Origin: Pseudomonas helmanticensis
GTDB taxonomy: Bacteria > Pseudomonadota > Gammaproteobacteria > Pseudomonadales > Pseudomonadaceae
Assembly: GCF_900182985.1 (NCBI RefSeq)
Contig: NZ_FXUY01000001.1
Span: 992,001 to 1,056,000 of the forward strand
Reading direction: 5' to 3'
Length of the DNA stretch: 64,000 nt
Numbering within the stretch: the stretch's first letter is position 1; the number at the start of each line of letters is the position of its first letter. This document shows positions 1 through 64,000 of this stretch, in pieces. The notes beneath the pieces were generated by a model. It saw nothing but the letters and a program-made list of their open reading frames with translations. It searched no databases and was not told the origin of the DNA. The position numbers were made by a program, and so were the translations under genes.

Positions 1-647
1 TCGGCGAGTGCCGGATCGACACCGTGCAACTGCGCGAAGTGCGCATCAGCGATGAAACGGTCTTCGCCGATGTCCCAATCCCAAGTGCCGACTGCGTCAG
101 TGGCGGCCAGCGCCAATTGCAGGCGTTCCTCGGATTCGCGCTGGGCCTTGAGGCTGTCTTCCGAACGTTGTTTCAGTTCGAGGGCGATCCGTCGCCGTTC
201 ATTGGTTTCGATGGCGGTGACCAGAATGCCGGCCACTTGCGCGGTTTCATCGCGGATCGGGCTGTAGGTCAAGTCCAGCCAGAAGTCGGATTCTTGCCCT
301 TCACGTTGCAGGGTAAAGCGTCGCTCGCTGTAGGTGCGCACCTGACCTTGTAGGACGGCGCTGTATATCGGGTCGGTAAAGTCTCGAAGTTCAGGCCATA
401 CAAGGTGTGCCGGTTGTCCGAAAGCGTGCGGATGCTTGTTGCCGGCGAGCATGGCGAAGCCGTTGTTGTAGATCTGCGTGAGCTGCGGGCCCCAGAGCAA
501 CAGCATCGGCATTGGCGAGTGCAGCACGATGTCCACCGCGGTGCGCAGGCTTTGTGGCCAGGCACTGGCATCGCCCAGCGGGCTACGGCTCCAATCGGTG
601 CGGGCGATCAGCGCCTGCGCATCGTCGTGGGTGGGTACGGCATTCAT
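1..647 (-). CDS. PAS-domain sensor protein, N-terminal part (truncated by window edge)
   Basis: The reading frame starts at the ATG at 645-647 (MNAVPTHDDAQALIARTDWS) and is still open after 215 codons at the window edge. The first ~100 residues look like the PAS/GAF-like input segment common at the start of Pseudomonas hybrid sensor kinases (DWSRSPLGDASAWPQSLRT, then MLLLWGPQLTQIYNNGF). A PAC-like stretch follows, a short linker helix (ERRRIALELKQRSEDSLKAQRESEERLQLAL), and the start of a second PAS (GTWDWDIGEDRF). No membrane segment is visible, so a cytoplasmic sensor is likely. A histidine kinase output is inferred from family architecture only; that part lies outside the window. Confidence 0.75.
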   Translation of the reverse strand, partial: MNAVPTHDDAQALIARTDWSRSPLGDASAWPQSLRTAVDIVLHSPMPMLLLWGPQLTQIYNNGFAMLAGNKHPHAFGQPAHLVWPELRDFTDPIYSAVLQGQVRTYSERRFTLQREGQESDFWLDLTYSPIRDETAQVAGILVTAIETNERRRIALELKQRSEDSLKAQRESEERLQLALAATDAVGTWDWDIGEDRFIADAHFAQLHGVDPALA

Positions 648-765
648 CACGTCTGTCCTGCGTGTCGTTCGTTAAGCGGCGTCTACTATCCTTCAGGACG
701 GTAGACGCTCAATGTACTGCTGCGTCACGGCAGCAGGGCATGTCTGAATTCAGGAAGCTTCGCGG

Positions 766-1884
766 GTGCTTGTGGCCATGGAAATCGATGCACTGTTAAC
801 ACGTTTTGCCGGGCAGCACGGCTCGGACCTGTTCTTGTCCACGGGAGCGCCGCCCAGTGCGCGTTTCCAGGGAGTACTGACGCCGCTGAGTGAGCAGCCG
901 TTCAAACCCGGTGAGGTCGCGATCATCGCCAATTCACTGATGGACGCCGAGCAGCGCCAGGAGTTCGACCGCGATCTGGAAATGAACCTGGCGATCTCGC
1001 GCGCCGGCATCGGACGTTTTCGGGTCAACCTGTTCAAACAGCGCAATGACGTGTCGATTGTAATCCGCAATGTCAAACTCGACATTCCTCGTTTTGAGGA
1101 ACTCAAGCTGCCGCCGGTGCTGCTCGATGCGGTGATGCTCAAGCAGGGGCTGATCCTGTTCGTCGGCGCCACCGATTCCGGCAAGTCGACGTCGCTGGCG
1201 GCGCTGATCGATCATCGCAATCGTCACAGCAGCGGGCATATCGTGACCATTGAAGACCCGATCGAGTACATCCACCGGCACCAGCGGTCGATCATCAACC
1301 AGCGTGAAGTCGGTGTCGACACGCGCAGTTTTCATGCAGCACTTAAAAACACCCTGCGTCAGGCGCCGGACGTGGTGCTGATCGGTGAAATCCGTGACCG
1401 CGACACCATGGAGCATGCACTGGCATTTGCCGAAACCGGTCATCTGGTGCTGTCGACCCTGCACGCGAACAACGCCAATCAGGCGCTCGAGCGAATCATC
1501 AACCTGTTTGCCGAGGAGCGCCGGCCGCAGTTGTTGCACGCCTTGGGCAACAACCTCAAAGCCTTTGTCTCCCAACGCCTGGTGCGCACGCTGGATGGCC
1601 AGCGGCGGGCTGCCGTCGAGGTGATGCTGGGCACACCGACCATCGGCGACCTGATCCGGCGCAATGAGTTGGGCGAACTCAAGGGCATCATGGAAAAATC
1701 CACCGAGCTCGGCATGCAGACGTTCGACGGCGCGCTGCACGCGTTGGTGCTGGAGGGCGCGATCAGCGAAGACGAGGCGCTCAAGCATGCCGACTCGGTG
1801 AACAACCTGCGCCTGCGCTTGAAATTGCAGGCCGATGCCGCCCCGGCGCCACCCACCTCGGGTGAGTGGGGCCTGATGGATTGA
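766..1884 (+). CDS. PilT/PilU-type ATPase, orphan PilU-like
   Basis: This 372-residue protein matches twitching-motility retraction ATPases along its full length and resembles PilU more than PilT. Visible motifs are an N-terminal DLFLSTGAPPSARFQG region, Walker A GATDSGKST (usual form GATGSGKST), an Asp-box IEDPIEYIH, Walker B DVVLIGEIRD, and the His-box GHLVLSTLHANNANQA. The start is ambiguous. The GTG at 766 has AGGAA about nine bases upstream, whereas the ATG at 778 (MEIDALL) is where similarity to PilU begins. No other pilus gene is adjacent; the neighbours are a sensor gene (divergent) and acetoacetyl-CoA synthetase (convergent). It may be an accessory hexameric retraction motor or a paralogue with another job. 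Confidence 0.85.
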   Translation: MLVAMEIDALLTRFAGQHGSDLFLSTGAPPSARFQGVLTPLSEQPFKPGEVAIIANSLMDAEQRQEFDRDLEMNLAISRAGIGRFRVNLFKQRNDVSIVIRNVKLDIPRFEELKLPPVLLDAVMLKQGLILFVGATDSGKSTSLAALIDHRNRHSSGHIVTIEDPIEYIHRHQRSIINQREVGVDTRSFHAALKNTLRQAPDVVLIGEIRDRDTMEHALAFAETGHLVLSTLHANNANQALERIINLFAEERRPQLLHALGNNLKAFVSQRLVRTLDGQRRAAVEVMLGTPTIGDLIRRNELGELKGIMEKSTELGMQTFDGALHALVLEGAISEDEALKHADSVNNLRLRLKLQADAAPAPPTSGEWGLMD

Positions 1885-1890
1885 GTGGAC

Positions 1891-3846
1891 TCAGTCGTTG
1901 AGTTCGGCACGCTGGCGAAACTGTTCCAGCGCCTCGGGATTGGCCAGCGCGTCGGTGTTCTTGACCTTCTCGCCGTGCACCACATTACGTACCGCCAGTT
2001 CGACGACTTTGCCGCTGATCGTGCGCGGAATGTCGCTGACCGCGACAATCTTCGCCGGCACATGCCGGGGCGTGGTGTTGGCGCGGATGACCTGACGAAT
2101 CTGCTGTTGCAAGGCTTCGTCGAGGGTTACGCCGTCTGCCAGGCGCACGAACAACACCACGCGCACGTCATCCTGCCATTGCTGACCGATGGCCACGCTG
2201 TCCAGCACTTGCGGGACTTTGTCGACCTGACGATAGATCTCTGCGGTGCCGATGCGCACGCCGCCGGGGTTGAGCACGGCATCCGAGCGGCCGTGGATCA
2301 TCATGCTGCCGTGATGCAATTGTTCGGCGTAATCGCCCTGCGCCCAGACCCCGGGAAACAGGCTGAAATAGGATTGCTGCAGTTTGCTGCCATCGGGGTC
2401 ATTCCACAGACCGATCGGCATCGCCGGGAAATGCCGGGTGCAGACCAGTTCACCTTTCTCGCCAATCACCGGTTGGCCGGCGTCGTTCCAGACTTCAACG
2501 GCCATGCCCAGGCTTTTGCCCATGATTTCGCCACGACGCACCGCTGACAGCGGATTGCCATTGACGAAACACGAGACGATATCGGTGCCACCGGACATCG
2601 ACGCCAGGCACACGTCGGCTTTGACGTCGCGGTAGACGAAGTCATAACTTTGCGGCGACAGCGCCGAACCGGTGCACAGCAGGGTTTTCAGGCTGCGCAG
2701 ATCATGGCTGTCGCGCGGTTTGCTGCCGTGGCTTTCCAGGGTTGCGAGATACTTCGGACTGGTGCCGAACACGCTGATGCGTTCATCGTCGATCAGATCG
2801 AGCAGGCGTTGGTGATCCGGGTAGAACGGCGAGCCGTCGTACAGCACGATCGCGCTGCCGACCGCGAGGGCCGACACCAGCCAGTTCCACATCATCCAGC
2901 CACACGTGGTGTAGTAGAACAACCGCTCGCCGGGGCCAAGATCGCAATGCAGGCCGTGCTCCTTGACGTGTTGCAACAGCACGCCGCCGGTGCTGTGAAC
3001 GATGCATTTCGGCACGCCGGTGGTACCACTCGAATACAGCACGTAAAGCGGATGATTGAACGCCACCGGGACGAAATCCGGATCGCCGCCGGGTTGATAA
3101 AAGTCATCCCACAGCGTCACTTCGGCGCGCGTCCGGTAATCCGCGATGTGCGCCTGCGGGCGGGCGTAAGGCACGACGATCAACTGCTGCAGCGTTGGCA
3201 GGCGTTGGAGAATTTCATTGAGCTTGCTGGTCTGGTCGATCTCCTTGCCGGCATAGCGATAGCCGGCGCAGGTGATCAGCACCTTCGGCTCGATCTGACC
3301 GAAACGGTCGATGACGCCATGCGTGCCAAAATCCGGCGAAGAACACGACCAGATCGCGCCGAGGCTGGTGGTCGCCAGCATGGCCACCAGTGTCTGCCAG
3401 GTATTCGGCATGCACGCGGCCACTCGATCGCCGAGGCTGACGCCGCAAGCCTGCAAACTGGCTTGGAAGCCGGCGACGTGTTCGGCCAACTCGGCCCAGC
3501 TCAGTTGTTCGCGCTGACCGTTTTCTGCCACAGAAATGACTGCCACGGCATCGTCACGCCGGCGCAGCAGGTGTTCAGCGAAGTTCAAGGTGGCGCCGGG
3601 AAACCATTCGGCGCTGGGCATTTGTGCGCCTTCACGCAATACCGCATCAGGTTGAGTGTGAAAGCGGATGTCGAAGAAATCGACGATGTCCTGCCAGAAT
3701 TGCGCACGCTGCTCGATGCTCCATTGGTGCAGGGCAGGGTAGTCGTCGAGCTTCAGCGCATGACGCTGATTGACCGCGCGCCGGAACGTGTCCATGCGCG
3801 AGTGGGCGATGCGGTTGGCGTCGGGTTGCCAGAGGATGTCGGACAT
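1891..3846 (-). CDS. aacS: Acetoacetyl-CoA synthetase
   Basis: This 651-residue member of the acyl-AMP-forming (ANL) superfamily should activate acetoacetate to acetoacetyl-CoA with ATP. It has the N-terminal ACS-type cap (ALHQWSIEQRAQFWQDIVDFF), the P-loop-like LYSSGTTGVPKCIVHSTGG, the YTTCGWMMWNW segment typical of acetoacetyl-CoA synthetases, and the hinge and C-terminal IHGRSDAVLNPGGVRIGTAEIY and PRTISGKVVE. The length is normal for the family. It lies downstream of the 3-hydroxybutyrate dehydrogenase and permease genes on the same strand, so it probably takes the dehydrogenase product, acetoacetate, into acetyl-CoA metabolism. A 137-base gap with a REP-like element separates it from bdhA. 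Confidence 0.92.
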   Translation of the reverse strand: MSDILWQPDANRIAHSRMDTFRRAVNQRHALKLDDYPALHQWSIEQRAQFWQDIVDFFDIRFHTQPDAVLREGAQMPSAEWFPGATLNFAEHLLRRRDDAVAVISVAENGQREQLSWAELAEHVAGFQASLQACGVSLGDRVAACMPNTWQTLVAMLATTSLGAIWSCSSPDFGTHGVIDRFGQIEPKVLITCAGYRYAGKEIDQTSKLNEILQRLPTLQQLIVVPYARPQAHIADYRTRAEVTLWDDFYQPGGDPDFVPVAFNHPLYVLYSSGTTGVPKCIVHSTGGVLLQHVKEHGLHCDLGPGERLFYYTTCGWMMWNWLVSALAVGSAIVLYDGSPFYPDHQRLLDLIDDERISVFGTSPKYLATLESHGSKPRDSHDLRSLKTLLCTGSALSPQSYDFVYRDVKADVCLASMSGGTDIVSCFVNGNPLSAVRRGEIMGKSLGMAVEVWNDAGQPVIGEKGELVCTRHFPAMPIGLWNDPDGSKLQQSYFSLFPGVWAQGDYAEQLHHGSMMIHGRSDAVLNPGGVRIGTAEIYRQVDKVPQVLDSVAIGQQWQDDVRVVLFVRLADGVTLDEALQQQIRQVIRANTTPRHVPAKIVAVSDIPRTISGKVVELAVRNVVHGEKVKNTDALANPEALEQFRQRAELND

Positions 3847-3927
3847 TGTGTGCCTCTTGTTTTAGCTTCAGATCCAGACACGGGCAGCCACACTCCACAG
3901 GTTGTCAGCAGGTCTTGATATCACCCT

Positions 3928-3972
3928 GTACCTGTGGGTGCGTGGCTTGCCCGCGATGAACGATAACGCGGT
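3928..3972. repeat. REP-like element (GTGGCTTGCCCGCGAT type)
   Basis: The sequence CCTGTGGGTGCGTGGCTTGC followed by CCGCGATGAACG and ATAACGCGGTC matches the widespread Pseudomonas REP family that reads roughly as TGTGGGAGC-GGCTTGCC-GCGAT-GCGGT. It sits between bdhA and aacS and may affect 3' processing or relative expression within the operon. It is a single degenerate copy. Confidence 0.55.
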
Positions 3973-3983
3973 CTCTCAATGGA

Positions 3984-4757
3984 CTACTGCGCCAACCACC
4001 CACCGTCAATGTTCCACGCCGCGCCCCGTACCTGGCTACCCGCCTCACTGCACAGAAACAACACCAACTCGCCCAAATGCTGCGGCGTGACGAACTCCAG
4101 CGACGGCTGCTTCTCAGCCAGCAGGTCATGCTGCGCCTGCTGCGGATCGATACCCTTGGCGGCGCGATCATCGATCTGCTTCTGCACCAGCGGCGTCAAC
4201 ACCCAGCCCGGGCAGATCGCGTTGCACGTGACATTGCTGGTCGCGGTTTCCAGGCCGACCACTTTGGTCAAACCGATCACCCCGTGTTTGGCCGCGACAT
4301 ACGCAGCCTTGCCGGTCGAACCGACCTGACCGTGCACGGAGGCAATGTTGATGATCCGCCCCCAACCTTTTGCGCGCATACCCGGCAGGCTCAAGCGCGT
4401 GCTGTGAAACACCGACGACAGGTTGATCGCAATGATCGAATCCCAGCGCTCGACCGGAAACTCTTCGACGGCGGCGACATGCTGAATGCCGGCGTTATTG
4501 ACCAGAATATCGACGCCGCCGAACTCGCGCTCCGCGTAGGCGATCATCTCGGCAATCTGCGCCGGGTCGCTGACATCGGCCGGATGATGGCCGACCTTGC
4601 CGCCGAACTGGCCGACTTCGGCGATGACGCTCGACGCGTCGCCAAAACCGTTGAGGATCAGGTTGGCACCAGCCTTGGCCAGACTCAATGCGATACCCAG
4701 GCCGATGCCGCTGGTGGAGCCGGTAACCAGTGCGGTCTTGCCGGAAAGAGTGGTCAT
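3984..4757 (-). CDS. bdhA: 3-hydroxybutyrate dehydrogenase (SDR family)
   Basis: This 257-residue short-chain dehydrogenase should oxidise (R)-3-hydroxybutyrate to acetoacetate with NAD+. The N-terminal TGSTSGIGLGIA is the dinucleotide-binding loop. NNAGIQH, the catalytic Ser in NIASVHG and the YVAAKHG Tyr-Lys pair follow, and the late part (LLAEKQPSLEFVTPQHLGELVLFLCS) is typical of bacterial D-beta-hydroxybutyrate dehydrogenases. The start MTTLSGKTAL at 4757 is chosen over one five codons upstream because GAGG lies five bases before it. It is separated from the upstream permease by only seven bases, so the two are cotranscribed. Confidence 0.93.
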   Translation of the reverse strand: MTTLSGKTALVTGSTSGIGLGIALSLAKAGANLILNGFGDASSVIAEVGQFGGKVGHHPADVSDPAQIAEMIAYAEREFGGVDILVNNAGIQHVAAVEEFPVERWDSIIAINLSSVFHSTRLSLPGMRAKGWGRIINIASVHGQVGSTGKAAYVAAKHGVIGLTKVVGLETATSNVTCNAICPGWVLTPLVQKQIDDRAAKGIDPQQAQHDLLAEKQPSLEFVTPQHLGELVLFLCSEAGSQVRGAAWNIDGGWLAQ

Positions 4758-4764
4758 GAATACC

Positions 4765-6156
4765 TCACACAATGCCAGTGGCGTAGAAAGTGCCGATCAC
4801 TACGAAAACCGCGAGGGTCTTGATCAGCGTAATACAGAAAATGTCTTTATAGGCTTCGCGGTGGGTCAGGCCGGTGACCGCGAGCAGAGTAATAACCGCG
4901 CCGTTATGCGGCAGGGTATCCATGCCGCCACTGGCCATCGCCGCGACACGGTGCAGCACTTCCAATGGAATGTTCGCGGCGTGCGCGGCGCTGATGAACT
5001 GCTCGGACATCGCCGCCAGCGCAATGCTCATGCCGCCCGATGCCGAACCGGTGATGCCGGCCAGCAGCGTCACGGTGATCGCTTCGTTGACCAGTGGATT
5101 GGGGATTTGCTTGAGCCAGTCAGCCAGTACCAGAAAGCCCGGCAGCGAAGCGATGACCGCCCCGAAACCATATTCCGAGGCCGTGTTCATTGCCGCCAGC
5201 AACGCACCGCTGACCGCACTTTTGCTGCCTTCGGCCAATTTGCTGCGAATCGCCTTGAAGCCAAACACCAGCACCATGAGGATGCCGATCAACAGCGCTG
5301 CCTGCACCGCCCAGATCGCTGTGAGTTTGGCGATTTCGGTGGTGACCGGCGTGGCCATGCCCGGCAACGCGAGGCTGTGGGTCTTGCCGTACCACTGCGC
5401 AATCCACTGGGTGAACAGCAGGTTCATGATGCCCACCGCCAGCAACGGCGAAAGGGCGATCCACGGGTTCGGCAGCTTGAGATCTTCAGCGGTTTCCGGC
5501 TCGTTGCGCAGTTCGGTTCCGTAGCCTTCGCCAGCACGCTGCGCCTTGTTGCGCTGGCGTTGCAGGAACAGCATGCCAGTGCAGAAGACGAAAATCGTGC
5601 CGATCACACCCAGCCACGGCGCCGCCCAGGCGGTGGTGTTGAAGAATGTGCTGGGGATGATGTTCTGGATCTGCGGAGTGCCGGGCAGGGCATCCATGGT
5701 GAACGAAAACGCACCGAGGGCGATGGTCGCCGGGATCAGGCGCTTGGGAATATTGCTCTGGCAGAACATCTCGGCGGCAAACGGATACACCGCAAACACC
5801 ACGACAAACAGCGACACGCCACCGTAGGTGAGCAGGGCGCAAACCAGCACGATTACCAGCATCGCCTGTTTGGTGCCGAGCAGACGAATGGCCGCCGCAA
5901 CAATCGAGCGCGAGAACCCCGACAGCTCAATGAGCTTGCCGAACACCGCACCGAGCAGGAATACCGGGAAATACAATTTGATGAAGCCGACCATTTTCTC
6001 CATGAACACCCCGGTGAAGGCGGGGGCGACGGCAGAAGGATCGGTCAGCAGCACGGCGCCGAGGGCGGCGATCGGAGCAAAGAGAATAACGCTGTAGCCA
6101 CGGTAGGCCGCCAGCATCAGCAGCGCGAGGGCTGCCAAGGCAATGATCACACTCAT
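4765..6156 (-). CDS. hbcT: GntP-family permease, probable 3-hydroxybutyrate transporter
   Basis: This is a 463-residue, strongly hydrophobic inner-membrane protein of the GntP/gluconate:H+ symporter family, with about 12 predicted membrane spans. Characteristic stretches are FPVFLLGAVFGKL, TYGGVSLFVVVFAVYPFA, and the late GITGSASGGMSIALAAM and ASGGMDTLPHNGAVITLL segments. Its place as first gene before bdhA and aacS supports uptake of 3-hydroxybutyrate. The symbol follows the 3-hydroxybutyrate locus of P. aeruginosa (permease, bdhA and the RpoN-dependent activator HbcR), recalled from the literature; substrate is inferred from context. A sigma-54 type promoter lies about 58 bases upstream of the start codon. 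Confidence 0.85.
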   Translation of the reverse strand: MSVIIALAALALLMLAAYRGYSVILFAPIAALGAVLLTDPSAVAPAFTGVFMEKMVGFIKLYFPVFLLGAVFGKLIELSGFSRSIVAAAIRLLGTKQAMLVIVLVCALLTYGGVSLFVVVFAVYPFAAEMFCQSNIPKRLIPATIALGAFSFTMDALPGTPQIQNIIPSTFFNTTAWAAPWLGVIGTIFVFCTGMLFLQRQRNKAQRAGEGYGTELRNEPETAEDLKLPNPWIALSPLLAVGIMNLLFTQWIAQWYGKTHSLALPGMATPVTTEIAKLTAIWAVQAALLIGILMVLVFGFKAIRSKLAEGSKSAVSGALLAAMNTASEYGFGAVIASLPGFLVLADWLKQIPNPLVNEAITVTLLAGITGSASGGMSIALAAMSEQFISAAHAANIPLEVLHRVAAMASGGMDTLPHNGAVITLLAVTGLTHREAYKDIFCITLIKTLAVFVVIGTFYATGIV

Positions 6157-6213
6157 GGTGTGTCTCTCCAGAGTTGTTATTTTTGTGGTTGAAACGGGTG
6201 TGGGGGAGGCTAT

Positions 6214-6229
6214 AGCGAGATTTGTGCCA
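6214..6229 (-). promoter_or_regulatory. Sigma-54 (-24/-12) promoter for the 3-hydroxybutyrate operon
   Basis: On the minus strand the sequence is TGGCACAAATCTCGCT. It matches the RpoN consensus TGGCAC-N5-TTGCW at every position but one, with the GG and GC doublets correctly spaced. It lies 58 bases before the permease start and points at it. The next gene encodes a sigma-54 activator, which supports function. Confidence 0.8.
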
Positions 6230-6293
6230 GAAGCTTAACGTGCTGATTTATATGAGTTTAGATAGATTTTTGTGAAGGTTGTTTTGATGATCT

Positions 6294-6309
6294 GTCTCCG
6301 TTTTGAGAC
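6294..6309. promoter_or_regulatory. Candidate upstream activator site (GTCTC-N6-GAGAC)
   Basis: A 16-base inverted repeat GTCTCCGTTTTGAGAC lies about 65 bases upstream of the -24 element, within the usual range for an enhancer-binding protein site. A second copy with the same arms and spacer length (GTCTCGTTATTGAGAC) is at 6437-6452, overlapping the last codons of the activator gene. Two matching copies in one locus suggest the operator of the adjacent activator; this assignment is inference. Confidence 0.5.
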
Positions 6310-6319
6310 TGTGGCTTCA

Positions 6320-6405
6320 GATCAAAAGATCGCAGCCTTCGGCAGCTCCTACATTGGGGTGTGTGAAGCCCTGTAGGAGCTGCCGAAGGCTGCGATCTTT
6401 TGATC
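6320..6405. repeat. REP doublet (inverted pair, 34-base perfect arms)
   Basis: The two arms, 6320-6353 and 6372-6405, are exact reverse complements built on GATCGCAGCCTTCGGCAGCT and separated by 18 bases. This is the main fluorescens-group REP family. The doublet sits between the activator gene and the operator/promoter of the permease operon. It could act as a transcription-terminating hairpin for hbcR. Confidence 0.85.
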
Positions 6406-6442
6406 CTGAAATGCTCAATCTCAAATCAGAGATCAGGTCTCG

Positions 6443-7858
<1,416 letters not shown>

Positions 7859-7896
7859 GTGCAGGCAGGTCCGGAATTCGGGTTGTTTATGGGGGG

Positions 7897-7925
7897 CTCA
7901 TCGCGGGCTTGCTCGCGAAGGCCGC
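7897..7925. repeat. Solo REP half-site (CTTCGCGAGCAAGCCCGCGA on the minus strand)
   Basis: Read on the minus strand, GGCCTTCGCGAGCAAGCCCG followed by CGATGAG is the common Pseudomonas GCGAGCAAGC repeat. It lies in the 98-base gap between the hbcR start and the end of the ABC transporter operon, as a single unpaired copy. Confidence 0.55.
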
Positions 7926-7956
7926 GACTCGGTTCCAGGTCGAACAGCGATTATGC

Positions 7957-9537
7957 CTACCGCTGATGCGCCGCCGCCAACAGCTCTTGGGTATATGGAT
8001 GCTGTGGCGCCTCGAACACCTCGTGACTGGCGCCGCGCTCGACCACTTTGCCGTCCTTGATCACGATCATGTCGTGGGCGAGGGCGCGTACCACCGCCAG
8101 GTCGTGGCTGATGAACAGATACGTCAGGCCATGCTTTTCCTGAAGATCACGAAGCAGGGCGACCACTTGTTTCTGCACGGTGCGATCGAGCGCCGAAGTC
8201 GGTTCGTCGAGCAGGATCAGCGCCGGTTTCAGCACCAGGGCGCGGGCGATTGCAATGCGTTGGCGCTGGCCGCCGGAAAATTCGTGCGGGTAGCGATGGC
8301 GGCTTTCCGGGTCGAGGCCGACTTCCTTGAGGACGCGGATCACTTGCGCATCACACTCATCGGCCGTCGATTCGCAATGCACTTCGAGGCCTTCGCTGAT
8401 GATCTGCGCCACCGACATGCGCGGGCTGAGGCTGCCGAACGGGTCCTGAAACACCACCTGCATCTGTCGCCGCCAGGGCCGCAGTTGTTTCTGGTTCAAA
8501 CCGTCGAGTGCGCTGCCCTGGAAACGGATACTGCCCTCGGAATCGAGCAGGCGCAGGATCGCCTGACCCAATGTCGATTTGCCCGAACCGGATTCACCGA
8601 CGATGCCCAAGGTCTTGCCGCGCTGGATGCTCAGGCTGATGCCATCGACCGCACGCAGGTATTGCTTGCGCTGAAACAGCCCGCCACCGATGACAAACTC
8701 GACCTTAAGGTCATCGACTTGCAGGACATTCTCACGCTCATCGCGGGGCAACGCTTCACCCTCGGGCTCGGCATTGAGCAGCACGCAGCTGTAAGGGTGT
8801 TTCGGCTCGGTAAACAGCGTTTCGCACGGCGCCTGCTCGACAATCTGCCCGGCCTTCATCACGCACACCCGCTGAGCAATGCTGCGCACCAGATTGAGGT
8901 CGTGACTGATCAACAGCAGGGACATGCCTAAACGTTGTTGCAAGGATTTGAGCAGCAGCAGGATCTTGCGCTGCACCGTCACATCGAGTGCGGTGGTCGG
9001 CTCGTCGGCAATCAGCAGTTCCGGCTCGCAGGCCAACGCCATCGCGATCATCACGCGTTGCCGTTGCCCGCCGGACAGTTGATGCGGATACGCCTTGAGC
9101 CGCTCCTCGGGTTTCTGGATGCCGACCAGTCCGAGCAATTCAAGGATGCGCAGCTGCGCTGCTTTACCGCCGAGGCCACGGTGCAGCAGCAAGGTTTCGC
9201 CGATCTGTTTCTCGATGGTGTGCAGCGGGTTGAGTGAAGTCATCGGCTCTTGGAAGATCATCGCGATGCGGTTACCACGCAATTCACGCAACACTTTCGG
9301 ATCGGCGCCGACCAGTTCCTGGCCGCGATAACGAATGCTGCCCGTGGTTTGCGCGTCGCTTTCGGGCAGCAATTGCAGGATCGAATGCGCAGTCACCGAT
9401 TTGCCCGAACCTGATTCGCCGACCAGCGCGAGGCACTCGCCGGGGCGAATATCCAGGCACAGGTCGCGCACTACGTTCTGGCCATGGAAAGCGACATTGA
9501 GGTTACGAATTTCAATCAGGTTTTCAGTCATGGTCAC
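7957..9537 (-). CDS. yejF: Peptide ABC transporter, double ATP-binding protein
   Basis: This 526-residue protein carries two complete ABC ATPase domains fused in tandem, as in YejF and NppD. The first has Walker [17 protein letters not shown], signature [15 protein letters not shown] and Walker [13 protein letters not shown]. The second has [34 protein letters not shown] and [12 protein letters not shown]. Each domain is followed by an oligopeptide-family tail ([12 protein letters not shown] and [10 protein letters not shown]). It powers uptake of oligopeptides or peptide-nucleotide compounds from the periplasm and is the last gene of the yejABEF-type operon, three bases after the permease gene. 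Confidence 0.93.
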
Positions 9538-9540
9538 GCT

Positions 9541-10563
9541 TCAGGATCGTGGGTCGAACGCGTCACGCAACGCTTCGCCGATGAACACCAGTAAGGAAAG
9601 GATCAGCGCCAGGGTGAAAAACGCGGTCAAGCCAAGCCAGGGTGCCTGCAGGTTCTGCTTGCCCTGACCGATCAGCTCGCCCAGCGAAGCGCTGCCGGCG
9701 GGCATGCCGAAACCAAGGAAATCCAGTGCCGTCAGGGTCGAGATCGCCCCCGTGAGGATGAACGGCAGATAACTCAGCGTTGCGTTCATGGCATTCGGCA
9801 GGATGTGCCGGACAATCACTTTGCGGTCAGTCAGGCCCAACGCGCGCGCGGCTTTGACGTATTCCAGGTTGCGCCCACGGAGGAATTCGGCACGCACCAC
9901 ATCGACCAGCGCCAACCAGGAAAACAGCGCCATGATCCCCAGCAGCCACCAGAAATTCGGCTCGACGAAGCCCGAGAGGATGATCAGCAGGTAGAGCACC
10001 GGCAAGCCTGACCAGACCTCGAGCAAACGTTGCCCGAGCAGGTCGACCCAGCCGCCGTAATAGCCCTGCAAAGCGCCGGCCGCAATGCCGATCAGCGCAC
10101 TGACAAACGTCAGCATCAACGCGAACAGAATCGATACCCGCGCACCGAAAATCACCCGCGCCAACACGTCGCGCGCCTGATCGTCAGTGCCCAGCCAGTT
10201 GACGCCTGTGGGCGGGCTTGGCGCCGGCTTGTTGAGGTCGTAGTTCGGCGTGTCGTCACTGAACGGGATCGGCGGAAACAACAGCCAGCCGCCGTCCTTG
10301 CGAATCAGGTTCTGCACATAGTCGCTGCGGTAATCGGCCTGGAACGGCAGTTGCCCGCCGAATTCCTGTTCGGTGTGGCGCTTGAACACCGGGAAATACC
10401 ACTGGCCCTGATAACTGACCATCAGCGGCTTGTCGTTGGCGATCAATTCGCCGCCCAGCGTCAGCAAGAACAAACCGATAAACAGCCACAACGACCACCA
10501 GCCTCTGCGGTTTTTCTTGAAGCGTTCAAAACGCCTGCGGCCCAACGGCGAGAGCTTGAACAT
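9541..10563 (-). CDS. yejE: Peptide ABC transporter permease
   Basis: This is a 340-residue inner-membrane permease of the DppC/OppC/YejE class. It has an N-terminal cytoplasmic stretch and first membrane helix (WWSLWLFIGLFLLTLGGEL). A ~100-residue periplasmic loop follows (GQWYFPVFKRHTEQEFGGQLPF, typical of YejE), then five helices with the coupling motif EFLRGRNLEYVKAARALGLTDRKVIVRHILPNA. Its start codon shares one base with the stop of the preceding permease gene (TGATG), so translation is coupled. It forms the membrane pore with YejB. Confidence 0.93.
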   Translation of the reverse strand: MFKLSPLGRRRFERFKKNRRGWWSLWLFIGLFLLTLGGELIANDKPLMVSYQGQWYFPVFKRHTEQEFGGQLPFQADYRSDYVQNLIRKDGGWLLFPPIPFSDDTPNYDLNKPAPSPPTGVNWLGTDDQARDVLARVIFGARVSILFALMLTFVSALIGIAAGALQGYYGGWVDLLGQRLLEVWSGLPVLYLLIILSGFVEPNFWWLLGIMALFSWLALVDVVRAEFLRGRNLEYVKAARALGLTDRKVIVRHILPNAMNATLSYLPFILTGAISTLTALDFLGFGMPAGSASLGELIGQGKQNLQAPWLGLTAFFTLALILSLLVFIGEALRDAFDPRS

Positions 10564-11624
10564 CAGGCATTCCTCGCGGCGAAGTCGATACGCGGGTCGA
10601 CGAAGGTGTAGCAGAGGTCGCCGATCAGTTTTATCAGCAGCCCGAACAGAGTGAAGATGAATAGCGAACCGAACACCACCGGGTAATCCCGCGATACCGC
10701 CGCCTCGTAACTCATGCGTCCGAGGCCGTCGAGCGAGAAGATCACTTCGATCAGCAACGAGCCGGCAAAGAACACGCTGATGAACGCCTGCGGAATGCCC
10801 GAGACCACCAGCAACATCGCGTTGCGAAACACATGGCCGTAGAGCACGCGGCGCTCGCTCAAGCCTTTGGCGCGCGCCGTGACCACATACTGGCGGGTGA
10901 TTTCATTGAGGAACGAGTTTTTGGTGAGGATTGTCAGTGTCGCGAAACCGCCGATGACCAGCGCGGTCACCGGCAGCACCAGGTGCCAGAAGTAGTCGGC
11001 GATCTTGCCCAGGGTCGACAGCGAATCAAAGTTGTCCGAGACCAGTCCGCGCACCGGGAACCAGTTCAACGACGTACCGCCGGCAAACACCACGATAAGG
11101 AACATCGCAAACAGGAACGCCGGCATCGCGTAGCCGATGATGATCGCCGTACTGCTCCAGATGTCGAAATGGCTGCCGTGGTGCACGGCTTTGCGGATGC
11201 CCAGCGGGATCGACACCAGATACGTGATCAGCGTCGCCCAGAGCCCGAGGGAAATGGTCACCGGCATTTTTTCGAGGATCAGGTCGGTGACCGTGGCGCC
11301 TCTGAAGAAGCTTTTGCCGAAATCGAGTTGCGCGTAGTTTTTCAGCATCAGCCACAAGCGTTCGTGGGCCGGCTTGTCGAAACCGTACTGTTTTTCGATG
11401 TCCTTGATCAGTTGCGGATCGAGGCCACGGCTGGCGCGCGAAGTGCTGCTCATGGTTTCGCTTGACCCGCCGCCAACATTGCCACCGCCGATCCCTTGCA
11501 AGTGCGCAATCGCCTGTTCCACCGGGCCACCCGGCGCGGCCTGGATGATGACGAAATTGACCAGCAGGATAATCACCAGCGTCGGAACGATCAGCAGCAG
11601 GCGCCGCAGTATGTAACCCCACAT
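10563..11624 (-). CDS. yejB: Peptide ABC transporter permease
   Basis: This 353-residue permease of the DppB/OppB/YejB class starts with the usual [27 protein letters not shown] first helix. The periplasmic insert around residues 35-75 ([40 protein letters not shown]) matches the long YejB form. The EAA-type coupling loop [34 protein letters not shown] is intact. It is joined to its neighbours by one-base stop/start overlaps, indicating a single polycistronic unit with the binding protein in front. Confidence 0.93.
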
Positions 11625-13492
11625 CAGCGCGGCCCTCCGGGTCTGCTTCGACTGATTTTTTCAGCGGTCATCTGTTGATTGGTCAGCGCCGTGGGGCTGA
11701 TTTCCCACCAGCTGTCGATGGCCTCGTCGTTGCTGGCTTGAACCGTCGGTATGCCGAACCGGTTCCACCAGACGGTCGACGTGCCCGGCGGGTAGTAATT
11801 GGGAATCCAGTAGTAATTCCATTGCAGCACCCGGTCGAGGGCATGCGCGTAATGCAGCATGTCCGATTGGGTCGAGGCGCGAATCAGACCATTGATCAAC
11901 GTATCGACTGCCGGATTTTTCAGCACCATGTAGTTGTTGGCGCCCGGGTCGTTGGCGGACGCGGAGCCGAAATAGTTGAGCAACTCACCGCCCGGAGAGG
12001 TGGTGACCGGATAACCGGTGACGATCATGTCGTAGTCGCGGCTCATCATGCGGTTGACGTACTGCGAAGAATCGATCCGGCGGATGTTGAGGTCGATGCC
12101 GATCTGTTTCAGCGTGCGCTTGTACGGCAGCAGCAGGCGATCCATGCCGTTCTGGCTGACCAGAAACGTGAAACTCAGCGGTTCACCTTCGGCATTCACC
12201 AGTCGATCGCCATCCGGTTTCCAGCCGGCCTGCTCAAGCAATTCCAGGGCTTGCAGTTGCTTGTCACGGATAATGCCGCTGCCATCGGTTTTCGGCGCTT
12301 CGAAGACTTTCGTGAAGACTTCGTCGGGGATCTGCCCACGCAGCGGTTCAAGGATTTTCAACTCGGCGGCATCGGGTAACTCCCGCGCCGCAAGGTCGGT
12401 GTTGGAAAAGTAGCTTTGCTGGCGGATGTACAGGTTGCGCATCATCTGCCGGTTGCTCCACTCGAAATCCCAGAGCATGGCCAGCGCCTGACGCACACGA
12501 CGGTCCTGGAACATCGGTTTCTGCAGATTGAATACAAAACCCTGGGCCGATTGCGGCGCTTCGGTGGCCAGGTGGGCTTTTTGCAAGCGCCCGTCACTCA
12601 ACGCCGGGCTGTCGTAGCCGATCGAGTAACCGGTGGCGGAGAACTCGCGGTTGTAGTCATAGGCGCCGCCGCGCAGCACTTGGCGGGCGACGTCGGTGTC
12701 GCCGAAGTACTCGATGCTGAAGTGATCGAAGTTGTACAGGCCACGACTGACCGGCAGGTCCTTGCCCCACCAGTCGGCATTGCGTTCGAAGGTGATGCTG
12801 CGTCCGGAGTCGACCTTGCCGACGCGGTACGGTCCACTGCCCAGCGGCGGTTCATAACCACCCCCGCCGGCGAAGTCGCGACTCTTCCACCAGTGTTCGG
12901 GGAATACCGGCAGGGTCGCGATATCCAGCGGCAGGGTACGGTTTTCATTGTTCTTGAAGTCGAAACGCACGGTCAGCGGCGCTTCCACTTCGACGCCTTT
13001 GACGTCGGCAAACTGGGTGCGATAGCGCAGGCTGCCCTGTGTCATCAACAGATCGTAGGTGTAACGCACGTCTTCGGCGGTGATCGGTTTGCCGTCGGCG
13101 AAGCGTGCCTTGGGATTGATGAAGAAGCGCAGCGACAGTCCGTCGTCCGAACGCTCGATTTTCTGCGCCACCAGACCATAGACGGTGTAGGGCTCGTCCA
13201 TCGAACGCTGGGCCAGCGGCGAGTACAGCAGGCCGTCGATCTGCGTGACGCCGATGCCTTTGTCGATATACGGCAGCAAATGGTCGAAGTGACCGATTTC
13301 AATCGCCGAACGGCGCATCGTCCCGCCTTTCGGCGCTTGCGGGTTGGTGTAGTCGAAATGGCTGAAACCGGCAGGGTATTTGGCGGGCTCGCCATATACG
13401 GTCAGCGCGTGTTGCGGTGCCGCGTTTACAACGCCGGCGCCCGACAACAGGGCGAGGGCGGTGAGCATCAATGTGGGGAAAACCAGTCGCAT
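11624..13492 (-). CDS. yejA: Periplasmic peptide-binding protein of the ABC transporter
   Basis: The protein is 622 residues from the chosen start [20 protein letters not shown], a clear signal peptide ending near VVNAAP. This start at 13492 has AAGG upstream; the longer open frame adds an implausible arginine-rich front. The body is an SBP family 5 (DppA/OppA-like) binding protein with the YejA-type opening [24 protein letters not shown] and APKGGT. It delivers peptides to YejBE. The operon carries one binding protein; the related P. aeruginosa npp operon has two. Whether it also takes up peptide-nucleotide antibiotics, as Npp and Yej systems do, cannot be told from sequence. Confidence 0.92.
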
Positions 13493-13578
13493 TGTCAGCC
13501 TTGGAACCGGGTAATCGATAAGCGCAAGTTGTACGCGAGAGGCGCGCCAGTCGCCAGCCGTATGTGTAACTGAAACAC

Positions 13579-13604
13579 AACGGCCCACCAAAAGGCGGGC
13601 CGTT
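13579..13604 (-). terminator. Hairpin after ppiC
   Basis: On the minus strand AACGGCCCGCC, a TTTT loop and GGTGGGCCGTT form an 11-base stem with one mismatch, starting 22 bases after the ppiC stop codon. No strong U tract follows, so termination may be partial and could leave read-through toward yejA. Confidence 0.6.
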
Positions 13605-13625
13605 GCAGAGCAGTCGGACGACGAA

Positions 13626-13907
13626 TCAGTCCTGACGGCTGGTGACTTCCAGCAGGTGATAACCGAACTGGGTCTTCACCGGGCCTTGCACGACGTTGAT
13701 CGGTGCGCTGAAGACCACGGTGTCGAATTCCTTGACCATCTGGCCAGGACCGAACGAACCCAGGTCGCCGCCTTGACGGCTGGATGGGCAGGTGGAATTG
13801 GCCTTGGCGACTTCGGCGAAATCAGCGCCGCCTTCGATCTGGGTTTTGAGTTCGTTGCACTTGTCTTCGCTGGCAACCAGGATGTGGCGGGCAGTGGCTT
13901 TAGCCAT
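13626..13907 (-). CDS. ppiC: Peptidyl-prolyl cis-trans isomerase, parvulin type
   Basis: This 93-residue single-domain parvulin shows the family signature throughout: ARHILV at the start, FAEVAKANSTCPSSRQGGDLGSFGPGQMVKEFD in the middle, and GPVKTQFGYHLLEV at the end. There is no signal peptide, so it is cytoplasmic like E. coli PpiC. It should accelerate proline isomerisation in client proteins. It is followed by a hairpin and is probably monocistronic. Confidence 0.95.
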   Translation of the reverse strand: MAKATARHILVASEDKCNELKTQIEGGADFAEVAKANSTCPSSRQGGDLGSFGPGQMVKEFDTVVFSAPINVVQGPVKTQFGYHLLEVTSRQD

Positions 13908-14003
13908 GGGGAAAATCTCCGATCTATTTCAGTAAAGTGTGGAGCCTACCGGATTCAGTAGGTGAATTCTCGGCAAAGTTCCATTCAGTGGGTTCGCCTC
14001 GGT

Positions 14004-14882
14004 TCACAGGTGCACGGCCTGCAGACGCATGGCGTGCTCTATATAAAGGTCGACTGGATCAGGCGTGAGTGATCGCAATACCTTGGGCCTGCGCAGACTG
14101 TCGAGGTGATCGAAAGGATAGTCCGAGCGGATCACGCTGCCCAGATGCGAGCTGTAGCGGCCGACGAAACCGTCGTTTTGCCAGGCTTCGGTGGCAAAGT
14201 TTCCGGAGAGTGCACGGCACACCGCATGTAAAGCGTCGAACGGCCGAGGATTGGCCAGTGGGTCTTCCGGCAGCGTGCCGCTCCACGAGTAGTACCGAAC
14301 GCCATCGACCTCTTCGGCACCCTGACCGCCCCACGTCGAAGGCAGACCTTGTGGGTATTTCCGATTGAAACGCGCAACACCTTCCGTGGTCAACGCGTTG
14401 AGTGCCGCAATGGCGTTCTGCGGCAAAGCGAACTGCCCGCTGAGCAAAGACAGGAAATTCGCGAACTGCGTGGCGATTTCTTCGGCCAGACGCTCCGGTA
14501 TCTGCCCCGGAACCAGAGCCTTGCGCAATAGATCGGCCAGTTCCGAACCATGATTGGGGCCGCTGACCGAGGTGACAGACGCAACGCTGCACGGGGCCAG
14601 CGCCGCAGCGTAACGACACGCCAGGGCGCCCTGGCTGTGCCCGATCAAATTGACCTTGTCTGCTCCTGTGCCTTTCAACACCCGCGTGACCTGCATCAAT
14701 AATTGCTGGCCACGTTCTTCGTTGTCATGGGTGGCCGATAGCTGCGGCACAAACACTCGGTTGCCTGCATCTTGCAATGCCTGCTTGACATCATGGAACA
14801 GCTCGAAACGGCCTATCCGCTCAAAGCCGAACAGACCGTGGACCAACAGGATGGGATGGCGAGTTGTTGCATTCCGTTGCAT
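14004..14882 (-). CDS. Lipase/esterase, alpha/beta hydrolase of the Pseudomonas lipase type
   Basis: The protein is 292 residues from MQRNATTRHPILLVHGLFGF, a start chosen for its AGAGG box; the upstream 53 codons of open frame look non-coding. It resembles bacterial family I lipases. It has the oxyanion-hole HGLFGFERIG, the nucleophile elbow IGHSQGA with Ser83, a lid-like stretch (HGSELADLLRKAL), and C-terminal Asp and His in NDGFVGRYSSHLG. Unlike secreted lipases it has no signal peptide, and no lif foldase gene is next to it. It is likely a short-chain triacylglycerol lipase or esterase that is cytoplasmic or exported by another route. Confidence 0.85.
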   Translation of the reverse strand: MQRNATTRHPILLVHGLFGFERIGRFELFHDVKQALQDAGNRVFVPQLSATHDNEERGQQLLMQVTRVLKGTGADKVNLIGHSQGALACRYAAALAPCSVASVTSVSGPNHGSELADLLRKALVPGQIPERLAEEIATQFANFLSLLSGQFALPQNAIAALNALTTEGVARFNRKYPQGLPSTWGGQGAEEVDGVRYYSWSGTLPEDPLANPRPFDALHAVCRALSGNFATEAWQNDGFVGRYSSHLGSVIRSDYPFDHLDSLRRPKVLRSLTPDPVDLYIEHAMRLQAVHL

Positions 14883-15220
14883 GTTTCTACCTCTTTTGCA
14901 GACGTTCATAGGTGATTCCAGCGGGTCACTGTAAATCACGTCGTCATGCAGCCGGTGTCTGAAAACACCGCAGTATTGAGGTGAAAAAGGACTAAAAGCT
15001 GTACGACTTTTCAGCCCTGTTTGCGGGCATGGTCGGAACATTCAGCAATCTTTTGCGCTGATTTGGCGAGTTCATTACCTAGGGCCTACGCAGTCAGGCG
15101 CATTTGCCTCCGCTATGCAGTTGCTATGGCTGACATCGGCTACTCAAACATTGCTATTCAATGGCTTTCATTCGACGTCGTTGTGATCAGCGACGTTTTA
15201 TCCAGGGAATGGAGCCACGA
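14883..15220. other. Divergent intergenic region, 338 bases, no gene seen
   Basis: This gap lies between the divergently transcribed lipase gene and the Ig-repeat gene. It contains the Shine-Dalgarno boxes for both (AGAGG for the lipase, GGAG for the repeat gene). Its base composition is less GC-rich than that of the flanking genes. I found no convincing small ORF, RNA gene or repeat. The promoters of both flanking genes should be here. Confidence 0.6.
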
Positions 15221-16399
15221 ATGACCATATATGACGCTAATATCGACACTTGTACGACGCTCGCAACGGACACATCGTTGCTGCCGGCCAATCCAGGCGC
15301 ACACGCAAAGCTGAGTTTCCGGGTGCAAGGCGAGACACTTGAGTTCAGCTATCGACCCTGGCCTGTCTCGGAACCCGGGTCTTTAAAACATTTATCTGCG
15401 CCGGCACTCGAGGTTCTGGAGGGCGGGATGGTCGATCCCTCACTGAACAAAGCCTTTGTCCGGGTTGCGCCGTACCCGCAGATGAAATGTGGCGACAAGC
15501 TGGTCTTGAGTTGGTGCGGTCTCGATGCTGACGGGCTGTCCTACGACTATGTAACTTCGCGTTTTGTCAGTGCCGCGCAAGTGGGACAGGAGGTCGTGTT
15601 CGTCATCAAGGGCGTGCACATCGCCATGCTCGAGCGCGGCTCGGTGCAAATTCATTGGACGCTGTTCAGCGTCGATCTACCTGAGCCGCTTTCATCTGAT
15701 TGCTTGCAGTTGAACGTAGGTGATCCCGAACCCCATCTGCTGGCACCGTTTATCGAAGAGACTGTGGGTGGGACACTGGACCCGGCGCGTGTCGAGAAAG
15801 GTACCAACGTGATTGTGCGACCGTATGCGCGGATGGCCGTCGGGGACCGGATCTCGCTTGGTTGGCAAGGTGCAAACAGTGAAGAGACGTTCAGTGACGA
15901 ACTGACGGTTGAAGCTTTTGCCGTGCGCGAAGAGCTTTCCTTCTGGATTGCCCATGAACACATCGCCTCACACACCGGGCAAACGGTGAATCTCAGTTAT
16001 CAGGTCAAATCAGCGGAGGGTGAATCGAGGCAGTCGGCGATTTCGAGAATCCTGATCGCACCACTGGTTCGCGGCGAACTGGCGGCACCGCAGGTCCTGG
16101 ACGCGGAGGGTGGCGAGCTCGATGTCGCCGATTCGATTGATGGTGTGACGGTGGTCATCGTCGATGCCCAGGCAGAGGAGGGCGAGTTGGTGTACCTGCG
16201 CTGTGATGGTGAGTATTTCAATCATCGGGACGATCGCGACATTACCCGGGAGACCGCCGGGCAGCCGCTGGTATTCATCGTGCCGCACCGTTTCTGGCGA
16301 GAACACCGCGAAACGGTAGTACAGGTGTCGTATACGGTGGAGCGACTGGATGATGTCAGTCAGGCCTCCAGTGCTACCCGCGTACGTGTTCGTGCGTAA
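15221..16399 (+). CDS. Unknown protein of three Ig-like repeats
   Basis: This is a 392-residue protein from MTIYDANIDT, with GGAG six bases before the ATG. I do not recognise a named family. Three units of about 110 residues repeat the plan L-x-AP-hydrophobic-x-E-x2-GG-x-LD...G-x-V-x-V-x-PY-x2-M-x2-GD-x-I-x-L-x-W-x-G, ending in a Y-x-V strand. Examples are LEVLEGGMVDPSL...PYPQMKCGDKLVLSWCG and IEETVGGTLDPAR...PYARMAVGDRISLGWQG; the third copy is more degenerate. The pattern suggests beta-sandwich (Ig-like) modules. No signal peptide or membrane helix is visible. Such repeats occur in Pseudomonas surface and insecticidal-toxin-associated proteins, but nothing nearby supports a specific role. 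Confidence 0.7.
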   Translation: MTIYDANIDTCTTLATDTSLLPANPGAHAKLSFRVQGETLEFSYRPWPVSEPGSLKHLSAPALEVLEGGMVDPSLNKAFVRVAPYPQMKCGDKLVLSWCGLDADGLSYDYVTSRFVSAAQVGQEVVFVIKGVHIAMLERGSVQIHWTLFSVDLPEPLSSDCLQLNVGDPEPHLLAPFIEETVGGTLDPARVEKGTNVIVRPYARMAVGDRISLGWQGANSEETFSDELTVEAFAVREELSFWIAHEHIASHTGQTVNLSYQVKSAEGESRQSAISRILIAPLVRGELAAPQVLDAEGGELDVADSIDGVTVVIVDAQAEEGELVYLRCDGEYFNHRDDRDITRETAGQPLVFIVPHRFWREHRETVVQVSYTVERLDDVSQASSATRVRVRA

Positions 16400-16428
16400 T
16401 TTCCGTGCGGTGGACTGATTAGCCGTTC

Positions 16429-16459
16429 AGCCTTTGCGGGCGAGGTGTCCGCAAAGGCT
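16429..16459. terminator. Hairpin between convergent genes
   Basis: AGCCTTTGCGG and CCGCAAAGGCT form a perfect 11-base stem with a nine-base loop, between the convergent Ig-repeat gene and the DAHP synthase gene. It lacks a U tract in either direction, so it may terminate weakly or protect the 3' ends of both transcripts. Confidence 0.5.
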
Positions 16460-16469
16460 GTTGACGAGG

Positions 16470-17546
16470 TCAGGCCTGAGGTTTCGCGCGAAGGCGTTCC
16501 GCGGCGTTCAGCAGCAACTGTTCCGTTGCGGCGAAACCCAGGCAACCGTCGGTAACCGATACACCGTAGCGCAAAGAGGCACTGAGAGGCTGACAACCTT
16601 CGAACAGGTGAGATTCGATCATCATGCCGATCAGCGAGCGGTCGCCCTGAAGCCGCTGCTCCAGCACTTCGTTGAATACTTCAGGCTGGCGCAGTGGGTC
16701 TTTACCGCTATTGGCGTGACTGCAATCGACCATGATTCGACTCGGAATTTTCAAACGGGTCAGATCGGCGTGTATCCGGGCGACGCTTGCACGGTCGAAG
16801 TTCGGCCCTTGATGGCCGCCACGCAGCACCAGGTGGGTATCAGGATTGCCGGTGGTCTGGATAACGGCCGGATGGCCCTGGCTATCAACGCCGAAGTGTC
16901 GGTGCGGATGGGAGGCGGAGCGCATCGCGTCGACCGCGACGGTGACGCCGCCATCGGTGCCGTTCTTGAAGCCGACCGGCATGCTCAGGCCGCTGGCCAT
17001 CTCGCGGTGGATCTGCGACTCAGTCGTGCGCGCACCGATCGCGACCCAGCTGAGCAAATCGTCGAAGTACCCGGCCGCCATGGGTTGCAGTATTTCCGTG
17101 GCGATTGGCAGCCCGCGGCGGATCATTTCGATCATCAGCTCGCGGGACAGTGTCAGGCCTGCGGCCATGTCATCACTGCCATCCAGATGCGGATCGTAGG
17201 CGAGGCCTTTCCAGCCAACGGTGGTGCGCGGCTTTTCGACGTAGGCGCGCATGACCAGCAACATCTCATCGCTGACGTCGTCAGCGAGGCGTGCGAGTTT
17301 GTCCGCGTATTCAATGGCGGATTGCGGGTCGTGGATCGAACAAGGTCCGACGATCACCAGCAAGCGCTGGTCGTCGCCATCAAGAATGGCCTGCACCGCT
17401 TGGCGGTGGGCGGCAACCTGCTGACTCAGGGCGTTGGTCAGAGGCAATTGCTGTTTGAGTTGCAACGAGCTGGGCAGACGCAGGGTCAGTGCTTCGTTGG
17501 CAGAATCAAGAGTGGACAGTGGCAAAGCAGAAACGGACGAGTTCAT
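16470..17546 (-). CDS. aroF: 3-deoxy-7-phosphoheptulonate (DAHP) synthase, class I
   Basis: This 358-residue enzyme condenses phosphoenolpyruvate and erythrose 4-phosphate, the first step of the shikimate pathway. Family signatures are present in order: LLVIVGPCSIHDPQSAIEYA, MRAYVEKPRTTVGWKGL, GARTTESQIHRE, GFKNGTDG, LRGG, and MVDCSHANSGKDP. The start MNSSVSALPL at 17546 is preceded by AGGA nine bases away; the open frame continues upstream without a plausible start. The gene sits behind a ~460-base leader with an aromatic-rich peptide gene and a strong terminator, indicating attenuation by aromatic amino acids. Which of the Phe-, Tyr- or Trp-sensitive isozymes it is cannot be decided here. 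Confidence 0.93.
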   Translation of the reverse strand: MNSSVSALPLSTLDSANEALTLRLPSSLQLKQQLPLTNALSQQVAAHRQAVQAILDGDDQRLLVIVGPCSIHDPQSAIEYADKLARLADDVSDEMLLVMRAYVEKPRTTVGWKGLAYDPHLDGSDDMAAGLTLSRELMIEMIRRGLPIATEILQPMAAGYFDDLLSWVAIGARTTESQIHREMASGLSMPVGFKNGTDGGVTVAVDAMRSASHPHRHFGVDSQGHPAVIQTTGNPDTHLVLRGGHQGPNFDRASVARIHADLTRLKIPSRIMVDCSHANSGKDPLRQPEVFNEVLEQRLQGDRSLIGMMIESHLFEGCQPLSASLRYGVSVTDGCLGFAATEQLLLNAAERLRAKPQA

Positions 17547-17593
17547 GTTCAGTCTTCCTGGGCAGGCGGCGGGTGCTTCCCGCTCGCACGGCC

Positions 17594-17746
17594 CTATTGG
17601 GGTGTTCGACAGTTGGCCGTATTGGCTACGTGTGTGTGCTTGCCACCTGTAGGTGACCGATCGGAGGCGGCAGGCTGTCCCGAGCGGAGGCTGGTAAATC
17701 GCCAGGCGGAAAAACTGTCGTGACGGTAATAAGTGGCGTAGTTCAT
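17594..17746 (-). CDS. Second leader ORF, 50 codons, aromatic-rich start
   Basis: Between the leader terminator and aroF there is a 50-codon ORF starting MNYATYYRHDSFSAWRFTS, with GAGG nine bases before the ATG. Its first 17 residues hold three Tyr, two Phe and one Trp; the remainder is not aromatic-rich. It ends 47 bases before the aroF start, and a GCGGG/CCCGC hairpin lies in between. It may be a second control peptide acting on aroF translation or read-through, or it may be fortuitous. No function is known to me. Confidence 0.45.
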   Translation of the reverse strand: MNYATYYRHDSFSAWRFTSLRSGQPAASDRSPTGGKHTHVANTANCRTPQ

Positions 17747-17794
17747 GTCTTAAATCCTCAAAGTGTCTGGTGTGTTGCTGGAAAATTTGTGCCT

Positions 17795-17834
17795 GAAAAA
17801 ACAAAACCCCCGGTCGGGAGGCCGACCGGGGGTT
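17795..17834 (-). terminator. Leader attenuator terminator before aroF
   Basis: On the minus strand AACCCCCGGTCGG and CCGACCGGGGGTT make a perfect 13-base stem with a four-base loop. The stem is followed directly by TTTGTTTTTTC. This is a strong intrinsic terminator, 57 bases after the stop codon of the leader peptide and about 250 bases before the aroF start codon. Confidence 0.9.
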
Positions 17835-17890
17835 GAGATTTCTCAGGTGGCGACCCGTTTTCATGGGCGCCGTGTAGGGTATCAGGCGCG

Positions 17891-18010
17891 CTAGTGGCTA
17901 AACCAATACCCAAAATAAAAGCTTGCAGGAGCGCAGGCGTCATTCACCCGGGCAGCCGCAACCGAGCGCGAGGCGCTTGCGGTACGTAGCTGAGTTGGGG
18001 TGTTGAACAT
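17891..18010 (-). CDS. Attenuation leader peptide rich in Phe, Tyr and Trp
   Basis: This 39-codon ORF starts MFNTPTQLRT, with GGAG eight bases before the ATG, and ends ASFYFGYWFSH. Six of seven consecutive residues near the stop are aromatic (three Phe, two Tyr, one Trp), the hallmark of a ribosome-stalling leader peptide. The GGGTATTGG inside these codons (17903-17911) can pair with CTGATACCC just after the stop (17877-17885), and a strong terminator follows. By analogy with trpL and pheL, starvation for an aromatic amino acid would stall the ribosome here and change folding downstream so that aroF is transcribed. An antiterminator stem was not identified with confidence. Confidence 0.85.
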   Translation of the reverse strand: MFNTPTQLRTASASRSVAAARVNDACAPASFYFGYWFSH

Positions 18011-18162
18011 GGTCTGTCTCCGATGAATGCGCCGAGCTTACTAGAGGCCGATACGCATCAGCAATCAGAAAATGCTATCGCGTGCAGATCAGAATGCCTA
18101 TCGCTTGAGCGCTGCAACAGTTGTGACACACTCAGCGCTTTGCCTGAAACCAAGGATGAAAC

Positions 18163-18924
18163 ATGTCAACTCTGACCATCGCTGCTGCTCAATCGGTCTC
18201 CATTGCTGGTGACCTCGCCGCGAACATCGCCCGGCACATGGATTTCATCGAATTGGCGGCGCTACACGGTGTCGAGTTACTGGTGTTTCCCGAGTTGTCG
18301 CTGACCGGCTATGAGGGCGAAGTGGCGGCGGCATTGGCCATCGATCCGCAAGACGCCGTGCTTCAACCGTTAAGAAGGCTGGCGCACAAGCGCGGCATCA
18401 CGGCTGTCGTCGGCATGCCGATTCGTCAGGAGGGCAGTTCGGCAGTATTGATTGGTGCTTTGGTGTTGGGCGCCGACGGTACGCTTGATGTGTACAGCAA
18501 ACAGCACCTGCATGCAGGTGAAGAGCTTATTTATGCGGTCGGGAAGGGTGGTGCGACACTGCAAATCGGCGTGGACACAGTGGCCCTGGCAGTCTGTGCA
18601 GATTTTTCGCACGCCAGCCATGCTGCCGCTGCTGCCGAGTTGGGCGCTGGTGTGTACGCGGCGGGCGTATTGATCGGCGAGAGCGGTTATGAGCCTGACA
18701 CCGCGTTGCTGCAGGGTTATGCCCGGCAACACGCGATGGTGGTGTTGATGGCCAACCATGGCGGTCTCACCGGTGGCTGGCAATCGGCCGGGCGCAGCGC
18801 GGTGTGGTCTGAAGAGGGTGCGTTGATCATTGCCGCCCCCGGTGCTGGCGATGAGTTGGTGATCGCTCGTCGTGATGCCGGCGCGTGGCAGGGGCAGGTC
18901 GTCAGCCTCGCGGGGGATAAATGA
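18163..18924 (+). CDS. Carbon-nitrogen hydrolase (nitrilase superfamily)
   Basis: This 253-residue amidase-type enzyme has the catalytic residues in the expected order: Glu in ELLVFPELSLTGYE, Lys in LDVYSKQHLHAGEE, and Cys in VALAVCADFSH. The closing part (QGYARQHAMVVLMANHGG...SAGRSAVWSEEGALI) is typical of the nitrilase fold. Substrate is not evident; relatives hydrolyse omega-amides, carbamoyl compounds or deaminated glutathione. The ATG has AAGGA upstream. It overlaps the next gene by four bases (ATGA), so the two are co-translated. Confidence 0.88.
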   Translation: MSTLTIAAAQSVSIAGDLAANIARHMDFIELAALHGVELLVFPELSLTGYEGEVAAALAIDPQDAVLQPLRRLAHKRGITAVVGMPIRQEGSSAVLIGALVLGADGTLDVYSKQHLHAGEELIYAVGKGGATLQIGVDTVALAVCADFSHASHAAAAAELGAGVYAAGVLIGESGYEPDTALLQGYARQHAMVVLMANHGGLTGGWQSAGRSAVWSEEGALIIAAPGAGDELVIARRDAGAWQGQVVSLAGDK

Positions 18925-19364
18925 CCTTTCAAATGCGCCGGGCCACACAGGATGACCTGGCATTTGTGCGAACTTTGACCTGCCAGAACATGCTGAGCTA
19001 TTACATTCATTACGAGTTGTTGTGGCAGGATGAGGCGTTCGACGTTGCCTGGGCCGGACGTGAGAACTGGTTGATGATCGGTGATGAGGCGGCGTTGGGG
19101 TTTTTCAGCCTCAGTCGCGATGCGCGGGCGCTGTATATCCGCGAATTGCAGGTGGCGCAGGCGTTTCAGGGGCAGGGCGCGGGTTCCTGGGCGATTGATC
19201 AGGTTATTGCCATGGCTCGCTGCGACGGCAACCCTGCAGTGCGTCTAACGGTATTCAAAAATAATCTGGCGAAAAACTTGTATCTGAGAAAAGGCTTCGT
19301 CGTGCAGGGCGAGGACGAGTGTTTCCTGAGGATGCAGCTCGATATCAGTACATCTGTGCTCTGA
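18921..19364 (+). CDS. GNAT-family N-acetyltransferase
   Basis: This 147-residue protein begins MTFQMRRATQDDLAFVRTLT and shows a GNAT core. The beta4 strand is ALYIRELQVAQAFQGQGAGSWAID, where QGQGAG is the acetyl-CoA pyrophosphate loop, and the C-terminal part NNLAKNLYLRKGFVVQGEDE contains the family Tyr-x-Lys-x-Gly-Phe element. The start overlaps the hydrolase gene. Acceptor substrate unknown; the pairing with a nitrilase-type enzyme suggests a shared small-molecule pathway, but this is only inference. Confidence 0.85.
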   Translation: MTFQMRRATQDDLAFVRTLTCQNMLSYYIHYELLWQDEAFDVAWAGRENWLMIGDEAALGFFSLSRDARALYIRELQVAQAFQGQGAGSWAIDQVIAMARCDGNPAVRLTVFKNNLAKNLYLRKGFVVQGEDECFLRMQLDISTSVL

Positions 19365-19491
19365 AACCCACGGCCTGCAAGCCCTCAATGATGAATTGAA
19401 ACTTTTTAAATGCTGCTTGCCGCTAGGTCTGTCTGGCAGTTTTTGCTAAGGTGTCCGGCATCCCAATAAGACCATATCGCGAGGTGTCTGC

Positions 19492-20133
19492 TTGATTAGG
19501 GGGCTAGTGGTCGATGACCATGATCTCGTTCGTACAGGCATTACACGGATGCTGGCCGATATCGATGGCTTGCAGGTGGTGGGGCAGGCCGAGTCAGGTG
19601 AAGAGTCCCTGATCAAGGCGCGAGAATTGAAACCGGACGTGGTCCTGATGGACGTCAAGATGCCCGGCATCGGCGGCCTGGAAGCCACGCGCAAAATGTT
19701 GCGCAGTCACCCGGACATCAAGGTGGTTGCCGTTACCGTGTGTGAAGAAGATCCTTTCCCTACACGGTTGTTGCAGGCTGGCGCCGCAGGTTACCTGACC
19801 AAGGGCGCAGGATTGCCGGAAATGGTTCAGGCCATTCGCCTGGTATTCGCCGGCCAGCGCTATATCAGCCCGCAGATCGCTCAGCAGTTGGCGATCAAAT
19901 CCTTCCAGCCGACCAACGATTCGCCGTTCGATGCCTTGTCCGAACGGGAGATCCAGATTGCCTTGATGATTGTTGGCTGTCAGAAGGTACAGATCATTTC
20001 CGACAAGTTGTGTCTGTCGCCGAAGACCGTCAACACCTACCGTTATCGCATATTCGAGAAGCTCTCGATCAGCAGCGACGTCGAGTTGACGCTTCTGGCG
20101 GTGCGTCACGGCATGGTTGATGCCAGCGCCTGA
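19492..20133 (+). CDS. gacA: Response regulator GacA
   Basis: This 213-residue NarL/FixJ-type regulator is GacA by sequence and by position before uvrC. The receiver domain has the acidic pair Asp8-Asp9, phosphoacceptor Asp54 in [10 protein letters not shown], and the switch Thr and Lys in AVTVCEED and GYLTKGAG. The LuxR-type helix-turn-helix is [42 protein letters not shown]. With GacS it switches on the small RNAs that titrate RsmA/E and so governs secondary metabolism and exoproducts. The start is TTG, as known for gacA, with GAGG upstream. Residue 4 is Gly (codon GGG), where I recall Val in other pseudomonads; see findings. Confidence 0.96.
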
Positions 20134-20135
20134 TC

Positions 20136-21959
20136 ATGACTGAAGTATTCGATTCCGGCGCCTTTCTGTCGACCGTCAGCGGGCGCCCCGGCGTCTATCG
20201 TATGTTCGATAGCGACGCGCGCCTGCTGTATGTCGGCAAAGCCAAGAATCTCAAGAAGCGTCTCGCCAGCTATTTTCGCAAGACCGGGCTGGCGCCGAAG
20301 ACCGCGGCACTCGTCGGGCGTATCGCTCAGGTCGAAACGACCATCACCGCCAACGAAACCGAAGCGCTGTTGCTTGAGCAGACGCTGATCAAGGAATGGC
20401 GACCGCCGTACAACATTCTGTTGCGCGACGATAAATCCTACCCTTACGTGTTTCTGTCCGACGGCCAATTCCCGCGTCTGAGTATCCATCGCGGCGCCAA
20501 GAAGGCCAAAGGCAAATACTTCGGCCCGTATCCGAGCGCTGGTGCCATTCGTGAAAGCCTGAGTCTGCTGCAAAAAACCTTTTTTGTCCGGCAGTGTGAA
20601 GACAGCTATTACAAGAACCGCACCCGCCCATGCCTGCAATATCAGATCAAGCGCTGCAAGGCCCCTTGTGTCGGGCTGGTCGAGCCTGAGGTGTATGCCG
20701 AGGATGTGCGTCACTCGGTGATGTTCCTTGAAGGGCGCAGTCATGCACTGACCAACGAGCTTTCAACGGCAATGGAAGAGGCGGCGATCAACCTTGAGTT
20801 CGAGCGCGCCGCTGAATTGCGTGACCAGATCGCACTGCTGCGCCGGGTGCAGGATCAACAGAGCATGGAAGGCGGCACCGGCGATATCGACGTCATCGCG
20901 GCGTTCGTTAACCCGGGCGGCGCCTGCGTTCATTTGATCAGCGTGCGCGGCGGACGCGTGCTGGGCAGCAAGAACTTCTTCCCGCAAGTGGGTATAGAAG
21001 AGGACGTCTCGGAAGTCATGGCGGCGTTTCTCGGCCAATACTTCATCAGCAGTCCGGAGCGCGACCTGCCAAGCGAGTTGATCGTCAACGTTGTCCACGA
21101 AGATTTCCCGACGCTGATCGAAGCGATTCACGGGTTGCGTGGCCGCGAGCTGGCGATCAGTCACCGGGTTCGCGGTACACGAGCGCGCTGGCAACAATTG
21201 GCTGTGACCAACGCCGAACAGGCACTGGGTGCGCGGCTGGCCAACCGTCAGCACACTGCGGCACGTTTCGAGGCTTTGGCAGAAGTGCTGAACCTGGATG
21301 AACCGCCACAGCGCCTTGAATGCTACGACATCAGTCACTCCAGCGGCGAAGCGACTGTCGCGTCCTGCGTGGTGTTCGGCCCGGAAGGGGCGATCAAGTC
21401 GGATTACCGTCGCTATAACATCGAAGGTGTAACAGCGGGCGACGATTACGCTGCCATGCATCAGGCCTTGACCCGGCGCTTCAGCAAACTGAAGGACGGC
21501 GAGGGCAAGTTGCCGGACATTCTGCTGGTGGACGGCGGCAAGGGCCAGTTGTCGATGGCCCGCGACGTGCTCAACGAACTGGCCGTGCCGGATCTGATCC
21601 TGCTCGGCGTGGCAAAGGGGGCGACGCGCAAGGCTGGCTTCGAAACTCTGTATCTGAATGATGCAGCGCACGAGTTCACCTTACGCGGCGACTCGCCGGC
21701 ACTGCACCTGATTCAGCAGATCCGCGATGAAGCTCACCGTTTTGCAATTACCGGACACCGCGCGCGTCGTGGCAAAACCCGCCGTACGTCAACGCTGGAA
21801 GGCGTTGCGGGAGTAGGGCCGACCCGCCGACGCGATTTGTTGAAACATTTTGGTGGATTGCAGGAGCTGACTCGTGCAAGCATCGAAGAGATCGCCAAAG
21901 CCCCGGGGATCAGTAAAAAGCTCGCAGAGTCGATTTATGCAAACCTGCATAGCGAGTAG
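20136..21959 (+). CDS. uvrC: Excinuclease ABC subunit C
   Basis: This 607-residue UvrC makes both incisions in nucleotide excision repair. In order there are the GIY-YIG nuclease domain ([29 protein letters not shown], 3' cut), a cysteine-containing segment ([17 protein letters not shown]), the UvrB-binding helix around [25 protein letters not shown], the RNase H-like domain ([20 protein letters not shown] and [10 protein letters not shown], 5' cut), and tandem helix-hairpin-helix motifs at the end ([21 protein letters not shown]). It begins two bases after the gacA stop, the classic gacA-uvrC operon. Confidence 0.97.
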
Positions 21960-21991
21960 AATGCCCCTTCACCTCGTAGCCAGTTGTGCCG

Positions 21992-22552
21992 ATGAATATC
22001 CCTAATCTGATTACCGTTCTACGCGTCCTGCTCATTCCGATCTTCATTTTGCTGTTCTATCTGCCTTACCAATGGAGTTACATGGCCTCCGCCTCGGTGT
22101 TTGCCTTCGCGGCAGCAACGGACTGGCTGGATGGTTATCTGGCTCGCCGACTGGAGCAAAGCACGCCGTTCGGAGCGTTTCTCGATCCGGTCGCCGACAA
22201 GCTGATGGTCGCCGTCGCACTGGTTCTGCTGGTGCAGGAACACGGCAATCTTTGGCTGACACTGCCAGCCGCTGTCATCATTGGTCGCGAGATCGTCGTT
22301 TCGGCCTTGCGTGAATGGATGGCCGAACTCGGCGCCCGTGCACATGTTGCCGTGTCGAACCTGGGCAAATGGAAAACCGCCGCGCAAATGCTCGCGCTGG
22401 TGATTCTGCTGGCCAATCCACGCGACTTCAGTTTCTGGGTTGTTCTCGGTTATGCCTTGCTGATGGTCTCCGCCGGCTTGACGCTTTGGTCGATGGTTCA
22501 GTACCTGCGCGCCGCCTGGCCGCATCTGAAGACCGATGTTGAAAAGAAATAA
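21992..22552 (+). CDS. pgsA: CDP-diacylglycerol-glycerol-3-phosphate 3-phosphatidyltransferase
   Basis: This 186-residue inner-membrane enzyme makes phosphatidylglycerol phosphate, the committed step to phosphatidylglycerol and cardiolipin. The CDP-alcohol phosphotransferase signature [20 protein letters not shown] continues as LDPVADK with all acidic residues present. Four or more hydrophobic segments are visible, including the first, [19 protein letters not shown]. The ATG at 21992 ([11 protein letters not shown]) matches family starts; an in-frame GTG lies six bases earlier. It follows uvrC by 32 bases and precedes the tRNA cluster. Confidence 0.95.
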
Positions 22553-22572
22553 AACTTTTTTGAATCAAGGGG

Positions 22573-22600
22573 TTGACGGAGCTTCTTAATTCTATAGAAT
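22573..22600 (+). promoter_or_regulatory. Sigma-70 promoter of the tRNA cluster
   Basis: TTGACG (22573-22578), a 16-base spacer and TAGAAT (22595-22600, part of TATAGAAT) lie 12 bases before tRNA-Gly. Both hexamers match the housekeeping consensus closely, with good spacing for a strong stable-RNA promoter. Confidence 0.75.
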
Positions 22601-22612
22601 GCGCATCACCAA

Positions 22613-22688
<76 letters not shown>

Positions 22689-22734
22689 AGTTAAAACGCG
22701 TTTGTTGTTGTGCTACTGATAACAGACGTTTTGA

Positions 22735-22808
22735 GGCCGAGTAGCAAAATGGTTATGCAGTGGATTGCAAATCCACCTACGCCGGTTCGATTCCGACCTC
22801 GGCCTCCA
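22735..22808 (+). tRNA. tRNA-Cys (GCA)
   Basis: This is a 74-base cloverleaf with acceptor stem GGCCGAG/CTCGGCC, anticodon stem-loop GTGGATTGCAAATCCAC with anticodon GCA, T-loop GGTTCGATTCC, and TCCA end. It lies 46 bases after tRNA-Gly and is probably processed from the same transcript. Confidence 0.97.
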
Positions 22809-22816
22809 CTATAAAT

Positions 22817-22853
22817 AAGCTCCGTAGATCCATGATTTACGGAGCTTTTTTAT
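22817..22853 (+). terminator. Intrinsic terminator after tRNA-Cys
   Basis: AAGCTCCGTA and TACGGAGCTT form a perfect 10-base stem with an 11-base loop, and the right arm runs into a TTTTTTATTTT tract. It ends the Gly-Cys transcript, so tRNA-Leu 150 bases downstream probably has its own promoter in the otherwise featureless gap 22854-23003. Confidence 0.88.
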
Positions 22854-23003
22854 TTTCAATGCGCTGCAAAATTTAGTCTTGAATTCAGCCATTGCGAACT
22901 TGCTTCACCGGGACGTGATGTATATATTTCCCGCTCGGCTGTTCAAGCCTGCATCCTCCCAGGATCGCGACTCAACAGCTGGAAAGTGCAACACCGCGCT
23001 ACC

Positions 23004-23090
23004 GCCCGAATGGCGAAACTGGTAGACGCATGGGACTTAAAATCCCCCGCTCGTAAGGGCGTGCCGGTTCGATTCCGGCTTCGGGCACCA
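23004..23090 (+). tRNA. tRNA-Leu (TAA)
   Basis: This is an 87-base class II tRNA with acceptor stem GCCCGAA/TTCGGGC, anticodon TAA in GGGACTTAAAATCCC, a long variable arm (CCGCTCGTAAGGGCG), T-loop GGTTCGATTCC and encoded ACCA end. This gene is a frequent phage and island attachment site in Pseudomonas, and the sequence just downstream carries what looks like an integration scar. Confidence 0.97.
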
Positions 23091-23098
23091 TCTTAAAT

Positions 23099-23140
23099 CA
23101 AGGGTTTGCGAGCGAAAGCTGATGCAAACCCTTGTTTGTT
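23099..23140 (+). terminator. Terminator after tRNA-Leu
   Basis: CAAGGGTTTGC and GCAAACCCTTG make a perfect 11-base stem with a 14-base loop, followed by TTTGTT. It starts eight bases after the tRNA-Leu gene. Confidence 0.8.
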
Positions 23141-23142
23141 TC

Positions 23143-23173
23143 TGGTCCGCAATTTTGATGTTGGTCCGCAATT
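23143..23173. repeat. Direct repeat TGGTCCGCAATT, two copies, 19-base period
   Basis: TGGTCCGCAATT occurs at 23143-23154 and again at 23162-23173. The pair lies between tRNA-Leu and the 3' end of a probable integrase fragment. Short direct repeats next to an attachment site are typical of arm-type integrase binding sites, so this may be the remaining arm of an attR or attL. Confidence 0.5.
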
Positions 23174-23238
23174 CACTTGGCGGGAGTAACCTTCTTGCCC
23201 ATGCGATTGCAGATGTACCTCTCGTTCATCTGGATCGA
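23173..23238 (-). pseudogene. C-terminal remnant of a tyrosine integrase at tRNA-Leu
   Basis: On the minus strand, pointing at tRNA-Leu, the frame reads SIQMNERYICNRMGKKVTPA then Lys and a stop. It resembles the last residues of tRNA-associated phage-type integrases, where the Tyr of an M-x-E-R-Y-I motif is the catalytic nucleophile. Upstream the frame continues but no longer resembles an integrase, so only the tail remains. The position next to a tRNA and to direct repeats supports an old integration and deletion event. The identification rests on a short match and is tentative. Confidence 0.4.
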
Positions 23239-23328
23239 AATTTTGCGCCGTTGAAGCAGGCGCAAATGTGAAGTTTTGAGCCGCTGGCATTTAAATCGGC
23301 AGACATTTTTCATGCCTGTCGGTGTGGC

Positions 23329-23904
23329 TCACTGAGGTCTGGAAGTTACCACTGTAAATGGATTGCCGAATGGGTCCTTTCCTTCGAGCACGATTCGTTG
23401 CCGTTCCTGGGTCACGATTTCGTACTCATCTGAACTGCCAGGAACATACTGTTTATTCAGGTCGGGCAGTGAGTAACCGCTCAGTTTCTCCAGAAGTGGA
23501 ATCGGCATCTCTAGCTCGCCGCTTTTGAAACTCGTGGGTTCAGTGTGTAAGCCTGTCAGTGTAAAGGTCAGGAATTTATTGTCAGCCGTCCAGGTTCCTG
23601 ACCCCTTTGTAAGCACTACAGCAGAAAACGGCTTGTCGGCAGCGCCACCCGAGAATTTCAGGGTTCCGTTCACGTTGTAGCGCCCGTTACGGAAGTATTC
23701 GGTAATACCGTTGAAGGCAACAGACCCGCCCGGGACAGGATGTTGGTAGTTGCTTTCCCAGCGCCCGAGAAAAGCTGGATTGTGTTCTGGGCCTGAGTCA
23801 TGGAACGCAGCGTAAATTGTCGCGATGCCTGCGATAAGCGTGATTATCCCCCCGGCTCTGACGTAACCCTTACGAGTAAATTGTTTGATCGTTTCTAGCT
23901 TCAT
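23329..23904 (-). CDS. Unknown membrane-anchored protein in the tRNA-Leu scar region
   Basis: This 191-residue protein is of a family I do not recognise. A basic start (MKLETIKQFTRKGYVRAG) is followed by one hydrophobic helix (GGIITLIAGIATIYAAF, about residues 18-34) and a soluble domain probably in the periplasm (FLGRWESNYQHPVPGGSVAF, later WTADNKFLTFTLTGL and RQRIVLEGKDPFGNPFTVV). This looks like a small beta-rich, lipocalin-like or C-type lysozyme-inhibitor-like fold. Its GC content is visibly lower than that of the neighbours. With the integrase remnant it may be cargo left by an integrated element. Confidence 0.65.
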   Translation of the reverse strand: MKLETIKQFTRKGYVRAGGIITLIAGIATIYAAFHDSGPEHNPAFLGRWESNYQHPVPGGSVAFNGITEYFRNGRYNVNGTLKFSGGAADKPFSAVVLTKGSGTWTADNKFLTFTLTGLHTEPTSFKSGELEMPIPLLEKLSGYSLPDLNKQYVPGSSDEYEIVTQERQRIVLEGKDPFGNPFTVVTSRPQ

Positions 23905-24046
23905 GTTGTGAGAACTACTCCATTAGTCGTTTTTGGCAGATCGGCATCATTCTACCTAGATCAGTACGCCGCGATTGAGGGTGTCGGCGAAGTAATTCGT
24001 ATTGTTCACTCACATTCGGAAGCTTCTCGTAGCAACCCCTCAAACC

Positions 24047-24964
24047 TCAACGCCGCGCCATATGCTGCTGCGGCGCCAAAAACGCATCGTGAAAATAATT
24101 CCGAAACGCCTGCATCGCCGGGCTGAACTCCCGCTCCCGATGCCACGCCAAACCCACACTCATCGGCGTCACCTTGTCGGTGATCGTCAGCGTTTCAATA
24201 CGTTTGCCTTCCAGCGACCACGGGCGATGCACGAGGTCTGACAGGATGGCCACGCCGCTGCCATTGGCGACCATGCTGCGCACCGCTTCCACGGAACTGG
24301 TGCGGACCCTCACGTTTGGCTGCTGGCGGGCGTTTTCCCAGTAGCGCATGGCGCTTTGTTCGGCCTCGTCGACGGTCAGCAGGATGAAGGGTTCTTTCGC
24401 CACGTCGGCAAGGCTGATGGCCGAGCGTTCGCACAGTGGATGGTGGCTGGGCAGCCATAGCCGGCGTTCGGAGTTGAACAGTGTTTCCGAGACGATGTCC
24501 GCATGGGTGAGATTGGCGGTGAGGACCACCGCCATGTCGAATCGACCTTCCAGCAGGCCTTGTTCGATGGCATGGCGTTCCTGTTCGTGGACTTCGATGG
24601 TGACGTCGGGGTGCCAGTGTTCCAGGCGCTGCAAATGGTGGGGCAGGAAATATCCGATCACCGTGTAGCTCGCCGCCAGGCGCAGCACGCCACTGGCGCG
24701 GATGTCCGGCAACGGACTGTTCAGCGCGTCATCGACGCTGCGCAAAATCACGTAGGCGCGATTGAGAAAGTGCCGGCCGGCATCGGTCAGGCTCATGCCT
24801 TGGGCCGAGCGCTGGAACAACAGCGTGCCGAGTATGCCTTCCAGTTCCTTGATCGCCGTGGTCACGGCCGATTGCGAAATATTCAAATGAATCGCCGCTT
24901 GGGAAATTTGCCCGATCTCCGCCGTGGCAACGAAATAACGGATTTGGCGCAAGGTCAGGGACAT
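24047..24964 (-). CDS. LysR-type regulator divergent from the pxp operon
   Basis: This 305-residue regulator starts from MSLTLRQIRYFVATAEIGQI, a start with GGAG upstream; five more codons are open before it. The N-terminal winged helix-turn-helix is QISQAAIHLNISQSAVTTAIKELEGILGTLLFQRS. A substrate-binding-like effector domain follows (GVLRLAASYTVIGYFLPHHLQRLEHWHPDVTIEVHEQER). It is transcribed away from the pxpA-bccp-accC-pxpB-pxpC-permease operon, with inverted repeats in the 125-base gap, so it most likely controls that operon in response to its substrate or product. Confidence 0.9.
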   Translation of the reverse strand: MSLTLRQIRYFVATAEIGQISQAAIHLNISQSAVTTAIKELEGILGTLLFQRSAQGMSLTDAGRHFLNRAYVILRSVDDALNSPLPDIRASGVLRLAASYTVIGYFLPHHLQRLEHWHPDVTIEVHEQERHAIEQGLLEGRFDMAVVLTANLTHADIVSETLFNSERRLWLPSHHPLCERSAISLADVAKEPFILLTVDEAEQSAMRYWENARQQPNVRVRTSSVEAVRSMVANGSGVAILSDLVHRPWSLEGKRIETLTITDKVTPMSVGLAWHREREFSPAMQAFRNYFHDAFLAPQQHMARR

Positions 24965-24983
24965 GCAGACTCCGGGCATTGAA

Positions 24984-25026
24984 GTATCTGTTTTTCAGAA
25001 GATAGCCCCTCTGATAATAGATCTTC
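24984..25026. promoter_or_regulatory. Candidate LysR operator between regulator and pxpA
   Basis: Overlapping inverted repeats lie in the divergent gap: TCTG-TTTTT-CAGA at about 24987-24999, and GAAGAT (24998-25003) paired with ATCTTC (25021-25026). They are 60-100 bases before the pxpA start, as expected for a LysR activator site. Binding is inferred from position only. Confidence 0.4.
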
Positions 25027-25089
25027 CCAAGGGGATGGCAGGAATCTAACGTGGCCTGCATGAAGTCACAAGCGTCAGGAGCAAGCGTC

Positions 25090-25851
25090 ATGCAAGCAGT
25101 AGATTTCAACTCGGACATGGGTGAAGGCTTCGGCCCATGGACCATCGGCGACGGTGTCGACAACGAGCTGATGGGCTTCATCAGTTCCGCCAACATCGCC
25201 ACCGGTTTTCACGCCGGCGACCCCGGCTCCATGCGCCGTACCGTAGAGCACGCCAAGCGGCTGGGCGTGGCCATCGGCGCGCATCCAGGGTTTCGTGATC
25301 TGGTCGGTTTCGGTCGTCGCCACATCAACGCACCGGCGCAGGAACTGGTCGACGACATGCTTTACCAGTTGGGCGCGTTGCGTGAACTCGCCCGGGTTCA
25401 AGGTGTAGCCCTGCAACACATAAAACCCCACGGTGCGCTGTACATGCACCTGGCCCGAGACGAAGAGGCCGCCCGTTTGCTGGTGGAAAACCTGCAGCGT
25501 CTGGAACCGGAACTGTTGCTCTATTGCATGCCCGATTCGGTGATCTGGCGCGTTGCAACGGAACTCGGTCAACCGGTGATTCGCGAGTTCTACGCCGACC
25601 GCGAATACGACCTCAGCGGCTCCATCGTCTTCACCCGCAATGTGCGCGCCTACGACCCGGCGCAGGTCGCCGCGCGTGTACTGCGCGCCTGTCAGCAAGG
25701 CGTTGTGCGTACGGTTGAAGGTGAGGATTTGCCGATCGAGTTCGATTCGATTTGCCTGCACAGCGACACACCGGGCGCACTCGCGCTGGTCGAAGCCACG
25801 CGAAAAGCCCTCGATTACGCGGGGATCAACGTCCGCGCACCACGCCCATAA
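25090..25851 (+). CDS. pxpA: LamB/YcsF-family protein, 5-oxoprolinase subunit A
   Basis: This 253-residue protein has the LamB/YcsF signatures [51 protein letters not shown] and CLHSDTPGA. PxpA works with PxpB and PxpC to open the lactam ring of 5-oxoproline with ATP. The start MQAVDFNSD at 25090 has AGGAG upstream; the longer frame begins in non-conserved sequence. It is the first gene of an operon that also encodes biotin carboxylase components, which the E. coli pxp cluster lacks. Confidence 0.93.
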
Positions 25852-25933
25852 CGCTTGGCGCACAGACGCCAGGGTTGTACCCACGATGGATTTTTTGCCT
25901 GCCTTTCTACAAATATTCCAAAAAGGAACAGAC

Positions 25934-26179
25934 ATGGCCGAACACACTGTAATCACCCCGTTGCCAGGGACCTTCTACCGCAAAGCCACACCGGAATCGG
26001 CGAATTACGTCGAGGTGGGCGCGCAAGTCAGCGCCGACACGGTGATCGGCCTGATCGAGGTCATGAAGCAGTTTTCCGAACTGACCGCCGGGATGGCCGG
26101 TCGTCTCAGTGCATTCCTGGTAGAAGACGGTGATCCGGTGGAGCCGGGTCAAGTCATCGCAACACTCGACGACGAGTGA
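25934..26179 (+). CDS. Biotin carboxyl carrier protein, short form
   Basis: This 81-residue single biotinyl domain is preceded by AAGGA. The biotin acceptor is Lys45 in GLIEVMKQFSE, a slight variant of the usual EAMKM. The glycine-rich turns LPGTFYRKA and EDGDPVEPGQVIATL match AccB-type domains. It is much shorter than AccB of acetyl-CoA carboxylase (~150 residues) because the N-terminal extension is missing. With the next gene it should supply carboxybiotin to a dedicated carboxyltransferase, probably PxpB-PxpC. Confidence 0.9.
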   Translation: MAEHTVITPLPGTFYRKATPESANYVEVGAQVSADTVIGLIEVMKQFSELTAGMAGRLSAFLVEDGDPVEPGQVIATLDDE

Positions 26180-26189
26180 GGGCGTGATC

Positions 26190-27563
26190 ATGACTCAAGG
26201 CATTCATAAACTGTTGATCGCCAACCGTGGCGAGATCGCGGTGCGGATTATCCGTGCCGCCAAAGCGCTGGGGATTCCCACCGTTGCCGCGTGCAGCGAG
26301 GCGGACGTCGACTCGCAAGCGGCGCGCATGGCCGACGAGGTGCATGTTCTCGGCCCGGCTCGTGCTGATAAAAGTTACCTGAACGTCGAGGCGTTGCTCG
26401 GCGCCCTGAAATCCACGGGCGCCAACGCGGTGCATCCCGGTTACGGCTTTCTTTCGGAGAACGCTGATTTTGCCGAAGCGGTAGTTGCCGCCGGGGCGAT
26501 TTTTGTCGGCCCGAGCGCAGAGACGATCCGGCGTATGGGCGATAAAGCCGAAGCCCGCCGCACCGCGCAGGCGGCCGGCGTGCCAGTGGTGCCGGGGTCG
26601 CCGGGTGAATTGTTTGACGTTGAATCGGCACTTAAGGCAGCTGAAACCGTTGGCTTCCCGCTATTGATCAAGGCCTCGGCGGGTGGTGGTGGACGCGGTA
26701 TTCGCCTGGCAGAAAACGCGCAGCAATTAGCAGAAGAATTTCCTCGCTCGCAGCGTGAAGCCCAAGCCGCGTTCGGCAATGGCGCAGTCTATCTGGAGCG
26801 GTTTATCAGCCGGGCGCGGCACATTGAAGTGCAGGTTTTGGGTGACGGTGAGCACGCGGTGCATCTGTTTGAGCGCGAGTGTTCACTGCAGCGTCGCCGA
26901 CAGAAAATCTTCGAAGAGGCGCCGTCGCCGGTCCTCAGCCAACAACAGCGGGAAACCCTCTGCGCCAGTGCCGTGCGCCTGACCGAGTCGTTGGGCTACA
27001 AGGGCGCCGGTACTCTCGAATATCTGTATGACGACGCCACCGGCGAGTTCTTCTTTATCGAGATGAACACGCGGATTCAGGTCGAGCACCCGGTCAGCGA
27101 GCTGATCACCGGCATCGATCTGGTGCAGGCGATGTTGCGCATCGCCGGCGGCGCGCCGCTGGGTCTCCAGCAGAGTGACATTCGCCTGAATGGCGCGGCC
27201 GTGCAAATGCGCCTGAACGCCGAAGACCCGCAGCGCGACTTCTTCCCAAGTCCAGGGCTGGTCGAGGAACTGATCTGGCCGCAAGGCGAGGGCATTCGCG
27301 TCGACACTCACCTGTATCAAGGCTACCGCGTGCCGCCTTACTATGACTCGCTGCTGGCCAAGCTGATCGTGCACGGTGCCGATCGGGCCGAAGCGTTGGC
27401 CCGGGCGCGGCTCGCGGTCGAGCAAACCACGCTGGGCGGCATGGCCAGCACCTTGGCGCTGCACGGAGAATTGCTCGCGCAACCTTGGCTGCACAGCGCC
27501 GATTTTCATACCGGCACCCTGGAAACCTGGCTGGCCGCGCGCCGTAGCGGAGGTGCCGCATGA
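26190..27563 (+). CDS. Biotin carboxylase, AccC-like, operon-specific
   Basis: This 457-residue ATP-grasp enzyme carboxylates biotin on its carrier protein with bicarbonate and ATP. Visible motifs are KLLIANRGEIAVRIIRAAKALG, HPGYGFLSENADFAEAV, the Gly-rich ATP loop IKASAGGGGRGIRLA, IEVQVLGDG, ERECSLQRRRQKIFEEAPS, FIEMNTRIQVEHPVSE and the C-terminal RVPPYYDSLLAKLI. The start at 26190 (MTQGIHKLLIANRG) is ten bases after the BCCP gene and has GAGGG before it; upstream codons overlap BCCP. It is a paralogue of the housekeeping accC, dedicated by context to the pxp operon. Confidence 0.93.
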   Translation: MTQGIHKLLIANRGEIAVRIIRAAKALGIPTVAACSEADVDSQAARMADEVHVLGPARADKSYLNVEALLGALKSTGANAVHPGYGFLSENADFAEAVVAAGAIFVGPSAETIRRMGDKAEARRTAQAAGVPVVPGSPGELFDVESALKAAETVGFPLLIKASAGGGGRGIRLAENAQQLAEEFPRSQREAQAAFGNGAVYLERFISRARHIEVQVLGDGEHAVHLFERECSLQRRRQKIFEEAPSPVLSQQQRETLCASAVRLTESLGYKGAGTLEYLYDDATGEFFFIEMNTRIQVEHPVSELITGIDLVQAMLRIAGGAPLGLQQSDIRLNGAAVQMRLNAEDPQRDFFPSPGLVEELIWPQGEGIRVDTHLYQGYRVPPYYDSLLAKLIVHGADRAEALARARLAVEQTTLGGMASTLALHGELLAQPWLHSADFHTGTLETWLAARRSGGAA

Positions 27564-28432
27564 GTACGCCGATCCGTTACAGCTTTGGTGCCGACGAGCA
27601 TTTGTTTGCCGAAGTCAGCGACAGCATGTCCCTCGATGCGTTTTTCAAAGGCCTGGCCGTCACGCGCGCGGTGGAACGGCTGGCGCTGGATGGCGTGCTC
27701 GATGTGTGCCTGGCCAACGCTTCGTTCCAGATTCGTTTCGACCCGGATCGCATCGCCCCGCACACCTTGCTCGAAGCCGTGAAAGGTGCCGAGGCGCAAG
27801 CGGTAGCCGAGCGCACGTTGCACACGCGGATCATCGAGATTCCGGTGCTCTACAACGATCCGTGGACCCATGAAACCCTGATGCGTTTTCGCGACCGGCA
27901 TCAAGATCCCAGCGCCACGGATCTGGAGTACGCCGCGCGGATCAACGGTCTGGCGGACGTCGACGCCTTCATTGCCGCACACAGCGGAGCACCGTGGTTT
28001 GTCTCGATGGTCGGCTTCGTCGCCGGGCTGCCCTTCATGTTCCAGATGGTCGAGCGCGAGCGTCAGTTGCAGGTGCCGAAATACCTGCGGCCACGCACCG
28101 ATACGCCGAAGCTGACCCTCGGTCATGGCGGTTGCTTTGGCTGCATTTACTCGGTGCGCGGTGCCGGTGGTTATCAGATGTTCGGCGTCACGCCGGCGCC
28201 CATTTATGACCCGCAACAGAACCTCGCTTACCTGAAAGAACACATGGTGTTTTTCCGTCCGGGCGACATCGTGCAGTTCAAGCCGATGGACCGTGAAGCC
28301 TACGATCACGCCGTGGCTGAAGTGGAGGCAGGGCGCTTTGATCTACGGATTCGCCCGGTGGAGTTTTCGCTGGATGCGTTCCTCGCCGATCCGATCGGAT
28401 ATCCCAAGTCGCTGCAGGAGGTGCTGGCATGA
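27560..28432 (+). CDS. pxpB: 5-oxoprolinase subunit B / carboxyltransferase half (KipI, AHS1)
   Basis: This 290-residue protein carries the KipI/AHS1 domain: IRYSFGADEHLFAEVSDSM, then EIPVLYNDPWTHE, then GFVAGLPFMF and the TPKLTLGHGGCFGCIYSVRGAGGYQMFGVTP segment ending in FRPGDIVQFKPM. It is longer than Bacillus KipI (~240). AHS1 and AHS2 domains also make up the carboxyltransferase part of urea carboxylase. It overlaps accC by four bases and pxpC by four, so a stable complex is likely. Confidence 0.9.
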   Translation: MSTPIRYSFGADEHLFAEVSDSMSLDAFFKGLAVTRAVERLALDGVLDVCLANASFQIRFDPDRIAPHTLLEAVKGAEAQAVAERTLHTRIIEIPVLYNDPWTHETLMRFRDRHQDPSATDLEYAARINGLADVDAFIAAHSGAPWFVSMVGFVAGLPFMFQMVERERQLQVPKYLRPRTDTPKLTLGHGGCFGCIYSVRGAGGYQMFGVTPAPIYDPQQNLAYLKEHMVFFRPGDIVQFKPMDREAYDHAVAEVEAGRFDLRIRPVEFSLDAFLADPIGYPKSLQEVLA

Positions 28433-29403
28433 TCAAGGTACTCAAACCCGGTCTCGCCACCTCAGTACAGGATCTGGGTCGCGAAGGTTATTACCACTTG
28501 GGCATTCCACCTTCCGGGGCGCTTGATCAGTACGCGTTGAGTGCAGCCAATCAACTGGTTGGCAATCCCGCAGGGTTTGCCGCGCTGGAATGCACGCTGC
28601 TCGGGCCGGAGCTGGAATTTCAGCAGGACGCGCTGGTGGCGGTGTGCGGCGCGCACATGACGCCGCGGGTCGATGGCGTGGAAATGCACCACGACACGGC
28701 CTTCATGGTGAAGGCCGGGCAGGTGCTGCGTTTTGATTTCCCCAAGGCTGGCGCGCGGACTTATCTGGCGGTGGCGGGAGGAGTTGATGTGCCGCTGGTG
28801 CTCGGCAGTCGTTCAACCTACGCGCTGGGTGCACTCGGCGGTTTTCAAGGCCGGCGGCTGGTGGCGGGCGATGAATTGCCGATCGGCACGGCCACTGGCA
28901 AAGGTCGCGTTGGCGCCAGTTTGCCGATGGCGCTGCGGCAATCGCTGGGCGGTGAAATTACCCTGCGGGTGGTACCGGGCCTGTATTACGAGCGCCTGAG
29001 CGAAGCGGCGGCAAAAAGCTTTTTCGCCGAGCCGTGGACGGTCGGTTCGGAAGCCGACCGCATCGGCTATCGCTTCAAGGGCGGCAGCGCACTGACTTTT
29101 CAGCCGCGCGAACAGCCTTTCGGTGCCGGTTCCGATCCCTCGAACATCGTCGACAGTTGCTACCCGATCGGTTCGATCCAGGTGCCGGCCGGGCTCGAAC
29201 CCATCGTCCTGCACCGCGATGCGGTGTCCGGTGGTGGCTACGCGATGATCGGCACAGTGATCAGCGCCGACCTCGATTTGATCGGCCAGATGCAACCCAA
29301 CCAGAAGGCCCGCTTTGTCGCGGTGACCCTCGAAGAGGCGCTGGAAGCGCGACGTTCCTACAAGAAAAAACTCAGCTGCCTGAGCAAGCTGTTCCCTTCC
29401 TGA
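28429..29403 (+). CDS. pxpC: 5-oxoprolinase subunit C / biotin-dependent carboxyltransferase (KipA, AHS2)
   Basis: This is a 324-residue KipA/AHS2 protein. Family features are IKVLKPGLATSVQDLGREGY, HLGIPPSGALDQYALSAANQLVGN, LECTLLGPEL, TYLAVAGGVDVPLVLGSRSTY and the late PIGSIQVPAGLEPIVLHRDAVSGGGYAMIGTVISADLDLIGQ. In urea carboxylase the same domain binds the urea-like substrate beside carboxybiotin. Here the neighbouring BCCP and biotin carboxylase make that chemistry likely. A 111-base gap separates it from the permease gene. Confidence 0.9.
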   Translation: MIKVLKPGLATSVQDLGREGYYHLGIPPSGALDQYALSAANQLVGNPAGFAALECTLLGPELEFQQDALVAVCGAHMTPRVDGVEMHHDTAFMVKAGQVLRFDFPKAGARTYLAVAGGVDVPLVLGSRSTYALGALGGFQGRRLVAGDELPIGTATGKGRVGASLPMALRQSLGGEITLRVVPGLYYERLSEAAAKSFFAEPWTVGSEADRIGYRFKGGSALTFQPREQPFGAGSDPSNIVDSCYPIGSIQVPAGLEPIVLHRDAVSGGGYAMIGTVISADLDLIGQMQPNQKARFVAVTLEEALEARRSYKKKLSCLSKLFPS

Positions 29404-29514
29404 TTCTGCCCGCCGCATCGCGCGGGCCATGCCAAACGGCGAGCCAACGCCGCACTTCGGTGCGGTGACGGCTGCCCGCGCTTCAACCTCTGACTGGTTC
29501 TGGAGTTCACGCAT

Positions 29515-30834
29515 ATGGCCGCTTTATCGCAATCGAGTCAAACCGGACAAGACCCGGCGCAGCATCCCGTACCCGCGCAAGCACGCATGGGCCGACTGTC
29601 GCTGACCATGGCCTGGTGGGCGGTGTGCAGTGCGATGTTCTACATCGTTGTCGGCGCTTCGCTGGCGTTGTCGTTCGGTGCGCGCAATGCGCTGATCGGC
29701 ATGGTTCTGTCGGTGATCAGCTACGGCCTGGTCAACAGTGTGCTCAGTCGTTTCGCGATCCGCAGCGGCTTGTCGGTAGCGTTGTTTTCGCGACTGTTGT
29801 TTGGCCGCACGGGTGCGTGTCTGGCGACGTTGATCTTCTTTTCCACGGCGATCTATTACGCCGTGTTCGAAGGTTCGGTGATCGCCGTGGCGCTGCATCA
29901 TCTGTATCCGCGGTTGGTCTATCCATTGGCCGCACTGGCGGTGGTGTTGTACAGCGTGCCGATGATCCTCGGCAGCGTGCAGCACTGGCTGGACAAGCTC
30001 AACGGCGTGTTGCTGCCGGTCTACCTCGGCGGTTTGCTGGTGGCGGTGGGGCTGTCGGTCAGTCGTTATGGCTACCAGCCGCAGTGGCTGGATTTCGGCC
30101 CGCAAACGCCTGACGCATTCGGCTGGTGGCATTGCTTTGTCGCCTATATGGGCGTCTGGGTGCTGATGCTGTTCACCTTCGATTACGCCCGTTTCGGCAA
30201 GGCTGAAGACGCTGAGTATCACGGCCGCTGGAACTTCGGCATGCCGTTCTACGCGGTGACGTTTCTGCTCAACGGCGCGGCGGGCATCTATCTGGTCAGC
30301 AGCATTCCCCACGAAGGTGCGTTGAACGAGGTGTCGGTGGTGATGGCGATCCTGCAGTTGATGGGCTTGTGGGGACTGCTGTTTGTCTGGGCGACACAAA
30401 CCCGGATCAACACCGCCAATTACTACCTGGCGACGTTGAACATGCAGGCGTTCTTCGGGCGTTTTGGTGTGCGCGGTTCGTACTTGCTCTGGGCGCTGGT
30501 AGTCGGGGTAATCGTGTACGGCTTGATGCTTGCGGACGTGTTCGCCTACTTGCTCAAGGCGCTGGCCTATCAGGGGATTTTCGTCGTCGCCTGGGTCGGT
30601 GTGGCGCTGGCGCAGATTCTCTACGGACGCAACGACGTTACAACGCTCGATGAGGTGACGGCATTCAATCCGGCAGGTTTGAGCGCATGGTTTGGCGCTA
30701 CGGCGCTGGGGCTTGCGTTGATGTTTGCCGGGGCCGGGCTGAGCAGTTTTTCTGCGCCGTCGACGGTGTTGGTCGCGTTTGCGTTACAAGCTGGGCTGTC
30801 CCGCCGCGGTCTGGCGCCAAGGATTGCGGTGTAA
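29515..30834 (+). CDS. NCS1-type permease of the pxp operon
   Basis: This 439-residue inner-membrane protein has about 12 hydrophobic helices and the general pattern of the purine-cytosine/NCS1 family (WWAVCSAMFYIVVGASLALSFG near the start, FAYLLKALAYQGIFVVAWVGV late). It begins after an ~30-residue hydrophilic tail. By position at the end of the pxp operon it probably imports the substrate of the pathway, 5-oxoproline or a related cyclic amide such as a hydantoin. The specificity is inference; NCS1 members carry nucleobases, hydantoins and allantoin. Confidence 0.82.
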   Translation: MAALSQSSQTGQDPAQHPVPAQARMGRLSLTMAWWAVCSAMFYIVVGASLALSFGARNALIGMVLSVISYGLVNSVLSRFAIRSGLSVALFSRLLFGRTGACLATLIFFSTAIYYAVFEGSVIAVALHHLYPRLVYPLAALAVVLYSVPMILGSVQHWLDKLNGVLLPVYLGGLLVAVGLSVSRYGYQPQWLDFGPQTPDAFGWWHCFVAYMGVWVLMLFTFDYARFGKAEDAEYHGRWNFGMPFYAVTFLLNGAAGIYLVSSIPHEGALNEVSVVMAILQLMGLWGLLFVWATQTRINTANYYLATLNMQAFFGRFGVRGSYLLWALVVGVIVYGLMLADVFAYLLKALAYQGIFVVAWVGVALAQILYGRNDVTTLDEVTAFNPAGLSAWFGATALGLALMFAGAGLSSFSAPSTVLVAFALQAGLSRRGLAPRIAV

Positions 30835-30878
30835 GCGGCTAATATTGCGCACCGACGGTACGCGGGTTGTTGGCGAAT

Positions 30879-30909
30879 AAAAAAGGGTCGAAAAAAGCGA
30901 CCCTTTTTT
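30879..30909. terminator. Bidirectional intrinsic terminator
   Basis: AAAAAAGGGTCG and CGACCCTTTTTT form a 12-base stem with a short A-rich loop and T tracts on both strands. It serves the NCS1 permease gene (plus) and the convergent zinc-ribbon gene (minus). Confidence 0.92.
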
Positions 30910-30914
30910 GTACG

Positions 30915-31199
30915 TTAAACGAAGCGTTGTTGAGCAAAGCCACGCGGTAAACGCTGGCGGCCGCCCATCGCAGAGAGGCGTTCCTGCCACTCGGTGCGCC
31001 AGTTCACCAGGCTATGGTTGGTTTTGGGCTGGCGCGACGCTCGGCGTGCGGCGTTGCGTTGATCCTTGCGGGCTTGTTTATACGCATCGGTATTGCGGCA
31101 GCTGCGGCACTTGACGCGGTTCAGTTCGCGGCTCGCCGTGAGATGTTGGCCCTTGTGACCACAGGCCAGATGTCCTTCAACACTGAAATGAATAACCAT
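30915..31199 (-). CDS. Small Cys-rich, basic unknown protein
   Basis: This 94-residue protein starts at MVIHFSVEGHLACGHKGQHL, chosen for the GGAGG eight bases upstream. The pattern Cys-Gly-His and later VKCRSCRNTDAYK suggests a small zinc ribbon. The C-terminal half is very basic (KQARKDQRNAARRASRQ), so nucleic acid binding is possible. I recognise it only as the kind of hypothetical protein conserved in Pseudomonas. It shares strand with two further small genes and an ABC-F gene. Confidence 0.65.
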   Translation of the reverse strand: MVIHFSVEGHLACGHKGQHLTASRELNRVKCRSCRNTDAYKQARKDQRNAARRASRQPKTNHSLVNWRTEWQERLSAMGGRQRLPRGFAQQRFV

Positions 31200-31309
31200 C
31201 AGACGCCTCCTTCGTGACGTGTATCTTTTTCGACCACGCACGACAGCAGGCGTTCAGCAAAATGAACCACCGGTAGAACACCCGCAAGCGACTCTGGTGC
31301 GTACAGCGC

Positions 31310-31540
31310 TTACCTGAACCGTGGCAGCGGCCGGTCGGCAGGCCTGAGCGTCGACAGCGTGTTGCGGATCAATGGCGCGTCTTTCTCGATGTCGTTCAGA
31401 CGATCACGGATGCGCAGGGCGGTCGGGTGCCCGCCTTGGTGATCGACCCAGTCGGCGATCTCTTTGCAAGCGGCCGCGAGGCGCGCCTGCCGGGCGTCGA
31501 GCAGGGTGAGGAGGGTGGTGATGGACTCTTTTTCGGACAT
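31310..31540 (-). CDS. Small unknown helical protein
   Basis: This 76-residue protein starts at MSEKESITTLLTLLDARQAR with an excellent GGAGG box. It is almost entirely predicted helix (LLDARQARLAAACKEIADWVDHQGG, then ALRIRDRLNDIEKDAPLIRNTL). No motif is recognised. The strong ribosome-binding site and codon use typical of the genome support a real gene. Confidence 0.6.
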   Translation of the reverse strand: MSEKESITTLLTLLDARQARLAAACKEIADWVDHQGGHPTALRIRDRLNDIEKDAPLIRNTLSTLRPADRPLPRFR

Positions 31541-31661
31541 GGAACACCTCCGTTTTTCATGAAACCTGAGCTGCAGCAAAAAGCCCGCGAGTCGCGAGCC
31601 TTGTGCCGTTGGGGTGCTGCTCCGTCAGCTGGTTTCAGTATAGACCCGCTTTTGCACGGCA

Positions 31662-31892
31662 TCAGCCGGAGGACTGGCGGGCCGGTAGTGGCGAACTGGC
31701 TGCGTTGAGGCGTTGGCATTCGCGCCGGGCATCCTCTTGCGCGTCATAGCCGTCGCCGATGAAACCGCCGGTACGCGTATCGCAGATGCGGAACCAGCTG
31801 TGGGCTTCGGCAGGATCATGCTGGCTTTCTCCGGCGCGTCGACCGTGAATGATGATCTTGTTGCAACGCTTCACGACGAAAATGTCTTCCAT
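31662..31892 (-). CDS. Small unknown protein
   Basis: This 76-residue protein starts at MEDIFVVKRCNKIIIHGRRA, with GGTGA before the ATG. An in-frame start 30 codons upstream would overlap the ABC-F gene. The middle (HSWFRICDTRTGGFIGDGYDAQEDARREC) looks like a compact alpha/beta fold. No function is evident. It lies 71 bases after the ABC-F gene and could be cotranscribed with it. Confidence 0.6.
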   Translation of the reverse strand: MEDIFVVKRCNKIIIHGRRAGESQHDPAEAHSWFRICDTRTGGFIGDGYDAQEDARRECQRLNAASSPLPARQSSG

Positions 31893-31963
31893 GGCGTCAC
31901 CGCAGCTGATTCGTGTCACATCAACTATAGAAGGCCGCGGCAATCGTGCAAAAAATACCCGGC

Positions 31964-33601
31964 TCAGCTCGTCGGTTGCCACTGCCAGCCAGTCGGGTGC
32001 CAGCTCAGGACATGGCTGGGATTCAACGCCTTGAGAAATACCCTGTCGTGGGAAACCGCGACAATTGCTCCGGGAAAAGTCTGCAAGGCGTGTTCGAAAG
32101 CTTCCACCGATTTCAGGTCAAGGTGATTGCTCGGCTCATCGAGCAAGAGCAATTGCGCCGGTACCTGGCGCCACAACGCCAGGGCGAGCGCGGCTTTCAA
32201 GCGTTCGCCGCCACTCAGTGACGAGCAGGGCAGGGTCACCCGCCGGGCATCCAGTTGCAGATGGGCCAGGTAGCTGCGCAAGGTGCCTTCGTCCAACGGT
32301 GATCGCTGCGCCTGCAACTGTTCGACAATTGCAGTTCGTTCATCGAGCAGGCGCAATTGCTGATCGAGAAAAGCCAAAGGCACGTGGGTGGCGCATTCAC
32401 CGCTCGCCGGGCGCAGTTCTCCAGCGAGCATCCGCAACAGGGTCGATTTGCCGCAACCGTTTGGCCCGCTGACGGCAATGCGCATCGGCCCATGAATGGC
32501 AAGATTCAGGCGGGATGTCGGCGCATCGCCAGGCAACCATGGCAGACAGGCATCGATCAACGTGCAGACCTGGCGGGTACTCGGCACCACGCTTCCCGGC
32601 AGGTTGATCAGCACGCCATCCTCAGGCAGTACTTTCGCGTAGGCCTCACGGACGCGCGCGTCCAGATCAGATTTGCGCGCCTGATGGCCGACTTTCACCT
32701 GCCCCATGATTTCTTTCGCGGCGGCTTTCAGCGCCGCTCGTTCGAAGCCGGAGACGTTTGCAGTTTCGGCGTTACGGCGACTGCCGGCAGCGTGGCGCTG
32801 GATCGTGTCGTGCTCGCGTTGCAGCCGTGCTCGCTCGCGCTGGCGCTCGTTGCGCGCCTGGTCGAGATGAGCCTGCGCCGCCGCTTGGTGGATTCGACGC
32901 TGCTCGACGAATTGCGCATAACTGCCGCTGAAAACGTTCGCGCCCAACGGCGTGAGTTCGACGATGCGCTGCATCTGTTCAAGCAACTGTCGATCATGGC
33001 TGACGACAATCAAGCCGCCGCGCCAGTGTTCAAGGCTGCGCATCAGCCATTCGCGACCGCTGCTGTCGAGGTGATTGCTCGGCTCATCCAGCACCAGCAA
33101 TTGCGCGTCGCTCAACAACGCAGCGATCAGGGCGATTTTCGCCTGTTGACCGCCGCTTAGATGCTCGGCCAGATCGTTGGCGGCAATCTCGCGGAGGCCG
33201 GCGTCGTCGAGGCTTTGGCGCAAGCGATCCGGCAGATCCCAGCGCTCGCCGACAAGGTCAAAATCCTCGGCCGAGGCGCTGCCCTGATTGAGCCTGTGCA
33301 GCGCCGCCAGCACTGTGGCGGTGCCAGTCGCCTCGGCAACGGTTTGCCCGGCCGTGGCGATGAATGATTGCGCGACGTAATGCACGGTTGCACAGCGGGT
33401 GATCGTGCCGGTGGTAGGCTGCAAATGTCCGGCAATCAGGCGCGCGAGCACGCTTTTGCCGACACCGGTGCGGCCGACGATAGCGGTCGGCAAATGATCG
33501 AACTTTAGATTCAGGGCGTCGAAAATCGTCTCGCCATTGGCGAAATGAAAGCTCGATTGATTCAGGGAGACGAGTGCGGGCGTACGCGAGACGTGAGTCA
33601 T
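31964..33601 (-). CDS. ABC-F family ATPase
   Basis: This 545-residue soluble protein has two ABC domains and no membrane segment. The first has Walker A GRTGVGKSVLARL, signature HLSGGQQAKIAL and Walker B LLVLDEPSNHLD. The linker is long and charged (HQAAAQAHLDQARNERQRERARLQREHDTIQRH). The second has GPNGCGKSTLLRML, SLSGGERLKAAL and LLLLDEPSNHLD. ABC-F proteins bind the ribosomal E site and relieve stalling or protect against antibiotics. Subfamily cannot be fixed from sequence alone. The start at 33601 (MTHVSR) has GGAGG five bases upstream. Confidence 0.9.
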   Translation of the reverse strand: MTHVSRTPALVSLNQSSFHFANGETIFDALNLKFDHLPTAIVGRTGVGKSVLARLIAGHLQPTTGTITRCATVHYVAQSFIATAGQTVAEATGTATVLAALHRLNQGSASAEDFDLVGERWDLPDRLRQSLDDAGLREIAANDLAEHLSGGQQAKIALIAALLSDAQLLVLDEPSNHLDSSGREWLMRSLEHWRGGLIVVSHDRQLLEQMQRIVELTPLGANVFSGSYAQFVEQRRIHQAAAQAHLDQARNERQRERARLQREHDTIQRHAAGSRRNAETANVSGFERAALKAAAKEIMGQVKVGHQARKSDLDARVREAYAKVLPEDGVLINLPGSVVPSTRQVCTLIDACLPWLPGDAPTSRLNLAIHGPMRIAVSGPNGCGKSTLLRMLAGELRPASGECATHVPLAFLDQQLRLLDERTAIVEQLQAQRSPLDEGTLRSYLAHLQLDARRVTLPCSSLSGGERLKAALALALWRQVPAQLLLLDEPSNHLDLKSVEAFEHALQTFPGAIVAVSHDRVFLKALNPSHVLSWHPTGWQWQPTS

Positions 33602-33746
33602 CGGCACCTCCAGAAAAATGTCGTGAAAACCGACAAGCGCCAGAAACGGCGTGTCGCGAAGGCATTTTTAGAAGGCCGGGTTGTTCACTTCTGCGGTCGT
33701 CCTGAGAGGAGAAAGGTGGCTAGCCTAGTTCACGCTGAAACGATGA

Positions 33747-34784
33747 TCAAGGTGCGTCGGTCATTTCGCTCATCTGTTCGAGGAACATCGCCAGCGCCAC
33801 TTCCTCGGCACGCAGCCCTTTGCGCACGCGGGGTCGCGGCAGTTCGGCGAGGGCACCGAGCATGAATTTTTCCACCACGGCAGGGTGGATATAGCACTTG
33901 CGGCACACTGCCGGCGTGTTGCCCAACTGCTTGGCCACGCCTTTGACCGTCTCGACGACATGGCGCTTGGCTTCGGTTTCGGTTTCGTGGGTCAGTTGGC
34001 GCAGCACCGCCAAGGCCAGCGCGCTGCCGGCCCAGGTGCGGTAGTCCTTGGCGGTAAAGTCGGCGCCGGTCAGGGTTTGCAGGTAGGTGTTGACGTCGGA
34101 AGAGCTGACCGTGTGCCGCTCACCGTTTTCATCCAGGTACTGGAACAGGTTCTGCCCGGGAATTTCCAGGCAACGCTTGATGATGCGCGCCAGGCGTCGA
34201 TCTTTGATGGTGATCTGGTGTTCGATGCCGCTCTTGCCCCGAAACTGGAACAGAATCGCGCTGCCGTTGATCTCGACATGGCGGCTGCGCAACGTGGTCA
34301 GGCCGTAGGAGCGATTGTCGCGGGCGTACTGCGTGTTACCGACCCGGATCAACGTCGCGTCGAGCAACGTGATCACCGTGGCCATGACCTTGTCCCGGCT
34401 GAAACCGGGTGCGGCCAAGAGTGCTTCCAGCTGTTTGCGCAGTTTCGGCAACGCCAGGCCAAATTCACGCAGGCGCGAATACTTGTCGGCATCGCGTACT
34501 TCGCGCCAGCGCGAGTGATAGCGATATTGCTTGCGACCGCGGGCGTCGCGGCCGGTGGCTTGCAGGTGACCGCGCGGGTCGGGGCAGATCCACACGTCGG
34601 TGTAGGCCGGCGGCACGGCGAGGGCGTTGATGCGTTTGATTTCATCGGGATCGCTGATGCGCTGGCCCGACGGCTCGAAATAGCTGAACTTGCCGCGCAG
34701 CTTCTTGCGGGTAATCCCCGGCTGGGTGTCGTCGACGTAATGCAGGTCGGATGGCAGTGCGTCAGTCAGCGCAGTGTCGGGCAT
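33747..34784 (-). CDS. DNA topoisomerase IB, bacterial poxvirus-like type
   Basis: The protein is 345 residues from MPDTALTDALPSDLHYVDDT, preceded by AAGGA. It relaxes supercoils by a transient 3'-phosphotyrosine link. N-terminal features are RKKLRGKFSYFEPSGQRISD and PPAYTDVWICPDPRGHLQATGRDARGRKQYRYH. The catalytic core shows ARDNRSYGLTTLRSRHV, FRGKSGIEH, DFTAKDYRTWAGSALAL and the Tyr nucleophile in CRKCYIHPAVVEKF. Length and motifs agree with the small bacterial TopIB class. It is single, with its own start region between ABC-F and modC. Confidence 0.93.
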   Translation of the reverse strand: MPDTALTDALPSDLHYVDDTQPGITRKKLRGKFSYFEPSGQRISDPDEIKRINALAVPPAYTDVWICPDPRGHLQATGRDARGRKQYRYHSRWREVRDADKYSRLREFGLALPKLRKQLEALLAAPGFSRDKVMATVITLLDATLIRVGNTQYARDNRSYGLTTLRSRHVEINGSAILFQFRGKSGIEHQITIKDRRLARIIKRCLEIPGQNLFQYLDENGERHTVSSSDVNTYLQTLTGADFTAKDYRTWAGSALALAVLRQLTHETETEAKRHVVETVKGVAKQLGNTPAVCRKCYIHPAVVEKFMLGALAELPRPRVRKGLRAEEVALAMFLEQMSEMTDAP

Positions 34785-34856
34785 GGCGGCTTCCTTCGGT
34801 GGCGCGGCGGTCTGTAAAACGATTGACCGCACGCCGTTGCCGTCGTGCCGAATGAT

Positions 34857-35936
34857 TCAGGCGAGGACCGCGACTGCCTTGATCTGCGCCCAAAGCCGCT
34901 GCCCTGGATGCACGCCCAACTGATCCCGCGAGAACCGCGTGATCCGCGCCAGCAACGGTGTGCCGGCAGCGTCGAGACGGATCAGCACATGCGCAGCGTT
35001 GTCCGCTGCCTGCTCGCTGACCACCGTCACCGGCAGTCGATTGAGGATGCTGCTGAACTCATTGTTTTGCAGGGTCAGGCTGATGTCGCGTGCGTGCACC
35101 TTGCAGCGCAAGGCCTGACCCACCGCCATCGGTGCGTGCGTCACACGAATGGCAATTTCGGTGGCCGGCAGTTGCAGGCTGAGCAATTGATACTCGGTAT
35201 CGTAGTCGCTGACCTGACCTTCAATGATCACCCCGGCGTCGTCGCCCAGCGCCATTGGCAAGTCGAGGCGCGCCAGGGTTTCGCCGATCGGTCCGCTGGC
35301 CAAGGCTTTGCCGTCGCTAAGCAGCACCAGGTGATCGGCAAGCCGTGCGACTTCGTCTTGCGCATGGCTGACGTACAACACCGGAATATCCAGTTCGTCA
35401 TGCAGGCGTTGCAGGTATGGCAGGATTTCGTTTTTACGCTGGCTGTCGAGCGCGGCCAGCGGTTCATCCATCAGCAGCAGTTTCGGGCTGGTCAACAAGG
35501 CGCGGGCGATGCCGACCCGTTGGCGTTCACCACCGGAAAGGTGTTGCGGATGACGCTCCAGCAAATGGCCGATACCAAGCAGTTCGGTGGCTTGCGCCAT
35601 GTCGACGCGGCGTTGCGACTTGGCGATACGCTTCAGACCGAATTGCAGATTGGCCAGCACTGACAGGTGCGGAAACAGGCTGGCTTCCTGAAACACGTAA
35701 CCGAGCGCGCGTTTGTGCGGCGGGACAAAAATGCCGTTGTCGCTGTCCTGCCAGATTTCATCGTTGATCTGCACGAAGCCTTGTTCGGCACGTTCCAGCC
35801 CGGCGATGCAGCGCAGGCAAGTGGTTTTGCCCGAGCCGGAATGGCCGAACAACGCGCTGACTCCGCGACCCGGCAGATGTAGATCGATGTCGAGGCTGAA
35901 GCCTGAATAGGCGAGTTGCAAACGTGCATCAATCAT
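34857..35936 (-). CDS. modC: Molybdate ABC transporter ATP-binding protein
   Basis: This 359-residue protein has an ABC domain with Walker [20 protein letters not shown], signature [16 protein letters not shown] and Walker [15 protein letters not shown]-terminal MOP/TOBE domain follows (residues ~290-355, [30 protein letters not shown] and [31 protein letters not shown]) that binds oxyanion for feedback. It is the last gene of modABC, three bases after modB, and energises molybdate import for molybdopterin enzymes. Confidence 0.95.
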
Positions 35937-35939
35937 CGA

Positions 35940-36620
35940 TCAGCTCCAGCCTGCGCGGGTTTTGCGGCTGGAGTACAACGCCAGCAATACGAGGAACGAG
36001 AACACTAGCATCGCCCCGGCCAGCCAATGGGCCTGGGCGTATTCCATCGCTTCGACGTGGTCATAGATCTGCACCGAGACCACGCGGGTCTTGTCGGGAA
36101 TGTTGCCGCCGATCATCAGTACCACGCCGAATTCACCGACGGTATGCGCGAATCCGAGGATCGCCGCGGTGACAAAACCGGGGCGCGCCAAAGGCAGAAT
36201 CACGCTGAAAAAAGTGTCCCAGGGATTGGCGCGCAATGTTGCGGCCACTTCCAGTGGGCGGGTGCCGATTGCCGAGAACGCGTTTTGCAACGGTTGCACC
36301 ACGAACGGCATGGAATAGATCACCGAACCGATCACCAGGCCGGTGAAACTGAAAGTCAGAGTGCCCAGCCCCAGCCATTGGGTGAATTGGCCGAGAAAAC
36401 CGTGCGGGCCCATCATCAGCAACAGATAGAAACCAATGACGGTGGGAGGCAGCACGAGGGGCAGGGCGACGATCGCCCCGATCGGGCCGCGCAACCACGA
36501 ACGGCTGCGCGACAACCACAGGGCAATCGGAGTGCCGACAACCAGCAGGATTGCGGTGGTCAGGGACGCCAGTTTCAGGGTCAGCCAGATCGCCGCGAAA
36601 TCGGCACTCGTCAGCGACAT
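35940..36620 (-). CDS. modB: Molybdate ABC transporter permease
   Basis: This 226-residue inner-membrane protein has five to six helices. The ModB family pattern includes [50 protein letters not shown], the coupling loop [25 protein letters not shown], and [32 protein letters not shown]. Start and stop abut modA (stop at 36621) and modC closely, a single operon. Confidence 0.96.
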
Positions 36621-37490
<870 letters not shown>

Positions 37491-37529
37491 ATGCCGCCAA
37501 ACGGGAAGTACTGGTTCAAACAGGGGTGA

Positions 37530-37551
37530 GCGCCGCTGGACAGCGGCGCCG
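37530..37551 (-). terminator. Hairpin after the nitronate monooxygenase gene
   Basis: GCGCCGCTG, four bases and CAGCGGCGC form a strong GC stem starting 15 bases after the monooxygenase stop codon. There is no U tract, so its role as terminator is likely but not certain. Confidence 0.5.
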
Positions 37552-37565
37552 ACTCAAGCCCGTCG

Positions 37566-38624
37566 CTACTTGAGTTTCGCCAAAGCCCCATCCGCCAATT
37601 GCCGGGTCAATTCAGCGCTGCCGAGCTCTTTGCCTAGCGTGAATGCCTGCCCGGCCCAGAGGTTGGCAAACTCTGCCTCACGCTTGGCTCGCAGCGGCAT
37701 TAACGCACCACCGGCCAACGGAAATGCCGGGGCTTTCGACGACATCGGCCCCAGCTCACGCATAGCGCGGTTGAGAATACCCCGTGCCGGGCGTCCGGTG
37801 AAAATATTGGTGATCGCGGTTTCACTTTCCTTGGCGGTGCGCAATGCCTGGTGATGTGCGGCGCTGACTTTCGCCTCCGGTGTAAACAAGTAGGCGGTGC
37901 CGACCTGTACCGCCGCCGCGCCAAGCATCAACGCTGCGGCAACCCCCCGCGAATCGCCAATTGCGCCGGCAGCAATCACCGGCACGCTCACCGCATCGAC
38001 AATCTGGGGCACCAGCGCAAACGTTCCGACCTGGCTGCTCAAGTCTTCGCTGAGAAACATCCCGCGATGGCCACCCGCTTCATAACCCATGGCGATGATC
38101 GCGTCGCAGCCGTTGTTTTCCAGCCAGATGGCTTCATCGACCGTGGTCGCAGACGAGAGGATCTTTGCCCCGGTGGCCTTGACCCGATTGAGCAGGGACT
38201 TTTCCGGTAGACCAAAATGGAAGCTCACCACCTCAGGACGAAACTCTTCCAGCACTTCACACGCAGCCGCATCGAACGGCGCCCGATTGGACACTGGTGT
38301 CGGTGCATCGAAATCGGCGCCCAGTTCGCGGTAATACGGCTCCAGCAAATTTTTCCACGCCTGTGCGCGTTGCTCATCGGCGGCCGGAGGCTGGTGGCAG
38401 AAGAAATTGACGTTGAACGGTTTGTCGGTGTGCTGACGAATGGTTTTCAGCTCTTCGCGCAATTGCTCGATGCTCAGCATGGCGGCCGGCATCGAACCGA
38501 GGCCCCCGGCATTGCACACGGCTATCACCATGGACGAGTTCGTCGCCCCGGCCATCGGGCCCTGGATGATCGGCAATTGAATGCCAAGCAGATCAAGAAT
38601 GCGGGTGTCTGGCCATTGGCTCAT
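37566..38624 (-). CDS. Nitronate monooxygenase (2-nitropropane dioxygenase family)
   Basis: This 352-residue FMN enzyme of TIM-barrel fold should oxidise alkyl nitronates such as propionate-3-nitronate. It begins MSQWPDTRILDLLGIQLPIIQGPMAG and continues VCNAGGLGSMPAAMLS, FNVNFFCHQPP, ATTVDEAIWLENNGCDAIIAMGYEAGGHRG, VIAAGAIGDSRGVAAALMLGAAAVQVGTAYLFTPEA, all class I NMO features, with the HRG motif intact. The start with the conserved MSQWP is used rather than one 16 codons upstream. No operon partner is evident. Confidence 0.9.
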   Translation of the reverse strand: MSQWPDTRILDLLGIQLPIIQGPMAGATNSSMVIAVCNAGGLGSMPAAMLSIEQLREELKTIRQHTDKPFNVNFFCHQPPAADEQRAQAWKNLLEPYYRELGADFDAPTPVSNRAPFDAAACEVLEEFRPEVVSFHFGLPEKSLLNRVKATGAKILSSATTVDEAIWLENNGCDAIIAMGYEAGGHRGMFLSEDLSSQVGTFALVPQIVDAVSVPVIAAGAIGDSRGVAAALMLGAAAVQVGTAYLFTPEAKVSAAHHQALRTAKESETAITNIFTGRPARGILNRAMRELGPMSSKAPAFPLAGGALMPLRAKREAEFANLWAGQAFTLGKELGSAELTRQLADGALAKLK

Positions 38625-38720
38625 TACAGCGGTTCTCCGAACAACGAAACGGAGGCAGTTTTTTAACAGCAAAACCGTCTCCGCAGCCAGTCTGAAATTC
38701 AGAACAGCCTGTGCAGTTTT

Positions 38721-41168
38721 TCAGCGTCGATGGAATCCACCACCGCCGCCCCCGAACGAATGGTTCATGAATTGCGACGAGTTATGAAAGTTGTTGGTGC
38801 GCTGATTGCCAACGTTGCGCGCGGCGGATTCGCGATTGAGGTTTTGCAGTTGTGCGTTGTTGTTGATCGGCGCCGTGCGCGTAGCGTTGCCGCCGACCAT
38901 TGATTGCCAGCCACTGTCGGTGCGTTTGTAGACGTTGCCATCGTGGCCGGCGTAGACGTTGTCGCCAACGTGCGCGGCGCCACCGTTGCGCCCGTGAATG
39001 CCGCCGAACTGCGTGGTATTGCCGGTGTTGGGGTTATACACGGCGCCGCGATTGGCCGTGACCTGGCTGCCATTGCGGGTATTGCCGGCAGTGACCCGCC
39101 CGCCGGCAATGGCGCCACCGTTGGGGCCGACCACTTCGCCACTGCGCCCGGCGGCGTAGTTGCCGTTGTAGACATTGTGTACAGCGCCGCGTTGGCCGGC
39201 GGCGGCAACGCCGGTGCGAGAGTTATAGGACGAACCGACCTGGCCGGCCCAGCGATTGCCGGTCCAGGCGTTGTACCCGGCGCCAGAGCGGCTGACGGTC
39301 GCCCGATCGCCCCATTGATGATAGATATTGCCGGTCGTCCCGGCCCAGCCGCCGGGCCCCCACGCCACTGCGCCGCCGTGATAACCGTACGCGGCGCCGC
39401 CCCAGGCCAGTGGCGCCGGATACAAGTGCGGCCCCCAGGCGTAGCCCCAGCCGTAATTGCCCCACCACGGGTACGCGCCCCAGCCCCAGCCCATCGCGAC
39501 AGTGCTGCCGCCCCAGCTCCAGCCGAAGCCGAAACCGAAGGTCCAGCCGGTCCAGGGTGTGTAACGGATGGCGACACCAAAACCGTAGGTGACTGGCGGG
39601 CCGTACCAGACACTGCCGACCCACGGCGTATACGGATAACCGGTGCCGTAGACCACGACGCCGGTCGCCGGATCGAGGTTCGAGCCCTGATAACCCGGGG
39701 TGTAACCGACAACCACGGTATCGCCGCTGGACTCATAGACTTTGACGTAAGTGAGGTAATGCATGGGCGAGCTCGGCGGAATCGAATAGATCACCGCCGG
39801 TACCGAGCTGGCCACGGCCCAAGGGCCATTCACTGTTGTCGCGCTGAACCAGATACCGTTCTCTACCGCCCACCAACTGTTGTTGTCGACCCGGATTATC
39901 GGCGTAGCGCTGTTGACCACATACTGCAGCGGCGTGCTGTCGATCGCCTTGAGTTGCGGTTCGCCGTCGAACTGCGGCGCGGTCATTTTGACCGCGCTTT
40001 TCTTGATCGCCGAGGTCTGCGGAATGCTCGCGGCAATCGCCGCTTCCTTGGCTTGCGGGGTGCCTGCCACGGACGCCTTGACGTTCTCTTTCGGGCTGTC
40101 ATCGGGGATGTTGGCAAAATCTGCCGGCAATTTGTCCGCCGGGGTAAACGTCCACGGGCCGCTCATGTCGCTGGCGCGAAACCATCGACCGGAAATCAGC
40201 ACATAGCTGTTCTGGTCGCCAATTTCCTTGAAGATGTGCCCGGTGGTATTGCTCACGTACAACAGGCCCGTGCCTTGAATCGGCGACCACTGCGGCGCGC
40301 CATCGGTGACCAACAACTCGGTGGGCGTGGTGGCGACAACGATCTTTGGTTGTGGCGGCTTGGCGAGGCTGGGGATCTTGTCTTTCGGATCACTCTGCCC
40401 GGTCAGCAGATCCACTTGCCGGCTCTTGATCGCGGCCTGTTTGGCCTTCTCCAGATCGGCCGGTGGCGAAGCCAGGCGCGTGTAATCGCCGTTCAACTGG
40501 TCAGCGACCATCCAGCCATCGAAGACGTGCAGGTAGTGCTTACCGTGTTCATCCTTCAGCAACAACGGGCGAGTATTGATCACGCGTTGCAGCGTGGTGC
40601 CGTCGACGGGGCGGTATGCGGCGTCGCCATCGATATAGACGAGCAGTGCCGGAATCTCGGAACTGAAGATCGTCGGCGGCGTGTTTTCGAGTGGCGCGCT
40701 GTCGGCTTTCTGTTCGGCCGAGAGTACGCCGACAGCGGCTTCCAGCTGATCGAGCGAAATGGTTTTCTTGCGGCTTTCGGCATCTTTTTGCAGCGCTGCG
40801 AGCCAGGCGTTGGCCTGACTGGCATCGGCGGGGAAATCCGCTTTGATGATCTTGTATTGATCGAGCGCAACCCAGCGTGTGGCTTTGTCGACCAGGGTGT
40901 GGGCGCTGAACTGGACGATGCCGTAAGTGGACTTGCCATCGGCACCGGTGGCTTCAACGGCCGCGCGGGCATTGAGGGTGTATCCATCCCAGCTGTCGAG
41001 TTGTGGTTGATACACCGTCAATTTGGCCTTGCCGCTGGTGATGACTTGCGGCCACGACGGCGCCGCCGGGGCCGTTTGCGCTGGCGTAGCGTCGGCGGCT
41101 GCGCACACCTTGCCAAACGCCAGCAGACACAGGATCAACATCACAAACAACGAACGCGGGTAAGACAT
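38721..41168 (-). CDS. Large exported protein with Trp/Gly-rich and Asn/Gly-rich C-terminal half
   Basis: This 815-residue protein begins with a signal peptide ([19 protein letters not shown], cleavage near VCAAADA), preceded by GGAG. Residues ~30-290 form a soluble region with a repeated short motif ([62 protein letters not shown]). Around residues 500-600 comes a Trp/Gly/Tyr-rich tract ([19 protein letters not shown]), and the last ~200 residues are Asn/Gly/Thr-rich repeats ending [13 protein letters not shown] do not recognise a named family. Composition suggests a surface or periplasmic structural protein. Confidence 0.75.
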
Positions 41169-41355
41169 CGTCAGCTCCATCGACAGGCCGATTTCAAAAG
41201 GAATAACGGCGAAAGTACGACCGTCGAAAAAGCATAGCCGCCCGCCATGGAAATACCCGGCGGATTGCTGGATTGGCGGAAAGTCGAGTGTGGCAACGTG
41301 TTGCGATGTGGTATTTCAAGGGACGAAATCTTCAAACCAGCCAAGTGAGGCCGTC

Positions 41356-42339
41356 ATGTTCAACGCCATATTGATCGACAAAGACGACAGCGGTTACCGC
41401 GCCAGCCTGCAGCAGATCAACGAAGACCAATTGCCCGCAGGCGATGTCACCGTGCGGGTTGCCTACAGCACGCTGAACTTCAAGGATGGCCTGGCAATTA
41501 CCGGCAGCAGCCCGGTGGTGCGCAAGTTTCCGATGGTGCCGGGGATCGATCTGGCGGGCACTGTCGAGGTCAGCTCGCACCCGGACTACAAGGTCGGTGA
41601 TCAGGTGTTGCTCAATGGTTGGGGCGTGGGTGAAAACCATTGGGGGGGGCTGGCGCAAAAGGCTCGGCTCAACGGCGACTGGCTGATTCCATTGCCCAAA
41701 GTCTTTACGGCGGCGCAAGCCATGGCGATCGGTACGGCGGGCTACACGGCAATGCTGTGCATCCTCGCGCTGGAGCGCAACGGGGTGACGCCGGATCAGG
41801 GCGAAGTGCTGGTGACAGGCGCCAACGGCGGTGTCGGCAGTTTTGCCATCGCCTTGCTGAGCAAGCTTGGTTATCGCGTGGTCGCGTCCACGGGGCGGGT
41901 CTCCGAGCATGAATATCTGCAACAGTTGGGCGCTGTCGAAATCATCGATCGCGCGACGTTGTCCGAGCCGGGCAAGCCTCTGGCCAAAGAACGTTGGGCA
42001 GCGGTCGTCGATTCGGTCGGCAGTCACACGCTGGCGAATGCCTGCGCCAGCACCCGCTCGGAAGGCACGGTCGCAGCCTGTGGCCTGGCTCAGGGCATGG
42101 ACTTTCCCGCGTCGGTGGCGCCGTTCATTTTGCGCGGTGTGACGCTGGCCGGGATCAACAGCGTGACCCAGCCCAAGGCGCGCCGTTTAGAGGCCTGGGA
42201 TCGTCTGGCCAAGGATCTGGACTTCTCGTTACTGGCATTGATCAGTGACGAAATCGGCTTGAGCGAAGCCATCGAGGCGGCGCCAAAACTACTCGCCGGG
42301 AAGCTGCGGGGCAGGGTTGTGGTCGACGTCAATCGCTGA
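41356..42339 (+). CDS. acuI: Acrylyl-CoA reductase AcuI/YhdH-type, zinc-free MDR
   Basis: This 327-residue medium-chain reductase should reduce acryloyl-CoA to propionyl-CoA with NADPH. The start [20 protein letters not shown] has GAGG upstream. Features are [40 protein letters not shown], the Rossmann loop [28 protein letters not shown] and the C-terminal [13 protein letters not shown], all typical of YhdH/AcuI. Catalytic zinc ligands are absent, as in that family. The codons for HWGG contain a run of eight G. Confidence 0.9.
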
Positions 42340-42402
42340 CAGAGTAGGCGCCATTGCGGCGCTTACCCGCTGCACTTCAATTGACAGGGAGTGGCATTTT
42401 CG

Positions 42403-42861
42403 ATGGATTTGAAACGACAGCAGATCGACTCGTTCACGGTTTCAGGCTTGCGTGTCCGCACCGGCAATGCTGCAGAGCATGTGGCCGAGACAGCAAAAAT
42501 CGGTCCGATGTGGGGCGAGTTTTTCGCTCGCGGACTGGCTGACGACATGCCCGCCAAGCAAGTGAACTCTCCGGTCTACGGCGTGTACTCAGCTTACGAA
42601 TCGGATGCTTCGGGTCAGTTCGACGTGACCGCCGGCGTTGCTGTCACTCAGCCTGCTGAAGGTTTCGATGCTGTGGTGGTTGAAGCTGGCGATTATCTGG
42701 TGTTCGAAGCACAGGGACCGTTGCCCGACGCGGTGATTGCGACCTGGGGGAAAATCTGGACGTTCTTCGAAGCCAATCCGCAGATTGAACGGCGTTACGC
42801 GACTGACTTCGAAGCCTATACCGGCCCCGAATCAGTCGCGGTCTACATCGGCATTCGTTAA
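42403..42861 (+). CDS. Effector-binding (GyrI-like/AraC C-terminal type) protein
   Basis: This 152-residue protein begins MDLKRQQIDSFTVSGLRVRT and keeps the GyrI/Rob effector-binding pattern: GPMWGEFFARG, NSPVYGVYSAYESDASGQFDVTAG, VVVEAGDYLVFEAQGPLPDAVIATWGKIWTFFEANPQIERRYATDFEAY. There is no DNA-binding domain, so it is a stand-alone ligand-binding module; some such proteins sequester toxins or hydrolyse electrophiles. It overlaps the end of ada tail-to-tail by four bases. Confidence 0.8.
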   Translation: MDLKRQQIDSFTVSGLRVRTGNAAEHVAETAKIGPMWGEFFARGLADDMPAKQVNSPVYGVYSAYESDASGQFDVTAGVAVTQPAEGFDAVVVEAGDYLVFEAQGPLPDAVIATWGKIWTFFEANPQIERRYATDFEAYTGPESVAVYIGIR

Positions 42862-43922
42862 GGCTGCATTTCGCGCTCGAGCAACTGCCGCTTGCGTTCG
42901 ACGCCCCAGTGATAACCCGAGAGATTGCCATCGCTGCGAACCACGCGATGGCAAGGGATCGCCACGGCCAGCCGGTTGGCGCCGCAAGCCTGGGCCACCG
43001 CGCGCATCGAGGTGGGGGCGCCAATGCGTTGGGCGATGTCGGCGTAACTGGCCGTGCTACCCGCCGGGATTTCGCGCAGCGCTTGCCAGACGCGTTCCTG
43101 AAATGCCGTGCCTCTGACGTCCAGGGGCAGATCCAGGCCAATCGCCGGCGCTTCTATAAATCCCACAACCTTGGCGATCAATTGCTCAAAGCCGCTATCG
43201 GCACCGATCAGGTTGGCTTTGCGAAATTGATCCTGCAGATCACAGACCAGTTGGTGCGGGTCGTCACCCAACAGAATCGCGCACACCCCGCGTTGACTTT
43301 GCGCTACCAGAATCGCCCCGAGCGAGCACTGGCCAACGGCAAAACGAATATCGTTGTTCTGCCCGGCCGCGCGAAAATCACCGGGCTTCATGCCCAGCAC
43401 CTGATCGGCTGATTCGTAGAAACGGCTATTGGAGTTGAAACCGGCATCGTATAGCGCGTCGGTGACCGAACCGCCATCTACCAGGCGCTCACGCACGCGA
43501 CGTGAACGATGGGCGGCGGCATAGCCTTTTGGTGTCAGGCCGGTAGCGGCTTTGAAAACCCGATGAAAATGAAAAGGGCTCAAACCGGCGGTTTCGGCGA
43601 GTTCATTCAGCGCCGGTGGCGTGTCAGCGGCTTCAATCTGCCGACAGGCTGTTGCCACTGTGGCGGCGTGTTGCGCGCTGACCTCGGTTTGATCCTTGCT
43701 GGCGCGTTTGCTCGGCCGATAGCCGGCCGCTTCAGCCTGTTCGGCAGTCTCGAAAAACTCGACATTCTGCGGTTTCGGCAACCGCGCAAGGCTGCTTGGG
43801 CGGCAATAGATGCCTGTGGTTTTCACCGCATAGACAAACTGCCCGTCAGCTTGTGGGTCACGCGCAACCACGGCAGCCCAGCGTGGATCGTTTTCGATGT
43901 TGAGAGGCGCAAGCGTTTTCAT
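42858..43922 (-). CDS. ada: Ada-type regulator/O6-methylguanine-DNA methyltransferase with degenerate zinc site
   Basis: This 354-residue protein has the full Ada plan: an N-terminal phosphotriester-repair domain, an AraC helix-turn-helix (LNELAETAGLSPFHFHRVFKAATGLTPKGY, then VTDALYDAGFNSNSRFYES), and a C-terminal O6-alkylguanine methyltransferase with the active IPCHRVV. In the N-domain the nucleophile Cys40 is kept (GIYCRPS), but the other three zinc cysteines of E. coli Ada (positions 42, 69, 72) are Ser44, Ser71 and Ala74 here. Base repair should be intact; methyl-phosphotriester sensing by the zinc switch is doubtful. It precedes alkB-type genes on the opposite side of a short gap, same strand. 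Confidence 0.93.
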   Translation of the reverse strand: MKTLAPLNIENDPRWAAVVARDPQADGQFVYAVKTTGIYCRPSSLARLPKPQNVEFFETAEQAEAAGYRPSKRASKDQTEVSAQHAATVATACRQIEAADTPPALNELAETAGLSPFHFHRVFKAATGLTPKGYAAAHRSRRVRERLVDGGSVTDALYDAGFNSNSRFYESADQVLGMKPGDFRAAGQNNDIRFAVGQCSLGAILVAQSQRGVCAILLGDDPHQLVCDLQDQFRKANLIGADSGFEQLIAKVVGFIEAPAIGLDLPLDVRGTAFQERVWQALREIPAGSTASYADIAQRIGAPTSMRAVAQACGANRLAVAIPCHRVVRSDGNLSGYHWGVERKRQLLEREMQP

Positions 43923-43994
43923 GTGGATTCTTCCGTTGACCTGTTTGATTCAGGTTAACCAGAGTCAGCAAGCGCAACACTCCGGGCCTTGCGG

Positions 43995-44684
43995 TCAAAC
44001 TTTTGGTATTTCGCCGGCGACGCGAAAAGTCAGGTTGATCCGTTGTTCGCCCAGACGTGGGTGTCGACCGTGCTTGATCGGCAAGACGCCGTGAAAGCGC
44101 AACCGATCAACGCCGCCCCAGACCACCATGTCGCCATGCAACAGCGCAATCCGCTGGCTTTTGTCACTGCGATTGAACCCACCGAAAAGAAACATCGCCG
44201 GCAACCCGAGCGACAGCGAAACAATCGGTGCAGCGTAGGAGTTTTCGTCTTTGTCCTGATGCAATGACATCTTCGCACCGGGGATATATTGGTTGATCAG
44301 GCAGGAATCTGCCGCGAAATGTGTAAACCCCGCTCGCGCTGCCGCCGAATGTGCCAGATCGGCAAACACCGCTGGCATCGCCGGCCACGGCAAGCCGCTG
44401 AGCGGATCGGCGCTTGCATAGCGATAACCGCTGCGATCGGTGATCCAACCCAGTTTTCCGCAGTTGCTGGTGCCCACCGACATGCTGAAGCCGCCGGGCG
44501 TCATCATATGGCGCAACGGTGCTGCGAGCAGAATCCTGTCCAGTTCCGGCAAAAGTTGATCGACCACCGGCAGGGCAAAACCGCGCAGCAGCCATGACTG
44601 TTCGCCAATCTGCTCGGCACGGGGTTGTTGTTCGGGTTCGTGGTCGGCGAACAAGTCGAAATTGCTCGGTTGCATGAGAGTCAT
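43995..44684 (-). CDS. alkB: DNA oxidative demethylase AlkB
   Basis: This 229-residue 2-oxoglutarate/Fe(II) dioxygenase removes methyl groups from 1-methyladenine and 3-methylcytosine. AlkB features are SMSVGTSNCGKLGWITDRSGYRY, INQYIPGAKMSLHQDKDE (Fe ligands His and Asp), VSLSLGLPAMFLFGG, MVVWGGVDRLRFHGVLPI (second His) and INLTFR (2OG-binding Arg). The ATG overlaps the stop of the upstream oxygenase gene (ATGA). With ada it forms an alkylation-repair group. Confidence 0.95.
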   Translation of the reverse strand: MTLMQPSNFDLFADHEPEQQPRAEQIGEQSWLLRGFALPVVDQLLPELDRILLAAPLRHMMTPGGFSMSVGTSNCGKLGWITDRSGYRYASADPLSGLPWPAMPAVFADLAHSAAARAGFTHFAADSCLINQYIPGAKMSLHQDKDENSYAAPIVSLSLGLPAMFLFGGFNRSDKSQRIALLHGDMVVWGGVDRLRFHGVLPIKHGRHPRLGEQRINLTFRVAGEIPKV

Positions 44685-45391
44685 GACGCGTCGTGAAAGA
44701 TGATGCCTAGGGTATGCCGTTTTCCACTGTGCAGGCGACTGACGCCATGACGCATGGTCACCCGATAGTCGCCGCGCGTGCCTTTTACCGGGCGCTGGTT
44801 CACGGCAAAGATCAGCGCGTCACCTTTTTTCAGGTCCAGCACTTGCGGGCGTGTTTGCATGCGCGGGCGTTGCTCGGTCAAGACGAATTCACCGCCGGTA
44901 AAGTCCAGCCCCGGTTCTGACAGAAGGATCGCCACTTGCAGTGGAAACACTGATTCGCCGTACAGATCCTGATGCAGGCAATTGTAGTCCTGCGGGCCGT
45001 ACTGCAATAACAGCGGAGTAGGGCGTAACTGGCCAGCCGCATGGCAGCGCTGCAAGAATTCGGCGTGCGTGGGCGGAAACTCGATGGGTAGATTCATTCG
45101 TTGGTACCAGCGATTCGCCAGTGGCGCCAGGCGCGGATACAGGGCGGTGCGCAGGCGCTCGACCGTTGCGGGCAGCGGATAGCGGAAGTACTTGTACTCG
45201 CCACGACCGAAACCGTGGCGGGCCATGATCACCTGCGCGCGAAACGGTTCGGTCTGCGGATACAGCGCACTCAAGCGATCACAGCTTTCACTCGACAGCA
45301 GCGCGCGAATGACCGCGCAACCGTGTTCATCCAGCTGTTGTTCCAGGTCTGCCCAATCGAGGGTGTCCAGCCGGGAAGGTGACATCGACAT
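44681..45391 (-). CDS. 2OG-Fe(II) oxygenase, translationally coupled to alkB
   Basis: This 236-residue protein starts at MSMSPSRLDTLDWADLEQQL, with AAGGAG before the ATG. It is a second dioxygenase: the Fe ligands are His and Asp in NCLHQDLYGE, and a distal His is in VTMRHGVSRLHSGKRHTLG; the Arg in GKRHTLGIIFHD may bind 2-oxoglutarate. The N-terminal part (DEHGCAVIRALLSSESCDRLSALY) is a common proline hydroxylase-like helix. It is not AlkB itself. Overlap with alkB implies a joint role, perhaps in alkylation or oxidative repair; substrate unknown. Confidence 0.85.
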   Translation of the reverse strand: MSMSPSRLDTLDWADLEQQLDEHGCAVIRALLSSESCDRLSALYPQTEPFRAQVIMARHGFGRGEYKYFRYPLPATVERLRTALYPRLAPLANRWYQRMNLPIEFPPTHAEFLQRCHAAGQLRPTPLLLQYGPQDYNCLHQDLYGESVFPLQVAILLSEPGLDFTGGEFVLTEQRPRMQTRPQVLDLKKGDALIFAVNQRPVKGTRGDYRVTMRHGVSRLHSGKRHTLGIIFHDAS

Positions 45392-45484
45392 ACTGACTCC
45401 TTGACGCAAGGTCGAGTCGATCAGTCTGAGCGAGGACAGGCGGCAGAACACTCCGCCGCTTGCGGTCAAATTGCTGTCGGTGTC

Positions 45485-45658
45485 TTACAGCGCTTTGCTG
45501 ACAGCGATTTCGCTGATCAGGTCTTCCTTCCCGTGGATTTTGTCGAGCTCGGCCCGAGCTTCCGCTTCGGTGCCGTTTACCAGTTGCGCGAACTCGAAGC
45601 GGCGCTCACCGTTGAGTTTGTACTTGATGACGTATTTGGTCGTTTGGGCCACGGTCAT
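45485..45658 (-). CDS. Small unknown protein, 57 residues
   Basis: The frame runs from the ATG at 45658 (MTVAQTTKYVIKYKLNGERR) to the TAA at 45485, with AAGGA ahead of the start. The first half looks like two beta strands (KYVIKYKLNGERRFEFAQL) and the second like a charged helix (EAEARAELDKIHG). No known family is recognised. It lies between the oxygenase pair and a DUF1883-type gene, all on the minus strand. Confidence 0.65.
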   Translation of the reverse strand: MTVAQTTKYVIKYKLNGERRFEFAQLVNGTEAEARAELDKIHGKEDLISEIAVSKAL

Positions 45659-45685
45659 GCATTCCTTTTGAATGGGCAGAGCGTC

Positions 45686-45988
45686 TCAGCTGAGTTTGGT
45701 GCTGGAGCGGCGGATGATCTTGATCGAATGGGTCAGGGTCGGCTTGCGCGTCACGCTGATTGGCCGACGGTTGACGGTGTCGATGGTGATGTTCCAGAAA
45801 CCGGTGCTCGGCGCCGTGATACGTGCCGGGAAGGTGTCGAAAGCGCCGCCGTGATAGGTGTGACGACCGCCGTTCTTGAAGCTGCGGAAGTTGGCGTCGT
45901 TCATCAGACGGATGTTGCACATTTGCGAGCATTGGATGACGACGATGTCGTCTTCGTTGAGGTGTTCGCGCTGGTGAATGAATTTCAT
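45686..45988 (-). CDS. DUF1883-type small protein
   Basis: This 100-residue protein starts at MKFIHQREHLNEDDIVVIQC, with GGAGG six bases upstream. The continuing pattern (SQMCNIRLMNDANFRSFKNGGRHTYHGGAFDTFPARITAPSTGFWNITIDT) matches the DUF1883 family as I recall it, small beta-rich proteins of unknown function. It could be cotranscribed with the 57-residue gene 27 bases downstream. Confidence 0.7.
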   Translation of the reverse strand: MKFIHQREHLNEDDIVVIQCSQMCNIRLMNDANFRSFKNGGRHTYHGGAFDTFPARITAPSTGFWNITIDTVNRRPISVTRKPTLTHSIKIIRRSSTKLS

Positions 45989-46199
45989 GGGCGCCTCCAG
46001 AAGGGCTTTTTCTACAAAATCAAAACGATAGCTTGTCGATTGGGCGCAGTTTATCAGCCCGCACGGGTTATTATCTGGCCGTCGGGCGTTGGTTTGACAA
46101 TTTTGAACAGATATTCGCAATCGGATGCGGGTTAAATGCAGAAGGCCCCGGAGAAAAACGGCATTTGTGCTGTCGGACGGTCTTTAACGGAGGTTTTGT

Positions 46200-46556
46200 A
46201 TGAAGTGGGGTGTGGTGTGTGTGCCGTTGGTTTTGGCTATGGCTGGTTGTGCGAATGTTTCCGAAATCAATGAAACATTGCCGACCATGAGCGTGATCTC
46301 CGGCAAGAAGCCCCATGAATATGCTCAATGCCTGGCCGAAAAACTCGCGGACAGCCGTGGTGCATTGCAGATGCAGCCGCACAAGGACGGCGTTCGTGTG
46401 ATCGTTCCGGGGAAGTTTTCCTCAGGCCCGGCCGCCGTATTTGATATTGAAGATCGCTCCGGCGGCAGCAGCATCAAGCTGCATGAGCGCATGTCCAATG
46501 TGCCGGTACGTCCACGAGATGTGCGTAACGCGGCCAACGCGTGTATTTCCGGCTGA
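46200..46556 (+). CDS. Probable small lipoprotein, unknown
   Basis: This 118-residue protein with GGAGG upstream starts MKWGVVCVPLVLAMAGCANV, a lipoprotein signal with Cys17 in the MAGC lipobox. The mature part includes GKKPHEYAQCLAEKLADSRG and a beta-rich stretch (GVRVIVPGKFSSGPAAVFDIED). Likely anchored in the outer or inner membrane. No function recognised. Confidence 0.7.
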   Translation: MKWGVVCVPLVLAMAGCANVSEINETLPTMSVISGKKPHEYAQCLAEKLADSRGALQMQPHKDGVRVIVPGKFSSGPAAVFDIEDRSGGSSIKLHERMSNVPVRPRDVRNAANACISG

Positions 46557-46580
46557 TAGACTGTTCAGTCATCAGTATCG

Positions 46581-46616
46581 ATGCCGTCACAGTGATGCTG
46601 TGGCGGCATTTTCATT
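46581..46616 (+). terminator. Hairpin between two small plus-strand genes
   Basis: ATGCCGTCACAG and CTGTGGCGGCAT form a 12-base stem with one mismatch and a five-base loop. TTTTCATTT follows. It terminates the lipoprotein gene; the next gene's ribosome-binding site (GGAG) comes just after. Confidence 0.7.
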
Positions 46617-46628
46617 TCTGGAGTCGCG

Positions 46629-46859
46629 ATGAAGCGAGAGCAAGTACGGGAACGCCACGCAGAGGGCCTGATCTCTGCCACCCATGTAATCCAGAACCCG
46701 GCGAACCCGGGGGAGTGGATCGTGTTTTTCAAGAAAAGCGCCGGGCGCAGTTATTTCCTGGTGGATGACAACGATGAGGTCGAATCTTTCGGCCGGCTCG
46801 ACGATTTGATCGAAGTGGTGCGCGGCCTCGGGATCAAGTTCGCCGAAATTCACATGTAA
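46629..46859 (+). CDS. Small unknown protein
   Basis: This 76-residue protein begins MKREQVRERHAEGLISATHV, with GGAG before the ATG. The pattern GEWIVFFKKSAGRSYFLVDDNDEVESFGRLDDLIEVVRGLGIKFAEIHM looks like a compact beta-beta-alpha fold seen in conserved Pseudomonas hypotheticals. No function recognised. Convergent with the next small lipoprotein gene; only three bases separate the stops. Confidence 0.65.
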   Translation: MKREQVRERHAEGLISATHVIQNPANPGEWIVFFKKSAGRSYFLVDDNDEVESFGRLDDLIEVVRGLGIKFAEIHM

Positions 46860-46862
46860 GGT

Positions 46863-47150
46863 TTACTTGCAGACCACCACCACGCTGCGATTTTTATAGT
46901 TGCCGACGTCGACGCCCAGGGTCTTGTCGCTCTCCTTGGGCTGTGGCGTGCCGTCGGTACCGACGATGCGATAACCGGTGCCTGCGCACGAAGCATCGGC
47001 TTTTTCATAGCAGGTGGCCCAGGAATTGGCTTCGCCGGAGCAATCGATGCTCAACCCCTGCTCGCCGTTGTTCAGGTACGTGGTTTCGGACGTGGCGCAG
47101 CCGCTCAGCGCCAATACCGCGAGAAGGGGCAGTAATCTGTTCATGTTCAT
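46863..47150 (-). CDS. Small lipoprotein, unknown
   Basis: This 95-residue protein begins MNMNRLLPLLAVLALSGCAT, a good lipoprotein signal with Cys18 in LSGC. The mature part has further cysteines (SIDCSGEANSWATCYEKADASC) likely disulfide bonded, and ends VDVGNYKNRSVVVVCK. A start two codons later is also possible. No strong Shine-Dalgarno. Function unknown; several pseudomonad proteins share this small Cys-rich form. Confidence 0.7.
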   Translation of the reverse strand: MNMNRLLPLLAVLALSGCATSETTYLNNGEQGLSIDCSGEANSWATCYEKADASCAGTGYRIVGTDGTPQPKESDKTLGVDVGNYKNRSVVVVCK

Positions 47151-47243
47151 GGTTATGTTCGTCTTCAGCGAGGGGGACTAGACGCTCTGACAGCGCCGGT
47201 ATGAAAAGGTTATAGCGATTGGCCACGTGTTTTTGCGCAGCCA

Positions 47244-47277
47244 CAAAAAAAGCCCTGCACACTGGCAGGGCTCTTTG
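47244..47277 (-). terminator. Intrinsic terminator after the 62-residue gene
   Basis: On the minus strand AGAGCCCTGC, a short loop and GCAGGGCTTTTTTT form a stem with a good U tract. It lies 15 bases after the stop of the small gene at 47292-47480. Confidence 0.85.
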
Positions 47278-47291
47278 TATCTCGGGACTGA

Positions 47292-47480
47292 TCAGTCCTG
47301 AGTTTTGCCGCGTCGCTTTGGCGCGGGAGGGGTGTAATCGAGCACCGACGCTACTTCAATTGCCATCGCTTCGCTGGGTAGCGGCCCGGAGACATCTTCG
47401 CCATTGCTGGCGGTGATGTGCCACTGGCCATCTTTGCCTTTGTCGACCGTGTACCCGTTGATGATTTTTGCTTCGGCCAT
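47292..47480 (-). CDS. Small unknown protein
   Basis: This is a 62-residue protein, MAEAKIINGYTVDKGKDGQW with continuing HITASNGEDVSGPLPSEAMAIEVASVL and a basic tail (KRRGKTQD). The first part looks like a small beta sheet. A terminator follows it, supporting a real short gene. No function recognised. Confidence 0.6.
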   Translation of the reverse strand: MAEAKIINGYTVDKGKDGQWHITASNGEDVSGPLPSEAMAIEVASVLDYTPPAPKRRGKTQD

Positions 47481-47738
47481 CTATCTGTCTCGTTCGCTGG
47501 TTCAAAGCCGTCATGATACCGGCAAATGCTCCCATTGGGGTGTGATGAGCGTATGGTTGTGCAGTTTGCCGGCGCCTTTGAGCTACGCTGTTCTGACTCT
47601 GCGCAGAAGCCGAGGGAACTATCGGCGAGAATATTTCTCTATGATGGCATCGGTTAGCCAGTGCGGGGCATTGTAAGGTGCACGCCGCCTGATTAGACTG
47701 CGCCGAAACTCGTACACACAGCCCTTTCAAGGACTTAT
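47481..47738. other. Divergent intergenic region upstream of galU, 258 bases
   Basis: This region should contain promoters for galU (plus) and the 62-residue gene (minus). I see a TTTCAAGGACTTATATG Shine-Dalgarno/start context for galU and no convincing small ORF, hairpin or repeat. Confidence 0.5.
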
Positions 47739-48578
47739 ATGATCAAGAAATGCTTGTTCCCAGCAGCCGGTTACGGTACTCGCTTCCTGCCAGCGACTAA
47801 AGCCATGCCTAAAGAAATGCTGCCGGTGGTAAACAAGCCACTGATCCAGTACGGCGTCGAAGAAGCACTGGACGCTGGCCTGACGCAAATCTCCATCGTT
47901 ACCGGTCGTGGCAAGCGCGCTCTGGAAGACCACTTCGACATCAGCTACGAGCTGGAAAACCAGATCAAGGGTACCGACAAAGAGAAATACCTGGTCGGCA
48001 TCCGCAAGCTGCTCGACGAGTGTTCGTTCTCTTACACCCGTCAGACCGAAATGAAAGGTCTGGGCCACGCGATCCTCACCGGCCGCCCGCTGATCGGTGA
48101 CGAACCGTTCGCCGTGGTACTGGCGGATGACCTGTGCGTCAACCTCGAAGGCGACGGCGTACTGACCCAGATGGTCAAGCTGTACAAGCAGTTCCGCTGC
48201 TCGATCATCGCCATCCAGGAAGTCGATCCGCAGGAAACCAGCAAGTACGGCGTTATCGCTGGCGAAATGATCCGCGACGACATCTATCGCGTGCACAGCA
48301 TGGTCGAGAAGCCAAAACCGGAAGACGCGCCGTCGAACCTGGCGATCATCGGTCGTTACATCCTGACCCCGGACATTTTCGACCTGATCGAACAAACCGA
48401 GCCAGGCAAGGGCGGCGAAATCCAGATCACCGACGCCCTGATGAAACAAGCCCAGAACGGCTGCGTGATGGCCTACAAATTCAAAGGCAAGCGTTTCGAC
48501 TGCGGTGGTGCTGAAGGCTACATCGAAGCGACCAACTTCTGCTTCGAGAACTTCTACAAGACTGGCAAGGCTTACTAA
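47739..48578 (+). CDS. galU: UTP-glucose-1-phosphate uridylyltransferase
   Basis: This 279-residue enzyme makes UDP-glucose for LPS core, trehalose and exopolysaccharide. The nucleotidyltransferase signature KCLFPAAGYGTRFLPATKAM continues into PKEMLPVVNKPLIQYGVEEA. ADDLCVN holds a metal-binding Asp, and VVEKP-type MVEKPKPEDAPSNLAIIGRYIL and GKRFDCGGAEGYIEAT follow. AAGGA lies before the start. A terminator follows after 25 bases, so it is single. Confidence 0.96.
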   Translation: MIKKCLFPAAGYGTRFLPATKAMPKEMLPVVNKPLIQYGVEEALDAGLTQISIVTGRGKRALEDHFDISYELENQIKGTDKEKYLVGIRKLLDECSFSYTRQTEMKGLGHAILTGRPLIGDEPFAVVLADDLCVNLEGDGVLTQMVKLYKQFRCSIIAIQEVDPQETSKYGVIAGEMIRDDIYRVHSMVEKPKPEDAPSNLAIIGRYILTPDIFDLIEQTEPGKGGEIQITDALMKQAQNGCVMAYKFKGKRFDCGGAEGYIEATNFCFENFYKTGKAY

Positions 48579-48603
48579 GAGCGCTTGATTGGTCTGCATG
48601 AAC

Positions 48604-48629
48604 AAGCCACCTTCGGGTGGCTTTTTCAT
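48604..48629 (+). terminator. Intrinsic terminator of galU
   Basis: AAGCCACC, the tetraloop TTCG and GGTGGCTT form a perfect eight-base stem, followed by TTTCATTTT. It lies 26 bases after the galU stop. Confidence 0.92.
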
Positions 48630-48707
48630 TTTCCGCCCCTATATGGATAGCAGCGCTTGCCCAAAGGATGACTCCGGGTATGCTGATCCCCTGCCGAGGA
48701 GATAGAA

Positions 48708-50066
48708 ATGGCCTACGATTTTGACCTTTATGTGATTGGTGCCGGTTCCGGCGGTGTACGGGCTGCGCGTTTTGCGGCCGGTTTCGGCGCGAAAGTGGCG
48801 GTGGCCGAGAGCCGTTATCTGGGCGGGACCTGTGTCAACGTCGGCTGTGTGCCGAAAAAACTGTTGGTGTACGGCGCGCATTTCGCTGAAGACTTCGAGC
48901 AGGCGTCCGGTTTCGGCTGGAACCTGGGCGAAGCGAATTTCGATTGGGCGACGCTGATCGCCAACAAGGATCGCGAGATCAATCGCCTCAACGGCATCTA
49001 TCGCAATCTGCTGGTCAACAGCGGCGTGACCTTGCATGAAGCACACGCGAAAATCGTCGGCCCGCATGAAGTTGAGGTGAATGGCGAGCGCTTTACCGCG
49101 AAAAACATTCTGATCGCCACTGGCGGTTGGCCGCAGATTCCGGAGATTCCGGGGCGCGAGCACGCGATTGGTTCCAATGAAGCGTTCTTCCTCAAAGAGC
49201 TGCCAAAGCGTGTGCTGGTGGTGGGTGGCGGTTATATCGCGGTCGAGTTCGCCGGGATCTTCCACGGCCTCGGCGCGAACACCACGCTGCTGTATCGCGG
49301 TGATCTGTTCCTGCGCGGTTTCGACGGTTCGGTACGCAAGCACTTGCAGGAAGAACTGACCAAGCGTGGCCTGGATCTGCAATTCAATGCCGACATCGCG
49401 CGTATCGACAAGCAGGCCGACGGCAGTCTGAAAGCCACCCTCAAGGATGGTCGTGAGCTGGAGGCGGATTGCATTTTCTACGCCACCGGCCGCCGCCCGA
49501 TGCTCGACAATCTCGGGCTGGAAAGCACCGATGTGCAGCTCACCGACAAAGGCTTCATCAAGGTCGACGAGCAATACCAGACCAGCGAGCCATCGATTCT
49601 GGCGTTGGGCGACGTCATCGGTCGTGTGCAATTGACGCCGGTAGCGCTGGCGGAAGGCATGGCAGTGGCACGACGCTTGTTCAAGCCGGAGCAATATCGT
49701 CCGGTAGATTACAAGATGATCCCGACCGCGGTGTTCAGCCTGCCAAACATCGGCACGGTGGGTTTGACCGAAGAAGAGGCGCGCGAAGCGGGTCACGATG
49801 TGGTGATTTTCGAAAGCCGCTTCCGCCCGATGAAGCTGACCTTGACCGAGTGTCAGGAGAAAACCCTGATGAAACTGGTGGTCGACGGCAAGACCGACAA
49901 AGTCCTCGGCTGTCACATGGTTGGCCCAGACGCCGGTGAAATCGTCCAGGGCCTGGCGATTGCCTTGAAGGCTGGTGCGACCAAGCGTGACTTCGACGAC
50001 ACGATCGGGGTGCACCCGACGGCCGCCGAAGAGTTTGTCACCATGCGTACGCCGGTCGGCGCTTAA
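48708..50066 (+). CDS. gor: Glutathione-disulfide reductase
   Basis: This 452-residue flavoprotein reduces oxidised glutathione with NADPH. It shows the FAD-binding [16 protein letters not shown], the redox pair Cys-x4-Cys in [18 protein letters not shown]-binding [32 protein letters not shown], and the C-terminal interface [11 protein letters not shown] with the active-site His. The stop codon overlaps that of the converging kfrA-like gene within TTAA. Confidence 0.96.
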
Positions 50067-51079
50067 GCGTCTTTCGATTTGGCCGAGTCTGGCGCTGCCG
50101 CTACGGTAGCTGCCAGACGCTGGCTTTCTTCCAGGCTCGCCTGAGCGTTGCTCAGTTCCTTTTTCAATGACTGATTCAGCAGCGTTTGCTCATCGACGCT
50201 CTGTTTGAGTGCCTGGCTTTCCAATCCTGCTACACGTAAACGTTCCTGGAGAAGGGTGCGTTCGCTATCGACACGGGCCGCTTGTTCAAGCAATTGATCC
50301 TGACGCTGATTGCTCTGCTTGAGCTGATCCTGCATTAGATTCAGTTCGCGCAGGGTGCCACGGTTTTCCGTGAGCAGGCGTTCGTTGTCACGGTGCAGTT
50401 GGGTGATTTCGTCCTGGCGAACCAGTGCACTTTGCTGTGCCTGACGCAGTTCGGCCTGAATTTGCTGCACCTGGCCTTCGTGACGGCTCTGTTCCTGCTC
50501 GCGCTGTTCTTTGCTGGCGTTGCGGTAATGTTCCAGCGCGTCGCGGGCGTGCAGGTGTTTTTCTTCCAGCGAGCGAATCTGCTCGTCCTTGTCCTGCAGG
50601 CGCAACTCAAAGTCGGCCAGTGCCTGATTCAAACCGGCATTACGGGTTTGCTCGGTCTGCAGCATTGAGCGCGTGCTATTCAGGGCTTCGGACTCGCGCT
50701 CCAGCGCTGCGCCTTGAATGTCGTGCGCCTGTTCAAGCTTTTCCAGCGCCTGGCGGATCTGCTTCAGCTCCGATTCCAGCGCCTCGCGCTGCTCCTCAAA
50801 CTGCTCGCGAGCTTGCTCGATGGGCTCTTGCGCCTGCTCTTTGAGGCGCTGCGCGAGGCGTGAAACCAGAGCGGTCAGCTCATCGTCGATCGGTTCAGCC
50901 GAGGCTTCTACCGGTTGCGCGCCGTCATCCAGCTCTTTCAGATACCGATGGATCGTGGTCTTCGAGCCGGTGTTGCCCATTTCGATGCGTACTGCATCGA
51001 TGCTTGGGTGTTCGCCGCGAGCAAGAATCGCCGTGCGCGCGATCTGCACCAGTGCTTTGGTAATGCCGCCACGGGCCAT
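50063..51079 (-). CDS. KfrA-like DNA-binding coiled-coil protein
   Basis: This is a 338-residue protein. The N-terminal ~60 residues ([20 protein letters not shown], then [30 protein letters not shown]) match the KfrA N-terminal DNA-binding domain known from plasmids. The rest, about residues 75-330, is one long Glu/Gln/Leu-rich coiled coil ([29 protein letters not shown]), as in KfrA of RK2/R751. Plasmid KfrA is an autoregulated nucleoid-like protein. Here it is chromosomal and divergent from a tyrosine recombinase gene, with an inverted repeat upstream of its start. Confidence 0.87.
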
Positions 51080-51103
51080 GTGAACTCCTACGATTACGTA
51101 CTG

Positions 51104-51135
51104 TGGTACATGCCACTAAAGTACGCAGTGTACCA
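51104..51135. promoter_or_regulatory. Inverted repeat TGGTACA-N18-TGTACCA in the kfrA/recombinase gap
   Basis: Arms at 51104-51110 and 51129-51135 are exact reverse complements. They lie 25-56 bases upstream of the kfrA-like start and about 120 bases from the recombinase start. KfrA-family proteins autoregulate from inverted repeats in their promoters, so this is a candidate operator; the link is inferred. Confidence 0.5.
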
Positions 51136-51256
51136 TGCTGAAAATAAAGGTAAATGATTGCAGGACGAGAGGCGGGATATACTAGTATTACCCAGTGTCA
51201 GACGGCAAAATGCACATCTGCGCCGCCGCAGTAGTACGCCAACGAGAAAACAGCCC

Positions 51257-52195
51257 ATGAGCGATCTGGATCGCTATCTGCAAGCCGCCACCCGTGACAA
51301 CACGCGCCGAAGCTATCGCGCGGCCATCGAGCATTTCGAAGTGAAGTGGGGCGGGTTCCTGCCGGCCACGGCCGACAGCGTCGCGCGGTATCTGGTGGCA
51401 CATGCCGGCGAGCTGTCGGTCAACACGCTGAAGCTGCGTCTGTCGGCGCTGGCGCAATGGCACAACAGCCAGGGCTTTGCCGATCCGACCAAGGCGCCGG
51501 TAGTGCGCAAGGTGTTCAAAGGCATTCGTGCTCTGCACCCGGCGCAGGAGAAGCAAGCCGAGCCATTGCAATTGCAGGATCTGCAGCGCGTCATCGATTG
51601 GCTGGAGCAAGAGGCGCAAACTGCGAGGGAGCAGCAGGATCGACCGTTACTGCTCAAGGCTTACCGTGATCGCGCACTGATTCTTCTAGGTTTCTGGCGT
51701 GGGTTCCGTAGCGACGAGTTGTGCCGCATGCAGATCGAACACGTGCAAGCGCACGCCGGCAAAGGCATCACCTTGTATTTGCCGCGCAGTAAAGGGGACC
51801 GGGAGAACCTCGGGCAGACCTATCAAGCCCCGGCACTGCTCAAGCTGTGCCCGGTGCAGGCCTACATCGACTGGATCAGCGAAGCGGCGCTGGTGCGTGG
51901 CCCGGTATTTCGCAGCATTGATCGCTGGGGCAATCTGAACGAGGAGGGCTTGCACGCCAACAGCATCATCCCGTTACTGCGTCAGGCGCTGGAGCGCGCC
52001 GGAATTGCCGCCGAAAACTACACCAGCCACTCGTTGCGACGCGGCTTCGCCACTTGGGCGCATCAGAGTGGCTGGGATCTGAAATCGCTGATGAGTTATG
52101 TCGGCTGGAAGGATATGAAGTCGGCGATGCGCTATGTTGAAGCCAGCCCATTTCAAGGGATGGCTCGGATTACGGATAACCCGGCTTCGTCGTAG
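51257..52195 (+). CDS. Tyrosine recombinase, chromosomal, divergent from the KfrA-like gene
   Basis: The protein is 312 residues from [20 protein letters not shown]. The N-terminal SAM-like core-binding domain ([31 protein letters not shown]) is followed by a catalytic domain with all expected residues. These are Arg in [13 protein letters not shown], Lys in LPRSKGD, His-x2-Arg in [16 protein letters not shown], Trp replacing the second His in [12 protein letters not shown] (allowed, as in Cre), and nucleophile Tyr in MRYVE. It is therefore probably active. Nothing else mobile is nearby: no excisionase, no att repeats, no cargo. It may act on chromosome or plasmid dimers or on a site not in the window. 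Confidence 0.9.
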
Positions 52196-52331
52196 ATATC
52201 GTTTTCTTCTATTAATACAGTCCGCTAATAGCGAAAACAAATCAGCAGCATCAGGTTTGCCAATGAGCCATCCGTCGAACGAGTGGGTAGGATTCACCCA
52301 TCGAATTCACAACCCTGACGGAGAGTCATCA

Positions 52332-52895
52332 ATGCCTATCATCAACAGCCAAGTAAAACCGTTCAAAGCTACCGCGTTCAAAAACGGCGACTTCGTTCAA
52401 GTCTCGGACGCTGACCTGAAAGGCAAGTGGTCGGTCGTGTTCTTCTACCCAGCCGACTTCACCTTCGTTTGCCCAACCGAGCTGGAAGACCTGGCTGACA
52501 ACTACGCTGCTTTCCAGAAACTCGGCGTAGAGATCTACAGCGTTTCCACCGATACCCACTTTGCCCACGCTGCCTGGCACAACACTTCGCCAGCCATCGG
52601 CAAAATCGAATACACCATGATCGGCGACCCGACCCACGCCATCTCCCGCAACTTCGACGTGCTGATTGAAGAAGTTGGTCTGGCTGACCGTGGCACCTTC
52701 GTGATCAACCCTGAAGGCCAGATCAAAATCGTTGAACTGAATGATGGCGGCGTTGGCCGTGACGCTTCCGAGCTGCTGCGCAAGATCAAAGCCGCTCAGT
52801 ACGTTGCTGCTCACCCAGGCGAAGTTTGCCCGGCCAAGTGGAAAGAAGGCGAAGCCACTCTGGCTCCGTCCCTGGACCTGGTCGGCAAGATCTAA
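52332..52895 (+). CDS. ahpC: Alkyl hydroperoxide reductase subunit C
   Basis: This 187-residue typical two-Cys peroxiredoxin has the peroxidatic Cys in [13 protein letters not shown] and the resolving Cys near the C terminus in [30 protein letters not shown] at the start matches AhpC of enterics and pseudomonads; the longer frame upstream is non-coding. It reduces H2O2, organic peroxides and peroxynitrite. Regulation by OxyR is expected, but I did not find a convincing OxyR site in the 136-base leader. AhpF follows after a terminator. Confidence 0.97.
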
Positions 52896-52962
52896 GTCTG
52901 TGACACGCAACTCAGGGCGGTACGCCGCACCTTCTTAAGTACGCTGCACCGCCCAAAAAAAT

Positions 52963-52992
52963 GCCCGGGCGAGATTCGTTCGGGCTTTTTTT
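52963..52992 (+). terminator. Intrinsic terminator between ahpC and ahpF
   Basis: GCCCG and CGGGC (extended by looser pairs) form a stem-loop followed by TTTTTTT. It should reduce read-through into ahpF, consistent with AhpC being needed in excess over AhpF. Confidence 0.8.
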
Positions 52993-53018
52993 CGCCTCAA
53001 ATAAAGGAAATCGCCCGT

Positions 53019-54581
53019 ATGTTGGACGCCAATCTTAAAGCCCAGTTGAAATCGTACCTGGAACGGGTCACCCAGCCGATCGAGATCGTTGCTTCCCTCG
53101 ACGACGGTGCGAAATCCCGTGAAATGCTGGAACTGCTGAAAGACGTTGCCAGTCTTTCGAGCCAGATTACTCTGATCGACAGCGGTGACGATGCCCGCAA
53201 GCCATCGTTCTCGATCAACCGCCCGGGCGCTGACATCAGTCTGCGTTTCGCCGGGATCCCGATGGGCCACGAATTCACTTCGCTGGTATTGGCCTTGCTG
53301 CAAGTCGGCGGCCACCCGTCGAAAGCCAGCGTTGAAGTGATCGAGCAAATTCGCTCGCTCAAAGGCGAGTTCAGCTTCGAGACTTACTTCTCGCTGTCCT
53401 GCCAGAACTGCCCGGACGTGGTCCAGGCGCTGAACCTGATGGCCGTGCTCAACCCGAACATCCGCCACGTCGCCATCGACGGCGCGCTGTTCCAGGACGA
53501 AGTCAACGATCGCAAGATCATGGCCGTGCCGAGCATCTACCTCAACGGTGAAAACTTCGGTCAGGGCCGCATGGGTCTGGAAGAAATTCTCGCCAAACTC
53601 GACACCGGCGCCATCGAGCGTCAGGCTGAAAAGATCAGCGCCAAACAAGCTTTTGACGTGCTGGTGGTCGGCGGTGGCCCGGCCGGTGCTTCGGCAGCGA
53701 TTTACGCCGCACGCAAAGGCATTCGCACCGGCGTCGCCGCTGAACGTTTCGGCGGTCAGGTGCTCGATACCATGGCCATCGAGAACTTCATTTCCGTGCA
53801 GGAAACCGAAGGGCCGAAACTGGCCACGGCGCTGGAAGAACACGTCAAACAGTACGACGTCGACATCATGAACCTGCAACGTGCCGACAAGCTGATCCCG
53901 GGCAAGAACGGCGCGCTGCATGAGGTGCGCTTCGCCAGCGGCGCGACCCTCAAAGCCAAGAGCGTGATTCTGGCGACCGGTGCGCGCTGGCGTGAAATGA
54001 ACGTGCCGGGTGAGCAGGATTACCGCAACAAAGGCGTGGCGTACTGCCCGCACTGCGATGGTCCACTGTTCAAGGGCAAGCGTGTCGCGGTGATTGGCGG
54101 CGGTAACTCCGGCGTTGAAGCGGCGATCGACCTGGCTGGCATCGTGTCGCACGTAACGCTGCTGGAGTTCGATGTGCAACTGCGGGCTGACGCTGTGCTG
54201 CAACGTAAACTGCACAGCCTCAAGAACGTTACTGTGATCACCAGTGCGCAAACCACTGAAGTGACTGGGGATGGGCAGAAGGTCAACGGTCTGCGCTACA
54301 AGGATCGCAATACTGACGAGCTGCGCACGGTCGAGCTGGAAGGGATTTTCGTGCAGATCGGTTTGCTGCCGAATACCGACTGGCTCAAAGGCACCATCGA
54401 GCTGTCACCGCGTGGCGAGATCATTGTCGATAACCGCGGCGAGACCTCGATCCCGGGGATCTTCGCGGCTGGCGACGTCACTACGGTGCCGTACAAGCAG
54501 ATCGTGATTGCAGTGGGTGAGGGCGCCAAGGCTTCGTTGAGCGCGTTTGATCACTTGATTCGCACGTCCGCTCCGGCTTAA
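53019..54581 (+). CDS. ahpF: Alkyl hydroperoxide reductase subunit F
   Basis: This 520-residue flavoprotein reduces AhpC with NADH. The N-terminal two-fold thioredoxin-like domain carries Cys-x2-Cys in [15 protein letters not shown]. The FAD domain is [21 protein letters not shown]. The second redox pair is in [18 protein letters not shown]-binding follows in [17 protein letters not shown], and [23 protein letters not shown] is the thioredoxin reductase-type end. It is encoded 124 bases after ahpC. Confidence 0.97.
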
Positions 54582-54599
54582 ACGTCCTGGCAGAAATGA

Positions 54600-54628
54600 A
54601 AAAACCCGTGAGCGATCACGGGTTTTTT
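54600..54628 (+). terminator. Intrinsic terminator of ahpF
   Basis: AAAACCCGTGA and TCACGGGTTTT form a perfect 11-base stem with loop GCGA, followed by TT. It sits 18 bases after the ahpF stop. Confidence 0.92.
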
Positions 54629-54639
54629 ATGCCTGACGT

Positions 54640-54706
54640 AAAAGATCGCAGCCTGCGCCAGCTCCTACAGAGATTGTGTAGGAGCTGGCGAAGCCTGCGA
54701 TCTTTT
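54640..54706. repeat. REP doublet between ahpF and gloA
   Basis: An inverted pair of the fluorescens-group REP, arms beginning AAAAGATCGCAGCCTGCGCC and ending CTCCTACA, facing each other across about 10 bases; the second arm ends GGCGAAGCCTGCGATCTTTT. The two arms differ slightly (GCGCCAGCT versus AGCTGGCGAAG). It touches the gloA stop codon and may form its 3' hairpin. Confidence 0.85.
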
Positions 54707-55227
54707 TACAGCGGCGCTGGCTGGATGATCTCGACCCAGTAACCGTCCGGATCCTTGATAAACGCCAGGCTCTTCATGCGGCCATCGCTCAGGCGCTTCT
54801 GGAAATCACAGCCCAGCTCTTCAAAACGTGCGCAGGCAGCGACGATGTCCGGCACCGAAATGCAGATGTGGCCAAAGCCACGCGGATCGGTATTACCGTT
54901 GTGATAGGCGAATTCCGCGTCGTTCTCGGTGCCGTGGTTGTGCGTCAGTTCGAGAATGCCCGGGATCGACTTCATCCACTGGGTGCGCGCAGCAGCGTCG
55001 GCCGGGATCTGCGCCTTGTCGACCAGTGCGAGGAAGTACAGGCTGAACTCGGCTTCGGCGAAATCACGTTTCTCGACCAGCGAGAAACCCAGCACGCGGG
55101 TGTAGAAGTCCAGGGACTTGGTGATGTCCTTCACACGCAACATGGTGTGGTTGAAGACAAATTGCTGGGTTGCGCTGTCTGGCGTGGCGGTGACGCCGGG
55201 GAAAGTGTTCAGTTCGTGCAGGCTCAT
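54706..55227 (-). CDS. gloA: Lactoylglutathione lyase (glyoxalase I)
   Basis: This 173-residue vicinal-oxygen-chelate protein starts at [20 protein letters not shown], with GGAGG before the ATG. It turns methylglyoxal-glutathione hemithioacetal into S-lactoylglutathione. Metal-ligand regions [45 protein letters not shown] and [13 protein letters not shown] hold the expected His and Glu residues. The length and N-terminal extension resemble the long (zinc-type) Pseudomonas forms. Confidence 0.94.
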
Positions 55228-55365
55228 GGGCCCTCCAATAACTATGGGCGAGTGAATGGGCGCAATGATACGCATGCCTGCCGGCATCGCCAAATGAAAG
55301 GCGGGCTTGCCCTGCGCGTGGGCGAGGCTCAGACTTTACGGCTCAATCCGCGAGTGCGCCCGGCA

Positions 55366-55884
55366 ATGATCCGACTGTTCAAATCCCTGTTTGTTTTATC
55401 CGCTTTATCGCTTGCCGCAACTTGCGCGCTGGCGGACGCACCGGGCGTGACCTGGCCTGCTGGCTGGGAGGTTGAAGCGTTGCCGCAAACGTCACCGCAG
55501 GTATCCCGGCAACGAGCGGTAAAAAACGATACCGAGGGCAATCAGGTGATGGTGATGGAGTTGACCATGACGCAGGTCGAGACCGGCCATCAGGTCAACT
55601 TGCAGGGGGTGTTGCTGGAGATGCGCAAGTCCATTCAGAAGGATTTCTTCCAGGGTGGCTACCAGAGTGTCTGTAACAAAATTCATCCGGCAACGCTGGG
55701 TTCTTTGTCCGCGCTGGAGACCACTTGCACGATCACTGAAAACGGTCGACACGTGTTGTCGCAAACCCTGGTTGCTGCGGTCGAGGCGGACAAGGCTTAT
55801 GTTCTTTCCTATGCAGGGCAGGCCGAGGTTTATAAGGCGAGTGCCGACGAAATAGTGGCGGTAAGAAACAGTCTGAAACTTTAG
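55366..55884 (+). CDS. Exported DUF4946-like protein
   Basis: The protein is 172 residues from MIRLFKSLFVLSALSLAATC, a clear signal peptide with cleavage near CALADAP. The mature part begins VTWPAGWEVEALPQ and contains VMVMELTMTQVETGHQVNLQGVLLEMRKS, QSVCNKIHPATLGSLSALETTC with two Cys that may pair, and ends ASADEIVAVRNSLKL. This matches, as I recall, the DUF4946 family found in Pseudomonas. Periplasmic role unknown. Confidence 0.75.
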   Translation: MIRLFKSLFVLSALSLAATCALADAPGVTWPAGWEVEALPQTSPQVSRQRAVKNDTEGNQVMVMELTMTQVETGHQVNLQGVLLEMRKSIQKDFFQGGYQSVCNKIHPATLGSLSALETTCTITENGRHVLSQTLVAAVEADKAYVLSYAGQAEVYKASADEIVAVRNSLKL

Positions 55885-56059
55885 CCGTCTGTTCTATGCA
55901 TGACGTGACTAGATACCCGAACGGATTAAGCACAAAGTTAAACGTTGATCGCGAATGGCAACATCCCGCAGCGAAATGTTTAGCAATCCGCTCACGAACG
56001 TTACAGACTATTCCTAACTTGTTCGATGAAATTCATTTCATTTGTTAGATATTGTCAAT
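55885..56059. other. AT-rich intergenic stretch between convergent genes
   Basis: The 175 bases before the bidirectional terminator hold no gene. They are visibly richer in A/T than the flanks and contain the palindrome TGAAATTCATTTCA near 56025-56038. No known site type was recognised. Confidence 0.4.
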
Positions 56060-56090
56060 AAAAAAGCCCTGCATCGAGCAGGGCTTTTTT
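56060..56090. terminator. Bidirectional intrinsic terminator
   Basis: AAAAAAGCCCTGC, loop ATCGA, and GCAGGGCTTTTTT make a near-perfect 13-base stem with A and T tracts on each side. It ends the silencer gene on the minus strand and could end anything reading from the plus side. Confidence 0.92.
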
Positions 56091-56102
56091 GTTGGCGTGA
56101 GA

Positions 56103-56468
56103 TTAACCGCGCAACCAGGAATCAACGGTCGCAGCACCGTATTGTTCCTTCCAGGCTTTAAGGCCGCGGTGGTTGCCGCCCTTGGTCTCGATCAGTTCAC
56201 CGGTGTGCGGGTTGTGATAAACCTTGACCACGCGTGCGCGGCGGGTTTTCGGTGCTGCCGAGGTTTGCAGAGCGGATTTTGCCGGATTCGGATCGAGAAT
56301 GGAGATGATGTCTTTCAGGCCTTTGCCGTAGGTTTTCATCAGCCCCTGGAGCTTTTCTTCGAATTCGATTTCTTTCTTCAGCCCGGCATCGTTCTTCAGC
56401 GACTCCAGCTGCTTGAGCTGTTCCTGAAGGGCCTTTTCAGCTGCACGAAATTCAGCGAGTCTGGACAA
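56103..56468 (-). CDS. mvaU: H-NS-family xenogeneic silencer, MvaU/MvaT type
   Basis: This 121-residue protein starts at a TTG codon (read as Met: MSRLAEFRAAEKALQEQLKQ), with GGAG eight bases before it; no ATG fits the family start. The N-terminal coiled coil (LKKEIEFEEKLQGLMKTYGKGLKDIISILDP) mediates oligomerisation. The C-terminal AT-hook-like DNA-binding part (VYHNPHTGELIETKGGNHRGLKAWKEQYGAATVDSWLRG) is typical of MvaT proteins. MvaT and MvaU paralogues together silence AT-rich foreign DNA; which paralogue this is remains uncertain. Confidence 0.93.
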   Translation of the reverse strand: MSRLAEFRAAEKALQEQLKQLESLKNDAGLKKEIEFEEKLQGLMKTYGKGLKDIISILDPNPAKSALQTSAAPKTRRARVVKVYHNPHTGELIETKGGNHRGLKAWKEQYGAATVDSWLRG

Positions 56469-56703
56469 TATCTTTACTCCAATAGTGTGTTTGGCTGATA
56501 CCAACCGCAAACAAAGCTATAAGCCAAGAGCCTTGAAGCGACTCGGTGATAAATGGCTCACCTGCGAATTTTTGCTCAGGTTGAAAAAATTGTAGTAGTT
56601 AATGCGCCAAGAGTAAATCCTGATCTTGTCTTCATGTAACAACAGCGGTGTTTTGTATCAGTTTGGTGCGCTTGGTCGGCGTTTCAAGCTTAACCCCGGC
56701 AAG
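56469..56703. other. Upstream region of the silencer gene, 235 bases, no gene seen
   Basis: It contains the promoter region of the mvaU-type gene (minus strand) and the 3' flank of the CSS-EAL gene. The part 56575-56640 is AT-rich, fitting autoregulation by an H-NS-family protein, but no specific site was identified. Confidence 0.4.
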
Positions 56704-58239
56704 TTAATGGTGACTTAATGCGCTGATGAAGTCCGCAGCCGGCATTGGTTTGCCGAAAAGATAGCCTTGCAGAAAGTTGACGTGATACGCGGTCAGATAA
56801 TCGGCCTGTGCTTGAGTTTCGACACCTTCGGCAACAATCCCCAGATCAAGCTTGGCCGAGAGTTCGATAATCGTGTCGAGAATATGCCGCGACAGCGCGT
56901 CGATGCCGATCATGGCCACGAAACTCTGGTCGATCTTGAGGAAATCGACGTTGAACTTGCGCAAGTAACCGAGGCTTGAGTGGCCGGTACCGAAGTCGTC
57001 GATGGCAATCTTCACGCCCAGGGTGTGCAACTGCTCGAACAGTTGATGCGTGATGTCGGTGGGTTCAATCAATTCGCGCTCGGTCAGCTCGAGGATCAGG
57101 CTGACGCTGCCAGGGACGAATGCCGCGAGAAACTTGCGGCAGTCTTCAACCAGCTCCAGATCGCGACAATGACTCGCCGTGATGTTGATGCCGAGGTGAA
57201 AGGGCGTGGCGAAGGTTGATGACAGCGGCCCCAGTACGGCAGCGGTCTGCTGCATCAACGAACGGGTCATCGGCACGATCAATCCGGAGTGCTCGGCAAA
57301 CGGAATGAACAGGTCCGGGCGCACCAGGCCTTCTTTCGGATGGTTCCAGCGCATCAGCACCTCGGCCCCTGACCATTTCTTGCTGTCGCCGTGCACGACT
57401 GGCTGGAAGTAGGGGATGAACTCGCCGGCTTCCAGCGCACGGAGCATTTCATGGCTGGGAGACGTCGAGCGTTTTTGCAGGACGTGACCGATCGCACCGG
57501 AGACCACGCCAAAGAACATCAACAGGCTGAACAGTGGCGGATATTCCTTCGCCATATAGCGCCATGTTTCGCCTTGCGGGTAACCGGCGGCGACACTGAA
57601 AGCATAGCGCGACGACTGCAGCATGCTTTGTGCAACTGGCGGCGCGGGCAGGGCGTCCTGATGCACTTTGCCGTCGGCGGACAACCAGTTGTCGCCGACC
57701 TGCAGCAACAACAAAGTTTGTCGGCCAATCAAGCGCAGAATGTTGCTCAAGTGATAACCGTCAAGCGTGGTCAGCGCACCGCCGCGACCGTCACTCAAAC
57801 GGTACACCAGCAGCGCGGTGTCGGGCGTCACCGGGTTGCCGTTCATGAGCCACAACTTACCCTCGTGGTAATCGCCGGAATTGACCGCTTCCTTGTAGTC
57901 GCCGAACAGCGAACTGCAATAGAGATTGTTGTCCCAGACCAGATTGGTCGAGCGCACGAACGGCCGGCGGGTGACTTGCTCGCGCAACGCCAGTTTGACG
58001 TCTTCGCAGGTTTTTCCGGCCAGCGGCAGCAATTCCCTGGCCGCCTGCGCGGTGTTGTCGAGCATCAACTCGAACTGGCGCAACGCCTCGGTGGCAGTCT
58101 GCCCGGTGTTTTGCTGCAAAGTGCGCTCGGCCTGCATATAGAGAATCACACTCCCGAGCGCCACTGGCAGCAACCCGCTGAGCAAGGTCACTGCGATGCG
58201 CGTGCTGCGTTTGCGGCGAGGTCTGACGGTTAACGGCAT
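56704..58239 (-). CDS. CSS-motif cyclic di-GMP phosphodiesterase (EAL)
   Basis: The protein is 511 residues from MPLTVRPRRKRSTRIAVTLL, preceded by AGGA. Two membrane helices (about 14-34 and 230-250) flank a periplasmic CSS domain with TCEDVK and the motif YCSSLFG, whose Cys residues respond to periplasmic thiol state. The cytoplasmic EAL domain keeps catalytic positions: GAEVLMRWNHP (EVL in place of EAL, common in this class), NITASHC, LELTERE, IDDFGTGHSSLGYL, LKIDQSFV, AEGVETQAQ and QGYLFGKP. It should hydrolyse c-di-GMP. No regulator or partner is adjacent. Confidence 0.92.
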   Translation of the reverse strand: MPLTVRPRRKRSTRIAVTLLSGLLPVALGSVILYMQAERTLQQNTGQTATEALRQFELMLDNTAQAARELLPLAGKTCEDVKLALREQVTRRPFVRSTNLVWDNNLYCSSLFGDYKEAVNSGDYHEGKLWLMNGNPVTPDTALLVYRLSDGRGGALTTLDGYHLSNILRLIGRQTLLLLQVGDNWLSADGKVHQDALPAPPVAQSMLQSSRYAFSVAAGYPQGETWRYMAKEYPPLFSLLMFFGVVSGAIGHVLQKRSTSPSHEMLRALEAGEFIPYFQPVVHGDSKKWSGAEVLMRWNHPKEGLVRPDLFIPFAEHSGLIVPMTRSLMQQTAAVLGPLSSTFATPFHLGINITASHCRDLELVEDCRKFLAAFVPGSVSLILELTERELIEPTDITHQLFEQLHTLGVKIAIDDFGTGHSSLGYLRKFNVDFLKIDQSFVAMIGIDALSRHILDTIIELSAKLDLGIVAEGVETQAQADYLTAYHVNFLQGYLFGKPMPAADFISALSHH

Positions 58240-58354
58240 GGGCGCATCCTGTCGCGATGAAGTGGGGCTGCGCAATGCAGGCCGGATAACGGCGCGCCGC
58301 TGAAAAACACTTGAGCCAGAGGGGAGGATAGATGGCAGATGCCGCTTGCGCCGC

Positions 58355-59227
58355 TCATGAATGATTCATCTGCGTGGCCAACTCGATAAAGGCCAGTGTG
58401 GCGGGTGAGGCCTGGCGCTGATCGAGGACTGCGAGGCCGACCTGACGCTTGACCTGTGGCGACAGCGCGACTTTCACATACTGCGGATTTTGCGCATGCG
58501 GCAGTGAGCTTTCGGCGACGACGGTGATCGCATCGCCACGACTGACCGTGTCGAGGGTGCTGAGCAGTTGCGAGCAGCGAAATCGAATGTTCGGTTGCAG
58601 CCGAGCCGCGCTGAACAGTCGCGACACCAGCTCGGAAGATCCCGCTTCGGTGAGCACGAACGGGTCGTTGCACAAATCCTTGAGGCTCAACGCCGAGCGT
58701 GTCGCCAAGGAATGGTTGATCGGCAGCAGGGCAAGCATCTGATCTTCAATCAAGGCAAAGGTGTCGAAGCGCTCTTCGGGAAGGACCACGAAACCGATAT
58801 CGATCCGCCGCTCTTCCAGCCACTGGATCACCTGTCGATCCGGTCCTTCATCTATATGCACTTCGATGCCCGGATGCGCCTCGCGATAGCGCTGCAAAAT
58901 CCCTGGCAACAGTTTGATCGATGAAGTCGGGCCGAACGAGCCGATGCGCAATGTGCCGCGCTTCATGCCACGGGCATCGGCAGCCTCCTGACGCAACGTA
59001 TTGGCCAGACCGAGCATGGCCCGAGCGCGCAGCAATAGTTGTTCGCCGATATCGCTGAGTTCAACGGATGACTGATGTCGACGCAGCAGTTCGACGCCCA
59101 GTTCCTGCTCCAGCGATTTCAGCGCGTGAGACACCGCAGACTGGGAAATGCCCAAGCGATGGGCGGCGAGGGTGAATCCACGCAGCTCGGCCACCAGCGA
59201 GAAGATTTCCAGCTGTGTAAGGGTCAT
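58355..59227 (-). CDS. LysR-type regulator divergent from an EamA transporter gene
   Basis: This 290-residue regulator has its N-terminal helix-turn-helix in FTLAAHRLGISQSAVSHALKSLEQELGVELLRRHQSSVELSD, and its effector-binding domain starts around LRIGSFGPTSSIKLLPGILQRYREAHPGIEVHIDEG. It is transcribed away from the EamA gene with a 77-base gap, so that exporter is its likely target. The inducer is unknown. Confidence 0.9.
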   Translation of the reverse strand: MTLTQLEIFSLVAELRGFTLAAHRLGISQSAVSHALKSLEQELGVELLRRHQSSVELSDIGEQLLLRARAMLGLANTLRQEAADARGMKRGTLRIGSFGPTSSIKLLPGILQRYREAHPGIEVHIDEGPDRQVIQWLEERRIDIGFVVLPEERFDTFALIEDQMLALLPINHSLATRSALSLKDLCNDPFVLTEAGSSELVSRLFSAARLQPNIRFRCSQLLSTLDTVSRGDAITVVAESSLPHAQNPQYVKVALSPQVKRQVGLAVLDQRQASPATLAFIELATQMNHS

Positions 59228-59304
59228 GAGTAATTGCTCATTTTACGATGATCAGGAATGAGGTGAATGATAAGCCATCCTCCAGTCATCCGGTCTCATG
59301 CCTT

Positions 59305-60252
59305 ATGCATAATCTCGAGCAAACCCACACGACAGCCGCCGAGATGCCGGTCTATCTGACATTGGCGGCAGTCACCATGGTGTGGGGCGGAACCTTCGTC
59401 GCCGGGCGTTTTCTCGCCGGCAGCCTGAGCCCGATGTTCGCTGCCAGTCTACGATTCCTGCTCGCCAGTGCCGCGTTGCTCGGGTTCCTGTGGCTGGCGC
59501 GAATTCCCTTGGCACGGCCGACGCCACGGCAATGGCTGCAACTGGCAATGCTGGGGTTCTTCGGGATTTTCTTCTACAACCTGTGCTTCTTTTATGGCCT
59601 GCAATACATCAACGCCTCGCGCGCTTCATTGATTGTTGCGTTGAATCCGGCGGTGATCGGCCTCGCGTCGTGGTTGCTGTTCAAAGAACGTCTCGGCCGG
59701 GTGAAAGTCGCTGGCATCGCGGTGTGCATCGTCGGTGCAGGTGTGGTGATCGTCAGCCGCAATCCACAACTGTTGGCAGCAACGCCCGACGCCTGGTTCG
59801 GTGACGTGCTGATCCTCGGTTGCGTGCTGGGCTGGGGTGTTTATTCATTATTTTCCCGTGGCCTCAATCAGGCACTCGGCCCGGTGCAGACCGTGACGTA
59901 TTCGATCCTGATCGGCACGCTGATGCTGTGGACGTTGGCGGCGGTGCGTGGCGAGCTGAGCTGGGCGGCATTGCTCAACCTCGGCACGCCACAGTGGTTG
60001 AGCCTTGTCTATTTAGGCGTACTCGGTTCGGCGCTGGCATACATCGGTTATTACGATGGCATTCGCAAAATCGGCGCGACGCGCTCAGGGGTATTTATCG
60101 CCTTGAACCCTTTGACGGCGGTGCTGCTGGGCGCGCTGCTGCTCGGTGAACAGCTGACGCTGACCATGGGCTTGGGCGGTGCATTGATCCTGACGGGCAT
60201 TTATCTGTGCAACAAACCCCTTGCGCCGTCGGCAAAAAAGCGGATTTTATAG
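59305..60252 (+). CDS. EamA/DMT-family transporter
   Basis: The protein is 315 residues from MHNLEQTHTTAAEMPVYLTL; a start at MPVYLTL (59344) is equally plausible as the ribosome-binding site is weak. Ten hydrophobic helices in two EamA repeats are visible: VTMVWGGTFVAGRFLAGSLSPMFAASLRFLL opens the first, GWGVYSLFSRGLNQALGPVQTVTYSILIGTL the second. Members export amino acids, metabolites or drugs. The adjacent divergent LysR gene suggests regulated export. Confidence 0.87.
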   Translation: MHNLEQTHTTAAEMPVYLTLAAVTMVWGGTFVAGRFLAGSLSPMFAASLRFLLASAALLGFLWLARIPLARPTPRQWLQLAMLGFFGIFFYNLCFFYGLQYINASRASLIVALNPAVIGLASWLLFKERLGRVKVAGIAVCIVGAGVVIVSRNPQLLAATPDAWFGDVLILGCVLGWGVYSLFSRGLNQALGPVQTVTYSILIGTLMLWTLAAVRGELSWAALLNLGTPQWLSLVYLGVLGSALAYIGYYDGIRKIGATRSGVFIALNPLTAVLLGALLLGEQLTLTMGLGGALILTGIYLCNKPLAPSAKKRIL

Positions 60253-60496
60253 AGAGGGCAGACAAGCCTATTTACGCTGTGTAGAATCGGGTTACGCATA
60301 CAATAATAATCGTCTTCTGGCAGCAGAAGCCTCGCCCGCAAGAGCCTTGGGTCGACAATGAAGATATTCGGGTTTCAACTGATCTACGGTGACTTCCTCG
60401 CCCGCAGTGTGCGTGGCATCTCCTGTGCGCCACCCACCGACCTCGCAGACTGACAAATAACCCTGGTTAATTTGATAAGAATGATGAGGCGTCACC
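60253..60496. other. Intergenic region upstream of hpd, 244 bases
   Basis: It should hold the hpd promoter. A 31-codon ORF (60358-60453, MKIFGFQLIYGDFLARSVRG) lies here but has no good Shine-Dalgarno. No attenuator hairpin with U tract was found. Confidence 0.45.
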
Positions 60497-61573
60497 ATGA
60501 CCGATCTATACGAAAACCCAATGGGCCTGATGGGCTTTGAATTCATCGAACTCGCGTCGCCGGTGCCTGGCACCCTGGAGCCGATCTTCGAGATCATGGG
60601 CTTCACCAAAGTCGCGACCCACCGCTCGAAGAACGTGCACCTGTACCGTCAGGGCGCGATCAACCTGATTCTCAACAACGAACCCAACAGCGTCGCTTCG
60701 TACTTCGCGGCCGAACACGGCCCGTCCGTTTGCGGCATGGCGTTCCGCGTCAAGGATTCGCAAAAGGCCTACAACCGCGCACTGGAACTCGGCGCGCAGC
60801 CGATCCACATCGAAACCGGTCCGATGGAGCTGAACCTGCCGGCGATCAAAGGCATTGGCGGCGCGCCGCTGTACCTGATCGACCGTTTCGGTGAAGGCAG
60901 TTCGATCTATGACATCGACTTCGTATTCATCGAAGGCGTCGATCGCAACCCGGTCGGTGCCGGCCTGAAAATCATCGACCACCTGACCCACAACGTCTAT
61001 CGCGGTCGTATGGCTTACTGGGCAAACTTCTACGAGAAGCTGTTCAACTTCCGTGAAATCCGCTACTTCGACATCAAGGGCGAATACACCGGCCTGACCT
61101 CGAAAGCGATGACCGCACCGGACGGCATGATCCGTATCCCGCTGAACGAAGAATCGTCCAAGGGTGCCGGGCAGATCGAAGAGTTCCTGATGCAGTTCAA
61201 CGGCGAGGGCATCCAGCACGTTGCGTTCCTCACCGACGACCTGATCAAGACCTGGGATCAGTTGAAGAAGATCGGCATGCGCTTCATGACCGCGCCACCG
61301 GAAACCTACTACGAAATGCTCGAAGGCCGCCTGCCGAACCACGGCGAGCCAGTTGATCAATTGCAATCGCGCGGCATTCTGCTCGACGGCGCATCGGATC
61401 AGGGCGACAAGCGTCTGCTGCTGCAGATTTTCTCGGAAACCCTGATGGGGCCGGTGTTCTTCGAATTCATCCAGCGCAAAGGCGATGATGGTTTCGGCGA
61501 GGGCAACTTCAAGGCGCTGTTCGAGTCGATCGAGCGCGATCAGGTGCGTCGTGGTGTACTTGCCACCGAGTAA
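60497..61573 (+). CDS. hpd: 4-hydroxyphenylpyruvate dioxygenase
   Basis: This 358-residue Fe(II) enzyme turns 4-hydroxyphenylpyruvate into homogentisate in tyrosine catabolism. The C-terminal barrel provides the iron ligands: His in [14 protein letters not shown], His in [12 protein letters not shown], and Glu in [43 protein letters not shown] matches bacterial HPPDs. AGGCG lies before the ATG. The gene is followed by a terminator and so is single; homogentisate genes are not in the window. Confidence 0.97.
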
Positions 61574-61588
61574 TCTGTTGCTGAAATG

Positions 61589-61630
61589 AAAAATCCCGGC
61601 CTGCAGTGATGCAGTGTCGGGATTTTTTTC
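61589..61630 (+). terminator. Intrinsic terminator of hpd
   Basis: AAATCCCG-GC-CTGCA, loop GTGA, TGCAG-TGT-CGGGATTT form an interrupted 13-base stem followed by TTTTTTC. It starts 16 bases after the hpd stop. Confidence 0.92.
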
Positions 61631-61632
61631 AG

Positions 61633-61696
61633 GATCAAAAGATCGCAGCCTGCGGCAGCTCCTACAGGGGAATGCATTCCACGCTGCGATCTTTTG
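61633..61696. repeat. REP element, second arm truncated
   Basis: One full REP arm GATCAAAAGATCGCAGCCTG and CGGCAGCTCCTACAG is followed by a shortened inverse copy (ACGCTGCGATCTTTTGCG) that lacks the GTAGGAGCTGCCG part. It is a decayed doublet lying between hpd and rarD. Confidence 0.75.
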
Positions 61697-61699
61697 CGT

Positions 61700-62581
61700 T
61701 TATGGCCGGCGCTGGCGCATCAGGTGTTTGAAGCCTTCGAAGACCAGCACAATAACCGCCATCCAGATCGGAATATAAGTCAGCCATTCGCCGGACTTGA
61801 TGCTCTCACCGAGCAGCAACGCGACCCCGAGCAACAACACCGGCTCAACGTAACTCAACAGCCCAAACAGACTGAACGGCAGCAAGCGGCTGGCAATGAT
61901 GTACACCACCAACGCCGATGCACTGATCAGCCCGAGCAGCGGAATCAGCCACATCAGTCCCGGGTATTGATCGAACACGCCCAAGCCTTGCTCGCCACCG
62001 TGCACAAACCAGTAGGCGATCGGCAGCATCAGGGTCATGTCGACCCACAGCCCACCGAGGTGATCGGTTTTCAGGTATTTGCGCAGGACGAAGTACAGCG
62101 GGTAACCGATGACCACCACCAGTGTCGCCCAGGAAAAACCACCGACCTGATACAACTCGTTCAACACGCCGAGGCTGGCGAAGAACACCGCGACTTTTTG
62201 CAGGTACGACAGGCTCTCGCCGTAGGCAATGCGTCCGGTCAGCACCATCGCCAGCGGCAGCAGGAAATAGCCCAACGACACATCGAGGCTGTAGCCGTTG
62301 AGCGGCGCCCACATGAACAGCCACAACTGCACACCGAGCAATCCGGCCGAGACGATCAAGCCGGCGATCAGTTTTGGCTTTGCCGCCATCAGCCGAACCA
62401 GCTCCAGCACGCGTCGCCATTCGCCGGACACCAGCATGAACACGGTCATGCACGGTACCGTCAGCAGCATCCGCCAGCCGAAAATTTCCACGCCGCTCAA
62501 GGGTGTGAGCAGCGAGGTGTAGTAATACATGACGGCAAACAGCACCGAGGCTGAAACCGATAAAGCGATACCTTTAGACAA
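61700..62581 (-). CDS. rarD: RarD-type EamA transporter
   Basis: This 293-residue inner-membrane protein has ten helices. The RarD pattern includes MSKGIALSVSASVLFAVMYY, SLLTPLSGVEIFGWRMLLTVPCMTVFML, NGYSLDVSLGYFLLPL, YPLYFVLRKYLKTDHLGGLWVD and LLSYVEPVLLLGVALLLGES. Function in the family is export of small compounds; E. coli RarD is noted for an effect on chloramphenicol sensitivity. Confidence 0.9.
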   Translation of the reverse strand: MSKGIALSVSASVLFAVMYYYTSLLTPLSGVEIFGWRMLLTVPCMTVFMLVSGEWRRVLELVRLMAAKPKLIAGLIVSAGLLGVQLWLFMWAPLNGYSLDVSLGYFLLPLAMVLTGRIAYGESLSYLQKVAVFFASLGVLNELYQVGGFSWATLVVVIGYPLYFVLRKYLKTDHLGGLWVDMTLMLPIAYWFVHGGEQGLGVFDQYPGLMWLIPLLGLISASALVVYIIASRLLPFSLFGLLSYVEPVLLLGVALLLGESIKSGEWLTYIPIWMAVIVLVFEGFKHLMRQRRP

Positions 62582-62686
62582 ACTGTCCTCGCGGGTGGGT
62601 GATCAAACGGGGCGCGAAGGATACGTGGTTTTTGTGCTGAATATTGGCCGGATGCTCATTATTTCCCACACGTAGATACGCATAAT

Positions 62687-62766
62687 TGTAGGAGCTGCCG
62701 CAGGCTGCGATCTTTTGATTTTAAAAAAACAGATCAAAAGATCGCAGCCTGCGGCAACTCCTACAC
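62687..62766. repeat. REP doublet in reversed (tail-to-tail) arrangement
   Basis: Here the arms read TGTAGGAGCTGCCGCAGGCT...GATCTTTTGAT, a short A-rich spacer, then ATCAAAAGATCGCAGCCTGC...ACTCCTACA. The order is opposite to that in the doublets at 6320, 54640 and 63871, where the CTCCTAC ends face inward. It touches the 3' end of the aldo/keto reductase gene. Confidence 0.85.
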
Positions 62767-62773
62767 GAGGGCG

Positions 62774-63787
62774 TCAGGCTGAGTGGGTTTTGCGGCCGGA
62801 CACAAAATGACTGACATCGTTGAAGCCCGGTGTCGATGCATGCCCCGGTGTCACCAGCGAATCGATGAACGCTTCATCTTCAGCGGTGATCTTCACCGCC
62901 TGCGCCTTGGTGTAGGCATCCCACTGCGCTTCGGTACGCGGCCCGACAATTGCCGAGGTCACCGCGCTGTTGTTCAACACCCAGGCAATCGCGAACTCGA
63001 CGATGCCGACGCCACGTTGCTCGGTGTACTGCTGAATCTGCTGGGCAATGCGCAGCGATTCCACGCGCCATTCGGTTTCCAGAATGCGCTTGTCCTGACG
63101 CCCGGCGCGGCTGTTGGCGTCCGGTGTCACGTCCGGCGCGTACTTGCCACTGAGCACGCCACGGGCCAATGGGCTGTAAGGCACCACGCCGAGGCCGTAG
63201 GTTTGCGCGGCGGTAATCTGCTCGGTCTCGGCCTGACGGTTGACGATGTTGTACAACGGCTGGCTGATCACCGGCCGATCGACACCGAGTTTATCGGCGA
63301 TACGAATCACCTCGGCAATCCGCCAGCCGCGATAGTTCGACAAACCCCAATAACGGATCTTGCCCTGACGAATCAGATCGCCAATCGCTGAAATCGTGAC
63401 GTCCAGTGGCGTGTTGTGGTCTTCGCGGTGCAGGTAATAGATGTCGAGGTAGTCGGTGCCCAACCGGGTCAGGCTGGCGTCCAGACCATTGAAGATATGC
63501 TTGCGGCTGAGGCCGCTGCGGTTTGGCACACCGTCCACCGGGCCGAAACCGACCTTGGTCGCCAGCACCCACTCATGCCGATTGCCGGCAATCGCTTCAC
63601 CGACGATCTCTTCCGAACGACCGTTGGTGTAGACGTCGGCGGTGTCGATGAAGTTGATGCCCTGATCCCAGGCCTTGTCGATGATGCGCAACGACTCTTC
63701 GGTGCTGGTCTGCTCGCCGAACATCATTGTGCCGAGGGTGAGGGTAGACACTTGCAACCCCGATTGCCCCAGTGTGCGATAGCTCAT
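62774..63787 (-). CDS. Aldo/keto reductase
   Basis: The protein is 337 residues from MSYRTLGQSGLQVSTLTLGT, with AAGGA before the ATG. This NADPH-dependent TIM-barrel reductase has the catalytic Asp and Tyr in NFIDTADVYTNGRSEEIVG, Lys in VLATKVGFG, and His in IYYLHREDHNTP. Cofactor-binding features are in ILETEWRVESLRIAQQIQQY and SAIVGPRTEAQWD. Substrate not evident; relatives reduce aldehydes or sugar derivatives. Confidence 0.92.
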   Translation of the reverse strand: MSYRTLGQSGLQVSTLTLGTMMFGEQTSTEESLRIIDKAWDQGINFIDTADVYTNGRSEEIVGEAIAGNRHEWVLATKVGFGPVDGVPNRSGLSRKHIFNGLDASLTRLGTDYLDIYYLHREDHNTPLDVTISAIGDLIRQGKIRYWGLSNYRGWRIAEVIRIADKLGVDRPVISQPLYNIVNRQAETEQITAAQTYGLGVVPYSPLARGVLSGKYAPDVTPDANSRAGRQDKRILETEWRVESLRIAQQIQQYTEQRGVGIVEFAIAWVLNNSAVTSAIVGPRTEAQWDAYTKAQAVKITAEDEAFIDSLVTPGHASTPGFNDVSHFVSGRKTHSA

Positions 63788-63870
63788 GCCGAAATCCTTT
63801 TGTCGGTGGGAAACCCCAACAAATACCAGATGCGTAACGGGGCGCAAAGTGAATTATTGTGGCGTTTAAA

Positions 63871-63949
63871 CGCAAAAAGATCGCAGCCTGCGGCAGCTCC
63901 TACAAGGAACACATTCCAAGGTAGGAGCTGCCGAAGGCTGCGATCTTTG
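63871..63949. repeat. REP doublet near the window end
   Basis: Arms AAAAAGATCGCAGCCTGCGG-CAGCTCCTAC and GTAGGAGCTGCCGAAGGCTG-CGATCTTT face each other across about 17 bases. It lies between the aldo/keto reductase start and a gene end on the minus strand. Confidence 0.88.
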
Positions 63950-63952
63950 CTA

Positions 63953-64000
63953 TTAAGCGCGCAACGTCCGCGTCATCCGCAACGCCAACAGACTCCCGCC
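63953..64000 (-). CDS. C-terminal end of an unidentified gene (truncated by window edge)
   Basis: On the minus strand a frame entering from outside reads GGSLLALRMTRTLRA and stops at TAA (63953-63955). It directly precedes a REP doublet, as gene ends in this region often do. Fifteen residues are too few to identify it; the sequence would fit the cytoplasmic end of a membrane protein. Confidence 0.4.
   Translation of the reverse strand, partial: GGSLLALRMTRTLRA

Follow-up and report, generated by a model that had tools for sequence, protein, structure and literature searches.

A probable ribosome-read transcription attenuator and a proposed second ribosome-read leader upstream of the DAHP synthase gene of Pseudomonas

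What does the long leader in front of the aroF-type DAHP synthase gene of Pseudomonas helmanticensis do? In the window, by which we mean the whole stretch of 64,000 nucleotides that was analyzed, a sequence-only reading had proposed an attenuator with a Phe/Tyr/Trp leader peptide before this gene. Leader attenuators of the trp, phe and his type combine codons for the end product, alternative hairpins and an intrinsic terminator. Comparing the locus with its relatives, we consider it probable that the gene is preceded by a ribosome-read transcription attenuator (layer 1 below) and then by a second ribosome-read leader (layer 2). The whole leader region and the downstream gene lie on the minus strand of the window. 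The gene and the sequences that flank the leaders are as follows:

16470 to 17546, minus strand: aroF-type class I DAHP synthase, 358 aa, ATG at 17546, Shine-Dalgarno AGGAAG at 17554-17559
17560 to 17594, minus strand: hairpin (GGGC...GCCC) between the uORF2 stop and the aroF Shine-Dalgarno, predicted in several of the 11 loci that were folded
18059 to 18064, minus strand: promoter-like -35 sequence TTGCTG, 18 nt ahead of the -10-like TAAGCT at 18035-18040

The gene product, encoded by the next gene on the strand, matches TIGR00034 aroFGH at 447.5 bits (cut-off 173.2). Its ATG lies 258 nt beyond the terminator, and while the order of terminator and then aroF had been given correctly, the gap between them also contains a second conserved ORF that had been overlooked. 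On the other side of the leader, the best-kept blocks upstream of uORF1 in 61 aligned Pseudomonas loci are a TTG (more than 90% kept) and AGTAAGCTCG, at about 52-54 nt and 23-32 nt, respectively, ahead of the uORF1 ATG. Among the 12 Halomonadaceae leaders printed, TTGCCA or TTGTCA is found in 9, and TAGGAT, CAGGAT or CACGAT in 11. An automatic promoter scan of this region of the window called none. The promoter-like sequence agrees with, and does not prove, an mRNA 5' end upstream of uORF1.

The first leader is made up of these parts:

17891 to 18010, minus strand: uORF1, 39 codons, MFNTPTQLRTASASRSVAAARVNDACAPASFYFGYWFSH followed by a stop, Shine-Dalgarno GGAG at 18018-18021
17900 to 17920, minus strand: aromatic codons Phe-Tyr-Phe-Gly-Tyr-Trp-Phe, codons 31-37 of uORF1, a cluster kept in relatives

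The 39-codon frame with its GGAG and the FYFGYWF run at codons 31-37 is thus present at 18010-17891 as first described. For comparison we assembled a set of 61 loci, consisting of the window and 60 loci matching the Rfam family P15 (see below), 30 taken from the strongest matches and 30 from the weaker ones. GYW stands near the end of uORF1 in all 61, as GYWFS in 59 and as GYWYS in L013 and L030, and every one of these uORF1 loci sits upstream of a class I DAHP synthase gene (61-90% identity to that of the window). The codon pattern TTYTAYTWYGGNTAYTGG gave 8 matches in the other 368 gammaproteobacterial genomes, none of them leader-like by eye. Since the leader, the terminator region and the DAHP synthase gene occur together in 61/61 loci and the pattern is rare elsewhere, a chance arrangement can be excluded. 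The same eight matches, inspected as a route to leaders outside Pseudomonas, contained no leader, and the Halomonadaceae leaders were reached instead through orthologues of the DAHP synthase gene. Here the named loci with a gene identity of at least 59% have a leader with GYWF or a variant of it; below that value, a variant leader is present in L150 (57%), and L149 and L151-L173 carry neither leader core. In the relatives, 185/193 loci have 5-7 aromatic residues among the 8 around WF. The differences among the 17 distinct uORF1 cores fall at codon positions 1, 2 and 3 in the proportion 42/232/216, which is not a typical coding pattern; the excess at position 2 reflects exchange of Phe and Tyr.

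The reading would have been in trouble if aroF were kept where the ORF is lost. This combination was looked for in 20 of the 29 Pseudomonas genomes, out of 298, that lack P15, and was not found: 19 of the 20 contain only a paralogue at 52-55% identity, the orthologue being missing, and the remaining one, G206, has an 82% identical gene that is cut by a contig end. In the window uORF1 stops early, at FSH-TAG, two codons past the last Phe of the aromatic cluster (17891-17893); six loci of the 61 besides the window also end in FSH or FSY, and the other 54 continue, 33 of them to HWRA. The change that brings the early stop in the window also weakens the first of the pairing segments described next, giving AGCGCGCC in place of GGCGCGCC.

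Past the aromatic codons, the RNA holds a terminator and a chain of sequences that can pair in alternative ways:

17903 to 17911, minus strand: segment A, GGGTATTGG, partner of A', own pairing counted in Pseudomonas-type loci
17885 to 17892, minus strand: segment 1, AGCGCGCC in the window and GGCGCGCC or GGCGTGCC in relatives, partner of segment 2
17877 to 17885, minus strand: segment A', CTGATACCC, directly past the TAG stop, partner of segment A
17865 to 17871, minus strand: segment 2, GGCGCCC, partner of segment 1 or of segment 3
17849 to 17856, minus strand: segment 3, GGGTCGCC, partner of segment 2 in termination and of the terminator apex in antitermination
17816 to 17823, minus strand: terminator apex, GGCCTCCC, partner of segment 3 with 6/8 pairs in the window
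17805 to 17834, minus strand: intrinsic terminator, 13 perfect pairs (10 G-C) and a 4-nt loop, TTGTTTTTTC, T-rich tail to 17795

The perfect 13-base terminator with its U tract was recovered at 17834-17805, between the leader ORF with its clustered pathway-product codons and aroF. For the pairings we took 219 loci, 208 of which entered the terminator pairing test, 66 as Halomonadaceae-type and 142 as Pseudomonas-type. This split was made by sequence pattern, such that the Halomonadaceae-type class includes the Salinicola loci and the Pseudomonas-type class includes the Halomonadaceae-like L146, L245, L250, L255 and L256. One searched family was counted as Halomonadaceae because its members match named Halomonas loci, and L149 and L151-L173, which have no orthologue, were left out of these counts. 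All of these are counts of loci and not of genomes, as some genomes are represented more than once, and the tests were made on distinct sequences.

The pairing of 17903-17911 with 17877-17885, A with A', had been likened to the 1:2 pairing of a classic attenuator. It is indeed a helix in most Pseudomonas loci, as GGGTATT:GATACCC in 66/96 distinct Pseudomonas-type loci, with one clear case of double compensation, GGTTATT:GATAACC (L039), but it is not the antiterminator. From the comparison of sequences, the antiterminator is instead GGGTCGCC, segment 3, paired with the terminator apex. In relatives it is visible as GGGUUGCC (segment 3) pairing with the apex GGCAACCC, and the locus's own partner pairs better than swapped ones in 52/54 distinct Halomonadaceae-type and 95/102 Pseudomonas-type loci. 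The helix undergoes compensatory double changes from GGGUUGCC:GGCAACCC to GGGCUGCC:GGCAGCCC and to GUGCUGCC:GGCAGCAC. For the 1:2 helix, own exceeds swapped in 55/55 distinct Halomonadaceae-type and 89/97 Pseudomonas-type loci, with a compensatory inversion from GGCGUGCC:GGCACGCC to GGCACGCC:GGCGUGCC; in the Halomonadaceae, segment 1 is GGYGYGCC, made of the codons right after YWFS, and segment 2 is GGCRCRCC. The 2:3 helix, which is contained in the Rfam model of P15, gives own over swapped in 82/100 and 43/49. Since the loci are related, all of these own-versus-swapped counts overstate independence. Across the loci, the alternative pairings amount to an antiterminator that covaries and is mutually exclusive with the terminator. 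In the window the 3:apex match (6/8 pairs) is far weaker than the 13-bp terminator, and with the base change in segment 1 the switch there may be weaker.

The comparative data support the attenuator with a Phe/Tyr/Trp leader, in that the leader, the terminator, the alternative pairings and the target gene have stayed together, and we hold layer 1 with high confidence. A ribosome translating uORF1 would stall in FYFGYWF when charged tRNA for Phe, Tyr or Trp runs short; the stall would allow the 1:2 pair, leaving segment 3 free to pair with the emerging terminator apex, and transcription would continue. With all three amino acids plentiful, the ribosome would reach the stop and cover segment 1, such that the 2:3 pair and the terminator form. 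In Pseudomonas, an extra helix GGGUAUUGG:CUGAUACCC may tie up the region until a stalled ribosome opens it. The order of the parts suggests this direction of regulation, and which of the amino acids matter in the cell we infer as well. The chain of alternative helices is his-like, and the locus differs from the trp, phe and his leaders in that three amino acids are involved, the antiterminator pairs with the terminator apex and a second leader follows.

Termination in layer 1 would release a short RNA, the 3' part of which has been catalogued under another heading:

17807 to 17924, minus strand: match to Rfam RF00627 'P15', model positions 1-119, i.e. the entire model, at 120.3 bits (gathering score 70)

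The sequence-only reading knew of no described leader with this sequence; the RNA family itself is a known one, which Rfam classes as 'Pseudomonas sRNA P15' (RF00627), an sRNA gene. We read P15, with the entire model matched, as part of a terminated leader of the DAHP synthase mRNA, apparently the 3' part of the short RNA that a Phe/Tyr/Trp attenuator would produce, and this reinterpretation is as well supported as layer 1 itself. The family was found in 269/298 Pseudomonas genomes (268 above the cut-off) and in 41/59 genomes sampled from the Pseudomonadaceae, covering 14 of 19 genera, and four Halomonadaceae-type loci (L225, L233, L243 and L255) match it at 27-40 bits, under the threshold of 70. 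Six genomes (G016, G065, G094, G212, G253 and G272) have two P15 matches each; the additional one may be another leader, or the terminator matched on its antisense strand.

It is quite unlikely that P15 is primarily a trans-acting small RNA, with the leader ORF incidental or dual. Its filing as an sRNA gene in Rfam speaks for this, and so does the precedent of rnTrpL, an attenuator product that acts in trans. The accessible text of PMC2375449 likewise names P15 as a detected sRNA, listing it among those found by Livny et al. and missed by that paper's own screen. The DAHP synthase gene downstream in 61/61 loci, the antiterminator with its covariation and the conservation of the leader ORF nevertheless fit a cis leader, and any role in trans would come on top of it. 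In P. aeruginosa, P15 is presumably located at PA1750. The main text of PMC8297930, on P. aeruginosa 3' ends, makes no mention of PA1750, P15 or a leader peptide, and P15, aroF, aroG and DAHP are all absent from that of PMC2965389, on premature terminators. The PA1750 protein (shikimate biosynthesis) appears in some of the pull-downs with PrrF1 or PrrH sRNA as bait (PMC4263517, Table 2), where significance was reported for Hfq and PvdL only.

Leaders of related kinds have been proposed elsewhere. According to the accessible part of PMC4046766, the aroF gene of Corynebacterium glutamicum has a leader peptide with Phe-Tyr-Phe and a proposed attenuator, like the P15 locus in placing an aromatic-codon leader before a DAHP synthase gene; C. 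glutamicum is an actinobacterium, and the leader as described there has no second leader or pseudoknot. The predicted uORFC-13-1 motif of Acholeplasma aroF, with 24 unique representatives, combines a uORF containing at least one Phe codon with a terminator, and differs, going by the accessible text of PMC8632094, in belonging to another phylum, in naming Phe alone and in having a single uORF. Given these proposals of aromatic-codon leaders for DAHP synthase genes in the parts available of PMC4046766 and PMC8632094, the statement that known leaders sense one amino acid was too strong. For attenuation of E. coli aroF, both PMC8632094 and a Shewanella study (PMC2659441) cite Camakaris 1980 in the text accessible. 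Within the open-licence literature, as far as its text was available, we found no description of P15 as a DAHP synthase leader or of a second or tandem leader, and the tandem second leader with its pseudoknot appears in that scope to be new.

That second leader follows the terminator, and had been missed where the one leader named before aroF had been correctly identified:

17594 to 17746, minus strand: uORF2, 50 codons, MNYATYYRHDSFSAWRFTSLRSGQPAASDRSPTGGKHTHVANTANCRTPQ followed by a stop, Shine-Dalgarno GAGGA at 17755-17759
17726 to 17740, minus strand: Tyr codons 3, 6 and 7 of uORF2; Tyr codons before WRF are kept in relatives
17693 to 17704, minus strand: motif TGGCGATTTACC (Trp-Arg-Phe-Thr), candidate anti-RBS, by whose core TGGCGATTT the loci were found

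Of the 219 loci, 20 yielded no DAHP synthase start when a short probe was used, leaving 199 with a known gene start. The core TGGCGATTT is present in 182 of these 199, from the Pseudomonadaceae to the Halomonadaceae, its invariance being partly by construction because the loci were found by this core, and 2-6 Tyr codons stand ahead of Trp-Arg-Phe in all 182. Three of the 17 core-less loci have near variants, TGGCGATAT (L194), GGGCGATTT (L262) and TGGCGATAC (L266). The other 14 (Salinicola-like loci, L178, L223 and L224) are without the core, which implies that layer 2 is not indispensable. The Salinicola-like loci (L133, L134, L137, L177, L237, L240-L242 and L247-L249) have uORF1 and the terminator and no uORF2 core, and their gene start lies about 155-172 nt past the uORF1 core. 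Outside the uORF2 frame (frame 0, open by definition), the two remaining frames are open in just 10 and 24 of the 162 distinct sequences, and among 42 distinct forms of 50 codons, substitutions at codon positions 1, 2 and 3 number 3563, 5420 and 6639, a moderate coding signal. By sequence, then, the locus counts and the frame counts identify a second translatable leader ORF upstream of the gene, and uORF2 is very probably a real conserved leader. L054 has about 138 more bases between the uORF1 core and uORF2 than its relatives L052 and L053 do, possibly because a repeat was inserted.

A functional small protein encoded by uORF2 would account for the kept frame and for the C-terminal RT(P/L) residues seen in many loci. 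It is a very unlikely explanation, considering that the length ranges from 28 to 59 aa with large deletions and a variable N-terminus, and that synonymous changes are absent from the core TGGCGATTT in the loci that were retrieved with it (again partly by construction).

Eight nucleotides behind the TTT of the uORF2 motif, the RNA can fold into a pseudoknot:

17680 to 17687, minus strand: pseudoknot stem 1, 5' strand, CCGCTCGG, at 8 nt past the TTT
17657 to 17664, minus strand: pseudoknot stem 1, 3' strand, CCGATCGG, fixed register, covariation
17665 to 17671, minus strand: pseudoknot stem 2, 5' strand, GCCGCCT, pairs with 17642-17648
17642 to 17648, minus strand: pseudoknot stem 2, 3' strand, AGGTGGC, pairs with 17665-17671

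It is of the H type, with two interleaved stems of 8 bp (stem 1) and 6-7 bp (stem 2) and loops measuring 8, 0 and roughly 8 nt in the majority of loci, and occurs in the window's group and in the Halomonadaceae. Among 201 loci tested, which include 18 of the 20 without a gene start, 143 fit the pseudoknot; these are loci selected for pairing, in which 43 distinct stem sets have 95.5% of their cells paired. On the same pairing-selected loci, double-change cells number 72, where 500 permutations gave 15.6 on average and never more than 32, and it is in these loci that the compensatory changes in both interleaved stems are found. Without selection, at least 6 of the 8 pairs of stem 1 form in the fixed register in 117/120 distinct long-uORF2 sequences, and the other three, quite different in sequence, fit after a shift of one base (e.g. 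CCTGCCTC:GGGGCAGG in L243 and L245). Sliding stem 1 by one or two bases lowers pairing from 91% to 21-55%. Unselected stem 1 is 91.4% paired against a shuffle maximum of 84.9%, with 23 double-change cells against at most 14 in shuffles; the 5 pairs that show any double change lie within the reach of the shuffles (6). Stem 2 is barely above shuffles, with 5.88 of 6 pairs against a mean of 5.82 and a maximum of 5.87, as its sequence is conserved and the shuffles pair almost equally well; in L243, L255 and L150 altered stems still pair. The 47 distinct short-uORF2 sequences have at most 5/8 stem-1 pairs and form a group without the pseudoknot. A riboswitch reading of the pseudoknot is disfavoured, as the loops vary.

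In the sequence comparison, then, both ORFs, the terminator, the alternative pairings and the pseudoknot are demonstrated. How layer 2 acts as a whole we infer from there. The geometry of CGA-TTT, an 8-nt spacer and an H-type pseudoknot is that of pause and recoding stimulators, and CGA is kept despite being a rare codon, such that uORF2 might govern Rho-dependent termination, programmed pausing or recoding at TGG-CGA-TTT, and not translation of aroF. We regard this as rather doubtful. There is no in-frame X_XXY_YYZ heptamer, the short-uORF2 group lacks the pseudoknot, and the distance from the uORF2 stop to aroF, 20-72 nt in 61 loci, varies in both length and phase, so that there is no common fused frame. 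Frameshifting at this site in particular is disfavoured by the lack of a slippery heptamer (TGG CGA TTT AGC) and of a common downstream frame.

The leading reading of layer 2, to which we give close to an even chance, is translational attenuation of aroF by uORF2. In translational attenuators of the ermC type, the next ribosome-binding site is hidden by a sequence that a stalled ribosome covers up, and the same scheme is proposed here, except that uORF2 would sense amino acids instead of a drug. Layer 2 would work on the read-through RNA only: the Tyr codons of uORF2 are followed by Trp-Arg-Phe within the motif UGGCGAUUUAGC, matched to the aroF RBS in one group, and a ribosome held at this motif would uncover the aroF start, with the pseudoknot either holding the ribosome there or competing with the hiding structure. 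The suggestion comes from the short-uORF2 group, where the motif is complementary to the aroF RBS and co-varies with it. In L268, GACUGGCG pairs with CGCCAGUC between the Shine-Dalgarno and the ATG, and UUUAGCCG with CGGCUGAG over the Shine-Dalgarno; in several loci of the group the codon before TGG changes with its partner (GAC/GUC, GCC/GGC, GGC/GCC), and L258 swaps the motif-RBS pair for UUUUAUCUG and CAGAUAAAA. Against shuffled RBS sequences the motif has a mean z of -2.10, with controls at -0.29 and -0.81 (at most 45 distinct loci per group). The pair-specific energy is -1.23 kcal, and none of 2000 permutations was as low (at most 60 distinct loci per group in these permutations); a control pairing the motif with early aroF codons gave a weak signal too, with 87/2000 as low.

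The other groups do not share this match. In the window's group neither the motif nor the pseudoknot halves have a pair-specific RBS match (1558, 1915 and 2000 of 2000 permutations as low), and in the Halomonadaceae the motif has none (258/2000 as low), with a weaker signal for the 3' half of the pseudoknot (43/2000). Weak signals, confounded by relatedness, came from a general scan for coevolution between the uORF2 region and the RBS. Masking the stall site in folding barely alters access to the Shine-Dalgarno in any of the three groups, the mean going from 0.40 to 0.37 in the window's group, from 0.52 to 0.50 in the short group and from 0.23 to 0.24 in the Halomonadaceae; folding, that is, does not predict that the RBS becomes more accessible when the stall site is occupied. 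With the pseudoknot formed too, access in the Halomonadaceae goes from 0.23 to 0.29, rising in 23/36 loci.

That masking has scarcely any effect, and that the Salinicola-like loci, L178, L223 and L224 all keep uORF1 in the absence of uORF2, would be expected of a single attenuator, in which uORF1 and the terminator regulate alone and the uORF2 stretch with the pseudoknot is a spacer that gets translated, or else a small gene without relation to it. Such an arrangement is unlikely in view of the 2-6 Tyr codons and the TGGCGATTT core that are kept from Pseudomonas to Halomonas, and of a covarying pseudoknot at a fixed distance of 8 nt. In its fullest form, translational attenuation by uORF2 would make the locus two serial sensors for the same three amino acids, the P15 transcription attenuator and then a translation attenuator whose pseudoknot-backed stall site is the anti-RBS; this remains tentative and somewhat less than evenly likely on the sequences compared. 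If it is true, DAHP synthase would be made only when shortage is signalled at both sensors, and the shikimate pathway would have a two-lock gate on its first step, perhaps older than the split of Pseudomonadaceae and Halomonadaceae. If layer 2 is translational, initiation would be under the control of an amino-acid leader peptide that stands in series with a transcriptional leader. For P15, classed so far as an sRNA, the comparison gives a concrete, testable function as the likely switch of a shikimate-pathway entry enzyme in pseudomonads; an antiterminator that acts on the terminator apex is described, and a conserved second leader with a pseudoknot is added.

The window itself also has complementarity between the uORF2 region and the gene start, CAGGTGGC with GCCGCCTG, adjoining the Shine-Dalgarno. 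Moreover, the 7-mer GCCGCCT of pseudoknot stem 2 (17665-17671) is repeated at 17564-17570, right before the aroF Shine-Dalgarno, so that AGGTGGC could pair with either copy.
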